64,000 nt of DNA from Rhexocercosporidium sp. MPI-PUGE-AT-0058 (lineage: Eukaryota > Ascomycota > Leotiomycetes > Helotiales). The notes below the pieces were generated by a model. The model was not told where the DNA came from. It saw only the letters and a program-made list of their open reading frames with translations, and made no database searches. How positions within the stretch are numbered: position 1 is the first letter of the stretch; each line of letters begins with the position of its first letter. Shown one piece after another: positions 1 to 64,000 of this stretch. The position numbers and the translations under genes are program-made. The stretch spans positions 1,736,001-1,800,000 of the forward strand of contig JAGTJL010000016.1 of assembly GCA_020746875.1 (NCBI GenBank), read 5' to 3'.

Positions 1-1602
1 CCATGTCTCTTGTGGGTCGTGGATATAAGGACTGGAAATAAACACCATCAAATTATGGAGGTCGCGCCAGGGGGTAGAAGAGCAAAAGGTGTTGGAGCGT
101 TGAAGGAGATAGGAGATACTAGTACCTTAGGAGATGAACAGAATCAGTGGGCAACCATACTTAGATCCATGGACCTATGAAGCTGGAAGGGAGGGCAGGG
201 CAAGATATTGACTGGCTGGTGCTGCTAGTCGTTTGGTATCTGCAGTCTGATTATTATTAATTACATCATGGGAACCTGATGGAAGTTGAGGCGGTGAGAT
301 GGCGGTGGCAGAAAATGTGATTACATAATCGAGCTGTTAGTTTTCCTGCACATGATCTGCCAGAGTTCAGTGCAGTCCTGTCCTGTCCACCCCTCGCTCC
401 TTCAATCCTTCTATCAAATCTTCGACCGCAACACTACACGTTCCCCCCTTGTGATACTCTATTGCCTAATATCACATTTTGTTTCCTATGTCAGTACGAG
501 CTATGTCTTTAGACACAAGTGTCTTCGCTGTCAAATTTCACGTCTAAGCAACTGGGCCGTGACAGACGTGTGAACTGTGTTGGCTGCTGTCTGGCAGTAA
601 CGTATCACGTATGACTTGGTACTTTCCAGCGGGTGGAAGAAAAGAGAATCATGACGCCGATATCGATCCAGATGTCGCATCCTGTCTTTTTATCAAATGC
701 CGCTCGGGAAACAAAATACGGGACGAGGACACAAATACTGCACAGTTATCCGCAAGTGCGGTCCTCCTCCGCGATGCTGTATCACGGCCAAACACCGATA
801 CACGGATGAACTGTCAGGTTGACGCCCGGGTCTCTACGTGCATGAGATACTTTAAGTGATAGACTAACTATCCGAGTTCCTCGAGGTTTCAAGGAGCAGA
901 TCTCGGCTCATGACACTAGAGCTCAACACCACACAAAGACGCTTTTCCGCAGGCTCGGCCGCTCCTGGTAAGTTACGTCCGGCAAAGGGGGCTCCTCGGC
1001 TCATACCTCGCCGCAATCAAAACGAAAGCGAGCAGCGCCACACTAGGATATGGGAGATTCGTTCCAGCAGCTTGGTTACACCTAGCCTATCACCAAATGT
1101 CTCTCGTGTCTCTCGTAACCAGCCAATCAGTCACTTAACCCTCGCATTCCCAGTGCTATATTCACCCGCATATCATCTCCGACCTAGCACGCCACCAACA
1201 TTCGCTTCTTGATCCAACAGTCTGTCCGACTCCATTGGTTCCCTTTGCGATGGCACCTATCGATATTGCTCCAACAACATGCAACGAATGACTAAAGTGG
1301 GTGTAGGAGCCGATGGAGTACAGTCCGTTCCGATACAGCAAGCGGTGGCCACCTTTTCAACCGGCTAGCCACCTCCAACGGCCGTCTCTCGTCATCACGG
1401 TCTTCCCATCAACTCTAATCCCATTCCTCAGTAGTACCAGCCGTGAACTTGCACCACTACGGCCTCTCAAGCGTGGAGCTGCGGCCCGTCGTTAGTCATT
1501 AGAAAGGTTCGATATGTGGTGACCTGAGATCAGAGGCAATGCAGGATTCAACGTTGTTCGACTAATTCTCACGCTTGCGACTGGTGATTAACGGAAGAAC
1601 AG
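1..1602. other. No confident gene; upstream region of the first gene
   Basis: I see no recognisable protein or RNA in this stretch. Several short open frames exist (for example 611-859, 910-1212 and 1313-1495 on +), but none shows a known motif or clear splice partners. The real start codon of the gene that follows must lie here, in an upstream exon. The visible coding frame begins right after a good acceptor (TTAAC branch, then AACAG ending at 1602) and has no ATG of its own. Confidence 0.5.
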
Positions 1603-4600
1603 CTCTCCTCCACCCTTGCCATCCCCCACGATTATCCCAGTGTACCACTCGAATTCAAGATACCCGAGGCCTGGCAACGACATCTCTCCCTTTTGGGTTT
1701 GCCTCGAGGAGGACTGAAGGCCTTTAAATCACTTGACGAATCCTGGCTGTACCAAGTATGTCCTGTTATGTCGTATCCCGTGGTCACACGATGCTGAATC
1801 GAAACACAGAAATCAAATTGGCCCCCAGGTGTTGAACGGCGACTACAGCGGTACATGCACACTACAGACTTGTACGAAGTGACCGGATTGGAGGGAACAA
1901 GTTTTTCAAAATTAGTAGATCTATTCATTACCGCCTCGGGACTGCCCAGAATCAATGCTGTTCGAGAGATTGTTGCTGAGAAGTGTCAAGATCTGATCAG
2001 CACATCAGCCAAAGCTTGGGAGAAAGAAGGCGTGATTGAGAGGCAGTCGGATGCTTGGAGAAAGAGTGTGGGGTTTCAAGCACTGTGGGACGCCCAAGTC
2101 GAAAAGTTGAAGCAGTCCAAAACATCTCCGGAGCAAACACCGTCTGATGTCGATATTGGAGATTTTTTGAGCATGTCTAGGCGTAGCTCTGCTTCAACCA
2201 ATCGAGGTCTCTCGGAGGATAGCTTTTCTATAAAGGTTGGTTTTTAGATTACCCTTTCGAAGTCGGCTAACAATTGCTCAGAGGCACGCAGAAGAAGAAC
2301 GCAAGACAGCCGAAACTTCCAAGCGAGCTCGACGAAGTACATCTCGCTTGGGGCAAGACGAGTCTGAAGATTTCATCATAGTCTCTTCAGATAATCGTCG
2401 AAATAGGACATCAACTGATGTCAAAATGGAGGAGGAAAATCAACCTCCGGATGATGATACCGGATCGCCTATTGGACGGATTCATCCGGACTGTGAAACA
2501 TCTAAAGAGAGCGCAAGGAAGGCCGTGGATGTTTGGAATTCGTTGCAATCTTCTCCTAAAGTGTCGGAAACTACACGACCCCAGACGTCCGTATTGGACC
2601 TCATGAGAGAAAGGGAATTCAATTCACCAACGCCAAGTGAAGAATCATCTTCAGTTGAAGGGAATCCTGGTCGACAAGTCTCAGCTCCGGGCCCTAGGGA
2701 GTCAATGGGGCTAGTTGCCCCCGAGTCTGAGTGGTCTTCCGCACATGGCAGCGAACAAACAAGAGTCATTGTTAGAACATCAGGGTCCGAAAGCCATGCA
2801 AATACAAAACCAATTTCTCCTCGGTCCACTCCTCAAACTCAGATAGATTCCAACTACCAAAATTCGGGAACAAGACCATCCACGGGAAAACAGCGTACGC
2901 CATTGCCGTTCCTTCGAGAGCAGAGTCAGTCGCAGAATGCTGCCACCATATCCCTGCCGATTGTGATCCAGTCGCCGGAAATTTCTCAGTATTCGCCTCC
3001 AATCTCATCCGCACAAACCCACGATCCAACAGAGAGATCTTGGAGAAACGAAACAGCCCAAACGGATGTTTCTAACTCCACAAATAACACGCAAGAACAG
3101 CTCGCAGGCTGGAGCATATCTGGTGATAGACACGAATTGCAAAGTGAGAACCAGAGGCCAAAATGGGGGCATGATGACCGAGCACCGGGACCTCCATCAC
3201 CTAGCTTGGATCGTCTGCAAAATCTAGGAAGCTCTTCAACTGCTAAAAAGGCCTACTCAGCCAAGGGTAATGTACCTAGCAGCGTCCTAACACGAGAACA
3301 AGGACCGTTTACGATCTTTCCATCAAGCTTTTCGGTACTCACAACCGAATCTGTACAGCAAAAGAGCCAGGCCAAGTCTGTAAAGAGACGCGGAAGGAAG
3401 TCGGCTGACCATAATGTTGAAGGGTCAAGGACAGATCCACCTGCGATAGTCCCTCACCCCGAGGTGGAGAAACCAGCGAGTTTCGCACTGGAAGATGGGC
3501 TCCCAAAACAGGCACCGATATTGACGTCTCATTCACAGCAGGCCAATCCTCCTGCGCAGAGGGTATTACCCGCAATTCCTGTTTCTCATGGCTTCTACCA
3601 AATGAAGTTGCCACCAAGGCCTACAACAACACCGCCCCCAGCGCAATCAACACATCCGTCAGAACCCTACCGGCCTCCTGCCGTAGTTTTTACAGTTGAC
3701 AATGGAGCAAAAAGCGAGTTGCTGACTGCTGATGTTCAATCGTTCGTAGACAAATTCAAGCACAACGCTAGGGTCATCATTACTGGCTTCAAAAATCCAA
3801 ACAGCGTCCATGAGATCGATGTCATCATGTTTCAAAGCTTGCCTTTCTTCTACAAGTGGTATTCGGAGAATAGTGGGATCACTGACATCGGGCCATTGAG
3901 ATTCGAATTGATCGACGTTCATTGGCAGCAGGAGAAATCATTTGTTGTCCCTGATGGAAATCTCGATCACTTTCGGACATTGAAGCAATATATCTGGGAC
4001 TTGTATTGGGTGGCAATGGACATGAACAAGTCACTTGGCATGTTCAGAGTGGCCATATCACAGTTTCCGCTGCGCGAAGAGACGCCATTTGGTGAAGGGG
4101 CAGCTGCATCGGGATGGAAGGCTGTGAATTCAAGCATTCCCCCCAAGTTTGTCTTGACGCCAAATTCACAAAGTATCATGGTTGTTCCCACTGGTGTTCC
4201 GAAGGATTTCCGAACACAGGCTCAAACTTCACCCCCGAATCAACCACTGTCGATCCTCCCACCACCAATACGGTCGATGCACCATTCGTCAGGATCACAC
4301 AGCATGAATGATCCAAAAGATTCTCCTCGCAATAGCCTTCAGGCTAGCCTTCCATCTCCCAATCAATCGCCGTATCTGCATGGTCCTTATTCAAGAGATT
4401 CTTTCCAACAACCTCCCCATAACGAAAATGAAAGCAGGAACACCGGTCAGACACAGCACCATTCGCAGTCACTGCATGGTCCGGTCAATGTAAGAAGGAC
4501 AGCTTGGGATCAAACCTTGCTTCGGGACTATGCCCGTAGCCTAGTAAGTTCGACGTCTTAATTGCACCTACAGACCCTTTGCTAACTTTACAAGAAGCTT

Positions 4601-5470
4601 CGTGATGCCGAACTGATGGGCGACGAATCGACTGTGAAAGACAAGCTGCCATACAAGACAGGCGCGGAGGTATGTGCCGTTGTTGTGGACAAGATGAGTG
4701 GTAAGGGTCTAGTCACCGTGAGCGGCAGGGGGTACATTACTCTCAACATCACTACTGGACCTGAGGAGACTGGTGAACGATTTAAAGAGGTAACGATACA
4801 GCCGAAGCAGACATGCATGCTGCACGGGGGTGCAGTCGTCCTGTATTTCAAGCGTGAACTTGGTCTGCTACCTTTACCACCATCTCGACCGCCCATTGGC
4901 AGGAGTGAAGGCGATGAACGATATAGAGGAGATAGGCGTCCGTTGGGTTCCGTGTATGACCAAGGGGTGAATCTCGCTCTTACACAAGAGCGCCACCGAG
5001 ACGAACACCCACTCCCTCCACCCCTGACACTGCCCTCGAAACACGCCGCACCGCCGCAAATACTCCTCCGGGAAGATAGCCAACCCACTCCCACAACCTC
5101 ACCCCTCGACATAAAAATCCGAGTGCAAGTTGACGGAACCGGACGCTTCAGCATCCCCTTCGATAAATCCGTCCTCCGCCCCAAAGTCACCACCACAGAA
5201 TTCTTCGCCTGGTTCGCAAGTCAGAGTCGTCACAGCCCTCCACAACCTCCACACCATTTGAAGTTTACGTTCAAGGACGCGATGCCGATCCCTCAGGCGA
5301 CAGAGATCACGGCTGGGAATGAGGATCATTTTAATTATATGAGGAGGGATATTAAGGCGCAATGTGAGAAGGCGAGGAGATTCATGCCAGAGTTAAGGGA
5401 GTTTGTTATTCTTGTCACGGTGCCGGGGTGGGTTTTGCCGATGACAGAGGAGGAGGAGGATGAATGGTGA
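1603..5470 (+). CDS. Large hypothetical protein, nuclear-looking, 5' end incomplete
   Basis: I do not recognise the function. Four exons join in frame: about 1603-1755, 1810-2235, 2282-4543 and 4595-5470, giving at least 1238 residues. The N-terminal ~190 residues are predicted helical and look like a folded domain. A basic patch (KRARRSTSR) follows soon after and may be a nuclear localisation signal. The next ~450 residues are Ser/Pro/Gln-rich and probably disordered. A second folded block, around codons 660-780 of the joined frame, begins near VFTVDNGAKSELLTADVQSF. A last folded block lies in exon 4, ending in a strand-rich region (FVILVTVPGW) and an acidic tail. The long disordered middle flanked by two folded ends resembles a chromatin or scaffold protein, but that is inference. 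The start codon lies in an upstream exon I could not place. All three introns have good signals and phase 0. Confidence 0.7.
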
Positions 5471-6097
5471 TGGAGCTGGTTGCACAATTGGATCTGACAA
5501 CAATACTTCGGCTGCAAGAGCTTGTTCCTTGCCTATAGCAACGATTCCAACAAGGATGGGGGGAAGTGTCATAGGTATCAAATCGACCATCTCAAGAATT
5601 GGGCATTTATCACTTCCTGTTACACTTTAACTCGTTCCGATTGCTATGGATTGGTACGGCATGCTTTAGCAGAGCATGAACAAGTGAGAGATACAAGAGT
5701 CCTGATGATCGATGGTTCAAGAAGCAAATTTTCTCGAATATGCTCTCGCATGTACTGTACATGATTACAATAGAAGGAAATTACCATCCTCCGATGCAAG
5801 ATAGACACAAATCCTACTACATATCACCCAATAGACGGTCATTAAGATCATTATTAAAATCGCCATTCATGATTTCGTTTAATTAGATGGTCTACATATG
5901 GCTCTGCTTTTTGATAGTTTTGGATGTCACTGGAAAGCTCCAAACGCTGCTAGCATGATGTTGGTACCACACCACCGACATCATCAAGCAAAGCAGATAT
6001 AAGCATATATGATAAAGTATCTTACCCTTTTCCTACACTCTGTTCCAACTTATCGCCAACAAAACATTCACTTCTCCTCTCCCAGCCCTTCCCACCA
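5471..6097. other. Convergent intergenic region
   Basis: This lies between the 3' ends of the large hypothetical gene (+) and the cyclase-domain gene (-). I see no RNA gene or further coding signal. The sequence is moderately AT-rich and is presumably two 3' UTRs. Confidence 0.5.
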
Positions 6098-6796
6098 TTA
6101 CCGCCTCAAGCAAATCAGCGTAATATTCTCCGGGCCCACCACCCCTCTCAAATCCCTTTTCCCCAACGACCTAACACAAAACTGCCCCTCAGACACATAC
6201 CTCCCTAGAATCCTCCTCCTCCACCCATCATCCAGATCCCCTCCCCTCTCTATCCTTCCCGCCTTCCCCTTATAAAGTGCACAAATAAAAGCATCCGACA
6301 CCGCAATCTCATCCCCTCCCGCCATCCTCTGAACCCTCGACGCCACACACCCGACAATCCCATGGAAATCCCACCTCCCATTCACTGGATTCACAGCCTC
6401 ACTATACAACTTCCCGTAATGGATACCCATCCTCACCGTCAGACCTCTGAACGTTAGTCTTGGATCGACATCGTTCTCAATATCGAGACGCGCTTTGAAC
6501 GCCATTATTTCCTGTGGCCAGATGGCGTATTGCAGGGCTCGTTGGGCATCTAGACAGAAATCCAAGGCGTCCCGAGCGTTGCTGAAGACGCAGAAGAAGC
6601 CATCGCCGAGGTTCTTTACTTCGTATCCCCGGTATAGGTGGAGGTGGTGTCGGATTATGGTGTCGTGGATGGTGATTGCGAGGGAGGTGGCGGGCTCGGA
6701 GACCTCCCACATGGCGGTCGAGTCGATTATGTCGGTGAAGATGCAGGTTAGGAGGTCGGCTGGGGGGTGGATTGGGGAGAGGGGTAGGGTCGGCAT
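6098..6796 (-). CDS. Stand-alone class III adenylate/guanylate cyclase domain protein, possibly inactive
   Basis: This is an intronless 232-residue protein made almost entirely of one class III nucleotide cyclase catalytic domain. It most resembles the catalytic core of fungal adenylate cyclase: FTDIIDSTAMWE near residue 20, YEVKNLGDGFF near 58 and TVRMGIHYGK near 120. Both metal-binding aspartates are present (D22 and D65). So are the adenine-selecting pair, Lys (K61) and Asp (D143), and the transition-state Arg (R154). The Asn expected four residues before that Arg is Cys (C150). Fungal adenylate cyclases usually exceed 1500 residues with leucine-rich repeats; none is encoded nearby. It may be a small soluble cyclase, a nucleotide sensor or a dead paralogue. 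Start chosen at the only upstream ATG in frame. Confidence 0.85.
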   Translation of the reverse strand: MPTLPLSPIHPPADLLTCIFTDIIDSTAMWEVSEPATSLAITIHDTIIRHHLHLYRGYEVKNLGDGFFCVFSNARDALDFCLDAQRALQYAIWPQEIMAFKARLDIENDVDPRLTFRGLTVRMGIHYGKLYSEAVNPVNGRWDFHGIVGCVASRVQRMAGGDEIAVSDAFICALYKGKAGRIERGGDLDDGWRRRILGRYVSEGQFCVRSLGKRDLRGVVGPENITLICLRR

Positions 6797-8071
6797 TTGG
6801 GATTGGATATGTGGGTTGGTATGTATCTAGATGAAGAGGTGACAGAGGTAATAACGGTTGAAAGGTTGATATATTTGGTTGGTCAACCGAAAATGTAAGT
6901 ACGAAAGAGAATTAAAGCAGACGATGTAGAATTGAAGACGAAGAAATAAAAGGCGTTATGATGCGCTGCTCTACTGCTTTTAGAGAGGCTTTTTGAAGGT
7001 TATAATGCATTTCTTGGTTGATACTTGTTTTCGGGTTGTGGAGTGTTGAAGTTTTTTGGTGTCTGCTATCACTTGAAAGGGGTTTGAGACAGAACAAAGG
7101 CTTTCGAGTCCGCATTTAGAGTTTTTTAGGACAATGCTCGCTGTGGATTTCTTTGACAAAGATTGTGTCTGATTGTGTGGAAATTTTTCACATTTCATAC
7201 GGGAAAGAAGCAGTCGTTGATCGAGGTGATGACAGGATGCTGGACAATTGTTTGTTTTGGCAGCGAAGTCCTCGTGAATGTGAGATTTGCTCGTGCGGCA
7301 TGTCTGGACCCTCTTCTTTCTTGAAAGTCATTCAAACAATAAAAGACAACTATACTTCGATTTAGAGCTTGAATTGCCATGAAGTACTTGGGAGAGCAGC
7401 GGCCAAGAGATAGGTTTGAGCACGGCGTGCCATATCAATTCTGAAGACATTCCATACAAAGAAGGTTCAGCCGCGAATGCAAAATGTCTACCCCGCTCCC
7501 GCCCTTCTTTTGACCTCGAATGTAAGACTCGATTTGGCCTTATGCAGCCAAGCATAGACGGCTGTTGGGGCGGACATCTGCCCTGCGCATCGTCCTCCTG
7601 AATCGTGGGTTAAGCGAGGAGGATCCGAAAAAAAAAAACGGTTCCGGTGATGAGTCAACCGGGCGCGACTGCTCTCTGCTTCCCAATTTATATTGTTTTT
7701 GTTGCAGGCGAGCTGTTTCATTGCTCTTGAGAGTTCTCTCAGGTCTTTGACCGTATCTTCGTTTAAACTCATCTGCTGGCTGTTGTCAAATTCTGTCTAC
7801 AGTCTTTCTTGCCCTCGATTTGACTCAACATTCGTAGAAACACTGCGTTGATACACCAGGCATCACTCAGCCTTGTCTGCATCCGGGCCGTTCCACTTGG
7901 GCATTATTTGAGGTAGTAAGCTTACGATCCGCTTGAAAGCTTTCATCGATGAATGTCGAGAGATATTTCCCAGCCTTTTCAGCTATATCTTCTCATATCA
8001 CCAAAGTAAGGTCATGATATCAGACTAAGCGGGCAACACAGACCCGCAAGCTTGCAAGCCTGTATTGGAAA
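6797..8071. other. Divergent intergenic region
   Basis: This 1.3-kb stretch separates the divergently transcribed cyclase-domain gene (-) and the membrane protein gene (+). Short open frames (for example 7488-7772 on -) have no recognisable features. I see no RNA gene or repeat. It presumably holds both promoters. Confidence 0.5.
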
Positions 8072-9294
8072 ATGAAGTTTACTCGTGCCAAAATTGCTGC
8101 CACAGACGTTGAGCTCCAAGGACGACAAAATAACGAGTTCATCTTCCCAGCTCCAAGTCCACGAACTCCATGGTCACATCATCTGAAATCACAAACCCCA
8201 AAACTCCGTCTACCACTCGCACTTCTAGTAGGTGCAGCCATTACAGCCGGTACTACTTACGCATTGGTCAAACACGTTCAACACCTCATCGCCAACGCTC
8301 AAGTCAGCTCAGACCCCTCGGTCTGGCGGAACAAGGCTCGGGACGATGGATATGGCGCATGTTACAACGGATGTGTGAATTGCCATGATGTAAGCTTCGC
8401 ATATAACGCTTGTGAAAAGACGGCCAGAGCGATCGTTCCCGGGATAAATTGCAATGGGACTAGCATGTGGAATTGTATGTATCGGTTCCTCGTACTGCGA
8501 TGTCCACGGCACACTTGCAACACGGTCATTGCTGACTTAAGTGTTACCTAGGGGTGAACCGCTATCCCACTGAATGTCTCGAAGCCTTGGGTGTAATATA
8601 CAAAGCCGAAGCTTTAACGAGGAGAAAACAAACATACCGGAATCAACTTGCAGTCATCATCCTTACAGTCATCGCCGGTGTACTGGGAGCCACGGTCATC
8701 TACCGGCTCTGGGGTCGTTGGTTCCCTGTCCGTCCAGTATCTCCTAGATGGCCCTCCGCTCCACCACCATACATGGCTTCAGCCCGAGCATCTCGCCCTA
8801 AACATCGCAGGAAGTGGCCCTTCTTCTGGCGAACTGCAGCGACTGCCTCGTTCCTGGGAAGCTCTCACGCCTACCCATGTTGGGGATTCAGCTCGAGCGC
8901 CGATCAATACTTCGTGCACACCAACAAGTCCATTTCCGGGGTCGTCCACGGCTGGACATCCAGTTGCCATACAGTCAGTTACGCATGCGGAGCAACATGT
9001 ACATCCTCTGGATCCTCAGGTCCTAATGGCGGTGGAACTACTACATGCACGCCTGATATCTGTTACAGGGATGAGGAAGACGAGAAGCCGATCTTCTTTG
9101 TCAATTGGACATTGCCAAGGGTTCAAGGATGTGGGTTTCGTTTGGTGGATACTGTGGAGAGTGAAGTTAACTTGAGAATTGGACATCCGTTGATTGAACG
9201 GAATTGGAGGGTGAAGATCTCGGTTAATCAGTATAATTTGACCGATGTTACGGATCCGGCTGTTTTGTGTCTTTGGGATATTGGGAATCATTGA
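8072..9294 (+). CDS. Hypothetical two-pass membrane protein with Cys-rich extracytoplasmic regions
   Basis: Two exons, 8072-8474 and 8552-9294, encode 381 residues. The 77-nt intron has a GTATGT donor and a CCTAG acceptor; the Trp codon is split by it. Visible parts are a basic N-terminal tail, a first membrane segment near residues 48-70 (LPLALLVGAAITAG...), and a loop with spaced cysteines (CYNGCVNCHDVSFAYNAC). A second membrane segment lies near 170-190 (LAVIILTVIAGVLGATVIY), then a Pro-rich basic patch and a hydrophobic stretch ending in a Cys-containing region. The C-terminal ~130 residues look folded, with more Cys and several Asn glycosylation sequons. I cannot assign a family. A plasma-membrane or secretory-pathway location is likely. 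Confidence 0.75.
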
Positions 9295-9835
9295 GGTCTA
9301 GGCAGGAAGCAGGAGGTTTCCAGTATTTGAAGAATGGTCTTTTGAGTTTACTATCGTAATTTGAGCACAATCGATGCTCTTTCACCCTCATTTCCATACC
9401 TAGTTTCCCCTGTATCTCTTGAGAAGTCTTTCGACCTCGGAAAGCTCCAAAGGATTGACTAGGAGATTGTGATTTGTCTCTCAAGACGCCAGCTCCAAAT
9501 CCAGGGCGTTATATGGACCGTGGTTATGTGCTGCTCTCACCCTGCCTGAACACGATAGAATAATCGTCGGTTATCGTTACAATATCTGGACAAAGACGAG
9601 AAGCTCGTCGTACTCTCGATACCCCGATCTCTGAGTGATTGAGCCTTCAGTGCAGGCATACCTCCGTCTGAAAAGGTTCTCTCGAGCGAGATTTGTTTGG
9701 CTGCACCATTTATCGTCCTTCTCTGATGGTACCATGGAGATGACGTTTTGTCGACAATTCCTTGTACTGGCAGTTGCCACTGCTCTTTTCATGCAGTAGG
9801 GCTCTGGATTCGATGTTGATCCCGAGATAGGAGAC
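9295..9835. other. Convergent intergenic region
   Basis: I see nothing beyond presumed 3' UTRs of the flanking convergent genes. A short open frame at 9577-9792 (-) has no supporting features. Confidence 0.5.
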
Positions 9836-11542
9836 TCAGGAAGGACAATCTGGCGAGGGTGAAAAGTGAGAGAAGCTCATCGCATCCATCTCCGGTGACA
9901 AGCCGAAATAGGCGAAGTGAACAGCTCCCCGATCATTATATCGAGCCGGAAGTCCAAATTCATCCAACTCTATACCCATCTCTTGCCTGTGTCTAGCTTC
10001 CAGATCCCAATATTGTTGAATCATCTGAGCAACCAGAACACTGTTCCACATCCCCTCTCGTCGCGGACATCTCAACAAGAGCTCCATCGCCGTATTTCGA
10101 AGAACGAGACTGGGACAATTGATACAGACATAATAAAGCGGCCCTATCAAGCCCATATCGCTGCTGAAAGTAAGTGACGGCTTCCCATTCTTCGTATCCT
10201 GCTCCACGGCCGCAATCAATGGTCTCGATAGATTGATGACAATCTCAAAGTCGTTCATACACTTTAAGAATGTCTTCGTGTGCACCACTTTGGACACGTC
10301 TCTCATCTCGTTTGTATCGGCGTGAAGACCGGCGATGATTTTCGCTGTCGTATGATGGATCTTTAAAAGTGCGGCGCCTTGAACTTCTCTGCTGGTAAGA
10401 TGTCTGGCTTTTGATGTCATAAATCTTTCGTATGCAAGGTTCCAGCGATACAGCTGGAATGCATATTTGTCTAGCAAATCGAGGCTTTCTGTGGGTTGCA
10501 AAACGACGGGTAGATCTTCGCTGTACTTCGAGTCAGCATGTGCTTCCCAACGAAGCTAGCCTTTGAGCTTCGTTCTCGAGAGATGATGGAATGTACTGTA
10601 CATACTCCCACAGGTAAAAAACCCCAAACAATCCATCCGCCGCATGATTCAAAGCATTCCTAGCTTCTTCTAAACATTCGAATTCTTTCGGAATTGCAAC
10701 GTCTTTCCCAAAGGCGTCCATCAATCTTCTGGAAAATGCTGCCTTGTCTTCTGCACATTTTGTCTCAACATAGATCATAGACTGTATCGAGAGTCTCGTA
10801 AGAAGAGGGGCAATATTGTCTTCGATGAGACGATCCTTTCCAGAAGACTTCATATCCCGCAGAATCCGAAGCCCACTTTCAAGATGGACCATGGCTGATT
10901 TGAACCATCCTCGCAGACTGTCAAAACAGACGAATAGTATACAGGACATGAGCGCAGTAAGTGGTTCTTCTTTTCCGCTTGAAAGAGAAAGTCGCAGTTC
11001 TCCCATGGCTTTCGCATACTGATTCAATGCAAATTGGTTTCCTTGGTCCTCATCTGAAGGTGTCGACGGTCCCAGCCTTTTCCGCGAGAAGTCTTCATGC
11101 AGGGCTCCAAGTGCAATGACAGCGTGCCGCAATGAAGGCTTTTGTGAAGAGGCAGCTAGTACGAGCTTGCCCCAGAACGAGGGATCGTAATACCCAGATA
11201 GCTCCACGGCTGTATTTCGAAGGAAGAAATCGAAACCTCGTTTCTCCTCTGCATTTCCAGACATGTGCACAGGGAATCGTTGGATGAGGTCTCGAGAACT
11301 CTCAGGTGTTTTACCGGATATCTTCATGTCGCTACTGTACCCATCGCAAATTCGTCCTGTCGTTGAACAGCGCCCACAATTCGGCTTGGCTTCGTCGCAC
11401 TTGATTCTTCGAATTCTGAATTTCATCTGAGTTGGGTGTCTATAGACGCCATTTTAGTAAGAGCTTACTTGCAAGTTCCGCATCCTGTCTTGACCTTCGG
11501 TGCCCGTCTTCGTTTGCGTTGTATGACTGGATCTATTGCCAT
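9836..11542 (-). CDS. Zn(II)2Cys6 fungal transcription factor
   Basis: Three exons (11542-11469, 11415-10606 and 10520-9836, reading down the minus strand) encode 522 residues. The binuclear zinc cluster is split by the first intron. Joining the exons gives the canonical C-X2-C-X6-C-X6-C-X2-C-X6-C spacing between about residues 21 and 48, preceded by a basic stretch (QRKRRRAPKVK) that would serve DNA binding and nuclear import. The rest is predicted helical and resembles the fungal-specific transcription factor middle region (Fungal_trans_2/DUF3468 type) in length and style. The first intron is 53 nt; the second is 85 nt with a GTATGT donor and a TGCTGAC branch. The target pathway is not evident from the neighbours. 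Confidence 0.88.
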
Positions 11543-12236
11543 CTCTAGTCTCGTACCTAAGAACTAGGAAAGATTGTGGTTGTGGAAATTAAGAAATAGT
11601 GATTAGGAGATGATGAATTGGGCGAGGCACCAAGGCTGATTGACACACAGTAAGATTTTAGTGCTTACAACCCACCTCTTGCTTGGCGTATGCCCTGGAT
11701 GGTTTTGACGTGCAGACGAGAACGCTACCATAAATGAACAAGCGAATCAGAACATATCGTTTAAAATTAGTAAGCAAGAGCTGCAGCCAAGAGGACTGAA
11801 CATGCCCAGGATATATTATAATGCAAAGACCAATAGGTAAAATATCCTCATGAACCCACTAGGGTAGTGACAGCAGAACTACGAAGGAAGGGAGGATGGA
11901 AAGAAAGGCAAGAGAAGCTTCATTGTAAACTAGAACCTACTAATTGAGAGTCTTGGGTTGACTAGCTACTTTAGCTTTTGGTAAGCACCCGAAAAACTCT
12001 TGTATGTAATCTGCTTCATTCTTGATGCTCGTGGAAGCCAAATCGAGACCCTTCCTTTGCTTTTGTACCAATCCGCTGAAGTCAACCAACCAAAGAACAC
12101 CGCCAGTGCTAGGAAACCCCGCTAACCTCGACCTTTTGATAGGGACCAGGTTCAAATTTTGTACTGTCAACAAATTAGCACATAGATCTGGTCTGTGAAG
12201 GGTTCCAGTTCTATACCTTGATAGCAGAATTTTTGC
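11543..12236. other. Intergenic region with an unassigned open frame
   Basis: This lies upstream of the Zn2Cys6 gene and downstream of the first BTB pseudogene. An open frame on minus at 11940-12173 encodes 77 residues without any motif I know. It could be remnant 3' sequence of the BTB pseudogene or chance. Confidence 0.35.
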
Positions 12237-13170
12237 TCAAAAGTCTTTTTGAGTATGATCCCATGGCAGGTCATCATCAGCAATTTCAGTGCAGAGAAAA
12301 TAATGGCAACCTTCCACCGGAGATCCTGGGTATTGATAGAATCGGAGATTGTTTGCCATCAGATCCTCTAGATATTTCCTTACATTCTTTTGACGCACGA
12401 TAGCCAGGTCACACTCGTCGTAAATACCCCAGAAAACGCTTGGCAGATGTTTACTGGACCCCTGTTCGAATCTTAAGAGGTGGTTTGCTACAATCAGAAA
12501 CTCAGCTCGGGATTTCAACAGATATTGAAGGGGATCTGCGACCATCACGCCTATGGCGCTTCTAGCATCACAACAACTTTTTAAATCCTTTCATCAATTC
12601 GGGGGATATCCCCACAGAATTTTTTTCCTCCAGTTTCCTGCCAAGAATACAACCGCTTCTCGGAACAGAATATCGTGTCGAAGCTTGGCCGCAATGCCGA
12701 TCATAGCTAAAGCGTTGTTTTTGATGCTGAGTTACCCTTCGACTATCGTAGGATGGATCTGGATAGTGCTGGCAGTGCGCAATAGTAATCGGTCATGTCC
12801 GTTAGAGCTGCTAATTCGGAGACCGTAACAATCCTGTATGGCTCTCCACGGATAGCAGACAAGAGCTTGAGGGGAAATCCGGTATGAGTCTCCTTATCGC
12901 CCTTCAGGGCTTCCGGGTGGTTGTTGCTGGCCCATCAAATATGCGGTTAGAGCAAATTCAGCCCCACAAGCAGTGCTCACGGAGATAGACATCACTCACC
13001 TTAGTAGAGCTGGCAGCTTGCGATCAAGAGTAGATCGTATTGCTGGTGGTGAGGCATGGAAGGTGGAGTAGAGCACTCGTGTTTGATGGTGGTGTTGATT
13101 TGAAGATGAACGGCGGGATGACGAGAATGGAATATACAATAGGTCCTTGGCAGGACAACAGGCGAATAGA
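12237..13170 (-). pseudogene. BTB/POZ family pseudogene 1
   Basis: This is a decayed copy of the BTB family found through 21 kb and again at 63 kb. Reading down the minus strand, a weak N-terminal BTB strand (PPFIFKSTPP) is followed by an intron-like GTGAGT...CTAAC...GGCCAG segment. Then comes a well-preserved stretch around GDKETHTGFPLKLLSAI, EPYRIVTVSELAALTDM and TDYYCALPALSRS, which ends at an in-frame TAG. A further segment (AAKLRHDILFREAVVFLAGNW) closely matches the 63-kb gene (SKLRHKLLFREGFISALGPW). The C-terminal family motif (CHYFLCTEIADDDLPWD) is intact at 12237-12300. Several stops and a frame change rule out one protein. The nearest relative appears to be the 63-kb member. Confidence 0.8.
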
Positions 13171-14544
13171 CGACCAAAGCCTTCGTTCAGTCTTTTCTGA
13201 CAATTTTTCGGAAGCTGAACTCCTGCTGAGACTAGTTAGCTCAAGATGTGATTTTATTCATGCCATTCTGGTGATTATCAGGAAATAGAATCAATGCATT
13301 TCAGCAACTTGAAGATGCTTAATGGAATCTCTTTTCCCTAACTGTCAGAAAATTTGAAGTTCTTTTTACATGGTCGCTTAGTATGAGCTAGCTGATTTAA
13401 AGCTCATTTATTTCAGAATCCACATCGCTGCTCGTATACCTCCTGCCTGGAAAAGAAAAATAAAATAAAATAGAGCTGAGCGCCTATGATTAAAATGTAG
13501 AATGTTCGTGACACAAGTGATATGGCCAACAACTAGATGTCTTCTTTTGTGAAAAAAAGGAGAATCTTTGAAAGGAAACCACTCAAAAAGAAAGGGGAAA
13601 CTGGGGCTTGCGCAAAGGAGAATAAGGAGGGGTGCAGATTTAGACTACTGGGAACAAATGAGATATTGTCAAACCTTGATATTTCTCGTGAGGCGATTCG
13701 GTAAGAGTGCTGAGAGTCATGATGATAGCCGCAAGCTATGCGAAGGTTTTTTCTGTGGACTCGAGCTGAAGGGTCTATCGGAGTTAGCTCCGATTTCGAG
13801 TGAGTGTACGAGTGTGCATACCACTAAACTAGGGAGGCCTTGTTTTTTTGCAGATTCTGATATTTCAACTTATCGATACATTAATTAATTTTCGTAAATA
13901 ATTGTTGGTTGGTGGATAGGAGCAGCCAAATGACGTTTATGGAAAGAGCCAAGGTTCCTAATCTGGAAGTCTCGATCCAAACAGTGAGGCCTACAGCTGA
14001 GCATACGATTTAAGGCTTCGACGCGCCCGGCAAAATTCAAGCTATTCGTGGAGCTGCTGTCACAAATGCATAACATTAACAAAAAAGCACCAAATAGTAT
14101 AAACATCAAAGCTTTAAGTCAGAGGGTAATGTAGCCCAATCCCGGGGATGACAACAGGCTACGAAATAGGCTCCGCGCATTCATGTAGGCTGTCCAGCTT
14201 TTGTCAGGCAGTAAAGAGGAAAGAACTTGACGCCAATCACACGAAGAAATTGGAAATATCGATGGCGCATGTAGCATTGATATGTAGAAAGGCTCTCTCA
14301 GGGCAGCTCCGCGCACTTCAGCTACAAGAGAGATCTGGCGTAACTCCTACAACTCCCACCAATAACTCATTCATCTCTCTTAATCGAGGCCCTGGATTCT
14401 CCTCCAAGTCCTTTATGTAGCGAAATCACTCATCAGCTAGAGCTTCATCAATCAATAATCCGATATCGGAAAAGGGCCGGCCGAACGCCACAACCAGCCC
14501 AAAGTTCCTTCAATGAGCACCTTAACTACAGGTGATCAAGACGA
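13171..14544. other. Intergenic sequence, no gene recognised
   Basis: This lies between two BTB pseudogenes. Short open frames occur on both strands (for example 13568-13888 on + and 14119-14316 on -), but none resembles the BTB family or anything else I know. It may contain unrecognisably decayed sequence. Confidence 0.4.
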
Positions 14545-15601
14545 CTACCAATCTAATTGAGTAGCATCCCACAGCAGATCCTCGTCACTCACTTCCCCAC
14601 ACAAGAAGTAGTGGGAATGGCTACCTGGTCCCGGACTGGCAGAACGCCGAACCAACTTCAAGTTATTCACCATTAGCAGAGCGACATCGCCGTAGTAAAG
14701 AGTGGTTGTCAAGACCGCAGCATTCATGTTGTGTACTGTACCTCCCGGTAATACTGAGGCAACCAATTATGTGCAGGAATATCCTCGTACGTATGGTTCA
14801 ATTAGAATCGGGCGCTAGTGTCTGGGAGTGTAGCTACCATAAATTTTTTGTGTGAAGCTCCGATAGTCGTGAGGATTCCTCGCCGGGCTTTAGTAACGAG
14901 AGCTCGAGGTTTTGGATCCAGAGAGGAGAGATCGGGGTCGAAGTCCTAGCGTCCGCTGAGGTAGCACACGCAGTCTCGGACTAGGTCGGTGTGGTGGAGC
15001 TTACTGCAAACCTCTAGGACAAGGACGGCGTGTTGTGCCATGTTGAGAGGGTTTTGGAGCAGAGCGTCGGTCAAGGTCTTTGAAAGAGCGGGTAGAGCGA
15101 GGTAGTAATCCGCGAACTGCGTTACGAGAGCAAGCTTGTCCATGGAATCAAAATTGAAGAAAATCTTGTAGATGATGCGTAAAAATTTTCTGGAAACCGA
15201 GACCTGTGTAGCTGTTCCAACTCGGTATGCACTGTGGTTTTGGTGACTCGGTTTCTAGACAGGTTAGGAGGCTCCATCGTGTGAGGCACAATTTTTTGGA
15301 AAATACTAACATTAAGAGAGCTAAATTCGACCAGGTTCCAACTTCTATCTACTTCAATTAGTGTAGCCCAGTGGTAGACGATGCCATCTGCAGGGATAGT
15401 GGTAAGCTTTTTTGTGTCAGGAGAGTCGAATAAATTGAGGAAGAACATTGGATTTTGCTTTGAAAAGGCGGAGTGGACGAGAAACTGTGTACTCAGTACC
15501 TCAAGATGAACTTCTGGCTTCACTTTGGGCTTGCGAAATATCGTAAAATTTAGACGATCTGTGATCAGGGCTAGAGGGTCAAAAGAGAAGCAGGCGACGC
15601 G
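14545..15601 (-). pseudogene. BTB/POZ family pseudogene 2 with in-frame TAG
   Basis: Exon from 15601 downward carries the BTB N-terminus (TQFLVHSAFSKQNPMFFLNLFDS). A 57-nt-class intron (GTTAGT donor, CTAAC branch, GTCTAG acceptor) joins in phase to a frame containing RKFLRIIYKIFFNFDSMDK and VTQFADYYLALPALSK. That frame meets a TAG at 14946-14948, right after YLSGR. It then continues in the same frame for about 48 codons of clear family sequence (DFDPDLSSLDPK..., LVTKARRGILTTIGASHKKF) before a TAA. The C-terminal motif (HYFLCGEVSDEDLLWD) follows at 14545-14766. No ATG precedes the N-terminus without a stop. Gene decay by point mutation is the simplest reading. Confidence 0.8.
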
Positions 15602-16447
15602 CTAGCGGATGGAGATGTCAATCAACCCAGGTCAACATGTGCGATAATGACTACCATCCTCTCAAGGCGCATACCCTCGTTCAATTCACTTAATCGACTG
15701 CGAGACATCTTTCCAACATTCCTAAGTATTTGATCAACACACACTTTCTTGAGAAGCTTTTGGAGGGGGGAAATGCGCATCACCACTAAATCCTGCGTTC
15801 ACCCCGCCCCCTATTCGCTTAACTGTTGGTAGGTAAACAATCAAGCAACCATAACCTCATGATGTTATTTCTGGGGAACGAGTTGACAAAGACTAACCGC
15901 GAGTGACAGCTGAAAGTCAGTTGGTATAGCTATGGCGTCTCTTGGATTTGATTGAAGTTTTCGAATACGCGACAATGCCGTCGTTTCACGCAATATTACC
16001 TAGATACGCTAGCCTGGGAATCCAACAACCAGGCAACAACGCAAACTTTGGCACTTGACAGAAAATCGATATCATAGTTTAAAATTCTAGTTACAATGAA
16101 GTTTGTCAACTTGCTCTTGACAAACGGATCCAAGCTTGGCTAGACTTAGGACCAACGAGAGAAGTAAGCAAAAATGGATACGGCTGAAAGTGTGTATGGA
16201 TCAAAACACCATGTACAAGCACAAAGATGCGGATTTAGGGTCATGAAATTTCTCATTCATCTCTCAGTAACTCTTAATCATGGGATCCAAAGTCAACCAT
16301 CATCCAAGGTATCCTAGCAACAGATCCAGATCCAGCTTTCCAAGCTCCGCACAACAAATATCCAGGTCTATGCTACGTAGTGTTTTGGATCATCCAGCAG
16401 AGAATACCTAATATCGAGGCTCCTCAGATGCATCCCTAGAGAATCAG
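15602..16447. other. Intergenic sequence, nothing recognised
   Basis: I see no gene, RNA or clear repeat in this stretch between BTB copies 2 and 3. A candidate ATG for copy 2 (MSRSRLSEL, minus, near 15700) lies here but does not splice in phase. Confidence 0.4.
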
Positions 16448-17625
16448 TTAGCTGGAGGTCTGAGCCAGTTTCCGGCACAACAAGACTAACCAAGGCAAAA
16501 CAACGTCATCGATCTCAACGCAGAGAAAGAAATCTTGATGAGAACCTTCACCCGCAATAGCATGCGCGCCAGTAAGCACCAAATTGTTCTTGAATAGGGT
16601 CTTCAAGATATTTAGAATATTGTTGGCCTGGGGATGACCCTCGGCGGTGATAGCAGCAGAGATGCTTCTGAAGAATCCAGGGAGTATGACCCGACCGCCA
16701 CAAACAAAATCTGACGCACCGCGAAAGAGCAGACCACCAACGGCTTTCTCCCATACAGTTCCGTCCATGGCACCGACCCGATTATCATTGGCTGCAAGAA
16801 GTAAAGCTTCTTGGGCATTGGAGACGCTGGCGCACAGCTGGTTGTGGGCTAGCTTTGCGGCGTGAAGGAGAGGGGGCTCTTCCAAGCTGGTGTAGCGAGG
16901 ACTGGTCCAAGGATTGACAAGGTGGACCAAGCACTCTCGGAACAGCTGCTCGTTGTGCATCTTTGCGGCGATGGCGATGACCTTGCTGGTAGATCCGGGG
17001 AGGGTTCTGATGAACGAGCCACTTCTTCGGACAGTAGCCAAGGCAGTGGCGGAGACGACGGGCATGGCCAAGTAGTAGTCGCCATGGTTAGCCAAGGTTT
17101 GAAGCTCGACCACGTTATCGACCTGCTAGGGTCGATTGTAAATGGCACAGAGGAAGGCGTGGAAACCCTTCTCAGCTGCACGCTTGTCGCCGCTGAAGGT
17201 CGAGAAGTCAGCATGTTCACCAGCTGGCTATTTGGAAGTTAGTCTTCTAAAACATAACGAGCGTCGAATAGTATGCTAACGTACCTGCATGATATGACCG
17301 CTGATTAGGCTCCATTCCGATCCTCCGCCCTTAATCTTCGTGACCCAAGAGTACCAGTATTTCCCAGACGAGGCAGTCGGCTTGTCAGGAGAGTCGAGGA
17401 ACTTTCGGAAGAAGGTCGAATGTAGCTTTAGAACCGGGGAGTGTACAAGGAAAGGTTGGTCAAAAACCTGAAGCTGGGTGTCAGGCTCCATACCTTCGAT
17501 CTTGAAGAGAATTGGAGGCTGCTGAGATGAGGAGTTAGTAAACGCACCTAGGTCTCTAAGTTCCTCGAAGTACTTACAGGAACGGCCTCGGGGCCAGTGA
17601 TTGTCGATGGAGTTGCAGTAGCCAT
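16448..17625 (-). pseudogene. BTB/POZ family gene 3, complete but for one in-frame TAG
   Basis: Three exons (17625-17578, ~17523-17285 and 17227-16448) join in phase and would encode about 354 residues. The product has an N-terminal tail, then a BTB fold (TQLQVFDQPFLVHSPVLKLH, STFFRKFLDSP), the second BTB half (FHAFLCAIYNRP, then VDNVVELQTLANHGDYYLAM) and a helical C-terminus ending in the family motif (DFFLCVEIDDVVLPW). One TAG at 17126-17128 interrupts exon 3 between NRP and QVDN. The frame is otherwise open on both sides and matches the paralogues. Unless read through, the product stops at about residue 128. CAG to TAG is the likely change, because the next codon is CAG. The exon 2 acceptor is a tandem CAGCAG, so one Gln may be optional. 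Confidence 0.82.
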
Positions 17626-18425
17626 TGCGATAGTCTGGTTTGGATTTGGGTTGTGATTTACGGGTTGTGTGTTGTAGGTTGAACAGAAATTTGGAGATGC
17701 GCTCTCAAGATATGGCGCGCGCGATCTACCCCCTGTCAATCGACCGCCCCCATCCTAGTAAATTTGCCGACCCCGACAGTCAACAAAGGCTTCAAGGACG
17801 TCATCAGGCGCAGTGACAAGGCTGAAACACGTACTCACGCTTCTATGAACGTCCACATCCCGCGGAATACTGTTTGGTAGCCGTGAATCAGTGTCAGATG
17901 TGTGCAAGTGAATAGCTAAGTATATCTAGTAGCTACGTCCCCGAGACTTCGTAGAGCATTAGAAGAGAAACGTCAGGTATGCAACGCTCTCTTTGATCAT
18001 TAAGATAGAGATAAGTCGAATGGAGTTACTCTATAGATACACAGTGCTTAATGCTGTCTCCAGATGTGACAACGGCTAACTATCACTAAAGCCACAGCTT
18101 TGAGCAGGGAGATAACATCAAATGGCAAAGAGAGTGCAAGTGACTTAAAGTATCAATGACACAACTTTACTAATTGACCATACTGATTGCGTTACGTGTG
18201 TTTGCGACTGAGCAAACAGTAGAGATGATTTCGGGCTGTTGGTCAGGTGTTGGAGCTACTGTTTGTAGTTATGGTAAACGAAACCAGAGCAACTTCATTG
18301 TCCTTTGTCTCACTTTGCAAACTTCATCAACTTCCTGATTATTTTAGACCAGCTTTAACTCATTGCTCTCATCCATTCTAGCAAAGAGTGCATTTGAAGT
18401 GAGGGACTACTGGTGCACCCTACTT
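17626..18425. other. Intergenic sequence, nothing recognised
   Basis: This is presumably the promoter of BTB copy 3 plus the 3' side of copy 4. I see no coding or RNA signal. Confidence 0.4.
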
Positions 18426-19470
18426 TCACGTTCGTCTAAGTGTAGCATGCGAAGTCACTGCGAATGGCAATTCCTCGTCAGAAATATCAAGGAACGGAAA
18501 AGGATCGTGGTAGGGTCCGGACTCTCTGGTTCTACGACCAGACGGATCAAAGACCAGATTGTTAGTATTTATGTGAGGGTCAAAGAGGGCTTCGTAGCGG
18601 CCTCCGAGCATGCAATCGTAGCCACACAGCCCCAGAAATTGCCTGGGAATTTGATCTTGTCTGTGGCAGGGTCTATATACTTACCTATTGTGGTGTGAAT
18701 TGTCTGATTGAACGCTGTGTTATAATCTGCATACCTACCTTCGGTTTCAAGTATACAATCGGGGTCATCGGGGAGCTTCATGACCACTTCGTAGAGCTCG
18801 TCCCGCATCTTCTTGTGAGCAGCAAGCACAAAGTTCTCTCAACCTGACCCATCCTCCAACTCCTCAAATCTGGCACTAGGCAAACGATTACCGGCATGAG
18901 TTAATATTCTCGGTACAAAATCCCACGTTGGTGAGTCCAGGCCAAGCTCATGAGCAAAAGTGAATTGTTTGGTGTATCTTCCAAGACATGCGGGCACTTC
19001 AGAAGGGCATTCAGGAGGGATGCCGATAAAGCAGCCTCGGCTCCGAAAGCCCCAGAAATGCCAGACAGCTGCTGCAACTCGGGAACGTCGATGAACTCAT
19101 ACGGTAGTTTTTGGATGGCGCAAAAAAGCTTCTTGAAAAGCTCCGCCTGCCTTTCCCCAAAGGCTTTATAGGATACGGTGTGGGGGGAGTGTCTCCCTCC
19201 TATGTCGCTCAATTCAGCGAAATGTCCGTCTACGCGATTCAAATCACTCACTGTTCCATACCACATCAAAATCCATTGCTCAATTGTAATAGTAACGAAT
19301 CCTTACTCAGTTGAACATTCCACTGCAGATGGCGGTTCGATACGTGCGGATTGGTTTTCGAAATAATCAAATTTAGCCTTTGGCACCTTTGAATGTACTT
19401 GAAGGATCTGCTCGAAGACTCACAGTCTAGTATCGAGCTGCGGATTCGGCAGATTGAACGTGATTGCCAT
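18426..19470 (-). pseudogene. BTB/POZ family pseudogene 4
   Basis: The minus-strand start MAITFNLPNPQLDTRL aligns with the start of the BTB fold of copy 3 (...PDTQLQVF...). The frame then hits TGA and later TAA, while the translated sequence between still follows the family (VFEQILQVHSKV and onward). A GTGAGT intron leads to a preserved exon (ELFKKLFCAIQKLPYEFIDV, PELQQLSGI). A frame change and a TGA near 18841 precede LAAHKKMRDELYEVVMKLP. The C-terminal motif survives as PFPFLDISDEELPF. With three or more stops and at least one frame change, no full product is possible. It is more degraded than copy 3 but collinear with it. Confidence 0.78.
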
Positions 19471-20036
19471 GGTAGAATAATGTCATTCCTGGTCGGAGGA
19501 GAGAAAGATATTGTTCTGTAGCCTAGCTCACCTTTGACTTGATTTGGGTTAAGCTAGACATGATGCGTATGATATTGAGGGCGCGAGGGACTCGCCTGTG
19601 ATCGAAGTAACAATAAATGTCATTTGATGACGATGGCGGTGGCCATTGTATTATAGCTGCTGTTGATGTTGTTGTGGCAAATTTGAACGTCATACGCCTC
19701 TGGAAATGGCTGTCGAATGGACGTTGTGCTGGGTTCGGTCTACGTTTACCTCCCCTTACACTCGCTTAAGAATGGAAACACAGCACCGCTCCTGCCAGTT
19801 CCATCTGCCCTCTCTTAGAGTTGTCAGGCAGTAGCTTTGTGGTCGAACGCATCTTGAGAGGTTTCGATCCTCTCATCAATCAACCAGTATTAACACCCGA
19901 ACAGCTGCTCCAGAGGCACATAATTCGTTGTCCTCCGACTGAACTAGCCAGGAATTTCAGACATTCTAGAATACGTCCATACTTTGTGTATTCCTTAGAG
20001 CATGACTCCTCTCCTATACTATCATTAGTCTACGCT
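19471..20036. other. Divergent intergenic region
   Basis: This lies between BTB pseudogene 4 (-) and the intact BTB gene (+). An open frame on + from 19821 runs into the BTB gene but has no ATG before 20037. I see nothing else. Confidence 0.45.
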
Positions 20037-21122
20037 ATGGCACACGAAGCAGAACCGCCGTTGAAGATTCTCCCGTTCAAGTCGCCAGATTTCCCGGCAG
20101 ATACCCGCCTTAGAGTCTTCCATACCGAATATCACGTCAACTCGGTTCTCCTCAAAATGCAGAGCAAATTCTTCCGCGCATTCTTGGATTCTGCCGAAAA
20201 AGCTGCATCTCTTCCAGCATGTTCGGAGTTTAAGTACGAGTGGGTCACGAAGATCGATTACGATGATACAAATGAATGGTCCCTTGTGTCTGCTACCAGC
20301 CCTGTGAGTGAAGGGAATGGTGGATCTTGATGCTCAAGGTCCTCTCTTAGAGTACAACGGCCTAAATCAGACTAATGTTCTTATTAGAGACTCTCCATCA
20401 ACGATGCCAGTTTCACCGGGAACAAGCAGCAAGAAGTTTGGGATTTTGAGATAATCCTGAGAGCGATCTACGGCTGCCCGCTCTTCATCAGAGATAGGAA
20501 TCAACTATGCCGTGTGACGAAACTAGCAGATTATTACGATGCGCTTCGCATTCTCTCTCGAAGCTTGGATTGCCCGGGCCAACGTTATGATCTCAAACAT
20601 ATGAATCTTTGGGAGGACCCATGCGGCATGCTTAGAATTGCGAAGAAGCTCAGGAATGCCACACTCTTCCAAGAATGCCTCACCCTTTCAGCAGGTCCTT
20701 TGTCTGGACCAAAATTCTTCGAATTGCAGTTCTCCGTACCCGAACTTTTCAAGCTAGCTTTGTCTGTCACCGGCCAGATACGTGTTGCGATGGTGGAGGC
20801 GCATAACTGCTTGATGCAACACTTGGAAAAGTTGAGAGAGGAAAATCCCTCTTTGAACCAAGAGATGCAGAACTACCTCGACTGCATCTTGACTAAAAAT
20901 CCCCTCCCTCATGTTTACAACAAACTCTGGCACTTCCAATCTATCATATGCCTAGACGATTGGCCTTTCCGCAAAGCTGGTAGTCCAATGAGCAACCTAT
21001 TGCGTAGCTCACTGGTCATTAACGACCACGCCGAAGCTGGGAAAGGCGAGTTCGAAGATCATTTTCTGTGTGCTGACTTCGATAAAGTAAAGTTGCCCTG
21101 GAATGTGGTGGACAATGATTGA
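20037..21122 (+). CDS. BTB/POZ domain protein, intact family member
   Basis: Two exons, 20037-20303 and 20388-21122, encode 333 residues. The first half of the BTB fold is near residues 20-60 (LRVFHTEYHVNSVLLKMQSK, FFRAFLDSAEK). An insert with WVTKIDYDDTNEWSLVS follows. The second half is in exon 2 (FEIILRAIYGCPLFIRDRNQ, then LADYYDALRILSRSL). A helical region ends in the family motif (DHFLCADFDKVKLPW). BTB domains mediate dimerisation or recruit Cullin-3 ubiquitin ligase; nothing here distinguishes these roles and there is no Kelch or zinc-finger partner domain. It is the only complete copy in the 12-21 kb cluster and the only one there on the plus strand. Start is the first ATG in frame. 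Confidence 0.85.
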
Positions 21123-21428
21123 TAGATTTGCGATACATTCTTTAATAACCCCGAAATGGCTTTTGGTCGCAGTCACAAGCGTAATCTTGACAGCATCGCG
21201 ACCGGTTAGGTTGCTTCAGTGGTAGGAAATAGGTATAGCACACTCTCATGGTACACATCAACATACAATCAGAAATGAATCTTTCAAAATTCTTGGATGG
21301 AAAAATGAATGTTTGATTGTGCAATAATGATACTCTCGTGCGACACGCGACAATTCGGAAGAGACTCTGCAAGGCGACGACACCTTCACGCAAAACTGGG
21401 CTGATACAAGTAAGGAGAAACAAATAGG

Positions 21429-23283
21429 TTAGACTGAACGCTCCACAAAACTGCTCGTCGGATGTCGATGCCAAACATTCGGGAAACACTGCGGGCAGAA
21501 ATCAAAGTTCGAGCAGTCCTGACACTTAAAGCGGAGGTCGTGATAGTAAAACTTCTTCCTGTCAGCAAATTCCCTGCGTTGAAGCGCAATCACAAACCTT
21601 TTTGTCACATCCATCACAGCTCCAATCCCAATCTTCCAGTACTCGGACAAGTGGCCGAGGAGTTGAAGGCTTTGGAGACGGTGATTTGATTGGTTTAGAA
21701 GGAGGTTGATCTGAATAACCTGGGTAAGTACTTCCTACCACCGTGGACGAGTACGCGCTGGTATTTGGTGATGTAGATTGTGGGCTACTTGACGAAGGGA
21801 GGTAGGACTCTTGTATGATGGGCTTGAGATGCTCGGTATTTGTCTCAGAAGATGGGCGAAAATTCGACGTAGGGCGGTAAGTTTCGTCGTCCGAATAGTC
21901 ATCGGCGAACCACTACTTGAATCAGCACTTCAAGAAGTTATCCTTGAGGATTTTGAAGGAATATACCCCTGAGATTATATTCGTCACATCCTTCTCTGCT
22001 TGCACTTTCGAAATTGGCTCAAACTCTCTCTTCTCCTCGCCCTTACTCTTCTTCTGCACATCCAACCCCGCTTCCATCATCCTCTTCTCTTCAATCTTCA
22101 TCTCCCACTCTCTCCTCTCCTCTTCGGCCTTCTTCACCCTCATCATCTCCACATCAAACTGCGCTCGTACCTTCTTTCTCTCTTCCTCCATTTTGATCCT
22201 CTCCTCTTGCTTGGGTGAGCCTCGTAGTTCTAATTCTCGCATCTGAATCTCCCGTTCAATCTCCATTTGCAACGCCCTCATTGCCTCAGCCTTCTGTTTC
22301 GCTCTGGCTTCCGCCTCTAGTAGCTCGTTCAGCTTCTTCCTCTGATCTCCTATCTTAACTTTCTCTTCCTTCGTAATTGCGGTCCTCTGGATTGATTCCC
22401 GCATGTACATTTCCGGTTTAACGGTAGGAGGTTTGAGCAGGTTCAGGGAGAAATATGGACTACGTCGCATATTTTCTAGACTTTCTTTTTGCGTGTTGTT
22501 AATACTGGATTTGCTAGGCTTGTGGGATGTTCTCGAACGCTGCTCTTCCCTCAGCAGTCTGCTGACTCCTTCAGATTGCCGAATTGGTGTCAATGTGAGA
22601 GTCGCTTCATAATCCTCACTCCCATGCATCCCACCAAATCCCTTCAAATTGAACTGCATAGGAGGCTGGCCCATTGCATTTTGATTTGCGGAAGTCGTAA
22701 AGCCTCCCGATCCCTCAGAGCTGGTTAACCCTATAGGCTGTCTTGGAGTCTGGCTCGGATGACTCGTTTGTGGAGAGGGAAGTTGATACATCCAACATGT
22801 TGTCATGAACATAAACATATGCTGGACTTGCTTAAGTCGATCCTGATGCTTCACGATCTTCTTCTCGTCGCGAAAAGCGTATTTAAGCCGTTGTTGATAA
22901 TCGGGCTTCTTAGAACCAGAAGGTATCATCTTTTCAATTTCTTCGAGGATACTCGTACACTATCTTTTCATCAGTTTAATCCCAACTCAGTCCACAGAAC
23001 CCCATCACTAGATACTTGATTGAAAGCAGGAAAAGTAGTTTACCTGCTCCACAAGCGAGGTAGCATCCTGCTTAAACTTCTTCGGGAACTGCCCGCCCGT
23101 CGCATCAACACTCTTCGCGAATACATCTACTAGACCGGCACAGAGTGTTACTTGACCCGCGATCTCTATCATTTGTTTTGGGGCTGAGTTGAAGGCTCTG
23201 TAGCGGTCTGTGAGGGTGCTGGCTAGTTTGTTCGCGGTTTCGGTCAGGGCTACGGCGCCGACTACGATTGAGAAGGGATCCAT
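21429..23283 (-). CDS. ZZ-type zinc finger protein with fungal STAND-like N-terminus and coiled coil
   Basis: Four exons (23283-23044, 22959-21967, 21912-21598 and 21554-21429) give 557 residues. The first ~80 residues (MDPFSIVVGAVALTETANKL...) match the hydrophobic helical N-terminal region typical of fungal NLR/STAND proteins. A low-complexity linker follows, then a long charged coiled coil near 255-390 rich in Glu, Lys and Arg. A Ser/Pro linker leads to a C-terminal ZZ zinc finger with Cys pairs CDGC, CQDC and CPQC and a final HRH pair. The last intron is only 43 nt. It splits the zinc finger after CDGCDKK and restores KFYYHDLRFKC. No NACHT domain is present. ZZ fingers bind peptides or N-termini. 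A role beside NLRs in recognition or signalling is inferred from the N-terminus and location. Confidence 0.82.
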
Positions 23284-24641
23284 TGTTGGGGATGCTATAG
23301 CCAAAAATTTGGAATTTCATGAGTTCTGGTCTGGAGGAACTGTTGTGAGAAGAGGGCGTCAAAGAGGTCCATCTCCATCTTGCTGCAGGTGCTTGGAATT
23401 GCCAAACTCAGCCGCAGCTCACAGCCACCACCGGAGCTGACGTGCATCAGGGCTGGCAACCAATCGAAATGCTTTCGAGATGTTCTACTTTAGGGTATAC
23501 AAAGGACTCACTGTGCAACCATGAACTAGGATCTGATATTGTAGGCATTAAATTGGTCATAATGCTCTAAGAAATCTAGGAATTCGATCTTGAGCAGCTC
23601 TTTACAATTCTGCTCTGTACAATCCTGCTCTTACAAAGCAGTGCCATTGCCACCAAATGGACTTTCCTGGAACTATTTGGCGTGGTAACCTGTCTGCAAT
23701 ACTCGCCGAGATCTACAATATATCGAGTGATTGTAAAGGGCAACGTCTTATCAGATTCGGGTTTCGTAAGGCGGCTCAGTGGAGTCTTTCGTCAATGGTC
23801 TAGGTGATCTAGTAGCATAGAGGTCAATGTAAGCCACAAGTAGGACTGCCACAGACGTATCCGTACAAGCAGAATGAAATGCCAACAGTGAAACGGTAAT
23901 AGAAGTGGAAAGACCAAGTTCTAGCCAATCAAACATACGCTTGCAATCACTTCTGGACCAACCGGATGCGTGTCTGCGAGATTTCTACTTGCACATGGCG
24001 TATGAATTCGCGGGGAGACGCTCTGGAGAGCACTGATTGGATGCGCGGAAGAATTTTTGAAGTTGCGTCATCCTAATTACATGAATAAGGAGTCAAGAAT
24101 TCCTTCCAGGCAGTCAATGAAAATGCCTCGGGCGGGAAAGAGGACTGCTTGGAACTGGCGTCCCTAGCTCACTTGAGCGAAATGAGATTCGACCCTCCAG
24201 CATAAAACCTTTCGAATCCCAAATTCAATATCCAGTATGTCTGGCCCGTATCTGTGCTCCGACGAGATGCTCTAACGTCACAACTCTTCAGAAGGCCAGG
24301 TTATCAATCTCCGGCTCCCTGCTATCGGAATAACAGTCTGACTCCTCGAACAAAAAGGTCACCCTGGAGTGCGTAGGAGGAGTTTCGAAGAGCCGTTTTC
24401 AATCCTGAATGCGCATCGTATCACAGAAATACCAGTCGAATTGTGGAATGTGTCGAATTGTGTTCACACCAGAAGAGTGACTATCTCAGCAAATGCCTTC
24501 AGCCCATTCCTTCGCCCAGATGCAAATCTTCCCAATCCCATGCCATCCCAGCCCGAGAACCGCAAATCTGTATGCCCATTAGTCTCCGGCCTTCCTTTGA
24601 TCGCCGTGGTTGTATCGTACCAAAACGCCTCGATGATGCAT
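23284..24641. other. Intergenic region, nothing recognised
   Basis: This 1.36-kb stretch lies upstream of the ZZ-finger gene and downstream of RPS21. I found no coding frame with family support, RNA gene or repeat. Confidence 0.45.
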
Positions 24642-25070
24642 TTATCTTTGCGAGCTTCCACTCCAGACGTTCTTGAGGAGACCATCACGTTGTGCCAATC
24701 GGTTCAGGGAATCGTCGCTCTCGCCCATGGCGCGCACAAATCCACAAAGTGCGTACACTTGGGACTCTCCGGTGAAACGGCCATTCTCATCAACCTTTCC
24801 GACCGAGATTTGGACAGAGGCGTGATCCTTTGCTTTGATGATTCGGTTGGTAGCGCTGCACTTGCGTGGGACGTAACTGTGAAGAATTCTATCAGTACGT
24901 TCTCTCCAATATTCGCCATTCTCTCGAAGAACCGGTGTGAAGGTTGGTTGGTGCTGGGTGGGCGATATGGATGATGCAGAGGGAATAAAACCAAACGAGG
25001 TCGAGCAGTGCAGTCTTGAGGATTCGGCGCAAACTTACAGGTCGACGAGTTCTCCCTTGTCGTTCTCCAT
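24642..25070 (-). CDS. RPS21: 40S ribosomal protein S21 (eS21)
   Basis: Two exons (25070-25039 and 24876-24642) encode 88 residues, the usual size for eS21. The protein starts [20 protein letters not shown] and continues through [37 protein letters not shown] and [12 protein letters not shown], all family landmarks. The 162-nt intron splits Leu11 (GTAAGT donor, TTCACAG acceptor); an early intron is common for fungal ribosomal protein genes. The product is a small-subunit component needed for 18S rRNA maturation. It shares a 385-bp upstream region with the divergent SLX4 gene. The open plus-strand frame over this locus is an antisense shadow. Confidence 0.97.
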
Positions 25071-25455
25071 TTTGATGGTAGTTGGATATGAGGTTCGGGG
25101 TAGGGGTGAGGTTGTTGTGTGAAGGTCGTCGTCGCGAAATCGTCCAGATCAAACCTGTGAATTTACGGTGCGCACTAAACTTTAAGCGAGCGGGATCGTT
25201 TGCCGCACCTTCTTCAGTCACATGATATGGCGCGAAATCAAGCTTCGCGCTAGCTGATCGCGACTTTAGTATCAACAACATCAACGCCTTCAAGATTCTG
25301 TACCCAGGAAAGGAAAACCTTCGTTGCCATTTGAAGCTTCTATCCTTCCGCGACCCCTTTGACTTAGGACATGAACGCCCACCATATTGATCCTGTCGTG
25401 CCTTCCACTCCGTTCGAACTGCGCTCAGCGCAAAGTCTATTCAATCGCCACCAAA
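25071..25455. promoter_or_regulatory. Divergent promoter region between RPS21 and SLX4
   Basis: The two genes are transcribed outward from this 385-bp gap, so it must carry both promoters and 5' UTRs. I did not identify specific factor sites with confidence. Confidence 0.6.
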
Positions 25456-28077
25456 ATGGCTAACATCTACATCCTGTCCAGCTCTCCTCCAGCCCGGGAG
25501 CTGTCAATCTACGATATGCCTTCGTCTTCGCCGCTACCATCAGTAAATAAGATACTGAAGAAGAAATCCCAGGCTCTTCGAATCCGGAGTCGCGCGGCTC
25601 CAATTTCTCAAAATGCGACGGCAACATTCACGAGCGCTGCAACTCTTTTCCCGACGGCGTCATCTAAGAATCCTGAGGGAGGCACGGCTAGGGAATCTTC
25701 GAAACCTGTGAAACCCAAGGCGGGTAAACTAGTCGCGGAGCAGATTGGTGAAGGGGAGAAGGTGGTAAAGTCGAAGAAAGCCGCCACAAAGAAGGATGAT
25801 ACAATTGATAGGGTGAAGGAGGTGAAGAATCCCCGGAAGCCGAGAGCGAAGAAGGCGGATAAAGTTGAAGAGGGAGAACGCGCCACCAATGAACTTATTC
25901 AGCGCAAACCACGACCGAAGAAATCCAATATGGATACCAGGGATGGTGGAGCTCCAGTAGTAGAGAAGCCAGTGAGAAAGACAAAGGCCAAGAAGGACAC
26001 TGGTTCTCAGACTAGGCTTCCAAAGGGTAAGGTCACAAAGGCATCGACTGTAGGACCTCCGAAATCCAGGGCCTCAAAAGTTATTTCAGATCCCTCGGAT
26101 GACCCCCTGGATTATGGGCTCGTTGAGGCGGTTAGCAGAAAGATGGGTTGGACTCCACCCCCAAAGTCGCGCATCGTTACTGTTACGACACCGGTAGACG
26201 TCGGGCTTCTCGACGGCAGTGTGTCAGCTGGCTTGCTGTTGTCGGGAGAGAAGAGTAATGGCTTTGCGGATCTACTTGGCAATTATGGTTTTACCAAAGC
26301 CGAAACCGACCCCGCGAAAACTACAACCGCTGTGGAAGGCGTTCGGAAGAGGAAATTGATTGAACTGGTCAAGACGAGTGTGGCTACAGCTGCAGCTGTA
26401 TCCCCTGAGAAGGTGCCTAAGAAGAAACCAAGAACCCTCACGGACCTAGCAACTTCTGCTTATGCTGAAGAGGAAGACTTGGCACCACTAGAACCTGCGC
26501 CTCTACTGCAGTATTTCTCGCTGCAAAGTACTGAACGCGCTACATCTGACGGATTCAAGATCCCATCAAAACCACGATTCAAAAGCCCTGTCAAAAAAGG
26601 GGGGAGAGCGAAGAAAGGTACTGCACAAGCCCCAATTCTCCTCTCTCCCGAGTCCGCGATGAAAGCAGTCGGAAGGCAAGATTTTGTGTTTGGGACATCA
26701 AGCCAACTTGCCAGAGAAGATTCCCCGACTCTACTTCGAGACTTACATGAGGCAATGCAAGCTTCTAATGAGGCTGATGGCGATCCATTCGCAGATATCT
26801 TGACTGAGTCCTTTTCCCAGACCCTATCAAACCGAGGCAAGTCATCTGTATCAACAAAACGCAACCTCTGGTTTGCTGCATCCCGCGATGTCGAAGAAGA
26901 CCTGCAAAATATCGAGATTGTCGATTTAGTAGACACTCCGATTGCTACGAAGACTGTAGCAAGACAGGCTCTCATGGATCCTTCAACTTCCATGCTGGAT
27001 GAAGACGACGAAGACTTTTGGCATGACGTTGAAGAGTTGAGCCAGTCTTTGACCCAAAAGTCCCAAATTGCCGAAGCGCTATCTCAATCTGGTCCTGCAG
27101 ACAATCCAAATGCAAAGTCATCACTAAAACCCACCAAGAAAGTCCTGCTAGAAGCCACCTTTCCAAAGCCCACCATGCCGAAAGCGGCCCAGCCTCCTAA
27201 AGCCAGTCAAGCTTCAAGCAAACCAGTCAAGCAATCAGCAAGAACCAAGGACCTGGTCAGGCCAGACTTCTCTTCATATACGACGGCGCAATTGACGAAG
27301 GAGATTGCATCCTACCGATTCAAGCCTATCAAGAGTCGAAGTCAAATGATCCTTCTACTAGAAAAGTGCTGGGAAGGAAAGAACCGGACTGCCTTGGCTG
27401 CTCTCGGAACGAACAATGCTCCTGTTCCGCGTGCTGAGAGCTCAAAACCTGTTGCGCAAACACAAACTCAAACCGAAGCATCCCCAAAACGACCCCGTGG
27501 ACGACCAAGGCAAGATAGCACAACTACATCGCCAACAAAGCCCAAGACGAAAACAGCACGGAAGAAAGCATTGGACACCGTAGAGTACTTGGAAATGGAT
27601 AGTGACACTCCTCTATCACACATACGGACACCCAAGAAATCGCAGAAGAAAGCAAAACAACCAACTGAAGATATATTCGACTCCGAACCTATTCTCACAC
27701 CATCACCACCGCGGCGGAAAACGTCTGCAAAGAAAACTAAAGCCCTGCCTTTGAAGATCTCAAGCCCGCTCAGCGATGCTAGCTTCGAGCTATCCCCAAC
27801 CTCCTCTCAGAGACTGTTGTTCAAGCACATAAGCTCCGCGGTGACTCAGGCCTCACCAGCTAAGGACTCCTCAAACCCTAGCTGGCATGAGAAAATCCTC
27901 CTGTATGATCCGGTCATTCTAGAAGACTTGACCGTATGGCTCAATACTGGCGCACTGGAGAAAGTGGGCTGGGATGGAGAGGTGGATCCGAAAGAGGTCA
28001 AGAAGTGGTGTGAGAGTAATAGCATCTGCTGCCTTTGGAAAGAGAATTTAAGGGGTGGTACTAGAAGTCGTTATTGA
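25456..28077 (+). CDS. SLX4: Structure-specific endonuclease scaffold subunit SLX4
   Basis: This single exon encodes 873 residues. It starts at the ATG giving MANIYILSSSPPAREL; the frame is open further upstream but without ATG. The first ~300 residues are Lys-rich and low complexity. An AT-hook-like basic motif (KRPRGRPRQ) lies near 677. A SAP-like helical segment (TAQLTKEIASYRFKPIKSRS) lies near 605-640. The last ~65 residues form the conserved SLX1-binding domain (WHEKILLYDPVILEDLTVW ... WCESNSICCLW). SLX4 binds and activates the SLX1 nuclease to cut branched DNA during recombination and replication-fork repair. Length and layout fit filamentous ascomycete SLX4. Confidence 0.88.
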   Translation: MANIYILSSSPPARELSIYDMPSSSPLPSVNKILKKKSQALRIRSRAAPISQNATATFTSAATLFPTASSKNPEGGTARESSKPVKPKAGKLVAEQIGEGEKVVKSKKAATKKDDTIDRVKEVKNPRKPRAKKADKVEEGERATNELIQRKPRPKKSNMDTRDGGAPVVEKPVRKTKAKKDTGSQTRLPKGKVTKASTVGPPKSRASKVISDPSDDPLDYGLVEAVSRKMGWTPPPKSRIVTVTTPVDVGLLDGSVSAGLLLSGEKSNGFADLLGNYGFTKAETDPAKTTTAVEGVRKRKLIELVKTSVATAAAVSPEKVPKKKPRTLTDLATSAYAEEEDLAPLEPAPLLQYFSLQSTERATSDGFKIPSKPRFKSPVKKGGRAKKGTAQAPILLSPESAMKAVGRQDFVFGTSSQLAREDSPTLLRDLHEAMQASNEADGDPFADILTESFSQTLSNRGKSSVSTKRNLWFAASRDVEEDLQNIEIVDLVDTPIATKTVARQALMDPSTSMLDEDDEDFWHDVEELSQSLTQKSQIAEALSQSGPADNPNAKSSLKPTKKVLLEATFPKPTMPKAAQPPKASQASSKPVKQSARTKDLVRPDFSSYTTAQLTKEIASYRFKPIKSRSQMILLLEKCWEGKNRTALAALGTNNAPVPRAESSKPVAQTQTQTEASPKRPRGRPRQDSTTTSPTKPKTKTARKKALDTVEYLEMDSDTPLSHIRTPKKSQKKAKQPTEDIFDSEPILTPSPPRRKTSAKKTKALPLKISSPLSDASFELSPTSSQRLLFKHISSAVTQASPAKDSSNPSWHEKILLYDPVILEDLTVWLNTGALEKVGWDGEVDPKEVKKWCESNSICCLWKENLRGGTRSRY

Positions 28078-28442
28078 TAACTGATTCGATTATTGTATAA
28101 GTATGTCCAGCCTCTGGCCTGCAGTCTCCAATACCAATATTCAATTCTCCTACCCCCTTGCCCAAATGTTTCAGCCCCTAGCACCACAATCTGTGCAAGG
28201 CACTCTGGAGCTCTTCCTTGTTTTAACCTTGCATTTGTCGCTACCCTGTGTGCTTTGTTCTGTTTGCATACCAGTTGTACTAAGCATTGTCAGTTTTTGC
28301 TGCAAGATTTTGCTACGAATGTTAGAGCTTCATACCTCAATTGCGCAGTCTTGCCTCGAGGGCATGAATTGCATGTTGTAAGAGAAAGTCTGGCTTGATT
28401 TTTCCAGAAGGTTCACTGCCGTAGTGCTCCGTCTCATCTTTC
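28078..28442. other. Convergent intergenic region
   Basis: This lies between the 3' ends of SLX4 (+) and the ankyrin gene (-). I see nothing beyond presumed 3' UTRs. Confidence 0.5.
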
Positions 28443-30707
28443 TCAATCTTTCCAGCTGCCGGGCATTGCTTCCATCCTCTCTTCGACGGAAGGAGCCTCA
28501 GCCCAGTTCCAGAAGCGCGCAGCCAGGCTAGCCGAAACATAGAGATCTTCAAACTCAAGGTAGAAGTCATCTGGAGTTTTGCCGATCCGGAGCTCAACCA
28601 GCTCGAAACAGCATTCATTTTTATGCCCATCAGTCGTCTCGATGTTTCTCCAAAAGGTCCACTCTGTTTTGTGATTATCGTGCATTTCGTTTTCGATTCG
28701 TCCGTATGCTACGAGATCTATTCCTGCACCGTCGAGAATTTCTAGCCACCGCCTAACATAAACACTCCCGGTCAGCTCTCCCTTCATCATTTCCAGTAGG
28801 ACCAATAAGGGGGTGGAAATATCGCTATCAGTGGCATGCAAGTCGACGCCTCCATGGATCAGGTCGACGATGAGACTCTCTAAGCCCCGAGAGGAAGATT
28901 GCTCTCTTTGTAGGGCAACCGCCCACACCGAAATGATCACATGGATAATATTAGTCCCATCAGTCGAGACGTGTGTAAGTTTTTCTGTTGCAAAGTGGCC
29001 AATTAGTTCAGGTAAATTTGCCGCGTAACTAGAAGCCAGGGAGATGACCATGTCAAGCTTCTCCTCCTTCGACGTGGTTCTTATGTCCCATTCGCCTTTT
29101 TGAACAAGCCAGTGGAAAGCAGAGGTTGAGCCCGTATAGGCATGGAATGCGGTTCGAGCGTACTGATCTTCGAGCATCAGGTCCGTCCCAGATGTCACCA
29201 AAGCCTGGACTGTTGTCTCAAAGTCCTGAGCCGCCATAGAGCCAGAGTAAGGTTGCGAATGTCCCATGCTCAATGCACGTCTTCCATGCTCGATCAATAA
29301 CTGTCCAGAATTAAGAAGAATATGTAGGGGGGTCCTATATCTGTGTTATCATTGTGAGTCGTGCAGAATCGTAATTTGAAAGCTTACGAATAAGCCGGCC
29401 AGCCACGAAATACGTCTCCTTTCGGTATATTGCCGATATGAAGGTACCACCCTTTACCCATTTCAACATCTGCTAACCTTTGAGAGAATTCCCCGTACCA
29501 AGATGTTCGGACATTGACATCAGCTCCTTGGTCCAGAAGAAAGTTGCAGACGTGAGGGTGAGCATACAAAGCGGCATACTGGAATCGGCAGTCAGTGAGA
29601 TGCTTCGGATAGTTTTGAATGTTCCTTTTGTTGAACTCACATGCAGTGGAGTCCTCCCATCCGGGTCTATCTCAAACGGCGATGCTTCTCCACTAGCAAA
29701 TAACTGTTGCAGTGCAACTACGTCTCCATATATACAACAATCGAAGACCTTCGCGCCGTAGGACACCGTTCTATACGAGCGAAAGCTCTGGTCCCAGCCT
29801 TGTCGCGACTTCATCAGTCTCAACTCGAACCTCCGGGCGTAAATCCATCTTGGGAGTTCAAATGACACAGAAGTTGTTGTGTTGTGTTCATCTGCAGAAA
29901 TAACAATGGCGAGCAGGCCCGAGAAGAATTTCCGCCCATCCTTCTTTCCCCTGGGTTGTTGCTGAGTTTTCCGACATCGAAGAATAGTGTTATGCTTCTC
30001 AAGGGTACCATCAAAGTCTTCATCTTCGCCCTCTTCATCTAATGCATTGATACTTCCAATCATCTTCTTTGAACATGCCCCACTCCATCTTGGAGTTTTC
30101 AGGACCAGAGTCCGTATCTGTACTACCTCTCTTTCAATGATGCTGTGGTTTTGTTCATGGCTCCTCCGCAAATCGAGAACATCCCTTTCAAGACTTTCCC
30201 ATCTCTGACTTTGGGTAGCCTGGTAATAAATCTGATTTGCAAGCTGCATCGTGGTCTTTGCACTTTCGATTCTCTTCCTGAAACTACACCACAAGGTTCA
30301 GCAAAGACACCTCAAGCTCATCAACTTAAAGCTTACTCATCGATCTCTCCCTTCTTCATCGCAACCCTAAACCCAGCCCTAATCTTCCCCTTCCCCTTCC
30401 CAAGCCCCTCCTCTAACCTCCCCACAAGACCCACCAACCCATCAACCGCCCCCTTGCACAACCTCCAACTCCTCATAACCGCGCTCTTAACCCTCGGGTC
30501 CAAGAAAAGCTGGTCTTGCATACTACGATCCACATCCTCGAGCACCATGCTCAGCGTTTCGAGTTCTTCGATCGCGAGGAGGATGTCAGAGGGCGCGGAC
30601 TGCATCAGGCTGTGGAACGCTTTGAGTTTGTGGATCGTTTCTGCGATTTGGATTGCGAGAGAGACGATTGCGAAGCCGCTGGCTACTGTGCCTAGAACTT
30701 CGGCCAT
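28443..30707 (-). CDS. Ankyrin-repeat protein with fungal STAND-type N-terminal domain, no NACHT
   Basis: Four exons (30707-30337, 30277-29641, 29578-29388 and 29334-28443) join in phase into 696 residues. The N-terminal ~120 residues (MAEVLGTVASGFAIVSLAIQ, ...IHKLKAFHSLMQSAPSDILL) are the helical N-terminal region seen on fungal NLRs and related proteins. A coiled linker and an unrecognised middle region follow. Ankyrin-type repeats start near residue 300 (AKVFDCCIYGDVVALQQLF ... DPDGRTPLH). They cross two introns into YAALYAHPHVCNFLLDQGAD and TPLHILLNSGQLLIEHG, with weaker repeats to about 500. There is no P-loop. Proteins of this layout are common beside fungal NLRs and are thought to act in recognition of self or non-self; here that is inference from architecture and the NLR next door. 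Confidence 0.85.
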
Positions 30708-31391
30708 CTTGTTGAGGATGGGGAGCGGAGATTGCGCGAAGTTTGGATGATGGAGGGGAGGAAGGTTGAGGTGAAGGAGGAGGGGTCAGATGTCTTGGTG
30801 ATGGACTGGTGTGGTGTGGCTTGGCCGGCTCAGCCTTGCGAGAAGCCTGTCCAATGTCATCATGCAGGGATTGGCGCCACTGATCTTGGGGATTGGCTGT
30901 TTAGAAATGGTTGTGTTTAGTGTCTGAAAGTCTTTATGAGGGGGGCCAATATAGGTCATTGATGCTGCAATAAAAATTTAAAATTACTCGAAAGTCAAGG
31001 CGGCGAGCTAAGGATCTGCAAACCCGCCATAACTCATTGCTCAACTCTACATGTCAAAAGGACTACTGCTCAATTTGAGCAGCTTAACTATCATTGTGAC
31101 AGCGTCATTATAAAGCGAAATTTCCAGTCGAGACGAGTTTGACCGTGAATTGGATAGCTCTTGCTGCTGCTCTTCAGGAGCTGCAATGATCTCCCTGTCC
31201 CTTGTCCGTACAATGCTAGTAAACAAAGATCTCGCTAAACGCCGGAACCCTATCTAACATCGTGTAGAATCCATCCATCTCCTTCGGGACAATCAAGCTT
31301 TCCAATCAACGTGTTCTGCTTAACACAACCTCTTCAGATGCAAGCTTACTCTCACGGGCGCATCGCTGGAGAATTCGTCTCCTGAGCCATC
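30708..31391. other. Intergenic region, nothing recognised
   Basis: This is the upstream region of the ankyrin gene and the downstream region of the NLR gene. The short + frame at 30732-30920 has no support. Confidence 0.5.
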
Positions 31392-34300
31392 CTATCCATC
31401 GTTGTCGTTCTTGGCTCGATACATATCCTCATTCGAGTCATCTTTCGCATCTTCCGCGTCATTCTCAGAAACCTCCACTAACAAATCATGTCGCCCAGCC
31501 TCAAACAACGCAGCGATCTCCATAAAGCCATTATTTATTGCCTGCTCTCGTAATCTTTCAATTCCAATGTCATCGAGTCCTGGATCGGCATATCGCGGGT
31601 AAATCCCCTTCGCAATGTCCACTAGATTCTTTTTGCAGGCTCTATCCAAAGCTGTTCTTCCATGCTCATCAGGCTCGTCGATGTATTTCATCTCGCTGAC
31701 GTAGTCTTCCTCAAACATCATGATTGCAAAAGGTATTTGGTCGAAGTCTAATGCAATAGAGATGATGTTGTCCTGTGGGCGTGAACTTGAGATTCTCCCT
31801 CCCAAATAATAGGTAATTGTCGTCCGCTCTTCTGTCCGGCGACGAGAATCCATCCCTTCTATCTCTTTCCATTCTTTAAAATACAGTCGCGCAAGGGCGA
31901 CATTCCCTTGCCGAGCAGCTGAGAGAAACCAGAACAAGGAGGGCTTCGCTGAAGGACGTGGAATTAAGCAGGCTACATCCTTGGCAGTGCTAGCAAGGTC
32001 GTCGAGTCTCTCAGCGCCGGTGAACATGGCCAAGATGCCAAACAGATCACAGAATAATGACCTCCTTTCGAAAGCCGTCGAGATGTCGTTGCATTCATCC
32101 ATGTCAAACCACTGGACGACTCTTCGTGCCCTAAAGGATGCGTATAGCCGATGTGAGGGGTCAATAAAGGCTTCAAAACAGTAAGATCGTAGCGAATTGA
32201 TGAATTTGTAATTTCCTAGAACGCGGAATAATATGTGGTTGGCCTGGACTGCAGCTGACAGGGACAATGTAATGTATAGTCTCCAAGATTGGGAGATTGA
32301 TCGCATAGTATGTCCTAAGGCATCATGTCTTAGAACTAATTCATCTTCTTTCCACCATTTTCGTCTACTAATATCGTCAAAAATGTGCTGAAAAAGAGGC
32401 ACTTTCAAATGACCGAAAAGGTGGATTGCAGACGACAAGTTTGTCCTTTTCAGCTGTTCGGTTTGAAAGTTCGGCCACGACTCGATGAGTGACAGCCAGG
32501 TGGGGTCGAAACCAACCACAAAACGGGCATACTTCATGGCTTGTTCTTCTACAAGCCGCTCCGCATTGCTCAATTTTGCAGTGATGAACTGTAGTGCCGT
32601 GGTATGGATGAACTCTACAAAGCAATCAGTCTGTTTGAAAGTATTAGGAGAACATGCGAAGACCCGGTCTGTTGCAGGATGCTCCAAGCAAGATTAAGGT
32701 AGACTCGAAGTAGAGATGTATTCTGGGCAGCAACTTACGGCAAAATCTAAGCGATACATATAATGTTTTCCATTCCAAAAAGTTCACACACCGACTAGAG
32801 ACTCTTTTTTCTATTCCAGCATAGGTACCGAGGCGGTTTTTAGTCAATGTTGACTCCGTGATTTCACAATTACTGCATGCAGCAATTGCGATAATGTCAT
32901 TCATAACGTCATGGGACACGGGTCTATCAATAGTCCAAGCTAGTATTGCTTCCGTCTCTCTCCGTTGAGTGTTTGTCTGCGACTCAATGGCTAAAAACAT
33001 CCGAGCGTATAGTGAATCTAAACCTGGAGGGATACTAATGAGGATGTCTTCCATTTCCTGTATCGTACAGCCTTCTTTATGGTACTTTTCTTCTAACTCC
33101 AACAAGATCAGTTTGACCCAGAGAAAGACGCCTTGGCATTTATCTTGCAAAGTTTGTTTAATAAGCGACCAATCGCCATGCTGGAGGGAAGGTAGTTGCT
33201 CGGCCAGCGATGTCAATGAATTCTCAACATAAAGCCTGATGTCTTCATCTGTCTGAGACTCGAAGTTCATCCGAATGCATCGGTCGCTCACCACTTCGGT
33301 CATGGGATCTGGACGACTCGCCACAAGAACTTTGAATATGATGGAAGATTTGAGGTCGTCTGGACGAGCAGTCGTAAGCTCCAATAGGGACATTGCAATT
33401 TTCCGCCTGTTCAACAACTCGGATTCGTCCATGGCATCAACAAGCACATATATAGTGATAGGGGAGAGGACCTCAGACCGGCATATTGAGAGTAGCAAAG
33501 ATTGCAAACTCTCAACTGATAACCACTCAGAGAACCATTTTGCCATTCGCTGTTGCTCGTCAGATGTGTTCTGAGGCGATGCAGTGGCTTGAGGCTTGTA
33601 TGAAAGCATGAGCAGGGACTCTGGCAATGAAGATGGGCATTGAGAGATGATCTGCCAGAGAATGGATCTGAGCATCCATACATGCTCCTGTTCGACATTG
33701 CTGCCACGCACGCTGTAGAAAAAGTCTACTATGATGTCGTTGGGTTTTGAAGCATGAGAACTACGTGTCAGGCCTTGGTGTATGAACTTCATCATAGTTG
33801 ATTTCCCACTAGCAGGCTTTCCTTGGATCCAGAGCATCTTTGACCCACCACTGGACCATTCAACAAAGCTATCATTTTTCCAGATCCACTCAAATGTTCC
33901 CTCGTATGAACCCGGAAGAAGCAGCCGTCGTTGTTGGAACTCATCAAAGTAAAGCACATTCAAACAGGCTTGGTAAATGGTATTCGAGGATTTTGCAACA
34001 GCGTTTTTCTTAATAGCTTCTGCAATAGCCAGGATAACAGGTCGAAATCGTGGATCTTCCGGGTCTGAAAATCGACACATGTCTCGATGGTCCGCATCAA
34101 TAGGAATAGCCATTTCGTTCGTTAGATTAAGCAAGGCAGACTCTCTACCGACGATTCTTCCAGCTGGCCTGAAGAGCTTCAGCGGTCTTGTTTCGTAGGC
34201 AGTGACAATCGATAGTCGCTGTAGCAGCGAGGGTACCGAGCAGCCAATATTGGCGAGTTCTTCGGCGGTGCGTTTCAGGTTCGCAACTAAGTCAGATCTC

Positions 34301-35072
34301 ACATCTGGATAAACAACACGGGCGATGTCTAAGCAAATTTTGGACAAGTTCGCACCTCCAGATCCCCTATGTGGTGTTCCAAAAAAGGCAACCCCGCAAA
34401 TTGACGAGGCGATGGAGCCATAGAGATTTGAGCGCTCATTGGCCATCAAGAGACACTTCTTGAATAAGATGCCGCCCAGGCTGTGACAGATGAAGAAGAT
34501 GCGGACGTCCTCTGTGTTGGTGGAAGTCCGAAGGGTTTCTAGAGCACTTAGTAGGCCTAGAACAAAATCAAGCATTTGACCCTTCGATCCAGAAGAAATG
34601 AGTTCCGAGGAGTAGCCATACGTTGATACACGTAAAGAAACCCCAGGCACCAAATCTGGAAGCAAATCTCGAAACCAGATAGTCTTATCGTCGGCCCATG
34701 TGTTGAGGGCATGTCCATTGAGGCCGTGTATGGCGACAACGCTGGATCGTGAGATTAATTCTACATAACCATGGAATTGAACTGTACTTACTCAACCCTG
34801 GCATTCCATATGCTGTTACACGCGTGATCTTGGTCTGAACTAGGGAAGTCCATCAAGGGAATGAGTCCCTTTGGTCGTGCTCTGTAATTCGGTCGTGCTG
34901 ATGAGGAACTGGTAGTGCCGACATCAACAGGAGACTGAGGCAGTAAGAATTCAAGCCCCACTCATAAACTAATATCCTTTGCACTTACTTCTTCTGGGCG
35001 GTCGGAGGAGGAAGGATCGGAGCCTCTCGACCTGAGTGGCAGCCGCGAACGTAGTTTTTTGAACGAAACCAT
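31392..35072 (-). CDS. NLR (STAND) protein: serine-hydrolase-like domain, NACHT, C-terminal ankyrin-like region
   Basis: Four exons (35072-34989, 34934-34792, 34741-32739 and 32668-31392) encode 1168 residues. The start MVSFKKLRSRLPL is the only one that keeps phase. Residues ~75-300 form an alpha/beta hydrolase like the SesB/DUF676 effector: VVAIHGLNGHALNTW, ICHSLGGILFKK with nucleophile Ser near 163, and FFGTPHRGSGG. The NACHT domain has a Walker A motif QGKPASGKST near 381-390 and a Walker B motif ITIYVLVDAMDE near 505-515. The last ~425 residues include a weak ankyrin-like unit (DEHGRTALDRACKKNLVDIA) and an acidic tail. Such proteins are intracellular receptors that oligomerise on ligand binding and trigger heterokaryon-incompatibility or defence reactions. 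The catalytic Ser and P-loop are intact, so it is probably functional. Confidence 0.9.
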
Positions 35073-35461
35073 GGCACCAGTGGCCTAGAGTGCCGAGATG
35101 GGCTGCCCGCGAATGATTACTGTACGAGAATACACGCTGATACCAAGCGTTCAAGATTGTGTCCAAGACGTTATGAGACGATGTTTGTTGTTGCATCGTT
35201 TTCTCAGCTGCAGCCTGACCTAAATCGAGTGCTTGCACGTGCCTATGTGTTGTATCCAATGCCTTGAGGAATAATTGCAGGGATGAGCGCCACCGACCCT
35301 CTGCAGCCCCCTGAGGTCTTGGATATTCTGCCATGTCAATTAACCTTATTACGAATTATGTGTCGGGGTTGTCAAAGAATCGTGACAGATTGTGTACACT
35401 TGCCTTAACATCTGATGTGTATCTAAACGAATCATCTGTATCTAGCCGAGACTCCCACGCT

Positions 35462-36869
35462 CTATAATTTCGACCCGCCTTCCTTCTCCTCAGCCAAGAC
35501 CTCCCTCCTATCCCTAACCTCCATGTTCCTCGGCCCCTCCCTCCCAAACTTAACAAGCACAACCCTCTTCTCATCGCCTCTCCTCCCACTCTCCCTCAAC
35601 TCCGGTCCCGGCTTATCCAATCCCAACACACTCCTCCCATCACTCTTCCTCATCAGAATCCCAATCGGACTCATCACCTTATCAGCCCACTTGACACCCT
35701 TCCCATCACCTCCATCGCCCTTGAGAAACTCCAAGACGTCGTCTCGCTGTCTCTGGAGTTCGGATGTGGAGAGAGGGGAAGAATTTGAAGATGAGGGGGT
35801 GAGAAAGGGAGCGAGCAGGTACATGAGGTAGAATTGGGGTGGGAAGAGGATTATTGAGTTTTGACGTGCTTGAGAAAGCCAGGTTGAACAGGGGGCGAAG
35901 AGCGCGGCTGTGTGTTCTAACCCGCCGTCTGAGGTTGGTGTTGGGATGACTGATTTAGAGGATATAGACTTCGATGTTGAGTCTGTGAGGGGGAGGAAGT
36001 AGAGATACATCTGTGTCGTGAAGCGTTTGGGGAGGTTAGTGGGCGTTATCCAGCGGGTGAAGGGGTGGAGTGCTTCTATTTTCCTATTAGTGGGCTTTCT
36101 CAATTTCAATAAAGTCATCAGTTCTCTCGTGATGAAACCTAAACAAGAAAGTGCTTCTCCGCTCGGCAAAAAAAGGGTCAACAAACCAATATCAACAATC
36201 CCTCCAACACTCTCAACCCACTCCTCAAACCTCTCCCTCCCAGCATGAATCTCCTTCCTAGCCCTCTCCCTCTCTCCCTCCCCAACCTCCAACAGTCCCT
36301 CACCAACCTTCCTCCTAGCCAGTAAAATCCCACTCTCTTCAAAACACTCCCGGATAGCACCAACCCTATAACTCCTCCCATCTACGTGTCTATTCGCGTC
36401 ATTCGGGCCAGGGATATCGCCATCCTGTGAGGCGGAGAGATTTCCGCCTGGGAAGACATGTGCGGAGGGGAAGGAGGAGGATGTGCGGACGCGATGGAGG
36501 AGGAGGATCTCATTTGTGGGCGAGAGGAGGAGAATACTGTTTGTTGTTGTTAGTACCCGTGGAAATTGAATTGGGGGATGGGAAGGGGTGGATGGTGTAC
36601 CTTGCGCTTGGTCGTGGCTCGGCGACTTTCTTTGCGGGTTTCGTGGACATGTATTGCTTCTCCAGCTCTGGACGTGGGCTTGACATGATTACAGGTCGAG
36701 TAACACCCGTCTGTCTTCTCGTAATTGTGCTGGAAGTCCCAAGTCCTGTTGTAGATCGCGGGGTATGAATTGTCGAAAGCGCCAGTCGAGACTCAGCCGT
36801 ATGAATTTTTCTTGTTACAGTGTTTGAGGTTTGTCGCACAGACAGAATCCTGGTGCGATAGAGAGGCAT
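35462..36869 (-). CDS. Nudix hydrolase, NUDT19-like (probable acyl-CoA diphosphatase)
   Basis: Three exons (36869-36601, 36536-36187 and 36075-35462) give 410 residues. An Arg-rich N-terminus (MPLYRTRILSVRQTSN...RKIH) looks like a mitochondrial presequence. The Nudix fold begins after RPSASILLLSPTNEILLLHR. AHVFPGGNLS precedes a long insert and the catalytic box with REcFEESGI near residue 160, giving the R-E-x2-E-E signature. The downstream segment ALHPFTRWITPTNLPKRFTT is typical of the NUDT19 group, which cleaves CoA and acyl-CoA. The second intron is 111 nt, divisible by three and stop-free, so an intron-retained isoform would stay in frame. Exact substrate is inferred. Confidence 0.87.
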
Positions 36870-37313
36870 TGAGCTGCATTTGAGAGCACGGTGTAGTCAT
36901 CGTGTTGATTAGTTGAGGGGTTGTCGTCGCTGGGCCGGGGAATCTGGGGAACCGAGGTTAGATTTTCTACCCCTTGATTTTGGGGAGCTTGTTTTTGTCT
37001 TACCGAGAATCTTCACATGTTTGTTTTGTTTCAACGATGTAGCGATCTAGGCACTTTAATGTCTTTGGTGTTGTTGTTGTTTTCTTCCTCATATAGGTTG
37101 TTCAACAAGTAAAATGCATGTCAGAAGTCTAGAAAAGCATATATGGTGGCTAAATCTCACAACCAAGGGAAGAAGCAGGGTTGAACGATCAGCACAGGGA
37201 TGTAAACGATAATCGAGTTTATTTCATCCCATCTCATCTCACTAATATCACCCTTTTCCTCATAAACCACATCCTCACATTTCCACCACCCAGAACAGAA
37301 CTTCAAAGTGAAA
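36870..37313. other. Divergent intergenic region
   Basis: This lies between the Nudix gene (-) and the terpene-cyclase pseudogene (+). I recognised no other features. Confidence 0.45.
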
Positions 37314-38142
37314 ATGGGCCCCAACGATACCCCCCTCCCACGTGCCCCCCCTTCTGCCTCCCGGTCTCCAACCTCCTCCAAGCCGGCGGCTCCCTCTGGA
37401 CCCTCTGCTATATCCTGCCTCACTTACCAATAGTGTAAAGACCGCGGCTACGGCATACCCCTCTTCGCTCTCGCCTTCAACTTCGCCTGGGAACTAATCT
37501 ACGCTCTTTACGTAGCCGAATCACCCCTAGAACAAACCGTTTTCGGGATCTGGCTCCTCATCGACCTCTTCATGGTTTACGGACTCCTCAAATACGGAAA
37601 AAGAAGAGTGGAACAGTTCGCCACTGGTGATGAAGTATTTGGGAGTATTTTTTGGGGCATGGTAGGGTGGTGCTCGGTGGGACATTGGGCGTTCGCGAGG
37701 TGGTGGATTGTGAAGAGGAAGGAGGGGAAGTTTTATGGCGGGCGGTTAGTCAGGTTTATTTGTTTGTTGCTAGTCTGGCACAGTTGGGATTAGGAGGCAT
37801 ACTGGAGGTGGGAGTTGGAAGATTTGGTAAGTTGGTTTTTTTTTTTCACTGAGCATTTGGGGAATGCAGAGGGGGTGACTGAGTTTCTACGAACAGGGCA
37901 ACAAGAGCTTTGGGCTCTTGTTGGATTTTCATGCTAATTATGGGTGGATGTGGTAATACTGGAGGGAAGGACATGAGTATTTTATGAGCCCCTTGTCAGT
38001 CTTCCTCTATGTCACAGCTTTAGTCAGAGACTTGATCTATCCGGTCGCTTTTGCGTATGTCAGGAAGTCTGAAAGATTTGGACCGGATGGTAGGAAGGTT
38101 GCTGGAGACGTGAGATTTGTTCAAGAGCAGAAGACCAAGTAA
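37314..38142 (+). pseudogene. PaxB-like integral membrane terpene cyclase, frameshifted
   Basis: Family sequence runs collinearly but switches reading frame. MGPNDTPLPRAP is followed, after a run of seven C, in another frame by SNLLQAGGSLWTLCYIL. A second shift near 37430 leads to RGYGIPLFALAFNFAWELIY and FGIWLLIDLFMVYGLLKYG, with the conserved Glu and Asp of this family intact. A third shift near 37740 leads to AVSQVYLFVASLAQLGLGG. An intron-like segment follows, then EYFMSPLSVFLYVTALVRDL and a hydrophilic tail ending at 38142. PaxB-type cyclases make meroterpenoids and indole diterpenes. No other biosynthetic genes (prenyltransferase, PKS, P450) lie nearby, so this is an orphan, probably dead copy. 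Assembly indels in homopolymers are the alternative. Confidence 0.75.
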
Positions 38143-38341
38143 AGGACCAGTTGTAGGAAGTCATCGATTCAGTAATTTCGTAGCCACCTTTATATTTCAT
38201 GGGCCTTCCATGTATTTATGTTTGGTCCTCCGGTGCATCCAATCATGCCCTATTCTCAATGTACAAACCTCCATACTCCTGAGCCCAAACGCCATGCATA
38301 TGCTAGACCCGAATTCCTTCTACTTAATCACGCTGTGTCTC

Positions 38342-38814
38342 TCACTCTTCATCGGGGTAGAGCTCATCCACATTGCTGAACTCAACATGGAACTCCCCAT
38401 TATTGGTCCAATGCTCCGAGTCAGCAAAAGCAAACGCAATCATCGCACCATCCTTCAAGCCCAAGCTCTTCGGCGACTCCTTCAATCCAGCAGCGCTGAC
38501 AGCCAACTCATCCCAGCCCTTATCCATATCGTAATTATCCTTAGGGACGCCTAGAACGACATCGATTCCAGACTTGGGGATTGGCAGAGGCTCATCTGAG
38601 GTGCTTGATGGTAGGCCGTCGGGGTATCGTTCGCGGAGAGTGGCGAGGAGTTCTTTTAGGATGGCTGGGAAGGGTGTGAGGGGTTCGACGAAGACGAGGA
38701 TTGTTTGTTTGCCGTGCTTGAAGCGCAATGTGTAGGCTGTGGATTTGATTTCTTCTGATGTTGTCTATAGCTTATTAGCTCCGTATCCAATCACACCAAA
38801 ACTTCTCGTACCAT
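38342..38814 (-). CDS. Small conserved hypothetical protein, start codon on its own exon
   Basis: The second exon (38764-38342) encodes 141 codons including stop. It continues upstream through a 47-nt intron (GTACGA donor, GCTAATA branch, CTATAG acceptor) to an ATG ending the previous exon at 38814-38812. The product is M-TTSEEIKSTAYTLRFKHG onward, 141 residues. It looks like a small folded domain with an acidic C-terminus (ELYPDEE). The frame upstream of the ATG is open for ~25 codons with coding-like sequence but no other ATG, so a non-AUG start or a further upstream exon is possible. I do not recognise the family. Confidence 0.65.
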
Positions 38815-39029
38815 CTTGTAGTTGAGCTCTTCTGTGCGTAGCTTCAATGTTGTTGTGATAGCATCATAAAGTTTCGAAGTGTGATGAAAGCCCCTCCTCA
38901 GGTAGCCACGATCGCGAACAAGGCGCGGTGCACGTGACCATGATCAGAGATCTCAAGACGAGGCAGACAAGGGAGCAATCCTTCAGCCTCGCGCAACCTT
39001 CAACGTCCATTCATTCGCAGCAGCTCATC

Positions 39030-39735
39030 ATGTCGACCACGATTGAGGAGGAGGAAGCCAAGAAGAGAGCAGAATGGCGAGCAGAACAGATACGACAACT
39101 GCGAATCGATTCCCGGTTCTCTTTTCCATTTGGGATGCGCCTCCCCATTGCGACCTCAATATCCTTTGTCTCTGGCCTGGTACTGGGCATGTCGCATGGT
39201 AGCCAGATGGCAGGATTCAGATTTCGAGCTGAGAATGCCCATAGATTACCGTCAACGCCTACGGGATGGTACCTCTATCACAAGAGCAAGAACTACAATA
39301 TGGCATTGGGAGGCGTCAAGGAGGGATTGAAGATGGGAGCGAAGGTCAGCTTTTGGACGGCAGGGTTCTTCAGTATTGAAGAGATGTTTGATCGGTATAG
39401 AGGGACCAAGGATTTCTTCAATACGGTTATTGCCAGCTTATCTATTGCTGGAGGGTTTTCTCTTTGGAGTATGCTTTTCTTCTTCTTCATTGCCTCCACT
39501 TACTCCACTCCATCCACTTCATCGCAAGTCCAAAACAAAGCTAACGAGTACCATAGACCGATTCCCTATCACCACAGCTGCGAGAACGGCAAAGACCTCG
39601 TTGGCTATTGGATTGGCATATGGACTTGCACAAGACGCAGTAGGAGTGGCAAGGGGTCGACCGCTGGGATGGGTAGACTTCATACGCCGAGGAGGAAGAC
39701 GAAAAGAAGTAGCCGATACTTCGCAAATAGCATGA
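39030..39735 (+). CDS. Tim17/Tim22/Tim23-like mitochondrial membrane protein
   Basis: Two exons, 39030-39468 and 39557-39735, encode 205 residues. A charged N-terminus (MSTTIEEEEAKKRAEWRAEQ) is followed by several small-residue, Gly-rich membrane segments. These include LPIATSISFVSGLVLGMSHG and VKEGLKMGAKVSFWTAGFFS, then FFNTVIASLSIAGGFSLW. After the intron come RFPITTAARTAKTSLAIGLA and a basic tail. The Gly-rich four-helix style fits the Tim17 superfamily of inner-membrane proteins, but I cannot say which member. An in-frame ATG at 38940 would add 30 residues; I chose 39030. The intron is 88 nt with a GTATGC donor and an ACCATAG acceptor. Confidence 0.75.
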
Positions 39736-40118
39736 TTTATTATGCCGTTCAGCTATCTTGATATCAAGCTCTCCTGATACGGTGTTATCCAACCAGCATT
39801 CCCAATTCCCAATGGACTGCTCCGCCTCCCCCCACTTTGTCCGCGATCAAGCATTCTTGGCTCGAACAAAGGCCGGCTATCGTCGGGCTGATTAGCGACA
39901 TCATCGCCATACCGTGGCGCGAAGGGAGGTACCCCTCTACGGTTTGCAAATGATCTGGCATTGTATGAATGACCGTTTCTTCCGAGCTCGGAGTTTTCTT
40001 TCTTCAAATATCTCTTCTCTATCCTCCTTGACCCTTTCTTGTCAATCAATTTACTTGTCAACTAATTCACTTGTCCTTTGCTTCTCTTCTCATCGTCAGC
40101 TACGGCCGCCTCTCAATC

Positions 40119-41635
40119 ATGGCGATAACAAAGGCTTTGAAGAGCAGGAATGCTTCACTATTCTCCCCCAGGTACCTTTCTTCTCAGACACTACCTCGGC
40201 GATCTTCAATTGCCTCAGATCATACGTCTTCAGACACATATCCTGCAGCGCAACCAATTGCTGCCAGATCGCCACCAAAGATGCTCAAACCAACCCCCCT
40301 ATCAATTCTCCCCTTAAGTTCTATATTGAGGTCACTGGCCACAATGACAATCTCCTCTTCGCCAGTAAGCAAAATTATGCTTCTCAATTGACAACTTCTG
40401 ACAATTTCCAGCTCCTGCTCAGACCGTCTTTAGCTATAATGTCCAAACTTGCACACTCTCAATCCGTCATCCTCTCCCCCGATTCAAACCCCCTCCTCCG
40501 ATTCTTCCTCAAACGAACCTTCTACAAACAATTCTGTGCCGGCGAAAACGAAACAGAGGTGAAAAAGACGGTAGACGGCCTGCGGAATCTAGGATTCGGT
40601 GGCGTCATCCTATCCTACGCCAAAGAAGTCGTGCTGGACAAGAAACAAACCGAAGCGCTGGCATCAAGTGGAAACAACGAGGCTGCGGAAGCTTGCATAC
40701 GCAACGAGATTATACCCTGGGCAAAAGGCACACGGGAAACAGTTCGTATGACAAGGCCTGGGGATTTTGTGGCTTTGAAGTTTACTGGTGCTGGATCCCA
40801 GGCTCTGTATGACTTGTCGCAAAAAGCAGACCCTTCGCCCGCGCTCAAGGAGGCAATCGATTCGGTGTGCGATCTAGCTGCAGAGCAGGGCGTCAAATTG
40901 ATGTTCGATGCTGAGCAAGCTGCCTTACAACCTGGTATCGATGCTTGGACTCTCAAATACATGGAGAAATACAACAAAACATCTAACGGTGAGGCTGTTA
41001 TATATGGCACATACCAAGCATACCTGAAGAGCGCGCCATTAGTCCTGGCCAAACATCTGGAAGCAGCAGAGAAAGGTGGTTTCACATTGGGTGTCAAGCT
41101 AGTCCGAGGCGCATACCTAGGATCAGATCCAAGACATTTGATCTGCGATACCAAAATCGACACAGACACAGCTTATGACGGTATCTCCGAAGCCCTCGTC
41201 CGAAAAACATACAATTCTATCCTCCAGCCCGCATCCAGCGCCTGCAAAACCTTCCCAAACGTAGCCATCGTCCTCGCAGGCCACAACCTCCCTTCAGTAC
41301 GCAAAGTGCAAGCCCTCTGCACGCAACAAAAACAACTCGGCGAGAAGCAAGCCGATATCATATACGCGCAACTTCAAGGCATGGCCGACGAGGTGAGCTG
41401 CGAGTTGGTCTTGGCTGGGAAACAAGCTTTGGCGAAAGGTGGCGAGAAAGCTGGGTTCGATGTTCCGAAGGCCTATAAATACCTGACGTGGGGAACGACG
41501 GGGGAGTGTATGAAATATCTTTATAGACGGGCACAGGAGAATAAGGATGCGGTTCAGAGGACGAAGGAGGGGAGGGATGCTATGGCTGGTGAGCTGTGGA
41601 GAAGAGTCAAGACATCGTTGGGTGTACGTGCTTGA
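40119..41635 (+). CDS. PUT1: Proline dehydrogenase (proline oxidase), mitochondrial
   Basis: Two exons, 40119-40364 and 40412-41635, encode 489 residues; the intron is 47 nt. The N-terminus (MAITKALKSRNASLFSPRYL) is basic and Ser-rich, fitting mitochondrial import. The catalytic barrel is recognisable through FGGVILSYAKEV, GVKLMFDAEQAALQPGIDAW, YGTYQAYLKSA, LGVKLVRGAYLGSDPR and the C-terminal YLYRRAQEN, whose arginines bind the proline carboxylate. The enzyme is FAD-dependent and oxidises proline to pyrroline-5-carboxylate, the first step of proline use as nitrogen source. In Aspergillus it is called prnD and sits in a cluster; no other proline genes are present here. Confidence 0.93.
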
Positions 41636-42229
41636 GCGTCAAGTGTCTTGAGGCATTTGGTTTTGTTGCATTTTGCGTGGAGTTCAGGCATATGGGAGGG
41701 GGACGAATTATGATGATGAATTGCATAGCGAGCATAGCTGCTGAATAGCTGCGAGATCCATGATTGCGAAATTTTAAAATTCAAACCACTTGTTCTATGA
41801 CACGAGGACTTCACCGCAGCATACAGAAATCTTATACTTACTAGGAGTCTGGCCACACAGGAGCGAGCCCAGACGCACCAAAAACATAGCCTGCCAAGAA
41901 TAAGCGACTATTCTCCTTTGCTCTCTTCTATCACTTCAGTAATCCGTAAGTGCATTTGGCTATTACTAAAGGCTACTGGAATATTCATCATTGTCATCTG
42001 AATCGCATGATAACCACATAGATGATCTGGTGGTCTACTTAAGCTTAACTATTCCTTGAGGCAGCAAAAATCCTTAGCGCCAAACTAGCGAAAGTAAACA
42101 ATTAGAGCACACACACTACATTGTAGTTCACCTTCTCGAAAGACACAAAAGGAATCTTTCTTTTGAGAATGATTCCCAAAAGGAAAACACGACTATATCA
42201 TCGGCACACAACACAAATCAACCTACACT
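41636..42229. other. Intergenic region, nothing recognised
   Basis: This lies between two plus-strand genes and holds the proline dehydrogenase 3' UTR and the next promoter. No other signals were found. Confidence 0.5.
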
Positions 42230-43284
42230 ATGGCAAACCAAAGCAAGCTGGGCAAAGGCGGCTGCGTCTTCTCACCCAAGGCACCGTCCGGATTGAAGCG
42301 CGTTAAGAAAGCTCTCTTGTCAGTGTTTGCCAGAGAATCAAAAGGTAAGGCCACTTTAAAAGCTTATGAGAAGGAAAAAGCAAAGAGCTGGGACGTGACA
42401 GAGACCCATGGTCAAGTTGGATTCGAGAACAATACTTTCACCAAGCTGAACAAGTTCGAGAGATTCATTGATCTGCCAATTGAATTGCAAAATAAGATCT
42501 GGGGATACTACCTCGTTCTTGATCATGTACAGCGTGATGTTCATGTCAAGTACGTCTCTACCTCTCCCTCCCCTTGCACGAGAATACTGCAAGGTACTAA
42601 CTTGTCAATCCCAGTCTCGTCCTCAAAAAGCTACCGAATACCTTGAACAGCGACTCATCAATCCATTACACACCATTCCTCCTCTACGCCCCCAACAGCG
42701 CCCCTCCACCCTCCCTCTTTTCAATCTCTCACTCCTCCCGGACCTTCGCTTTCAAAAATATACCCTATAAATTCGCCATTCCTCTCCCTCTCCCAGGTCC
42801 CACCAAAAGCACTAAAAGCACGACGATAACACGCCTCATACCTCTCGATTTCGGTATCGGCGATACGTTGACGGTCACATTCCCCTTCTACTCCGAGTCT
42901 CTCTTCACGTGGATTGCATTCAACCTCTCTCCCGGCTTCACGCGATACGTCAAACCTCCAAATGAGGTAGTTGGGGAGTTGGAAGACGGGGATAGGAGAG
43001 TTTTGAAGGGTGCTGGGGCGTTGGTTGTTAAGCAGAGGGGGGGTTTTTTAGGAAAGTTAGGAAAATTGTCAGGGATGGGGAAGGGCCAAAGGAAGACGGT
43101 GATTACGTTTCGATTGTGTGAGATTTGGGAGGGTTTGGATGTTCTTGAGAAGGATACGGGAGGAGGAAAGGTGGTGGAGAGGTTGAAGGGCATGCCGGTT
43201 GGGGAGTGGGATTCGCAGTGGATTCGTTTGATTGAGAAACTCGAGGTTGAGGGGGAGAAATTGGGGGAGGCTGTTTTAGGTTGA
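42230..43284 (+). CDS. 2EXR/F-box-like hypothetical protein
   Basis: Two exons, 42230-42549 and 42615-43284, give 329 residues. A basic N-terminus precedes a segment near 78-100 (FERFIDLPIELQNKIWGYYL) with the F-x-LP-x-E-L-x-x-K-I-W pattern of fungal 2EXR and F-box-like proteins. The remaining ~230 residues contain beta-rich sequence with Pro-rich patches and a basic, Gly-rich loop (LGKLGKLSGMGKGQRKT). The intron has a GTACGT donor, a CTAAC branch and a CCCAG acceptor, splitting an Asn codon. Proteins of this group are abundant in filamentous fungi and mostly uncharacterised. If it is a true F-box protein it would join an SCF ubiquitin ligase, which is unproven. Confidence 0.75.
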
Positions 43285-43923
43285 TTGGGAGGGAGGCGTA
43301 GGGGATGGGTTGGGATAGGATGGGATAGGAGGGTTGATGTTTAATATGGAGGTGGATGATGTTCTCTTTCTCTCTCCCTTATGCCTATGGGAGCAAAGAA
43401 ATGAAATATATGTACTGAAAAGATGATCTAGAAGCTGTGACCCTGCAATACCACTCCTTGTGATTTACAAATAAGAATTGCTTCTCAGACATAAATGACC
43501 TTTCCTTTAATTTCGGGGCTTAAAACTGTACCGCATATTATCTCGTGAAGAGAAGACGCCACATAGCATCTTGAGCAATCCTCTTTAAGACAAATGTAAA
43601 CAACCGGAACTTATATGTACCATAATTCAAACGTGCCTCTATAACAGAGCTGGCTTCCCTAAATTGGCTCCCGACCAGGATACATGACTCTAGCATTTCT
43701 TTGTTTTCAGAATCTTTTCCATCTTCATCCTGCCCAAGCCTGTTGCTCAACGATCAGCAATTGTAAAGTCAACGGAGTTTAGCTTTGAATTAAAAACATA
43801 TTTGGAACAAAGTCTCCCTAATCTACTCCACTCTACAGTTCTCTTCATTCTTCTCAATCATCTATTCCATCACCTCACATCCTCTTTAACTCACTTTCGA
43901 GATCAACGATTTTCTCCGCAACA
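43285..43923. other. Intergenic region, nothing recognised
   Basis: This contains a short G-rich stretch just after the upstream stop (repeats of GGGATAGGAT near 43309-43330). I see no gene. Confidence 0.45.
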
Positions 43924-44138
43924 ATGACTTCGCCAGATCCCTTTCACCTAGCATTTTCTTTTTCGAGCTATTTCAAACCCCTAAGCAGGTATGAACAAGC
44001 GACAACTTCATCACACTAAATCTTTGAGTCACTAATTCAAGCATCAATACCAATGAGTGCGAAGACCAGAACATGATGATAGCTCACGAGAGCGACAAGT
44101 GTCGAAAGCGAAAGCCATCACCGAGCCCCTACTTGTAA
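43924..44138 (+). CDS. Possible small spliced gene, 53 residues
   Basis: An ATG at 43924 opens a frame of 65 nt ending at a GTATGA donor. A 53-nt intron with a CTAATTCAAG 3' end joins it in phase (Ser codon split) to 44042-44138, ending TAA. The predicted peptide starts MTSPDPFHLAFSFSSYFKPL and ends in a basic Ser/Pro tail (KCRKRKPSPSPYL). There is no signal peptide or known motif. The only support is splice signals and phase, so it may be chance. A minus-strand frame overlaps it (44044-44271) with equally little support. Confidence 0.3.
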
Positions 44139-45752
44139 CCTCATGATACTCCCACTTGAGCTCCACAGAAAAGCCTACAGCGGGATCGACGCAGCCACCA
44201 CCAGTGATATCCACGTGATTCTCATCAACGATAGTCCTCGAAATGAGCCAGAATGCAAGCTCCACTTCCAAGCTATCAACACCAAGATCTCATGAATCCT
44301 AAATATCTACCAAAGAGAGAATGTAGTGTGGAGTAGTATAAGGCCGCCCGTACGAACTATTCTGAGGAGGGAGTTGTGAGGATTCTCATTAAACGTGGGG
44401 ATGCGATACGAGATATAATATCTTGTCGTTGTGCCGACGAGTAAGCCGGATGTTTGGAGAAGATAAAGAAGGTGATGTATGTGGAGTCAAGATGTATATA
44501 TACTTGCAGCATAGTTGGTCCGTCATCTTCCCTCCACATACTGTCAGGGACGCTGCACGCCCCTCCTGCCATCTTGGGAGGAGTACAGGAGAATTGTTGT
44601 TGATGGTTTGGAGAGTACTCCTTTGGCCTTGACCAGACCTTTGGCAAGTTCTACATCAAAATTTGGGGATTAATTTGTGGAGCAAAGCCACCTATTTCAT
44701 CAACTGCTACAATCGTACTTCCTCGCCATTTTTACCGTCAATAATAATTCTAAATGCCGGCACAAGTAACCTTTCCACAAGTGGCTTGCTACTTTGATAA
44801 TCGTGAGGGAACGATAGGCTAGAAAGAGAAGTATTTCTTCCTGGTGTAACATGTAATGCCTACTGCACCGGTTGTGTAAAGTAGGCGTGGATTCTCAATT
44901 ATGATAGCTGTTTCTGAAAGTTTGAAGTCGCCTAGCTTTTGGTTCTGTGAGACCTGAGGTCTGCTTGGTTGCCTGGAGCGCAGAGGCCAAATACTGAGGA
45001 ACAGATTCTGGAGAAGTAGAGTTTTGGTAAGATGTATAACCTGGAGCTTTAGTGCATTAGAAATCCGCAGCAAATTCAGGTTGGTATCTTTTGGCTATCT
45101 GGATATCACAGTAGATGAAGAGCGAAAGGCAACTTGTAGCCACTTCAATGCTTCTACAGAACTTATTTTGAGCATCAGATTTCCCCCTAAACAGGAAATG
45201 AATAACACGATGGATTGGAAGACAAGGATTGCAATATACCTCTGAACCTGGAACTCTACAAGAAACGTGAAAGAAGACGGCAAAACATCAAAGAAAGTCG
45301 GTTCTTGGGACAATGCACTTCTCAAACTCTTCATTGATGACAAGTATGTAATGTTCGTCTCTGATGTCATGCTGGTCCTCAGTGAGTACCTCGTGACTTA
45401 TGACCTGTTTTTTAAATCAGCCTTGTTGCCTCAAAGTTACCTGCCCAGCTGTACTCAGGCTTATACCTCTCGCCTCGCAACGCAACCATGCGTAGATGAA
45501 AGGTGAGCACAAAGGGGTATATCTAGCCAGCTACTTGGGTGTGCTGAATTCGAGTTTACTGACATTATTCTCAGTCCAGACGCGTGCTACCTCTCAAACC
45601 TGAACTTGATTACGCGAGGAACCGAAAACAAAAACATACTGCACTTCGCAACCAAGAGATCGGGACGACAAAACTGGCACAACGAACAAGACGCTTGCTC
45701 ACGGCCGACAAAAACCACAACAACATTGCACAAAACACGACTTGCTTCCAAG
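44139..45752. other. Gene-poor region, nothing recognised
   Basis: In these 1.6 kb both strands show only short open frames (for example 44357-44647 on - and 45267-45506 on +) with no family resemblance. It holds the promoter of the RRM-like gene at its right end. I saw no repeat or RNA gene. Confidence 0.45.
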
Positions 45753-47342
45753 ATGGCTTCCGTTTGTGAATTCAAGACCTCGCCCTACCCTCCCCTCATC
45801 TCCTACCATGACATTGCTGGTGGCAACCATCCGGAGGGCAAAGACACCTGGATCACGCCCGCAAACTTGAAGGTCCTGACGCATATTCCTGGTGTCCCCA
45901 ACGTGTACACAGCTGAGGTACGCGCGGGTCTCGTCCTATACGTCAGAGGCGTGCCCTTTGGCATCCCATCCAATGTCTTCAGAGACATGTTCATGCCATT
46001 TGGCAAGGTCAGCAAATCACCAGTCCTCATCTGCCTTGGCAGCCATGAAACCTTCAGATGGGTTATCATGAAGCATGCGGATGACGCGCAGGATGTGAAG
46101 AGAGCTTTGCATGGAAGCACGCATGAGAGCGGTAGCCAACTGTTCATCAGCATGGCCATGAGACCGGGTGAGGTTTTCGAGCTGCAAGGAAAGAAGCTAC
46201 CGGGTGGATATCAGTTTTCGAAGGAGTATGTCGGACACCAAAACGGCTTGAATGGCCATGGACACCCCTCTCCGCCGGTTTTCCAACCTTCGAAGCCTTT
46301 GCTACCGCCAGTTCCGAGAGTCGCTAGTCCAGCTGTCCCACTAGCTGACGTACAAGGTGGTCCCGTTATTGCTCCCCCACCAAGATTCACCGCACCACCT
46401 GAAGCCCAACAGCCCGTTAGCCCTCAGAGTCAACAAGCACCAATTGTTAGCCCAGTCGAGAAGTCCACGGCCCTACGAGAGAGTACAAGCATATCCTCTG
46501 CATCATCTGGAGAGACTACCGTTAAGGAAAAGTCAGTTGGATCTGCTACAGAGCAGACTCCCACTCAGCCATCCTCATGGGCCAACATCGCCAGCTCCTC
46601 CTTAGATCCTGATACCCGCATCATCGAGTTACACCCCGAACACAAGAGCAGCAATGTTGGACCACGCCTCAACCCAATTGGTCGTATCCCCATGGTCATC
46701 AATACTCGTGAAGAGCCACTCAACGAACAAATGCGCCTGATCTTCCTGCTCAACCTTCCCAACAACATCGGTCTACAGGAGATCACACAAGCCGTTCAAG
46801 AAGGTCCCTTGGTCAGAATTCAGTTTGGCTACGACAACGACAACCACGCCCGCTTCGTTGGTATCATCTTCCAATATGCTTCCCACGCCGAGGCCTTCCA
46901 CAATGTTCTCATCAAGGAACGTGAGAGAAGTCGTCCAGAGCGCTTCCGCTTCATCGTGGATGTCGTTCGAGGTGATGCTGTCCCAGCAGATGATACCATC
47001 CGGTCGATGAACGAACATCCATTCGCAACCCGACGTCTCACGATCGTCAAGGGCAAATTCTTCTTCATGTTTGGCGAGCGCCAGCTCAAGGATCTTTGCT
47101 GCAAGATTGCGGGAGAGGACAATGTGCAGTTGGTCTGGCTGTATAATGGTGGCAATGCTACGGTTGTCTTTGCTGATGTCGAGTCGGCCATTAAGGTCAA
47201 GAGAGCGCTGGATAAGAGAGCTGATGCCAATACGAATGGTGTTATAGGTGCGGAGTCTATTGTCTGGAAGGGTCTGCAGACTACTTTCTCAAAGGATCCT
47301 TGCATCCATCCATTGGATTTGAAGACGGCTATGCATGACTGA
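45753..47342 (+). CDS. RNA-binding (RRM-like) protein
   Basis: This intronless gene encodes 529 residues from MASVCEFKTSPYPPLISYHD. The frame is open upstream but has no ATG. At least two alpha/beta-plait segments are visible. The first is near residues 60-140 (GLVLYVRGVPFGIPSNVFRD, ...FMPFGKV, FRWVIMKHADDAQDVKRALH). A pair lies in the C-terminal third (LIFLLNLPNNIGLQEITQAV, then RRLTIVKGKFFFMFGERQLK and NATVVFADVESAIKVKRALD). A Pro/Gln/Ser-rich linker of ~130 residues separates them. The RNP motifs are degenerate, so the RNA-binding assignment rests on fold-like pattern. A role in mRNA metabolism is inferred; I cannot name the orthologue. Confidence 0.75.
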   Translation: MASVCEFKTSPYPPLISYHDIAGGNHPEGKDTWITPANLKVLTHIPGVPNVYTAEVRAGLVLYVRGVPFGIPSNVFRDMFMPFGKVSKSPVLICLGSHETFRWVIMKHADDAQDVKRALHGSTHESGSQLFISMAMRPGEVFELQGKKLPGGYQFSKEYVGHQNGLNGHGHPSPPVFQPSKPLLPPVPRVASPAVPLADVQGGPVIAPPPRFTAPPEAQQPVSPQSQQAPIVSPVEKSTALRESTSISSASSGETTVKEKSVGSATEQTPTQPSSWANIASSSLDPDTRIIELHPEHKSSNVGPRLNPIGRIPMVINTREEPLNEQMRLIFLLNLPNNIGLQEITQAVQEGPLVRIQFGYDNDNHARFVGIIFQYASHAEAFHNVLIKERERSRPERFRFIVDVVRGDAVPADDTIRSMNEHPFATRRLTIVKGKFFFMFGERQLKDLCCKIAGEDNVQLVWLYNGGNATVVFADVESAIKVKRALDKRADANTNGVIGAESIVWKGLQTTFSKDPCIHPLDLKTAMHD

Positions 47343-47719
47343 TTCTGTCTGGCTTGGCTAGGAATTGCAGCAACACACCTCTTCTGGTCTTGGGTGGGCA
47401 TTGGCTGTAGCATGTCTTGGGTCAATGGCCTGGACATTGCTCTTTTGATCTTGCTCATGGACGGCTTTCAAAGGAAGCTGCTCTTGCGAATGATCTGAAA
47501 CGGGAAGCAAGCAAGGACACGATGAGCATTCTGGAGTTTTCTGTTTTTGTAATCAGCAAAGGTCTGCAGATACTGGAGGATTTTCTCATACTGAGGTTTG
47601 TCATTACTTGATGTCTTTAGATATGGCCTCCTCTTTTACGGAGCGCCTCGATGCAATGGAAGATTTTGTATTAATTATTATTGCTAGTATGACAAGAGGG
47701 AGACATACAAGGAAGTGTT
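47343..47719. other. Convergent intergenic region
   Basis: This is 3' UTR sequence of the flanking convergent genes; nothing else was recognised. Confidence 0.5.
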
Positions 47720-48943
47720 TCACCCAAAGACCTTCTGCTTCAAACTCTCCTTGGGCCGGAAGCCAGGCATGTGGTTAATACAAGCATCAGGGTGATCAAA
47801 AGTCCCTGATTTACTGTGACTCTTCCCGCTCCCCCAAACATTGATGGGCAGAACAGCCAGCCCTCTCATATCATGCTCCGACCCCTCCTTAACTTGCTCC
47901 CTACCTATCCACAAGAACTCCTTCAAGCCCCGGAACTTCTTCCACGAAACTCTTCTCTCAAGCCCAGCTTCCCTGTCCCGCATCTTGTGACCCTCTTTTA
48001 AAGTAGCGCTCAGTACCTCCAACACCACATCAGTTAACATCCCGTTTCCACTAATCTCCCCGGTATAGTCGGTTCTCGCGGTAATTTTCTCTCTCCACGT
48101 CTCCTCCGCAAAGGTATTATATATCATCGCATGGCTTACTGTCCTCACAATCGCCTTCCTCAGTATCGGATCGAACCTCATAGGTGCCCAAATAGCAGCT
48201 TGTCCGAACCCAACCGCCCTCGGCCACTTCCACTCCCGCATGGTTGCATCACTGAGAAAAGGCTCATCGAGATCAACACCCACCATCAGACTAACTTCCT
48301 TCTCATTCGCAAGCACAGCCGCAATAGGTAAGCAATCCCTGAGTGCGACCCTATCCCACGTATCGACATCTGCTGAGAAACCTCCATGAAACCACAGCAG
48401 CAGATACCGTAGCAAATCATTCTGCACAGTCGTCGATGTGCTGTTCATACCCGCGATCTCCGGTATGTCTTTGAAATGCGAGTACTGCTCGGCAGGGGGG
48501 GACGTGTAGAGGTTGTAAAACCATTCCTGGTTGTTGTCCCTCCACTGGTCCGTCCACAGTGGTAACGCATCTGCCGCTTCCTGCGTAGTGATTTGCCATA
48601 TCGTGAGGTTCGTCGTGAGTGCATGGTGATCAGTCGGTAGGGCCTTTATGATTTCCTGCTCTAAGGCGCGTAGCTTCTCATCGAGCGCTGCTTCGAAAGC
48701 TATATCTGCTTTCTGCCTGTACAAGGAGAAGTACTCGTATGTCGGATGCAGATCATATTGGATCTTCTTTGGGGAATGTGCGAGGATAGGGAGAGGCACT
48801 GGTTCGTATGCGATGAGGAGGTAGAAAAGGATGAGCCCGATGATCGTGTAGAGGAGTCGAACCGGTCTGTTACGCCGGATTGTGACTGCTTGGACTGGGA
48901 GAGGGTTGGCGATCCCGCCTTCCTCTTCGTACTGGCGTATCAT
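47720..48943 (-). CDS. Glycosyltransferase family 32-like type II membrane protein (OCH1-like mannosyltransferase)
   Basis: This single exon encodes 407 residues. A short cytoplasmic tail is followed by one membrane anchor near residues 28-47 (LLYTIIGLILFYLLIAYEPV) and a lumenal catalytic region, the layout of Golgi glycosyltransferases. The GT32 signature is clear: TIWQITTQEAADALPLW near 115, NDLLRYLLLWFHGGFSADVD with the metal-binding D-x-D, then GVDLDEPF and GFGQAAIWAPMRFDP. The C-terminal region includes GSGKSHSKSGTFDHPDACINH, as in OCH1-type alpha-1,6-mannosyltransferases. It probably adds mannose to N-glycans or cell-wall mannan. The specific linkage is not deducible. Confidence 0.87.
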   Translation of the reverse strand: MIRQYEEEGGIANPLPVQAVTIRRNRPVRLLYTIIGLILFYLLIAYEPVPLPILAHSPKKIQYDLHPTYEYFSLYRQKADIAFEAALDEKLRALEQEIIKALPTDHHALTTNLTIWQITTQEAADALPLWTDQWRDNNQEWFYNLYTSPPAEQYSHFKDIPEIAGMNSTSTTVQNDLLRYLLLWFHGGFSADVDTWDRVALRDCLPIAAVLANEKEVSLMVGVDLDEPFLSDATMREWKWPRAVGFGQAAIWAPMRFDPILRKAIVRTVSHAMIYNTFAEETWREKITARTDYTGEISGNGMLTDVVLEVLSATLKEGHKMRDREAGLERRVSWKKFRGLKEFLWIGREQVKEGSEHDMRGLAVLPINVWGSGKSHSKSGTFDHPDACINHMPGFRPKESLKQKVFG

Positions 48944-50215
48944 GGCGCATTGTGGTGGAAGAAAGAGAGTTTGCTCTTGTGGATGGGGAGGCTTTTGGGA
49001 TAGCGGATAGGGGTTGAGGTGCGGATGATCGACGGTTAGGGAACCCTGGTATTTAGGATGAGCTCCTCGGTTAGCTTTGTTTTGGGGCTTGGCGAGCTTT
49101 GAGGGCTGCTACCTGGTGTACGGAATTATCAGAACACTAAAACAAATACATTTGCAAAAGGGTTTATATGAATCCAACTACAATGATATCAAATTGAAAC
49201 GCCAGTCGTGGCATAAGAAGGCGCTCACGAGTAATTCAATCTTCCTTTAACAAAATAAAAAATAAAATTGAACAACTTCATAAGTCTATGTTAAAAGGAA
49301 GCTCTCGACGATTCACAGTGTTCTTGTTTGTCTGGTGTGCGGATAATGGCGTACGCTGGGAGGCATGTAAAGACTCGTGGAGACGCTAGGGCGTCCCTGG
49401 TGCTTTTGTTTCTCAAAAACGAAAGCAAAACTTTCCATTCAATGACATTCAGAAATGCAATTTTGAGAAAGCATAAGTTATGTCTGTTTCTGGGTACATG
49501 TCCCACAAAGCTCAAAGGAGACTGGATGTATGAAATCAGCTCACCAAATCTATTATCATCCAAAGCTCATGTTTGACCTACCAGATTCGGATTTCTCACA
49601 TATTCACTGTCATCCGAGTGTGATCTGGAAGTCAAGCTCTCTGTTATTTGACTATGTCCTAACCCCAGATCTAACAAGGAATTGCTACCGTAAAAGCCGG
49701 ACCAGATTCTAAAGCACTCCGAAACCAGCTCACATCCATCCCCAAAAGGTCTTGTTGTAAAGAAGGAATTTAGCAGAACCAAGCGGTTGCAACGTTTTCC
49801 AAACGGTAGGCAGTCTCAAGCTCTTGGAAAGACTTTTTGACGAAGTCCACATGAACTTGCTTAATGTCCAATGCACAGGTCTTCAGTTCTGTGAGAAACA
49901 ACAATTAGCAGTCTGATTTTCTAAAAGCCAGAAACTTGTTGAACGGTCACATCAAGATCAATGGATGTATTTAGGCTATTGAGCGATTGTTGCTTAGAGT
50001 CGGACTTGTTTCTGTTGGACACAATCATTTCTTTTTTAACACCACATTTGCTACAGTATGTCGCGATAGTTCACTTCCCCTCTAATCTCCACCCCGCCAC
50101 TCAATCTGAAACCAAGGAAATATTATTGCGACTTAGAAAGATTCGTATTGGAACAATTTTTATGATATAAAATCAAACTTAGGTCATTTTGGAAGTGGTG
50201 TTCCAAAGCATGATT
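48944..50215. other. Intergenic region, nothing recognised
   Basis: This 1.27-kb AT-rich stretch has only short unsupported frames on both strands (for example 49291-49563 on -). Confidence 0.45.
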
Positions 50216-50909
50216 CTACACAGTCTTTCCTCCAACTGGTCTCACCATACTGTAAGCTGTTGATATCTCATCTTTTCCACCCCACTTCTTCAAATCAACA
50301 TCAAGGACATTAGTCGTCTTCCAACCCATCTTCTCATACAGCCCCTTTCCTTCTGGACTAGCGTCAATGTAAGTCTCCAACCCCTCCTCATCGACAAGCT
50401 CTAGCCCCCACTCTAGCATGCGTTTCCCGAGACCCATTCGCTGGAACTCCGGATCAACGACCAGAATATGCATATACACGTACTTCTTCCCTAGCATCTT
50501 TTCGTTCATCACTCGAGCGAATTCTCCGAAGAGCCATTTTCCCATTTCAGGGTTGCCAGCTGGGGGAAACTCGGTTGGGAACGGATTTTGAGGGCCAGCA
50601 TCGGAGAAGAAATTCCACTTTGCGAAGCCGATGATACGACTAGATGGGATAGTCGCTTTCATGAAGCGAGTCTCGGGATCGGTTTTCCCTGTTGAAAAGA
50701 ACTCCAATGAGTAAGAGTTGCATGTTTTCGAGGCGAGCAGACTTACAAACATGACAAAGATGGGCAGCCGATGCGTTGATGTCTGGAGGACCCGCGATCA
50801 TATCCATGATAGGAGAGTTCTTGAATGCGGTATCATAGAGAGTTGCTATCTCTAGAAAGTCATCCTCTGACTGGACGAGTGATAGCGTGATTTCTGATGG
50901 TGTAGACAT
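50216..50909 (-). CDS. GNAT family N-acetyltransferase
   Basis: Two exons (50909-50747 and 50688-50216) encode 211 residues; the 58-nt intron splits a Trp codon. The N-terminus (ITLSLVQSEDDFLEIATLYD) is the usual GNAT opening helix. Motif A is clear near residues 128-147 (HILVVDPEFQRMGLGKRMLE), containing the Q/R-x-x-G-x-G/A acetyl-CoA loop. Motif B follows as TYIDASPEGKGLYEKMGWK. The substrate (small molecule, peptide or antibiotic) cannot be told from sequence. Without the intron the first exon runs into a stop, so splicing is required. Confidence 0.9.
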
Positions 50910-51771
50910 CGTGGTACAACGGTTTTGACATCAACAAACTGTCTATCGAAGTGAGAGACAATTGCGCAGGGTGGTCAGTTCAGTAGAGAACGCTAGCTCA
51001 TGAATCACGCAGAAGTTCAACTTTTTTGCGTATGCGAAAGAAGTAGGTCGTGATTGAGTTAAAGGGGAAGAAGGGATACTGTCTTCATATGAGGCCGCTC
51101 AATTCGCCAGCCTGCTGTCATATGGCGCAGAGATACCGGGCATCTCCCCGAACGGGACACTTCTCCATTTCCACACAAGCTGTACCTTATCATCGGGTAT
51201 TAAGCTTGATTTGACCTAAAATATGTTTGACATTGCTACGCTGGCATTAGTGTTCTTTTACTAAGTACTTCCCCGGATCTAGTCTGGTCTGGTCAGGCCT
51301 CGGTTCTTGGCATCTGGTGGCACAAGCTGACCCCGCCCTCGAACAGCCCATGCATGTCGAGAATTTTGTCAGACTTTATTTCATATCTGAAAACAGCAAC
51401 ACTACCCACTACTCGAACTCTACCAATTGGAACCAGCTCGACTATTAATTAGATATGTATGAACCAACTCAGCAACTCGTCGGGAATATGCAGCATTCAA
51501 GTCGCACGACAGCCTCCTCTGATCATCCAGGTAATGTAACCTAGGCAAATGAACCGGTGTCCGATGCCCAATCCATTGGTGCCATCCACCCTACTCTCTC
51601 GGATCACACGAGAAGAGGAGGAGATGTTACTCGGGTTGGGAGAAGGTCTGAGAGTATACGGTTACAACTTGATCTGGATAATGCCAGCGTTAAGAATCAT
51701 GCTACCCCTCCCCCTCTCGTCCCTTCCTTTCCTATATATCGAGGATTGGATAGACTAATATCTGCAATAGA
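50910..51771. other. Divergent intergenic region
   Basis: This lies between the GNAT gene (-) and the permease gene (+) and holds both promoters. No specific sites were identified. Confidence 0.5.
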
Positions 51772-53515
51772 ATGGCCTCAAGCGACGAACCGATGACCGA
51801 TATAGAGAAGGGGCATGAAGTTAATGCCTCTCAATCCCAACCTCAACTCCATTTATCGCCCAAAAAAGACCCCTCCGTCGAATTAGACCCAACCCTCCAT
51901 ATCGACGATCCTGCTATCTCTTCCGACCATAAGATACTTGAATGGACGCTACGAATTGAGCGTTTGCTTGGCCTCGAGGTCCGCGGTATTCATCGAGTAA
52001 AACAAAATGAGCAGACGGCTGGGACAACACTCGGCTTTTGGCAGATTGTGATGATGTGGTTCTCGATCAACACTGCACCACAAAATATTACTCTGGGTAG
52101 TATTGGCCGAGAAGTCTATGGGCTTGGGTTTAGGGATGCGGTTCTGTGCAGTGTATTTGGAGGCATAGTGGGATGCACACCTGTGGCTTATACGGCAGGA
52201 TGGGGTCCATGGAGCGGCAATCGAACCATGGTTTGTAGAGCAATGTCCATTTTTGTATGGCACTGTTCTAACTAAGCTCTAGATCTGCGCAAGGTACACC
52301 ATGGGATGGTGGCCGGTAAAGCTTTGTGTCTTACTCAACCTTGTGGTTTTGATTGGTTATTCCATGATAGATGCTGTTGTAGCCGGCCAAATGCTTTCTG
52401 CCGTTTCCCCAAACGGCAGTCTGACTGTTCAGGTTGGCATTGTCATAACGGCTATCATCACATGGGTTATCACTACATTTGGTATTAAGCTGTTCCATTA
52501 TTTTGAAAGGTAAGTCTCCATTGAATATAACCTGGCCTATCTGACTTTAGGAAGATATGCTTTCATACCGCAGACAATCGTCCTTCTGATCCTGGCAGGA
52601 ACAGCTGGACCTAAATTTGACACAAGATCTCCATCCACTGTCGAAGGCGCTACACTTGCTGGCAATCGTCTGAGCTTCTTCTCTATCTGCTTGAGTGCAG
52701 CTATTACTTATGCACCCGGAGCAGCCGACTTTTTAGTGTACTGCGATCCCAAAATTGCTACACGCTGGAAAGTATTTGCTGCCACGTTACTGGGGCTCTC
52801 GCTGTCATTTACTTTCACATTTACACTTGGGGCTGGCTTGGCATCTGGTCTTCAAAATGATCCCAATTGGGAAGCTGCAGGGGCCGGCACTGGAGCTCTT
52901 GTTGTGGCTGGGTTCGACGGACTAGGCAGCTTTGGCAAATTCTGTTCAGTGGTATCAGCTTTGGGTCTCATTCCAAATATGGTGGCTCCCACCTACATCT
53001 CTGGTATCGATTTCCAGGTTCTTGGAAGAGTGTTTGCAATCATTCCACGATTCATCTGGAATACATTTGCCGTCATTGTATTTGCTGTCTGCGCTCTGGC
53101 TGGAAGGAATAGTCTTTCGGCTATTTTCACCAACTTTTTGGCCCTGATGGGTTATTGTAAGTCCAGTCACCCGCTCCTCACGAACTCTCTATACTCATCA
53201 TATTCAGGGGTCGCGATATGGATCGCCATCACTCTCGAGGAAGAATACATTTTCCGGCGGCGACGTAAGCCCAGCTTCGTCTGGAGTGACTGGAGCACCC
53301 CAGAGAAACTTCCAATTGGAATCGCAGCACTCATCGCATTCTGTGTCGGCTGGGCAGGCTCTGTACTCTGCATGGCGCAGTACTACTTCATTGGGCCGCT
53401 TGCCGCTTTGGTTGGAGATGATGGTGCGGATATGGGTATTTATGTTGGCTTTGCCTGGGCGCTGCTGGTTTATCCACCGTTGAGGTATTGGGAGCTGAAG
53501 CGCTTCGGCAGATAG
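51772..53515 (+). CDS. NCS1-family purine-cytosine permease (FCY2-like)
   Basis: Four exons (51772-52230, 52283-52509, 52555-53156 and 53208-53515) encode 531 residues. After a ~95-residue hydrophilic N-terminus comes RGIHRVKQNEQTAGTTLGFW and about twelve membrane segments. FCY2-type landmarks include MMWFSINTAPQNITLGSIG, HYFERYAFIPQTIVLL, ITYAPGAADFLVYCDPK and YWVAIWIAITLEEEYIFRRR. Members import purines and cytosine with protons across the plasma membrane. All three introns are 45-52 nt. The third exon starts at the second of two possible AG acceptors (52553-52554), because only that keeps the conserved FERYAF join in phase. Confidence 0.93.
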
Positions 53516-54406
53516 GATGGTAGTTTCTCGTCAGCGTTGAAGGCTGGGCGAAAGCTCAAACATTGTGCTTGCTCTCAGACTAGTGTCTACGTTACTTCGA
53601 ATAAAGAGGAATAATGTCACATGGGTGATTTTGACCCCTCCTTCGAAGGTTCAACCTTTTCTAATTTACATCAATTTAATCATACTACTCCTCACACCAT
53701 CCTCGGTTATCTGTCGAGGTTCAAAGATATTCGCGATGTCTTTTCGCATTCTTTTTAGCACCCGCTAGGTTTCCATTATGAGTCCGATTTGGTGACAGAA
53801 ACCTCAAAAGGCAACCCCCGAGATAAGCGAGTCGGACTTGGCACAACCACGCAGCTAGACCTCTCGAGACATGATGCTTTCTCGAAGACATGACTCGGTG
53901 TCAATTATCAGACGCTTCTAGCCACGTTGACATAAAAGTGCGACATGCAACAGAGTCTCAATTCTTGGATGTGGGTATGTACCATGAGGCAACTTTTTCC
54001 TCGATGATCGTTCTATTTTTCAGATCTGATTGTAAGTTATTTGGGAAAGTCGCCAATTAAGTATGACCCCCTTCCAATGCTTTGGCTTGGTGTTGTGGAT
54101 CGAATCTGGGGGGAATGAAGGCATTTTTGTCTCTGGGATCGGGTAGTTGTGGTATCGTTCAAACATTTGACGCAGTTTGGTGACGAAATGAGGACATTGG
54201 AGCTAAAAAGAAAAAAAATCTTAGTTCCATGGGTGAGCTTCGCGGGCCAACTTGAACAAATGATTGGAAAGTTCTTTTCATGCTGCCTGGGTCAAAAAAA
54301 AAGAGGCCAAATATGCCAAAGAAGCTTCTCCAAGTAAAAACTCTCCCGCATTTCTCCCCTTCAACAAATCATAAAGCAATGGCCACCTAGTCAAGCATTC
54401 TCGGGT
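53516..54406. other. Convergent intergenic region
   Basis: This contains only short frames with no recognised features; presumably 3' UTRs plus spacer. Confidence 0.45.
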
Positions 54407-54916
54407 TCACAAATTCCCAGCGCTCTTTCTATGCATCTGCTTCCGTGCCCATGCGAGCGACTTTCGTTCCTCAGCAATTCTATCCTCATCCATACCAGCC
54501 TGGTTCTCTTGCAACTCAAGCTCAGCCAGACGCAGATTCTCGTCTGTTCTCTCTAATCTGCCGAGAGCCAAACGGGTTGCCTTGGTCTCAATTTCCCAAA
54601 TCCGTAAGCCTTCGCACTGGTACCCTATCAAGTATGCGTTAGACTCACTTGAGAACCGTCAAGATTACTACTTACAACGAGGGTAAAAGGTTGCTCCAGC
54701 CCTTTCAAGTGCTTCCATTCGAGTAGTAGGGCGATTTTCAGAGGTGTAAATTGCGTTATACCGAGCTCGATTGATATCGGTATTACGCATCACCCATGCT
54801 GAGACAGGCACGCCATTCTCTTTGACAATACATACTTCGGTTGGACAAGCAAATCCGTAAAGCTTTCGAAGTGAGTCGATATCGGCTGGGTCGGCGGCAG
54901 GTGGATACTGAGACAT
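54407..54916 (-). CDS. Small hypothetical protein with C-terminal coiled coil
   Basis: Two exons (54916-54676 and 54624-54407) give 152 residues; the 51-nt intron splits a Trp codon. The N-terminal half (DIDSLRKLYGFACPTEVCIV, ...VSAWVMRNTDINRARYNAIY) appears folded. The C-terminal half is a charged helix (LALGRLERTDENLRLAELEL onward) likely to form a coiled coil. I do not recognise the family. A 24-nt poly-A run lies about 70 nt upstream of the start. Confidence 0.6.
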
Positions 54917-54984
54917 TTGCGGGAGGATGTTGGTAATGTACGAAGATTATTCGATATGGAAAGGACTGAGTTCATTTAAGCAAC

Positions 54985-55008
54985 AAAAAAAAAAAAAAAA
55001 AAAAAAAA
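54985..55008. repeat. Poly-A run, 24 nt
   Basis: A homopolymer of 24 A on the plus strand lies upstream of the minus-strand gene at 54407-54916. It could be a nucleosome-excluding promoter element or the tail of an inserted retrocopy. Confidence 0.9.
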
Positions 55009-55167
55009 GAGGGAGATGGAGGTAGATATAGAGAGTGGGAGACCTCAAATCAACTGCGCCTTTGTTGGGTGTCTCAGTCCAAGCCTGTGAGGTATAATTT
55101 GATAGACTTAAGACGTGTTTTAAGCATTATATAAGTAAGTGGTAATAGGGCAAAGGTAGGGGGTACG

Positions 55168-55198
55168 CGCAAAACGCGACTTTACCCGCAAAATGCGA
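55168..55198. repeat. Two imperfect copies of a 12-base repeat
   Basis: CGCAAAACGCGA at 55168-55179 and CGCAAAATGCGA at 55187-55198 are spaced 19 bases start to start. They differ by a single C-to-T at a CpG. Origin unknown. Confidence 0.7.
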
Positions 55199-55820
55199 TA
55201 CGAAAATAAACACATTATTTTGACGAATTAATTATTAATATTCCTCTCTTTTTAAACTAAAATAAAATCATATAAAGGATTATAATTGCTCTGACTACCC
55301 TAAAATCAAAAGGAATAAATGCTTAAAGCTCCGTGGCTGTTATAATATGTAGTGGGAGAAGTAGTATTCGGGTGGTATTCGGCTAATAGACGGATATCAG
55401 TTGACTAGTACTGTACCACCAATCATGCTAGGCAAACTGTCACTAGGTAAGAACATCACCGCCGGGATTATACAACCTCGTTCCCGTAAGACTACAAGGA
55501 AACTGCTCCGGCCCACGAGATGGTCACGATAAGCGAAGATTGGGAGTGCCTGTGTGCACAATCGCTGTCCTACATCCATAGCTCCCAGTTTCCGAGGATG
55601 GGACTTACCCATCAAGTTATTACTCGAACGGCGAAACTAATGTGTCAAGAAAGTGCAATGAGGACGACATCGAGCAGTATTCTTGCGACCTTTGGTAAGT
55701 GATCTCGTCTACGATAAAATAGTAGTAATAATGCTTTATGGAGAATGAGACATACAAAGAACCAAAGCTTAGGAGTTACACAAACACGCTATCTTCTAAC
55801 TTGCAGTAAAAAGCCTCCAT

Positions 55821-57779
55821 CTACTTCCTCCCATTGATCAGGGCGGTACGTTCATCAGATTCCGTCCTCTTCTCAACACTTTTCAGGAACTCCTCCACAA
55901 TCCCCTCATAATCACTCGGCAAATAACTTCCAAACCACTCCCTACCCCACGCCTTCCATCCAAACCAACCCCTCCACCCACTCGGCGTACGCATTGCCTT
56001 CCTATCCGGTCTCAATCCCAATTCCTGCAGGACAAGATCTTCGTACTCAGGAGCTTCAAAAATAGCCAAGCGATATGGATATGAATTGAGGTACCTCTTC
56101 CTCCTGAAAGCTTCGACATGCGCTATATCTTTGTTCATGAGATCTTCATTGGTGAGTATAGCTTTGGCAGCTGGTGGTAGTAGGCCTTCGAGGTAGGCGA
56201 TGGCCCAGAGGCTGTTGATCTCGGCTGTTTGCTGCACACGACCACCAGCGTAATTACCTAGGATGGCGAGAGAGTTATCCCCTCGTGCTGCTAGGGTTGA
56301 AGGTACCATTGTGCGAAAGAGTCGGAATGGCGTCTTGGCTGACTTGGGAATGTGGATATTCTTTGGTGGGTTCTTGAGCATTGGATAGGCATCGTCGATG
56401 CGAGCTTCCGCTACAGTGTCGAGAGCTTTCCAGTATGATTTCTCTCTTGGTGAGAGGATGGAGGGGTCAACGGGTATGCCGAGCTCGTTGGCGAGATCGG
56501 GAGAGAAGAGAGGGGGAAAGGCGAGTTCCCAGCCGGTGCAGTAGATGATTGCGTCTGTGGTTATCTTGTCGCCGTTGGATAAGGAGATCGATTTCCCGAC
56601 TGCGGATACCAAATTTTCTCTGGTAACGCGGACAAGTTCCCCTTCGTCTACTAGTTTGAACGTCTCGAGATCTCTCCCGTGAAGCATCGTGCCTCCAGGG
56701 ACAAACCAAAAGATGCTATATGAAAAGATCAGCATAAAGTCAAGGCCGTGAGAGAATAAAATTTAAGCTTGAAATGCATCTACCTTTCTGGAGCTGGCTC
56801 AAGCTTTCGCCCATTCTCACTTCTATGGTATCGATTCTTCTTGGTAATAGCATCTTTCTTCACCTGTGTTGTCATGAATCCCCAGAACCAGTTCAAAAAC
56901 CACGATCCAAGCCAATAATTGCCGCTGTGGAAGAACCGATTCAACCATCGATCTGAGTGGTAGATGCTGCTTGACAAGAAGCCCATGAACCTTTTTGTTG
57001 TCATTTTGGCTAAAGAGGATCCATCAGGATTTCTGGCTGGCGCCATCTAGGTTGCACCGCCTCCTTCTTTCCTAATAAGCCACTCGACCTTCTTCCCAGC
57101 TTGAGCACAGCTACCGACGGCTTCGAGAGCTGACTTGTGGCCACCGACAACAGTGACATGCTTGATCTCAGGAGCGAGAACCTCGTGCTGGCGTTGACCT
57201 ACTTCAATGGCATGGAATGATATTCCTTCAAATTTACTCAAGTCCCAAGGTACTGACTTAGGTTTTGAGGTGATGCCAGTTGATATGATAAGTTTGGTGC
57301 ATGTGATCTCTTCGATATCTCCCTTTAGTGGTCCAGTCCGGCGAGTTATGACCTTCCAACCAGATCCGCTTCTCTCAACTCCTATTGCCTGGGTGTTGAA
57401 TTGACACAGTTTGGGAATGTTGTGTTTCTGAGCATATCGATTCTGTGTCCAAGTTAGAGAAGCCTTGCAGGGATGCACAAGACGACGGTACTAGAAACTC
57501 ATTTATCTGATAACCAGTCACGTCCGACCAGGGTTCGACACCCAGTTCCTTCTCCAAGTCGAAATCTGTAAAATTCGTCATGGGACATGGCATTTCATAG
57601 ATAAGACCTGGGTAGATTCGCTCGGCTGCCCAAACTCCTCCAATCGAACTTCCTCCATCTATAATGAGGAGATCAACAGAAGGATTGAACTGGAGGTATG
57701 TCTTGGCAGCTACAATGCCATTGTGACCTGCACCTATGATGACTACATCATGACGTGTAGAAGAATTTGAGGAAGCCAT
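55821..57779 (-). pseudogene. FAD-dependent monooxygenase (FMO/Baeyer-Villiger-like), interrupted by one TAG
   Basis: Three exons (57779-57492, 57442-56784 and 56715-55821) join in phase into 614 codons. The N-terminal Rossmann motif VVIIGAGHNGIVAAKTYL binds FAD. IGGVWAAERIYPGLIYEMP follows, then VTVVGGHKSALEAVGSCAQAG for NADPH, and IIYCTGWELAFPPLFSP of the flavoprotein family. Exon 2 contains an in-frame TAG at 57047-57049, between EGGGAT and MAPARNPDGSS. This enzyme group usually has Trp there, so TGG to TAG is the likely change. Everything before and after is open and well conserved, which suggests a recent loss, a strain polymorphism or readthrough. Such enzymes oxidise small molecules, often in secondary metabolism; no biosynthetic partner is adjacent. 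Confidence 0.85.
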
Positions 57780-58716
57780 TGAGAAGAAGCTAGATGAACA
57801 TAAATGCGAAACTGGGGACGAGAGAAAGCATCCTGAAGGACAACAAGAGATGGCTTTATCAAGCCGTGAGTGCACCTCTTGATACTACGCCGCAAAATCT
57901 CCAGGGACACTTGTCAGATCTTCTTCGGGCGGTTATGGCCAAATCAGACGGGTGCTACCAATGAACTATCGCTGTGAGGGAAAACTGGTCCTTGATAGGT
58001 TTATGTTCCGAGGACGTGTTTGAGGAGTAAGCTTAGCCTGTCAGCTTCTTCAATCTACGGGGAGTGTCTGTGCTACGCCGCGACCATTAAAGCCGATAGA
58101 AAATCAAGAGTTTACTGAGTCCGGATGCGCATGTTCTTTCCTTTTCTTTTTAGGCTTAACACTTTCTCTTTCTACTATCACGTTCTATTCCTAATTTCAC
58201 GTGATACTAAGAAAAGCAGGCCTCCTATCCTATCGCAGAATTCTGGGTGATACTTATACTGGATTCGGTGACGGCGGACAAGCTCTTTCTGCCAATAAAT
58301 TTATGGCAAGGGTGAGATATCCCGGGCTTGAGAAGAATGATAAACCAAGGACATTATTTGCAGCTCTCTGGCTCGAGGGACGGGTAAACATACAGTATTC
58401 ACAAGGATGTGCAGTCTTCGGTTGCAAAGGGGGTGAAACGAAAGAGAAGCAGAAGCGACAAATTGTTAGCTTGTAATGTAGTTGTGGAGTTTGCGACATT
58501 ACAGTATTGGTTTACAGCATTGGTGTGGATGAGGCTGAAAGGCTCGGATCACCAAAAGTTCACGCATCCAGCCTGCCCAGCCCAGCAGTCGAGGAGGTCA
58601 CTCAAGCATCGCGAACTCAAAAACCCCACCAACTCTATTCCCGCCTTTGACCTCAACCTCAACCACAACCACAACCACAACCACCTACTTCCTGCCCTCA
58701 ACTCAACACCGCAATT
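57780..58716. other. Divergent intergenic region
   Basis: This separates the monooxygenase (-) and Y14 (+). The right end is the Y14 5' UTR, with a short CAACCA repeat. Open frames here have no support. Confidence 0.5.
58656..58684. repeat. Short ACAACC tandem repeat in the Y14 leader
   Basis: About four units of a six-base repeat lie 30-60 bases upstream of the Y14 start codon, probably inside the 5' UTR. Confidence 0.75.
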
Positions 58717-59252
58717 ATGGCAGATACTGAGATGGATGTCGATGTGCCGCTCTCCCCAGACCTCAAACAAGATACCAAGAATGCCTCAATGGCCACGCAT
58801 ACAAACGCGACTGCCGTCCGCTCTATCGAAGGCTGGATCGTCATCGTCACCAATGTCCACGAAGAGGCCAGCGAGGAGGATCTGAATGACCTGTTCGCCG
58901 AGTTTGGAGAGATCAAGAACCTGCACTTGAACCTGGATCGCAGAACGGGTTATGTCAAGGTGCGTGCGCAGCGCATAACATTCTCTACTCTGCATGGCTG
59001 GGCTGGCAAGGGGAACTGGCTAATGAAGCATCGGAATAGGGCTATGCGCTGATCGAATACCCAACCCTGGACGAGGCACGCAAGGCGATCGATGGTGCGC
59101 ATAACACAAAGCTGTTGGATCAGACGATTGAGGTTGATTTCGCTTTCGTGCGACCACCACCCGGTAAGGGCAGAGGAGGACGACCGCCTGCGAAGGGAAG
59201 AGCGAGAAGCAGGAGTCGTAGCCCGGGTGCTAGGGATGAGGTTGTCGAGTAG
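58717..59252 (+). CDS. RNA-binding protein Y14 (RBM8A), exon-junction complex subunit
   Basis: Two exons, 58717-58959 and 59040-59252, encode 151 residues. An acidic N-terminus ([20 protein letters not shown]) is followed by [20 protein letters not shown] with RNP2 near residues 41-46. The single RRM contains [20 protein letters not shown], and the RNP1 motif crosses the intron (YVK then GYALIEY). [20 protein letters not shown] and an Arg/Ser-rich tail complete it. Y14 pairs with Mago nashi in the exon-junction complex and takes part in mRNA export and surveillance. The 80-nt intron has a GTGCGT donor and an AATAG acceptor. Confidence 0.93.
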
Positions 59253-59770
59253 AGGGTTGGCGAAGATACCTGCGTTTTCAAAAGCTACAGCGTCTGCTTG
59301 GCCGATGTGTCCAATTTAGAGGCATGTCGGCGTGTGAGAGATGGCCTTAATGGTATGTTTGCCAGACTGGATATTGTGGGTAACTGCTAACACTTTTACA
59401 GAGCCTCAAAATCAAAATCGATTCCCAGTTCCTACGGAAGTACTTAAATACCAGTGACGATGTGCGATGGGGGTATGAGAGGGAAATTGAACACATATTT
59501 GACCCAAGTGCTCACCATCTGGTGCGTCTCTCTTGAGTCAAGGATCGATGGACGGAAACCTGCACCCGTGCAGGAACATGTTGGAGAAACTGTATAACAG
59601 ATCACGATGTTGATATGCTCCCAAGTTTTGTGCAGACTACAGTACAAGTTTTGTTTATAGGTGGATGTTTGAGATTCCCATTACTCCTTCAAACCCGCCT
59701 GGAGACTCCATTCCTAGATACATACTCTAAAAACACGCCTCAAAGAGTGATATCCACTGTTCGATTCCCA
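59253..59770. other. Convergent intergenic region
   Basis: This holds the presumed 3' UTRs of Y14 and the F-box-like gene. A GTATGT...TTTTACAG pair near 59352-59402 could be a 3' UTR intron of Y14. Confidence 0.4.
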
Positions 59771-61009
59771 TCAAACAACTCTGCGTCTTATGGTTATTGG
59801 TGGATCGCGTTCGTCGACTATAGCCAACCATTCTCTGAACATCTCAACGGCTTCCCCGGAGGTAAAGAAATCCAACAGTATGTCTTTCGTTGTGTCGAAA
59901 TCCAGACGAGTAAATACCCAACGACGGCCCTCAAGCCAGCATCTCGCCATCCTATTAATTGACTCAATTTTCATACAATCAAACTCCATCGAGGCGATCC
60001 ATGAGTAGAAGTATCTTTGGTAGGGCTCATACACATCCAATTGATGAATGCCAAAGCTCATGCGTTTGAAGTGCGAAGTTCCATCTGCCGAGACCACTTT
60101 TCCATCAAGCCAAACCTGACATCTGAAGGCCGTGCCGACCTGTTCGAATACCACCAAAGCCAGCTTCCAATCTTCCTTCGTGAAGCACTTCGGTCTACCT
60201 TGGTCATAGTCGAATTTGTGTTTTCTTTGGATGACGGTCTTGCTGATACTGAAGACAACATTTCGCTTGAGGTGTGACAACTGACCCGATCCATGCTTCA
60301 ACGTATCCAGCGTCTCCTGGTAATCCATCGCGGCACTGCTTGACAGAGGACGTTTCCGAAAGTCATCTCCCATGATTTCTCCCAATGCTCGGTGTGAGAG
60401 CCTACCATCAACAAACAGCACCAACTCCTTCAACACAGGCAGCGTCTTCAACTCCTCAAGATCCCCCTTGAGCATGCTATTCGTCTGCCCTCCAATCCTC
60501 AACCAGACAACCTGGATATTCTCCACGAGCTGAAGGTACGATCTGGTTGCCAATGGATTCCTAACCCATCTTCCGGGACACAGCATCGTGATCTCGAAGG
60601 CGTTCTGCTCCCAGAAGATGTTGCGGCATTCTTGGTAGGTGATCTTGCAGGTGCGGAGGAAGGAGAGAGAGAATAGTCTACTGCCGTCAAAGTAGCAGAT
60701 GTGAGTACTGCTGCAGTGGCCGGTGAAGGAATAGACGCAGACTTGTCGCTTCAGCGTGATGTGGTTAGTGTTGTCCCAGGCGATGCTGACGATGCCGGTG
60801 GGGGATTTGACGAGGTAGCTGAAGATCATGAGACGCGTCTCGATGGGTATGCCGGTGAGTGAGGCAGTATTTGCAGCGGATATGGTAGATGAGGAAGATG
60901 CCGTGGTGACGGTCGCTGTGGAAGATGACGGGGATTCCATGCCGGCGATGGTGGAGGGGCGTGAGGCAGCCATGCTAACCATTGTTGTGGGAGGTGGTGA
61001 GGAAGCCAT
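59771..61009 (-). CDS. F-box-like/2EXR-type hypothetical protein
   Basis: This single exon encodes 412 residues from MASSPPPTTMVSMAASRPST; the frame extends upstream but without ATG. A Ser/Thr/Ala-rich disordered N-terminus leads to TGIPIETRLMIFSYLV near residue 55, the LP-x-E-x-R-x-x-I-x-x-Y-L pattern of fungal F-box-like proteins. FLRTCKITYQECRNIFWEQN and FEITMLCPGRW follow, both usual for this large ascomycete group. The remainder is mixed alpha/beta with no known domain. Function unknown; possible SCF link unproven. Confidence 0.78.
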   Translation of the reverse strand: MASSPPPTTMVSMAASRPSTIAGMESPSSSTATVTTASSSSTISAANTASLTGIPIETRLMIFSYLVKSPTGIVSIAWDNTNHITLKRQVCVYSFTGHCSSTHICYFDGSRLFSLSFLRTCKITYQECRNIFWEQNAFEITMLCPGRWVRNPLATRSYLQLVENIQVVWLRIGGQTNSMLKGDLEELKTLPVLKELVLFVDGRLSHRALGEIMGDDFRKRPLSSSAAMDYQETLDTLKHGSGQLSHLKRNVVFSISKTVIQRKHKFDYDQGRPKCFTKEDWKLALVVFEQVGTAFRCQVWLDGKVVSADGTSHFKRMSFGIHQLDVYEPYQRYFYSWIASMEFDCMKIESINRMARCWLEGRRWVFTRLDFDTTKDILLDFFTSGEAVEMFREWLAIVDERDPPITIRRRVV

Positions 61010-62311
61010 ATTGACGTATTGTAAGCAGGTTGCGAGGTTGCAAAGTGAGACTCGAAAGTCAAATCCTATTCCCAAACGGTGTCAGATAGACCCCACCTGC
61101 CACTCGAGTTGAACTCCTACCTGAGATCGGAACCTTGTTCCTATGAATTACCAAATCTCCCCTTATCTTGTTCAGCTCCCCGCGATGAAGGCAAATCTCT
61201 GCAGAACAAGACCCGTCTAGCTCGGCAATCGGACAAGTTATGTTGCATGCAATGCTGGGAAGTTTGGTTTTATTTTCAAGGAGGTTAATTGATCTTAGAA
61301 AAATGCCGCGTTTGGGGAGGGTTCGGTTGCGCTAACCTCGAGTAGCGTGGTGGCAGGGGTATTTGTTGACTTTCAGGCTGGGACGTGTTCTGCTTGGTGC
61401 TGTGCAGGTGAGTGCATGTTTGGTGTGGTTATCTTTAGTCTACGATGCATTGTATCTTGTTGAAGTATGAAGCAATGGTAGGGTCTGATGAGAAACAATA
61501 CATAACGGTCGGTATCAGTGCCGTAGAAAGGAAGGCTCTCATAGGCACAAAGTGATCTATTGGTAGAGCTAGACACCCACCAAGCTGCGTGTGAGCACTG
61601 CAATGTTGAGTTGCAATGTATGGGACAAATACTGCGGCGTTGTCATGAAGGTTTAGATTCACTAGATTTCTCAGAAAATTGCATAAGTCTTCAGAGCAGA
61701 GCAAATTTAGCCTACCTCTTCGTCCTCTCTCTTAGATACGCCGATGTCTACTTTTAGAGTAATCTTGTGCTTGCTCATAGTACATTTTTTCAACTCTCTC
61801 TGTTCTTTTCTTTCTTGGAAGGGGGTGGAGGGGTTTTTTAATGAGTTATGGATACGATTCTACGCCTTAAAGCTTCAGGGTATTCAAGTTATTAAACGAA
61901 GTCTTAAGATAGAAACTTAAAAAAAAAGCATCGGCTTTCTTTATATGTGCCAGAAGTAAGTAATGACTACGTTGAGAGCAGATCTTTGATGCATAGTCGG
62001 CCTTTGTGCGAGCATTATGCCCTTGTACGAACACTATGTATATGTGAGCATGAAAATTTTCTTTAAATAGGAGCTCTTTAGACTATTATTTCCTGAAAAT
62101 TCATTACAACCCCCCTCGCCACCCCCCCCCCCCCCCCCCCCCTCATATTCTTCTATATACTACCACTTCTCTACCTAAGGTTTCTCATTATCATTTTTTC
62201 GTAAGCGGGATAGAGGGGGCGATATCATTGGTCGCCTTTCTTTTCTCGTCTTGAGAAATTTTAATTCTAATATGTAGTCAGATAACGGCAAATTTGGCCA
62301 ATCAATTCATT
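61010..62311. other. Intergenic region with poly-C tract
   Basis: No gene was recognised. It contains a 21-base C run at 62122-62142, about 170 bases upstream of the tRNA gene, and AT-rich flanks around 61.9-62.1 kb. Confidence 0.5.
62122..62142. repeat. Poly-C tract, 21 nt
   Basis: There are 21 consecutive C residues, preceded by further C-rich sequence from about 62110. Such tracts can form i-motif/G-quadruplex structures and are prone to length change and sequencing error. Confidence 0.9.
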
Positions 62312-62318
62312 GGTGACG

Positions 62319-62329
62319 TGGCCGAGCGG
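62319..62329 (+). promoter_or_regulatory. tRNA internal promoter A box
   Basis: TGGCCGAGCGG matches the A-box consensus TRGYNNARNNG exactly. It ends one base before the last base preceding the D-loop insert, so the insert does not break it. Confidence 0.85.
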
Positions 62330-62330
62330 T

Positions 62331-62384
62331 GTAAGTTGACCTGAACCTCAGCAGATAAGGAAATAAAAACTGACAATAAACCAG
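62331..62384 (+). other. Spliceosomal-like intron inside the tRNA D-loop
   Basis: This 54-nt segment begins GTAAGT, has CTGAC at 62370-62374 and ends CCAG. These are the same signals and length as mRNA introns in this window. Excision joins GCGGT to TATGGC and restores the D-arm. The position is far from the canonical tRNA intron site, so tRNA endonuclease would not be expected to remove it. Confidence 0.7.
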
Positions 62385-62402
62385 TATGGCGCTAGTTTCA
62401 GG

Positions 62403-62438
62403 CTTCTCCTTCCTTTCCAAGGATTGTAACAGTCAAAC
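62403..62438 (+). other. Canonical tRNA anticodon-loop intron
   Basis: These 36 nt lie between tRNA positions 37 and 38, the normal site for nuclear tRNA introns removed by the tRNA splicing endonuclease. Confidence 0.75.
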
Positions 62439-62458
62439 TACTAGTTCGAAAGAGCATG

Positions 62459-62469
62459 GGTTCGAATCC
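62459..62469 (+). promoter_or_regulatory. tRNA internal promoter B box
   Basis: GGTTCGAATCC matches the B-box consensus GGTTCGANTCC. Because of the two introns the A-to-B distance is enlarged to about 130 bases. Confidence 0.9.
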
Positions 62470-62484
62470 CATCGTCATCAGACA

Positions 62485-62489
62485 TTTTT
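62485..62489 (+). terminator. RNA polymerase III T-run terminator
   Basis: Five T residues occur four bases after the discriminator base, as expected for a Pol III-transcribed tRNA gene. Confidence 0.8.
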
Positions 62490-63273
62490 GGGGTCTTGCG
62501 CCTCCCAAGTCTATTCTTTTTTGCTCAAGCTAACCGAGCCTCGCCCCGTTGTCGAACACTGGCGTAGCAGTCATCATAATTATCATTGGATGTTTTTCTG
62601 GGCTAAGATTTATTGTGTGTGGTTAATGGTGGGGTGAAGTGGGGTATTTTCTGCACTACCTCAGTTTCTAAGCGAGCCTGTAGGACGCCCTGTACCCAAG
62701 CGAGAATGTCAACAAAGGACCAGCCATCTAAACGCCCATTACTCAGTTGGCTCTGTCTTTCAATGCCAGCTATTGCAATGATCGTTTGAGTAACCGTTTC
62801 TTTCTGGGATTTAACGTCGTTAAGTATTAGTAATATTGCTCTTGACTATTGCCTTTGATTCTCGGCGCCAGACCATCAATTGTTTAATCCGTGGTCGTTG
62901 GGTCTAGTCTCTTCTTTTGATTCTTTACTTATCCGCCAATGGACTGCCGAAGCTACCTGCAAGAATTGAATCCTCAGCAGCATTCGAGTTCTGAGTCCGA
63001 TTGCCAGCATTGAATCAGCCCCTCTTCTACCTTTCCATATCTGATGACAATTTTACAAGGTGATAAGCTGCAACACATTCACCACTAGCGTACCCGGGTA
63101 AATCGCACTCTCCTATATTGAGCTAGCTACGAATCTGGTGCTTCCAGAACCTAATCATTCTTCTCTTCCAACATTTTTCTCCTCCACAACAACACCGCTG
63201 ATCTCAACTCCAGATCGACAAGCTCCCACAACCTCACACCTCAACACCGCTAGCTACCAGGCCACTGAACATA
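62490..63273. other. Intergenic region, upstream of the last BTB gene
   Basis: I see no gene here. The right end is the probable promoter and leader of the BTB gene. Confidence 0.5.
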
Positions 63274-64000
63274 ATGAACATTAACATGGCTTCTCCAGCA
63301 GCTAAGAAGCAGAAAACTTCTCCTGGTAAGCTACTCCTCACCATCTCACTATCTGTACCTCCACGATATAACCTAATATTATCAGACCCACCGATTATCT
63401 TCACCACCGCCAGACAGAAGCCCGATGTCCGTATGTTCGTCTTCAATCAGGAGTTCCATGTCTACTCAGGTGTCCTCAAGATGAATGCTGCCTTCTTCGA
63501 AACCATGCTCGAGCCATCCGGAGGCATGAAGCCGCGTTCCACCTCACCTTTGTTCAAGAGCGACTGGTTCACCGCCCTTGATGCAGACCTTGGCTGGGTT
63601 CTTTCTTTCGATCACAAATGCAAGCACGAAAACCTATCTACTTTTAAGGGTTCGGTCATGAGCGAGCAGCGAGCATTCATAAACCTCCTTTCCGCCATCT
63701 TCAGCAGAGAATATGAACTCGCTGATGCGAACGAGCTCAAATCCATGACGAACCTAGCTGACTACTACCGCGCTCTGCCCATCGTGTCTTACTCGCTCTC
63801 CGGTACGATCTATAGCAGCCCTGGATTCATTACTTCTATTGGTTACGATCCATGCACAATACTTATCTCTGCCTCCAAGCTTAGACACAAGTTGCTGTTC
63901 CGGGAAGGCTTTATCAGTGCTCTTGGTCCGTGGTCAAAGCCCCGATACAGAAAGCTGAAGCATTCCCACCCCGAATTGTTTAAGCTGGCTGACGCCGCTT
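63274..64000 (+). CDS. BTB/POZ domain protein, family member 6 (cut by window end)
   Basis: Exon 1 is 63274-63325. A 60-nt intron (GTAAGC donor, CTAAT branch, ATCAG acceptor) leads to exon 2 from 63386, still open at the window end (over 220 residues visible). The N-terminus MNINMASPAAKKQKTS may carry a nuclear signal. The BTB fold shows PPIIFTTARQKPDVRMFVFN, EFHVYSGVLKMNAAFFETML and, after an insert, AFINLLSAIFSREYELADAN plus SMTNLADYYRALPIVSYSL. The helical part includes SKLRHKLLFREGFISALGPW, closest to pseudogene 1 at 12.2 kb. The C-terminal family motif should lie beyond 64000. No stops or frameshifts are seen in the visible part. Confidence 0.85.
   Translation, partial: MNINMASPAAKKQKTSPGKLLLTISLSVPPRYNLILSDPPIIFTTARQKPDVRMFVFNQEFHVYSGVLKMNAAFFETMLEPSGGMKPRSTSPLFKSDWFTALDADLGWVLSFDHKCKHENLSTFKGSVMSEQRAFINLLSAIFSREYELADANELKSMTNLADYYRALPIVSYSLSGTIYSSPGFITSIGYDPCTILISASKLRHKLLFREGFISALGPWSKPRYRKLKHSHPELFKLADAA

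Follow-up and report, generated by a model that had tools for sequence, protein, structure and literature searches.

Spliceosomal-type introns in nuclear tRNA genes of Rhexocercosporidium sp. MPI-PUGE-AT-0058, suggested by a tRNA-Leu(CAG) gene with a split D-loop

In the genome of Rhexocercosporidium sp. MPI-PUGE-AT-0058, a tRNA-Leu(CAG) gene has its D-loop split by a 54-nt insert that looks like an intron of a protein-coding gene, and it carries an ordinary tRNA intron as well. This raises the question of what the insert is and which machinery would remove it. We examined the gene within the 64,000-nt stretch of DNA analysed (the window) and searched the whole genome (62.7 Mb, 60 contigs) for inserts of the same kind. 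The insert is very probably a spliceosomal intron of the U2 type, housed in a nuclear tRNA gene of Pol III type; the spliceosome would remove it, in addition to ordinary tRNA splicing. Judged from sequence, working tRNAs in this fungus would thus seem to require the mRNA-splicing machinery.

Anatomy of the split tRNA-Leu(CAG) gene

The gene lies on the + strand in three exons. Exon 1 (62312..62330, +) supplies the 5' strands of the acceptor stem and D-stem, contains an intact A box (TGGCCGAGCGG) and holds the first six of the eight D-loop bases. The D-loop insert, a spliceosomal-type intron (62331..62384, +; 54 nt), starts with GTAAGT and ends with CCAG; its 3' part reads AAAAACTGACAATAAACCAG and includes a branch-site-like CTGAC motif, with the A 11 nt from the end. 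Exon 2 (62385..62402, +) completes the D-arm and provides the 5' strand of the anticodon stem up to position 37, with the anticodon CAG at 62399-62401. It is followed by the ordinary tRNA intron at 37/38 (62403..62438, +; 36 nt), which has no GT or AG ends. Exon 3 (62439..62480, +) comprises the 3' strand of the anticodon stem, the variable arm, the T-arm with the B box (GGTTCGAATCC) and the 3' strand of the acceptor stem, and has A as discriminator. Just 3' of the gene lies a T-run resembling a Pol III terminator (ATTTTTGG; 62485..62489, +), so that the internal A and B boxes and a downstream TTTTT are all present. About 170 bases upstream, the window has a run of 21 C (62122-62142).

With the insert in place, the Rfam covariance model RF00005 matches the whole gene, spanning exactly 62312-62480 (+) at 33.7 bits (cut-off 29) and leaving a 56-base stretch unaligned within the D-loop. 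Together with direct reading of the sequence, this match bears out the limits that the original prediction gave for the D-loop insert and for the separate 37/38 intron. ARAGORN at default settings found no tRNA in the whole window; with introns allowed, it mis-calls the gene as Tyr when unspliced and as SeC when spliced. The claim that removal of the insert restores the D-stem also holds, with 21 of 21 stem pairs canonical without the insert versus 18 of 21 with it. The D-arm that results, GCCG-AGCGGTTA-TGGC, is one base off that of an uninterrupted tRNA-Leu(CAA) gene (L043), which reads GCCG-AGTGGTTA-TGGC. Elsewhere in the genome, 19 bases identical to the L043 D-arm occur in a weak tRNA-like match of 18.3 bits (L103, G000:C23:3274563-3274581, - strand) that is probably a tRNA relic.

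None of the 5740 excisions of 40-95 nt scored at this gene ranks above the GT..AG excision and 30 tie with it; because D-loops vary in length, the cloverleaf cannot by itself locate the junction. The bare signature GTRNGT..CTRAY..YAG over 45-65 nt occurs in the window four times on the + strand and six times on the - strand, and 2.85 times on a shuffled + strand. It is the position of the insert within a tRNA, with 21 further inserts in the genome, that puts it beyond chance.

Fungal 5' splice sites follow the consensus GTRNGT, and the branch-site motif CTRAY lies near the 3' end of the intron. The insert had been described as having the signals and size of protein-gene introns in the window, and the four such introns that we delimited agree with this. 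Three belong to a permease gene, with boundaries placed by eye against its homologue P0121: intron 1 (52231..52282, +; 52 nt, GTTTGT..CTAAC..TAG), where two tblastn matches meet; intron 2 (52510..52554, +; 45 nt, GTAAGT..CTGAC..AAG), which a tblastn match crosses with gaps; and intron 3 (53157..53207, +; 51 nt, GTAAGT..CAG), which has no YTRAY in range. The fourth (58960..59039, +; 80 nt, GTGCGT..CTAAT..TAG) was read by eye in a gene that we take to be Y14/RBM8A. As for relatives of this DNA, the window permease is 87-88% identical to that of Cadophora sp. and to that of an organism with a name beginning 'Leptodont', and the window proline dehydrogenase is 93% identical to that of Leptodophora sp. 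and 81-83% identical to those of Oculimacula and Rhynchosporium, which marks the DNA as that of a helotialean leotiomycete.

U6 is a Pol III gene, and mRNA-type introns are known in fungal U6 snRNA genes. The parallel with U6 that had been drawn holds within the genome studied here: its U6 snRNA gene (L136; about 1449-1650, G000:C1:767328-767482, +) has two mRNA-type introns of 50 and 49 nt, reading in succession CATTTGGT, GTAAGT..CTAAC..CAG, CAATTTGAAACGATACAGAGAAGATTAGCATGGC, GTAAGT..CTAAC..CAG and CCCTGCAC. An RNA made by Pol III elsewhere thus bears the same kind of intron in this genome. A second, divergent U6-like gene (L135; about 1500-1609, G000:C12:3467522-3467630, +; 66 bits) is contiguous, without introns, and a third locus (L137; G000:C1:868279-868333, +) has the 3' part of U6 alone, preceded by unrelated sequence, and looks like a truncated copy. 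Five of these six reference introns (four of window protein genes, two of U6) have the branch motif with its A 10-16 nt from the end, and GT..AG ends are common to the tRNA inserts, the window protein-gene introns and both U6 introns.

Split tRNA genes across the genome

By Rfam matches together with A-box and B-box patterns, we identified at least 21 tRNA genes in the genome that carry at least 22 such inserts. These numbers are lower bounds, since the Rfam genome scan scored 63 of 2658 candidates; 57 of its 58 matches were examined, and from the pattern searches the tRNA-like matches were examined, a subset of all matches. The 57 Rfam matches contributed thirteen of the split genes; the other eight were found in the window and through the patterns. 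One sequence pattern, TGGCCGAGNGGT, was searched across the genome and occurs at 25 places, among them a tRNA-Leu(TAG) gene (L032) whose D-loop is split at the site used in Leu-CAG by a 55-nt insert, GTAAGT...CTGAC...CAG. Exact matches to TGGCNNAGNGGTGTAAGT number two, namely the Leu-CAG gene and L032. An inverted near-copy (23 of 27 bases) of the 37/38 intron of L032 lies about 300 nt downstream from the start of that gene. The insert first noticed in Leu-CAG is therefore real and recurrent, with the same kind present in 20 other tRNA genes, some of which have an uninterrupted paralogue.

As placed by our parser, the inserts occupy many positions of the cloverleaf. Those at 5/6 or 6/7 of the acceptor stem are found in three Ile genes and one Glu-TTC gene, followed by 7/8 in Ser-GCT, 9/10 in Leu-CAA and Ala-CGC (L099, so identified by its anticodon) and 10/11 in Cys and Gln-TTG. 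The D-loop is split in Leu-CAG, Leu-TAG, Thr-TGT, Thr-AGT and Glu-CTC. Further 3', the Ser-GCT gene with the 7/8 insert has its second insert at 42/43, Arg-TCG is split in the variable region, a second Glu-TTC gene at 52/53 and Leu-TAA at 53/54, and the T-loop is split at 58/59 in three Ala-AGC genes and at 59/60 in Arg-CCG. Thus, 21 of the 22 inserts lie outside positions 27-43, the remaining one being that at 42/43.

All 22 inserts begin with GT and end with AG (16 CAG, 4 TAG, 2 AAG), a combination of ends found in 0.38% of random window segments. Their first six bases are GTAAGT in ten, GTAAGA in four and GTAAGC in two, with one GTACCT; G is found at +5 in 21 and T at +6 in 16. In 20 of the 22, a YTRAY motif places its A 10-15 nt before the 3' end, the other two having no YTRAY in the right place, and the lengths are 50-59 nt in 21 inserts and 89 nt in one. 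Because we picked the loci by eye, GT..AG cases may be over-represented in this set. A tRNA-Gln(CTG) gene (L117; G000:C6:975273-975313, -) has a GTAAGT..CTAAC insert for which the cloverleaf puts the 3' end at TTAT; the insert ends in AT rather than AG, for which reason we excluded it from the 22, and the locus represents either a damaged gene or an unusual 3' site. Among the Rfam matches, the 11 weakest (E > 0.001) all have an insert, ten with GT..AG ends and one (L117) with GT..AT, the line at E 0.001 having been drawn post hoc with L086/L113 (E 0.00026) just across it. Left out of all counts were loci with a B-box-like sequence, namely L086/L113 (35.3 bits), L112, L118, L124, L129, L143, L145 and L151. 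Three of them, L112, L124 and L129, have a B box and a T-run, with AAATAA upstream in L124 and L129; they gave no match to Rfam at E 0.1 and are possibly other Pol III RNAs.

Splice-site ends bear on whether the tRNA endonuclease, instead of the spliceosome, could cut the inserts as extra bulge-helix-bulge introns at unusual positions. The red alga Cyanidioschyzon merolae and Crenarchaeota are described as having introns off 37/38, including some in the D- and T-arms and more than one in a gene (available text of PMC3978253 and PMC9602550). In the genome studied here, however, a strict bulge-helix-bulge, with a 4-bp central helix between two 3-nt bulges, was tested through its central helix, and a 4/4 helix occurs at none of the 22 annotated junctions; with the junction slid by up to 3 bases, it appears at five positions in four genes. 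A bulge-helix-bulge would also leave GT, the branch motif and AG unexplained, and the 37/38 introns of the same genes lack such ends: among the 21 parser-placed 37/38 introns that we tabulated (14 in split genes, 7 in other tRNA genes), none begins with GT and none ends with AG. We therefore regard endonuclease cleavage of the inserts as highly improbable.

For each gene we scored every excision of 40-95 nt (1001-5740 per gene) with a simple, purpose-written cloverleaf scorer, and the GT..AG excision is unbeaten for 20 of the 22 inserts. For Leu-TAG and Glu-CTC it is beaten in each case by two others, by 0.15-0.2 points. Tied excisions number 29-51 in the five D-loop inserts, 226 in the variable region of Arg-TCG and 1-6 in the other 16. 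The product of the chances that the GT..AG excision is among the best or equal, over the 22 inserts, is about 10^-37, which is only a guide because the inserts are taken as independent and the picking by eye is ignored. Once spliced, all 21 split genes have 20-21 of 21 stem pairs, and ARAGORN assigns the right anticodon to 13 of the 16 spliced forms tried, Leu-CAG not among them.

Paralogues, transcription and a proposed order of processing

Intact stem pairs speak against a further explanation, in which sequence was inserted at random into tRNA copies that are dead, the work being left to intact genes. Some tRNAs do have intact paralogues, as this explanation would expect. For Glu-CTC, L120 has an insert and L119, L121, L122 and L123 are uninterrupted; for Ile, L003 is uninterrupted and L107, L108 and L110 are split; for Ser-GCT, L089 is uninterrupted and L138 has two inserts. 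Likewise, the uninterrupted Leu-CAA copy L043 stands alongside a split one, and the split Gln-TTG gene L126 was compared with the uninterrupted L030 and L127, the latter being Gln-CTG by its parse with a 5' part the same as that of L126. Additionally, L103 resembles a real tRNA relic, and the 3' site of L117 is damaged or odd. Against this explanation, the exons of the three Ala-AGC genes, on three contigs, are 97-100% identical despite diverging intron interiors, whose identity (0.44-0.53) is that of shuffles (0.44-0.50). GT, the branch motif and AG are kept in all three introns. Such a pattern, with exons and signals kept and interiors diverged, is what selection for splicing would leave. 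Overall, six of the seven intron pairs compared are at shuffle level, the exception being a pair of Ile introns (a/b) at 0.62 versus a 95% shuffle bound of 0.56.

For other tRNAs, intact copies did not turn up in our partial census. Searches with A-box/D-arm patterns yielded no intact Leu-CAG, Leu-TAG or Leu-TAA gene; those combining a B box with a T-run yielded none for Leu-CAG, Leu-TAG or Ala-AGC. The last D-arm pattern gave 36 places, of which seven are the known Leu-like ones; 20 of the other 29 were examined and none fits the Leu model. Many intact tRNA-Leu(CAG) copies, named in the original prediction as evidence against it, were thus not seen with these patterns. Seen only in split form within the same census were Ala-AGC (three of three), Glu-TTC (two of two), Thr-AGT, Thr-TGT, Arg-CCG and Ala-CGC. 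Of the explanations that we weighed, insertion into dead copies appears the least probable, with hardly any weight left to it.

The remaining alternative accepts a spliceosomal intron and places it in a longer RNA made by Pol II, from which the tRNA would be released. Splicing by the spliceosome normally goes together with transcription by Pol II, and the A or B box is split by the intron in some of the other genes, the B box for example in Leu-TAA, Ala-AGC and Arg-CCG. Against this stand Pol III-like flanks. The element AAATAR is found at -70 to -20 in 12 of the 16 split genes with at least 63 nt upstream (26-57 nt upstream of the gene) versus 2.3% of random segments. It is also found within the upstream 70 nt of 11 of the 14 unsplit tRNA genes with at least 63 nt of flank (17 genes measured, three of them excluded for short flanks and a further one, not found, left out). 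In 15 of the 21 split genes, four T in a row occur within the next 19 nt; the other six have none in the flank examined, some of these flanks being short. Leu-CAG itself has the T-run and no upstream AAATAR. U6, as a Pol III gene, has such introns in the same genome. T-run avoidance within the 22 introns, a further possible sign of Pol III, gave a null result, with TTTT or longer in 2 introns versus 4.6 in shuffles (P 0.11) and TTTTT in none, no rarer than in shuffles (P 0.26). The Pol II transcript, which the original prediction had offered as an alternative, is accordingly less favoured and seems to us very unlikely.

If the D-loop insert is a spliceosomal intron in a Pol III transcript, processing might proceed as follows. 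The pre-tRNA-Leu(CAG) would be transcribed with both introns; the spliceosome would excise the D-loop intron by two transesterifications, using the GU 5' site, the A of the CUGAC branch site and the CAG 3' site; loss of this intron would allow the D-arm and the L-shape to form; and the tRNA endonuclease and ligase would next take out the 37/38 intron. Contacts with the D-arm, and perhaps with the acceptor stem, are proposed for Sen54, a subunit of the yeast endonuclease (PMC4090602 and PMC3978253, available text), and it is plausible for this reason that the ectopic intron leaves first and the 37/38 intron second. For C. merolae, removal of the D- and T-introns is supposed to precede that of the anticodon intron (PMC9602550, in the part available). 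As 14 of the 21 split genes also carry an ordinary tRNA intron, the spliceosome would, on this model, often act before the tRNA endonuclease on the same molecule.

The introns may have arisen by reverse splicing into abundant nuclear RNAs that were then copied back into the genome. For one class of fungal 18S introns, the accessible part of PMC11889510 counts reverse splicing among the possible routes, with reference to work on group I introns, and that of PMC6726248 states that intron transposition via RNA is documented in yeast. If they are spliceosomal, the introns spread through these tRNA genes would document in nature where, at defined positions of an RNA, introns were gained, and reverse splicing would become testable. 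For the cell, we think it somewhat more probable than otherwise that the spliceosome is an essential tRNA-processing machine in this lineage, on which whole codon groups depend and which couples tRNA supply to mRNA-splicing capacity. The codon groups dependent on pre-tRNA splicing would then be Leu CUA, CUG and UUA, Ala read by AGC, Thr and Glu GAA.

Relation to known introns and tRNA annotation

Split genes of this kind are easily missed. Of the 21, 14 are below the Rfam cut-off or without a match, and ARAGORN called 5 of 16 unspliced forms, one of them with the right anticodon; tRNA finders would therefore undercount genes in such fungi. Non-canonical introns are described for archaea in the available text on tRNAscan-SE 2.0 (PMC8450103). 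Counts by tRNAscan-SE in Helotiales range from 50 to 338 genes and are discussed by lifestyle (PMC11678538, available part); these published differences may in part be an artefact of split genes. In the open-access literature, to which the search extended, none of the titles and abstract openings matched reports spliceosomal introns in nuclear tRNA genes.

Several known systems resemble the one described here in part. Canonical 37/38 tRNA introns occur in the same genes, but differ from the ectopic inserts in their ends and in their place on the cloverleaf. The ectopic introns of C. merolae and Crenarchaeota likewise interrupt the acceptor stem, D-arm, variable region or T-arm, sometimes several in one gene (PMC3978253, PMC9602550, available text); theirs are bulge-helix-bulge introns, whereas those described here have splice-site signals and no 4/4 central helix at the annotated junctions. 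Introners, according to the portions of the sources available, are spliceosomal introns gained in bulk in fungi and are copies of one another; the high inter-copy identity of introner-like elements is not found here, given six of seven pairs at shuffle level, and the introner paper PMC9860276, in which we looked for tRNA, was found to make no mention of it. Spliceosomal introns in ascomycete nuclear rRNA genes (Cubero et al., 2000; Bhattacharya et al., 2000; both as cited in the available text of PMC11889510) resemble these introns in that they, too, sit in genes for non-coding structural RNAs, but their hosts are rRNA genes, in contrast to tRNA genes split at many different positions.

In common with the split tRNA genes, fungal U6 genes have short U2-type introns within a Pol III gene. 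U6, however, is itself a part of the spliceosome, whereas here the hosts are tRNA genes, at least 21 of them, whose promoters are internal. If our reading is correct, the spliceosome can handle structured Pol III transcripts widely, beyond U6.
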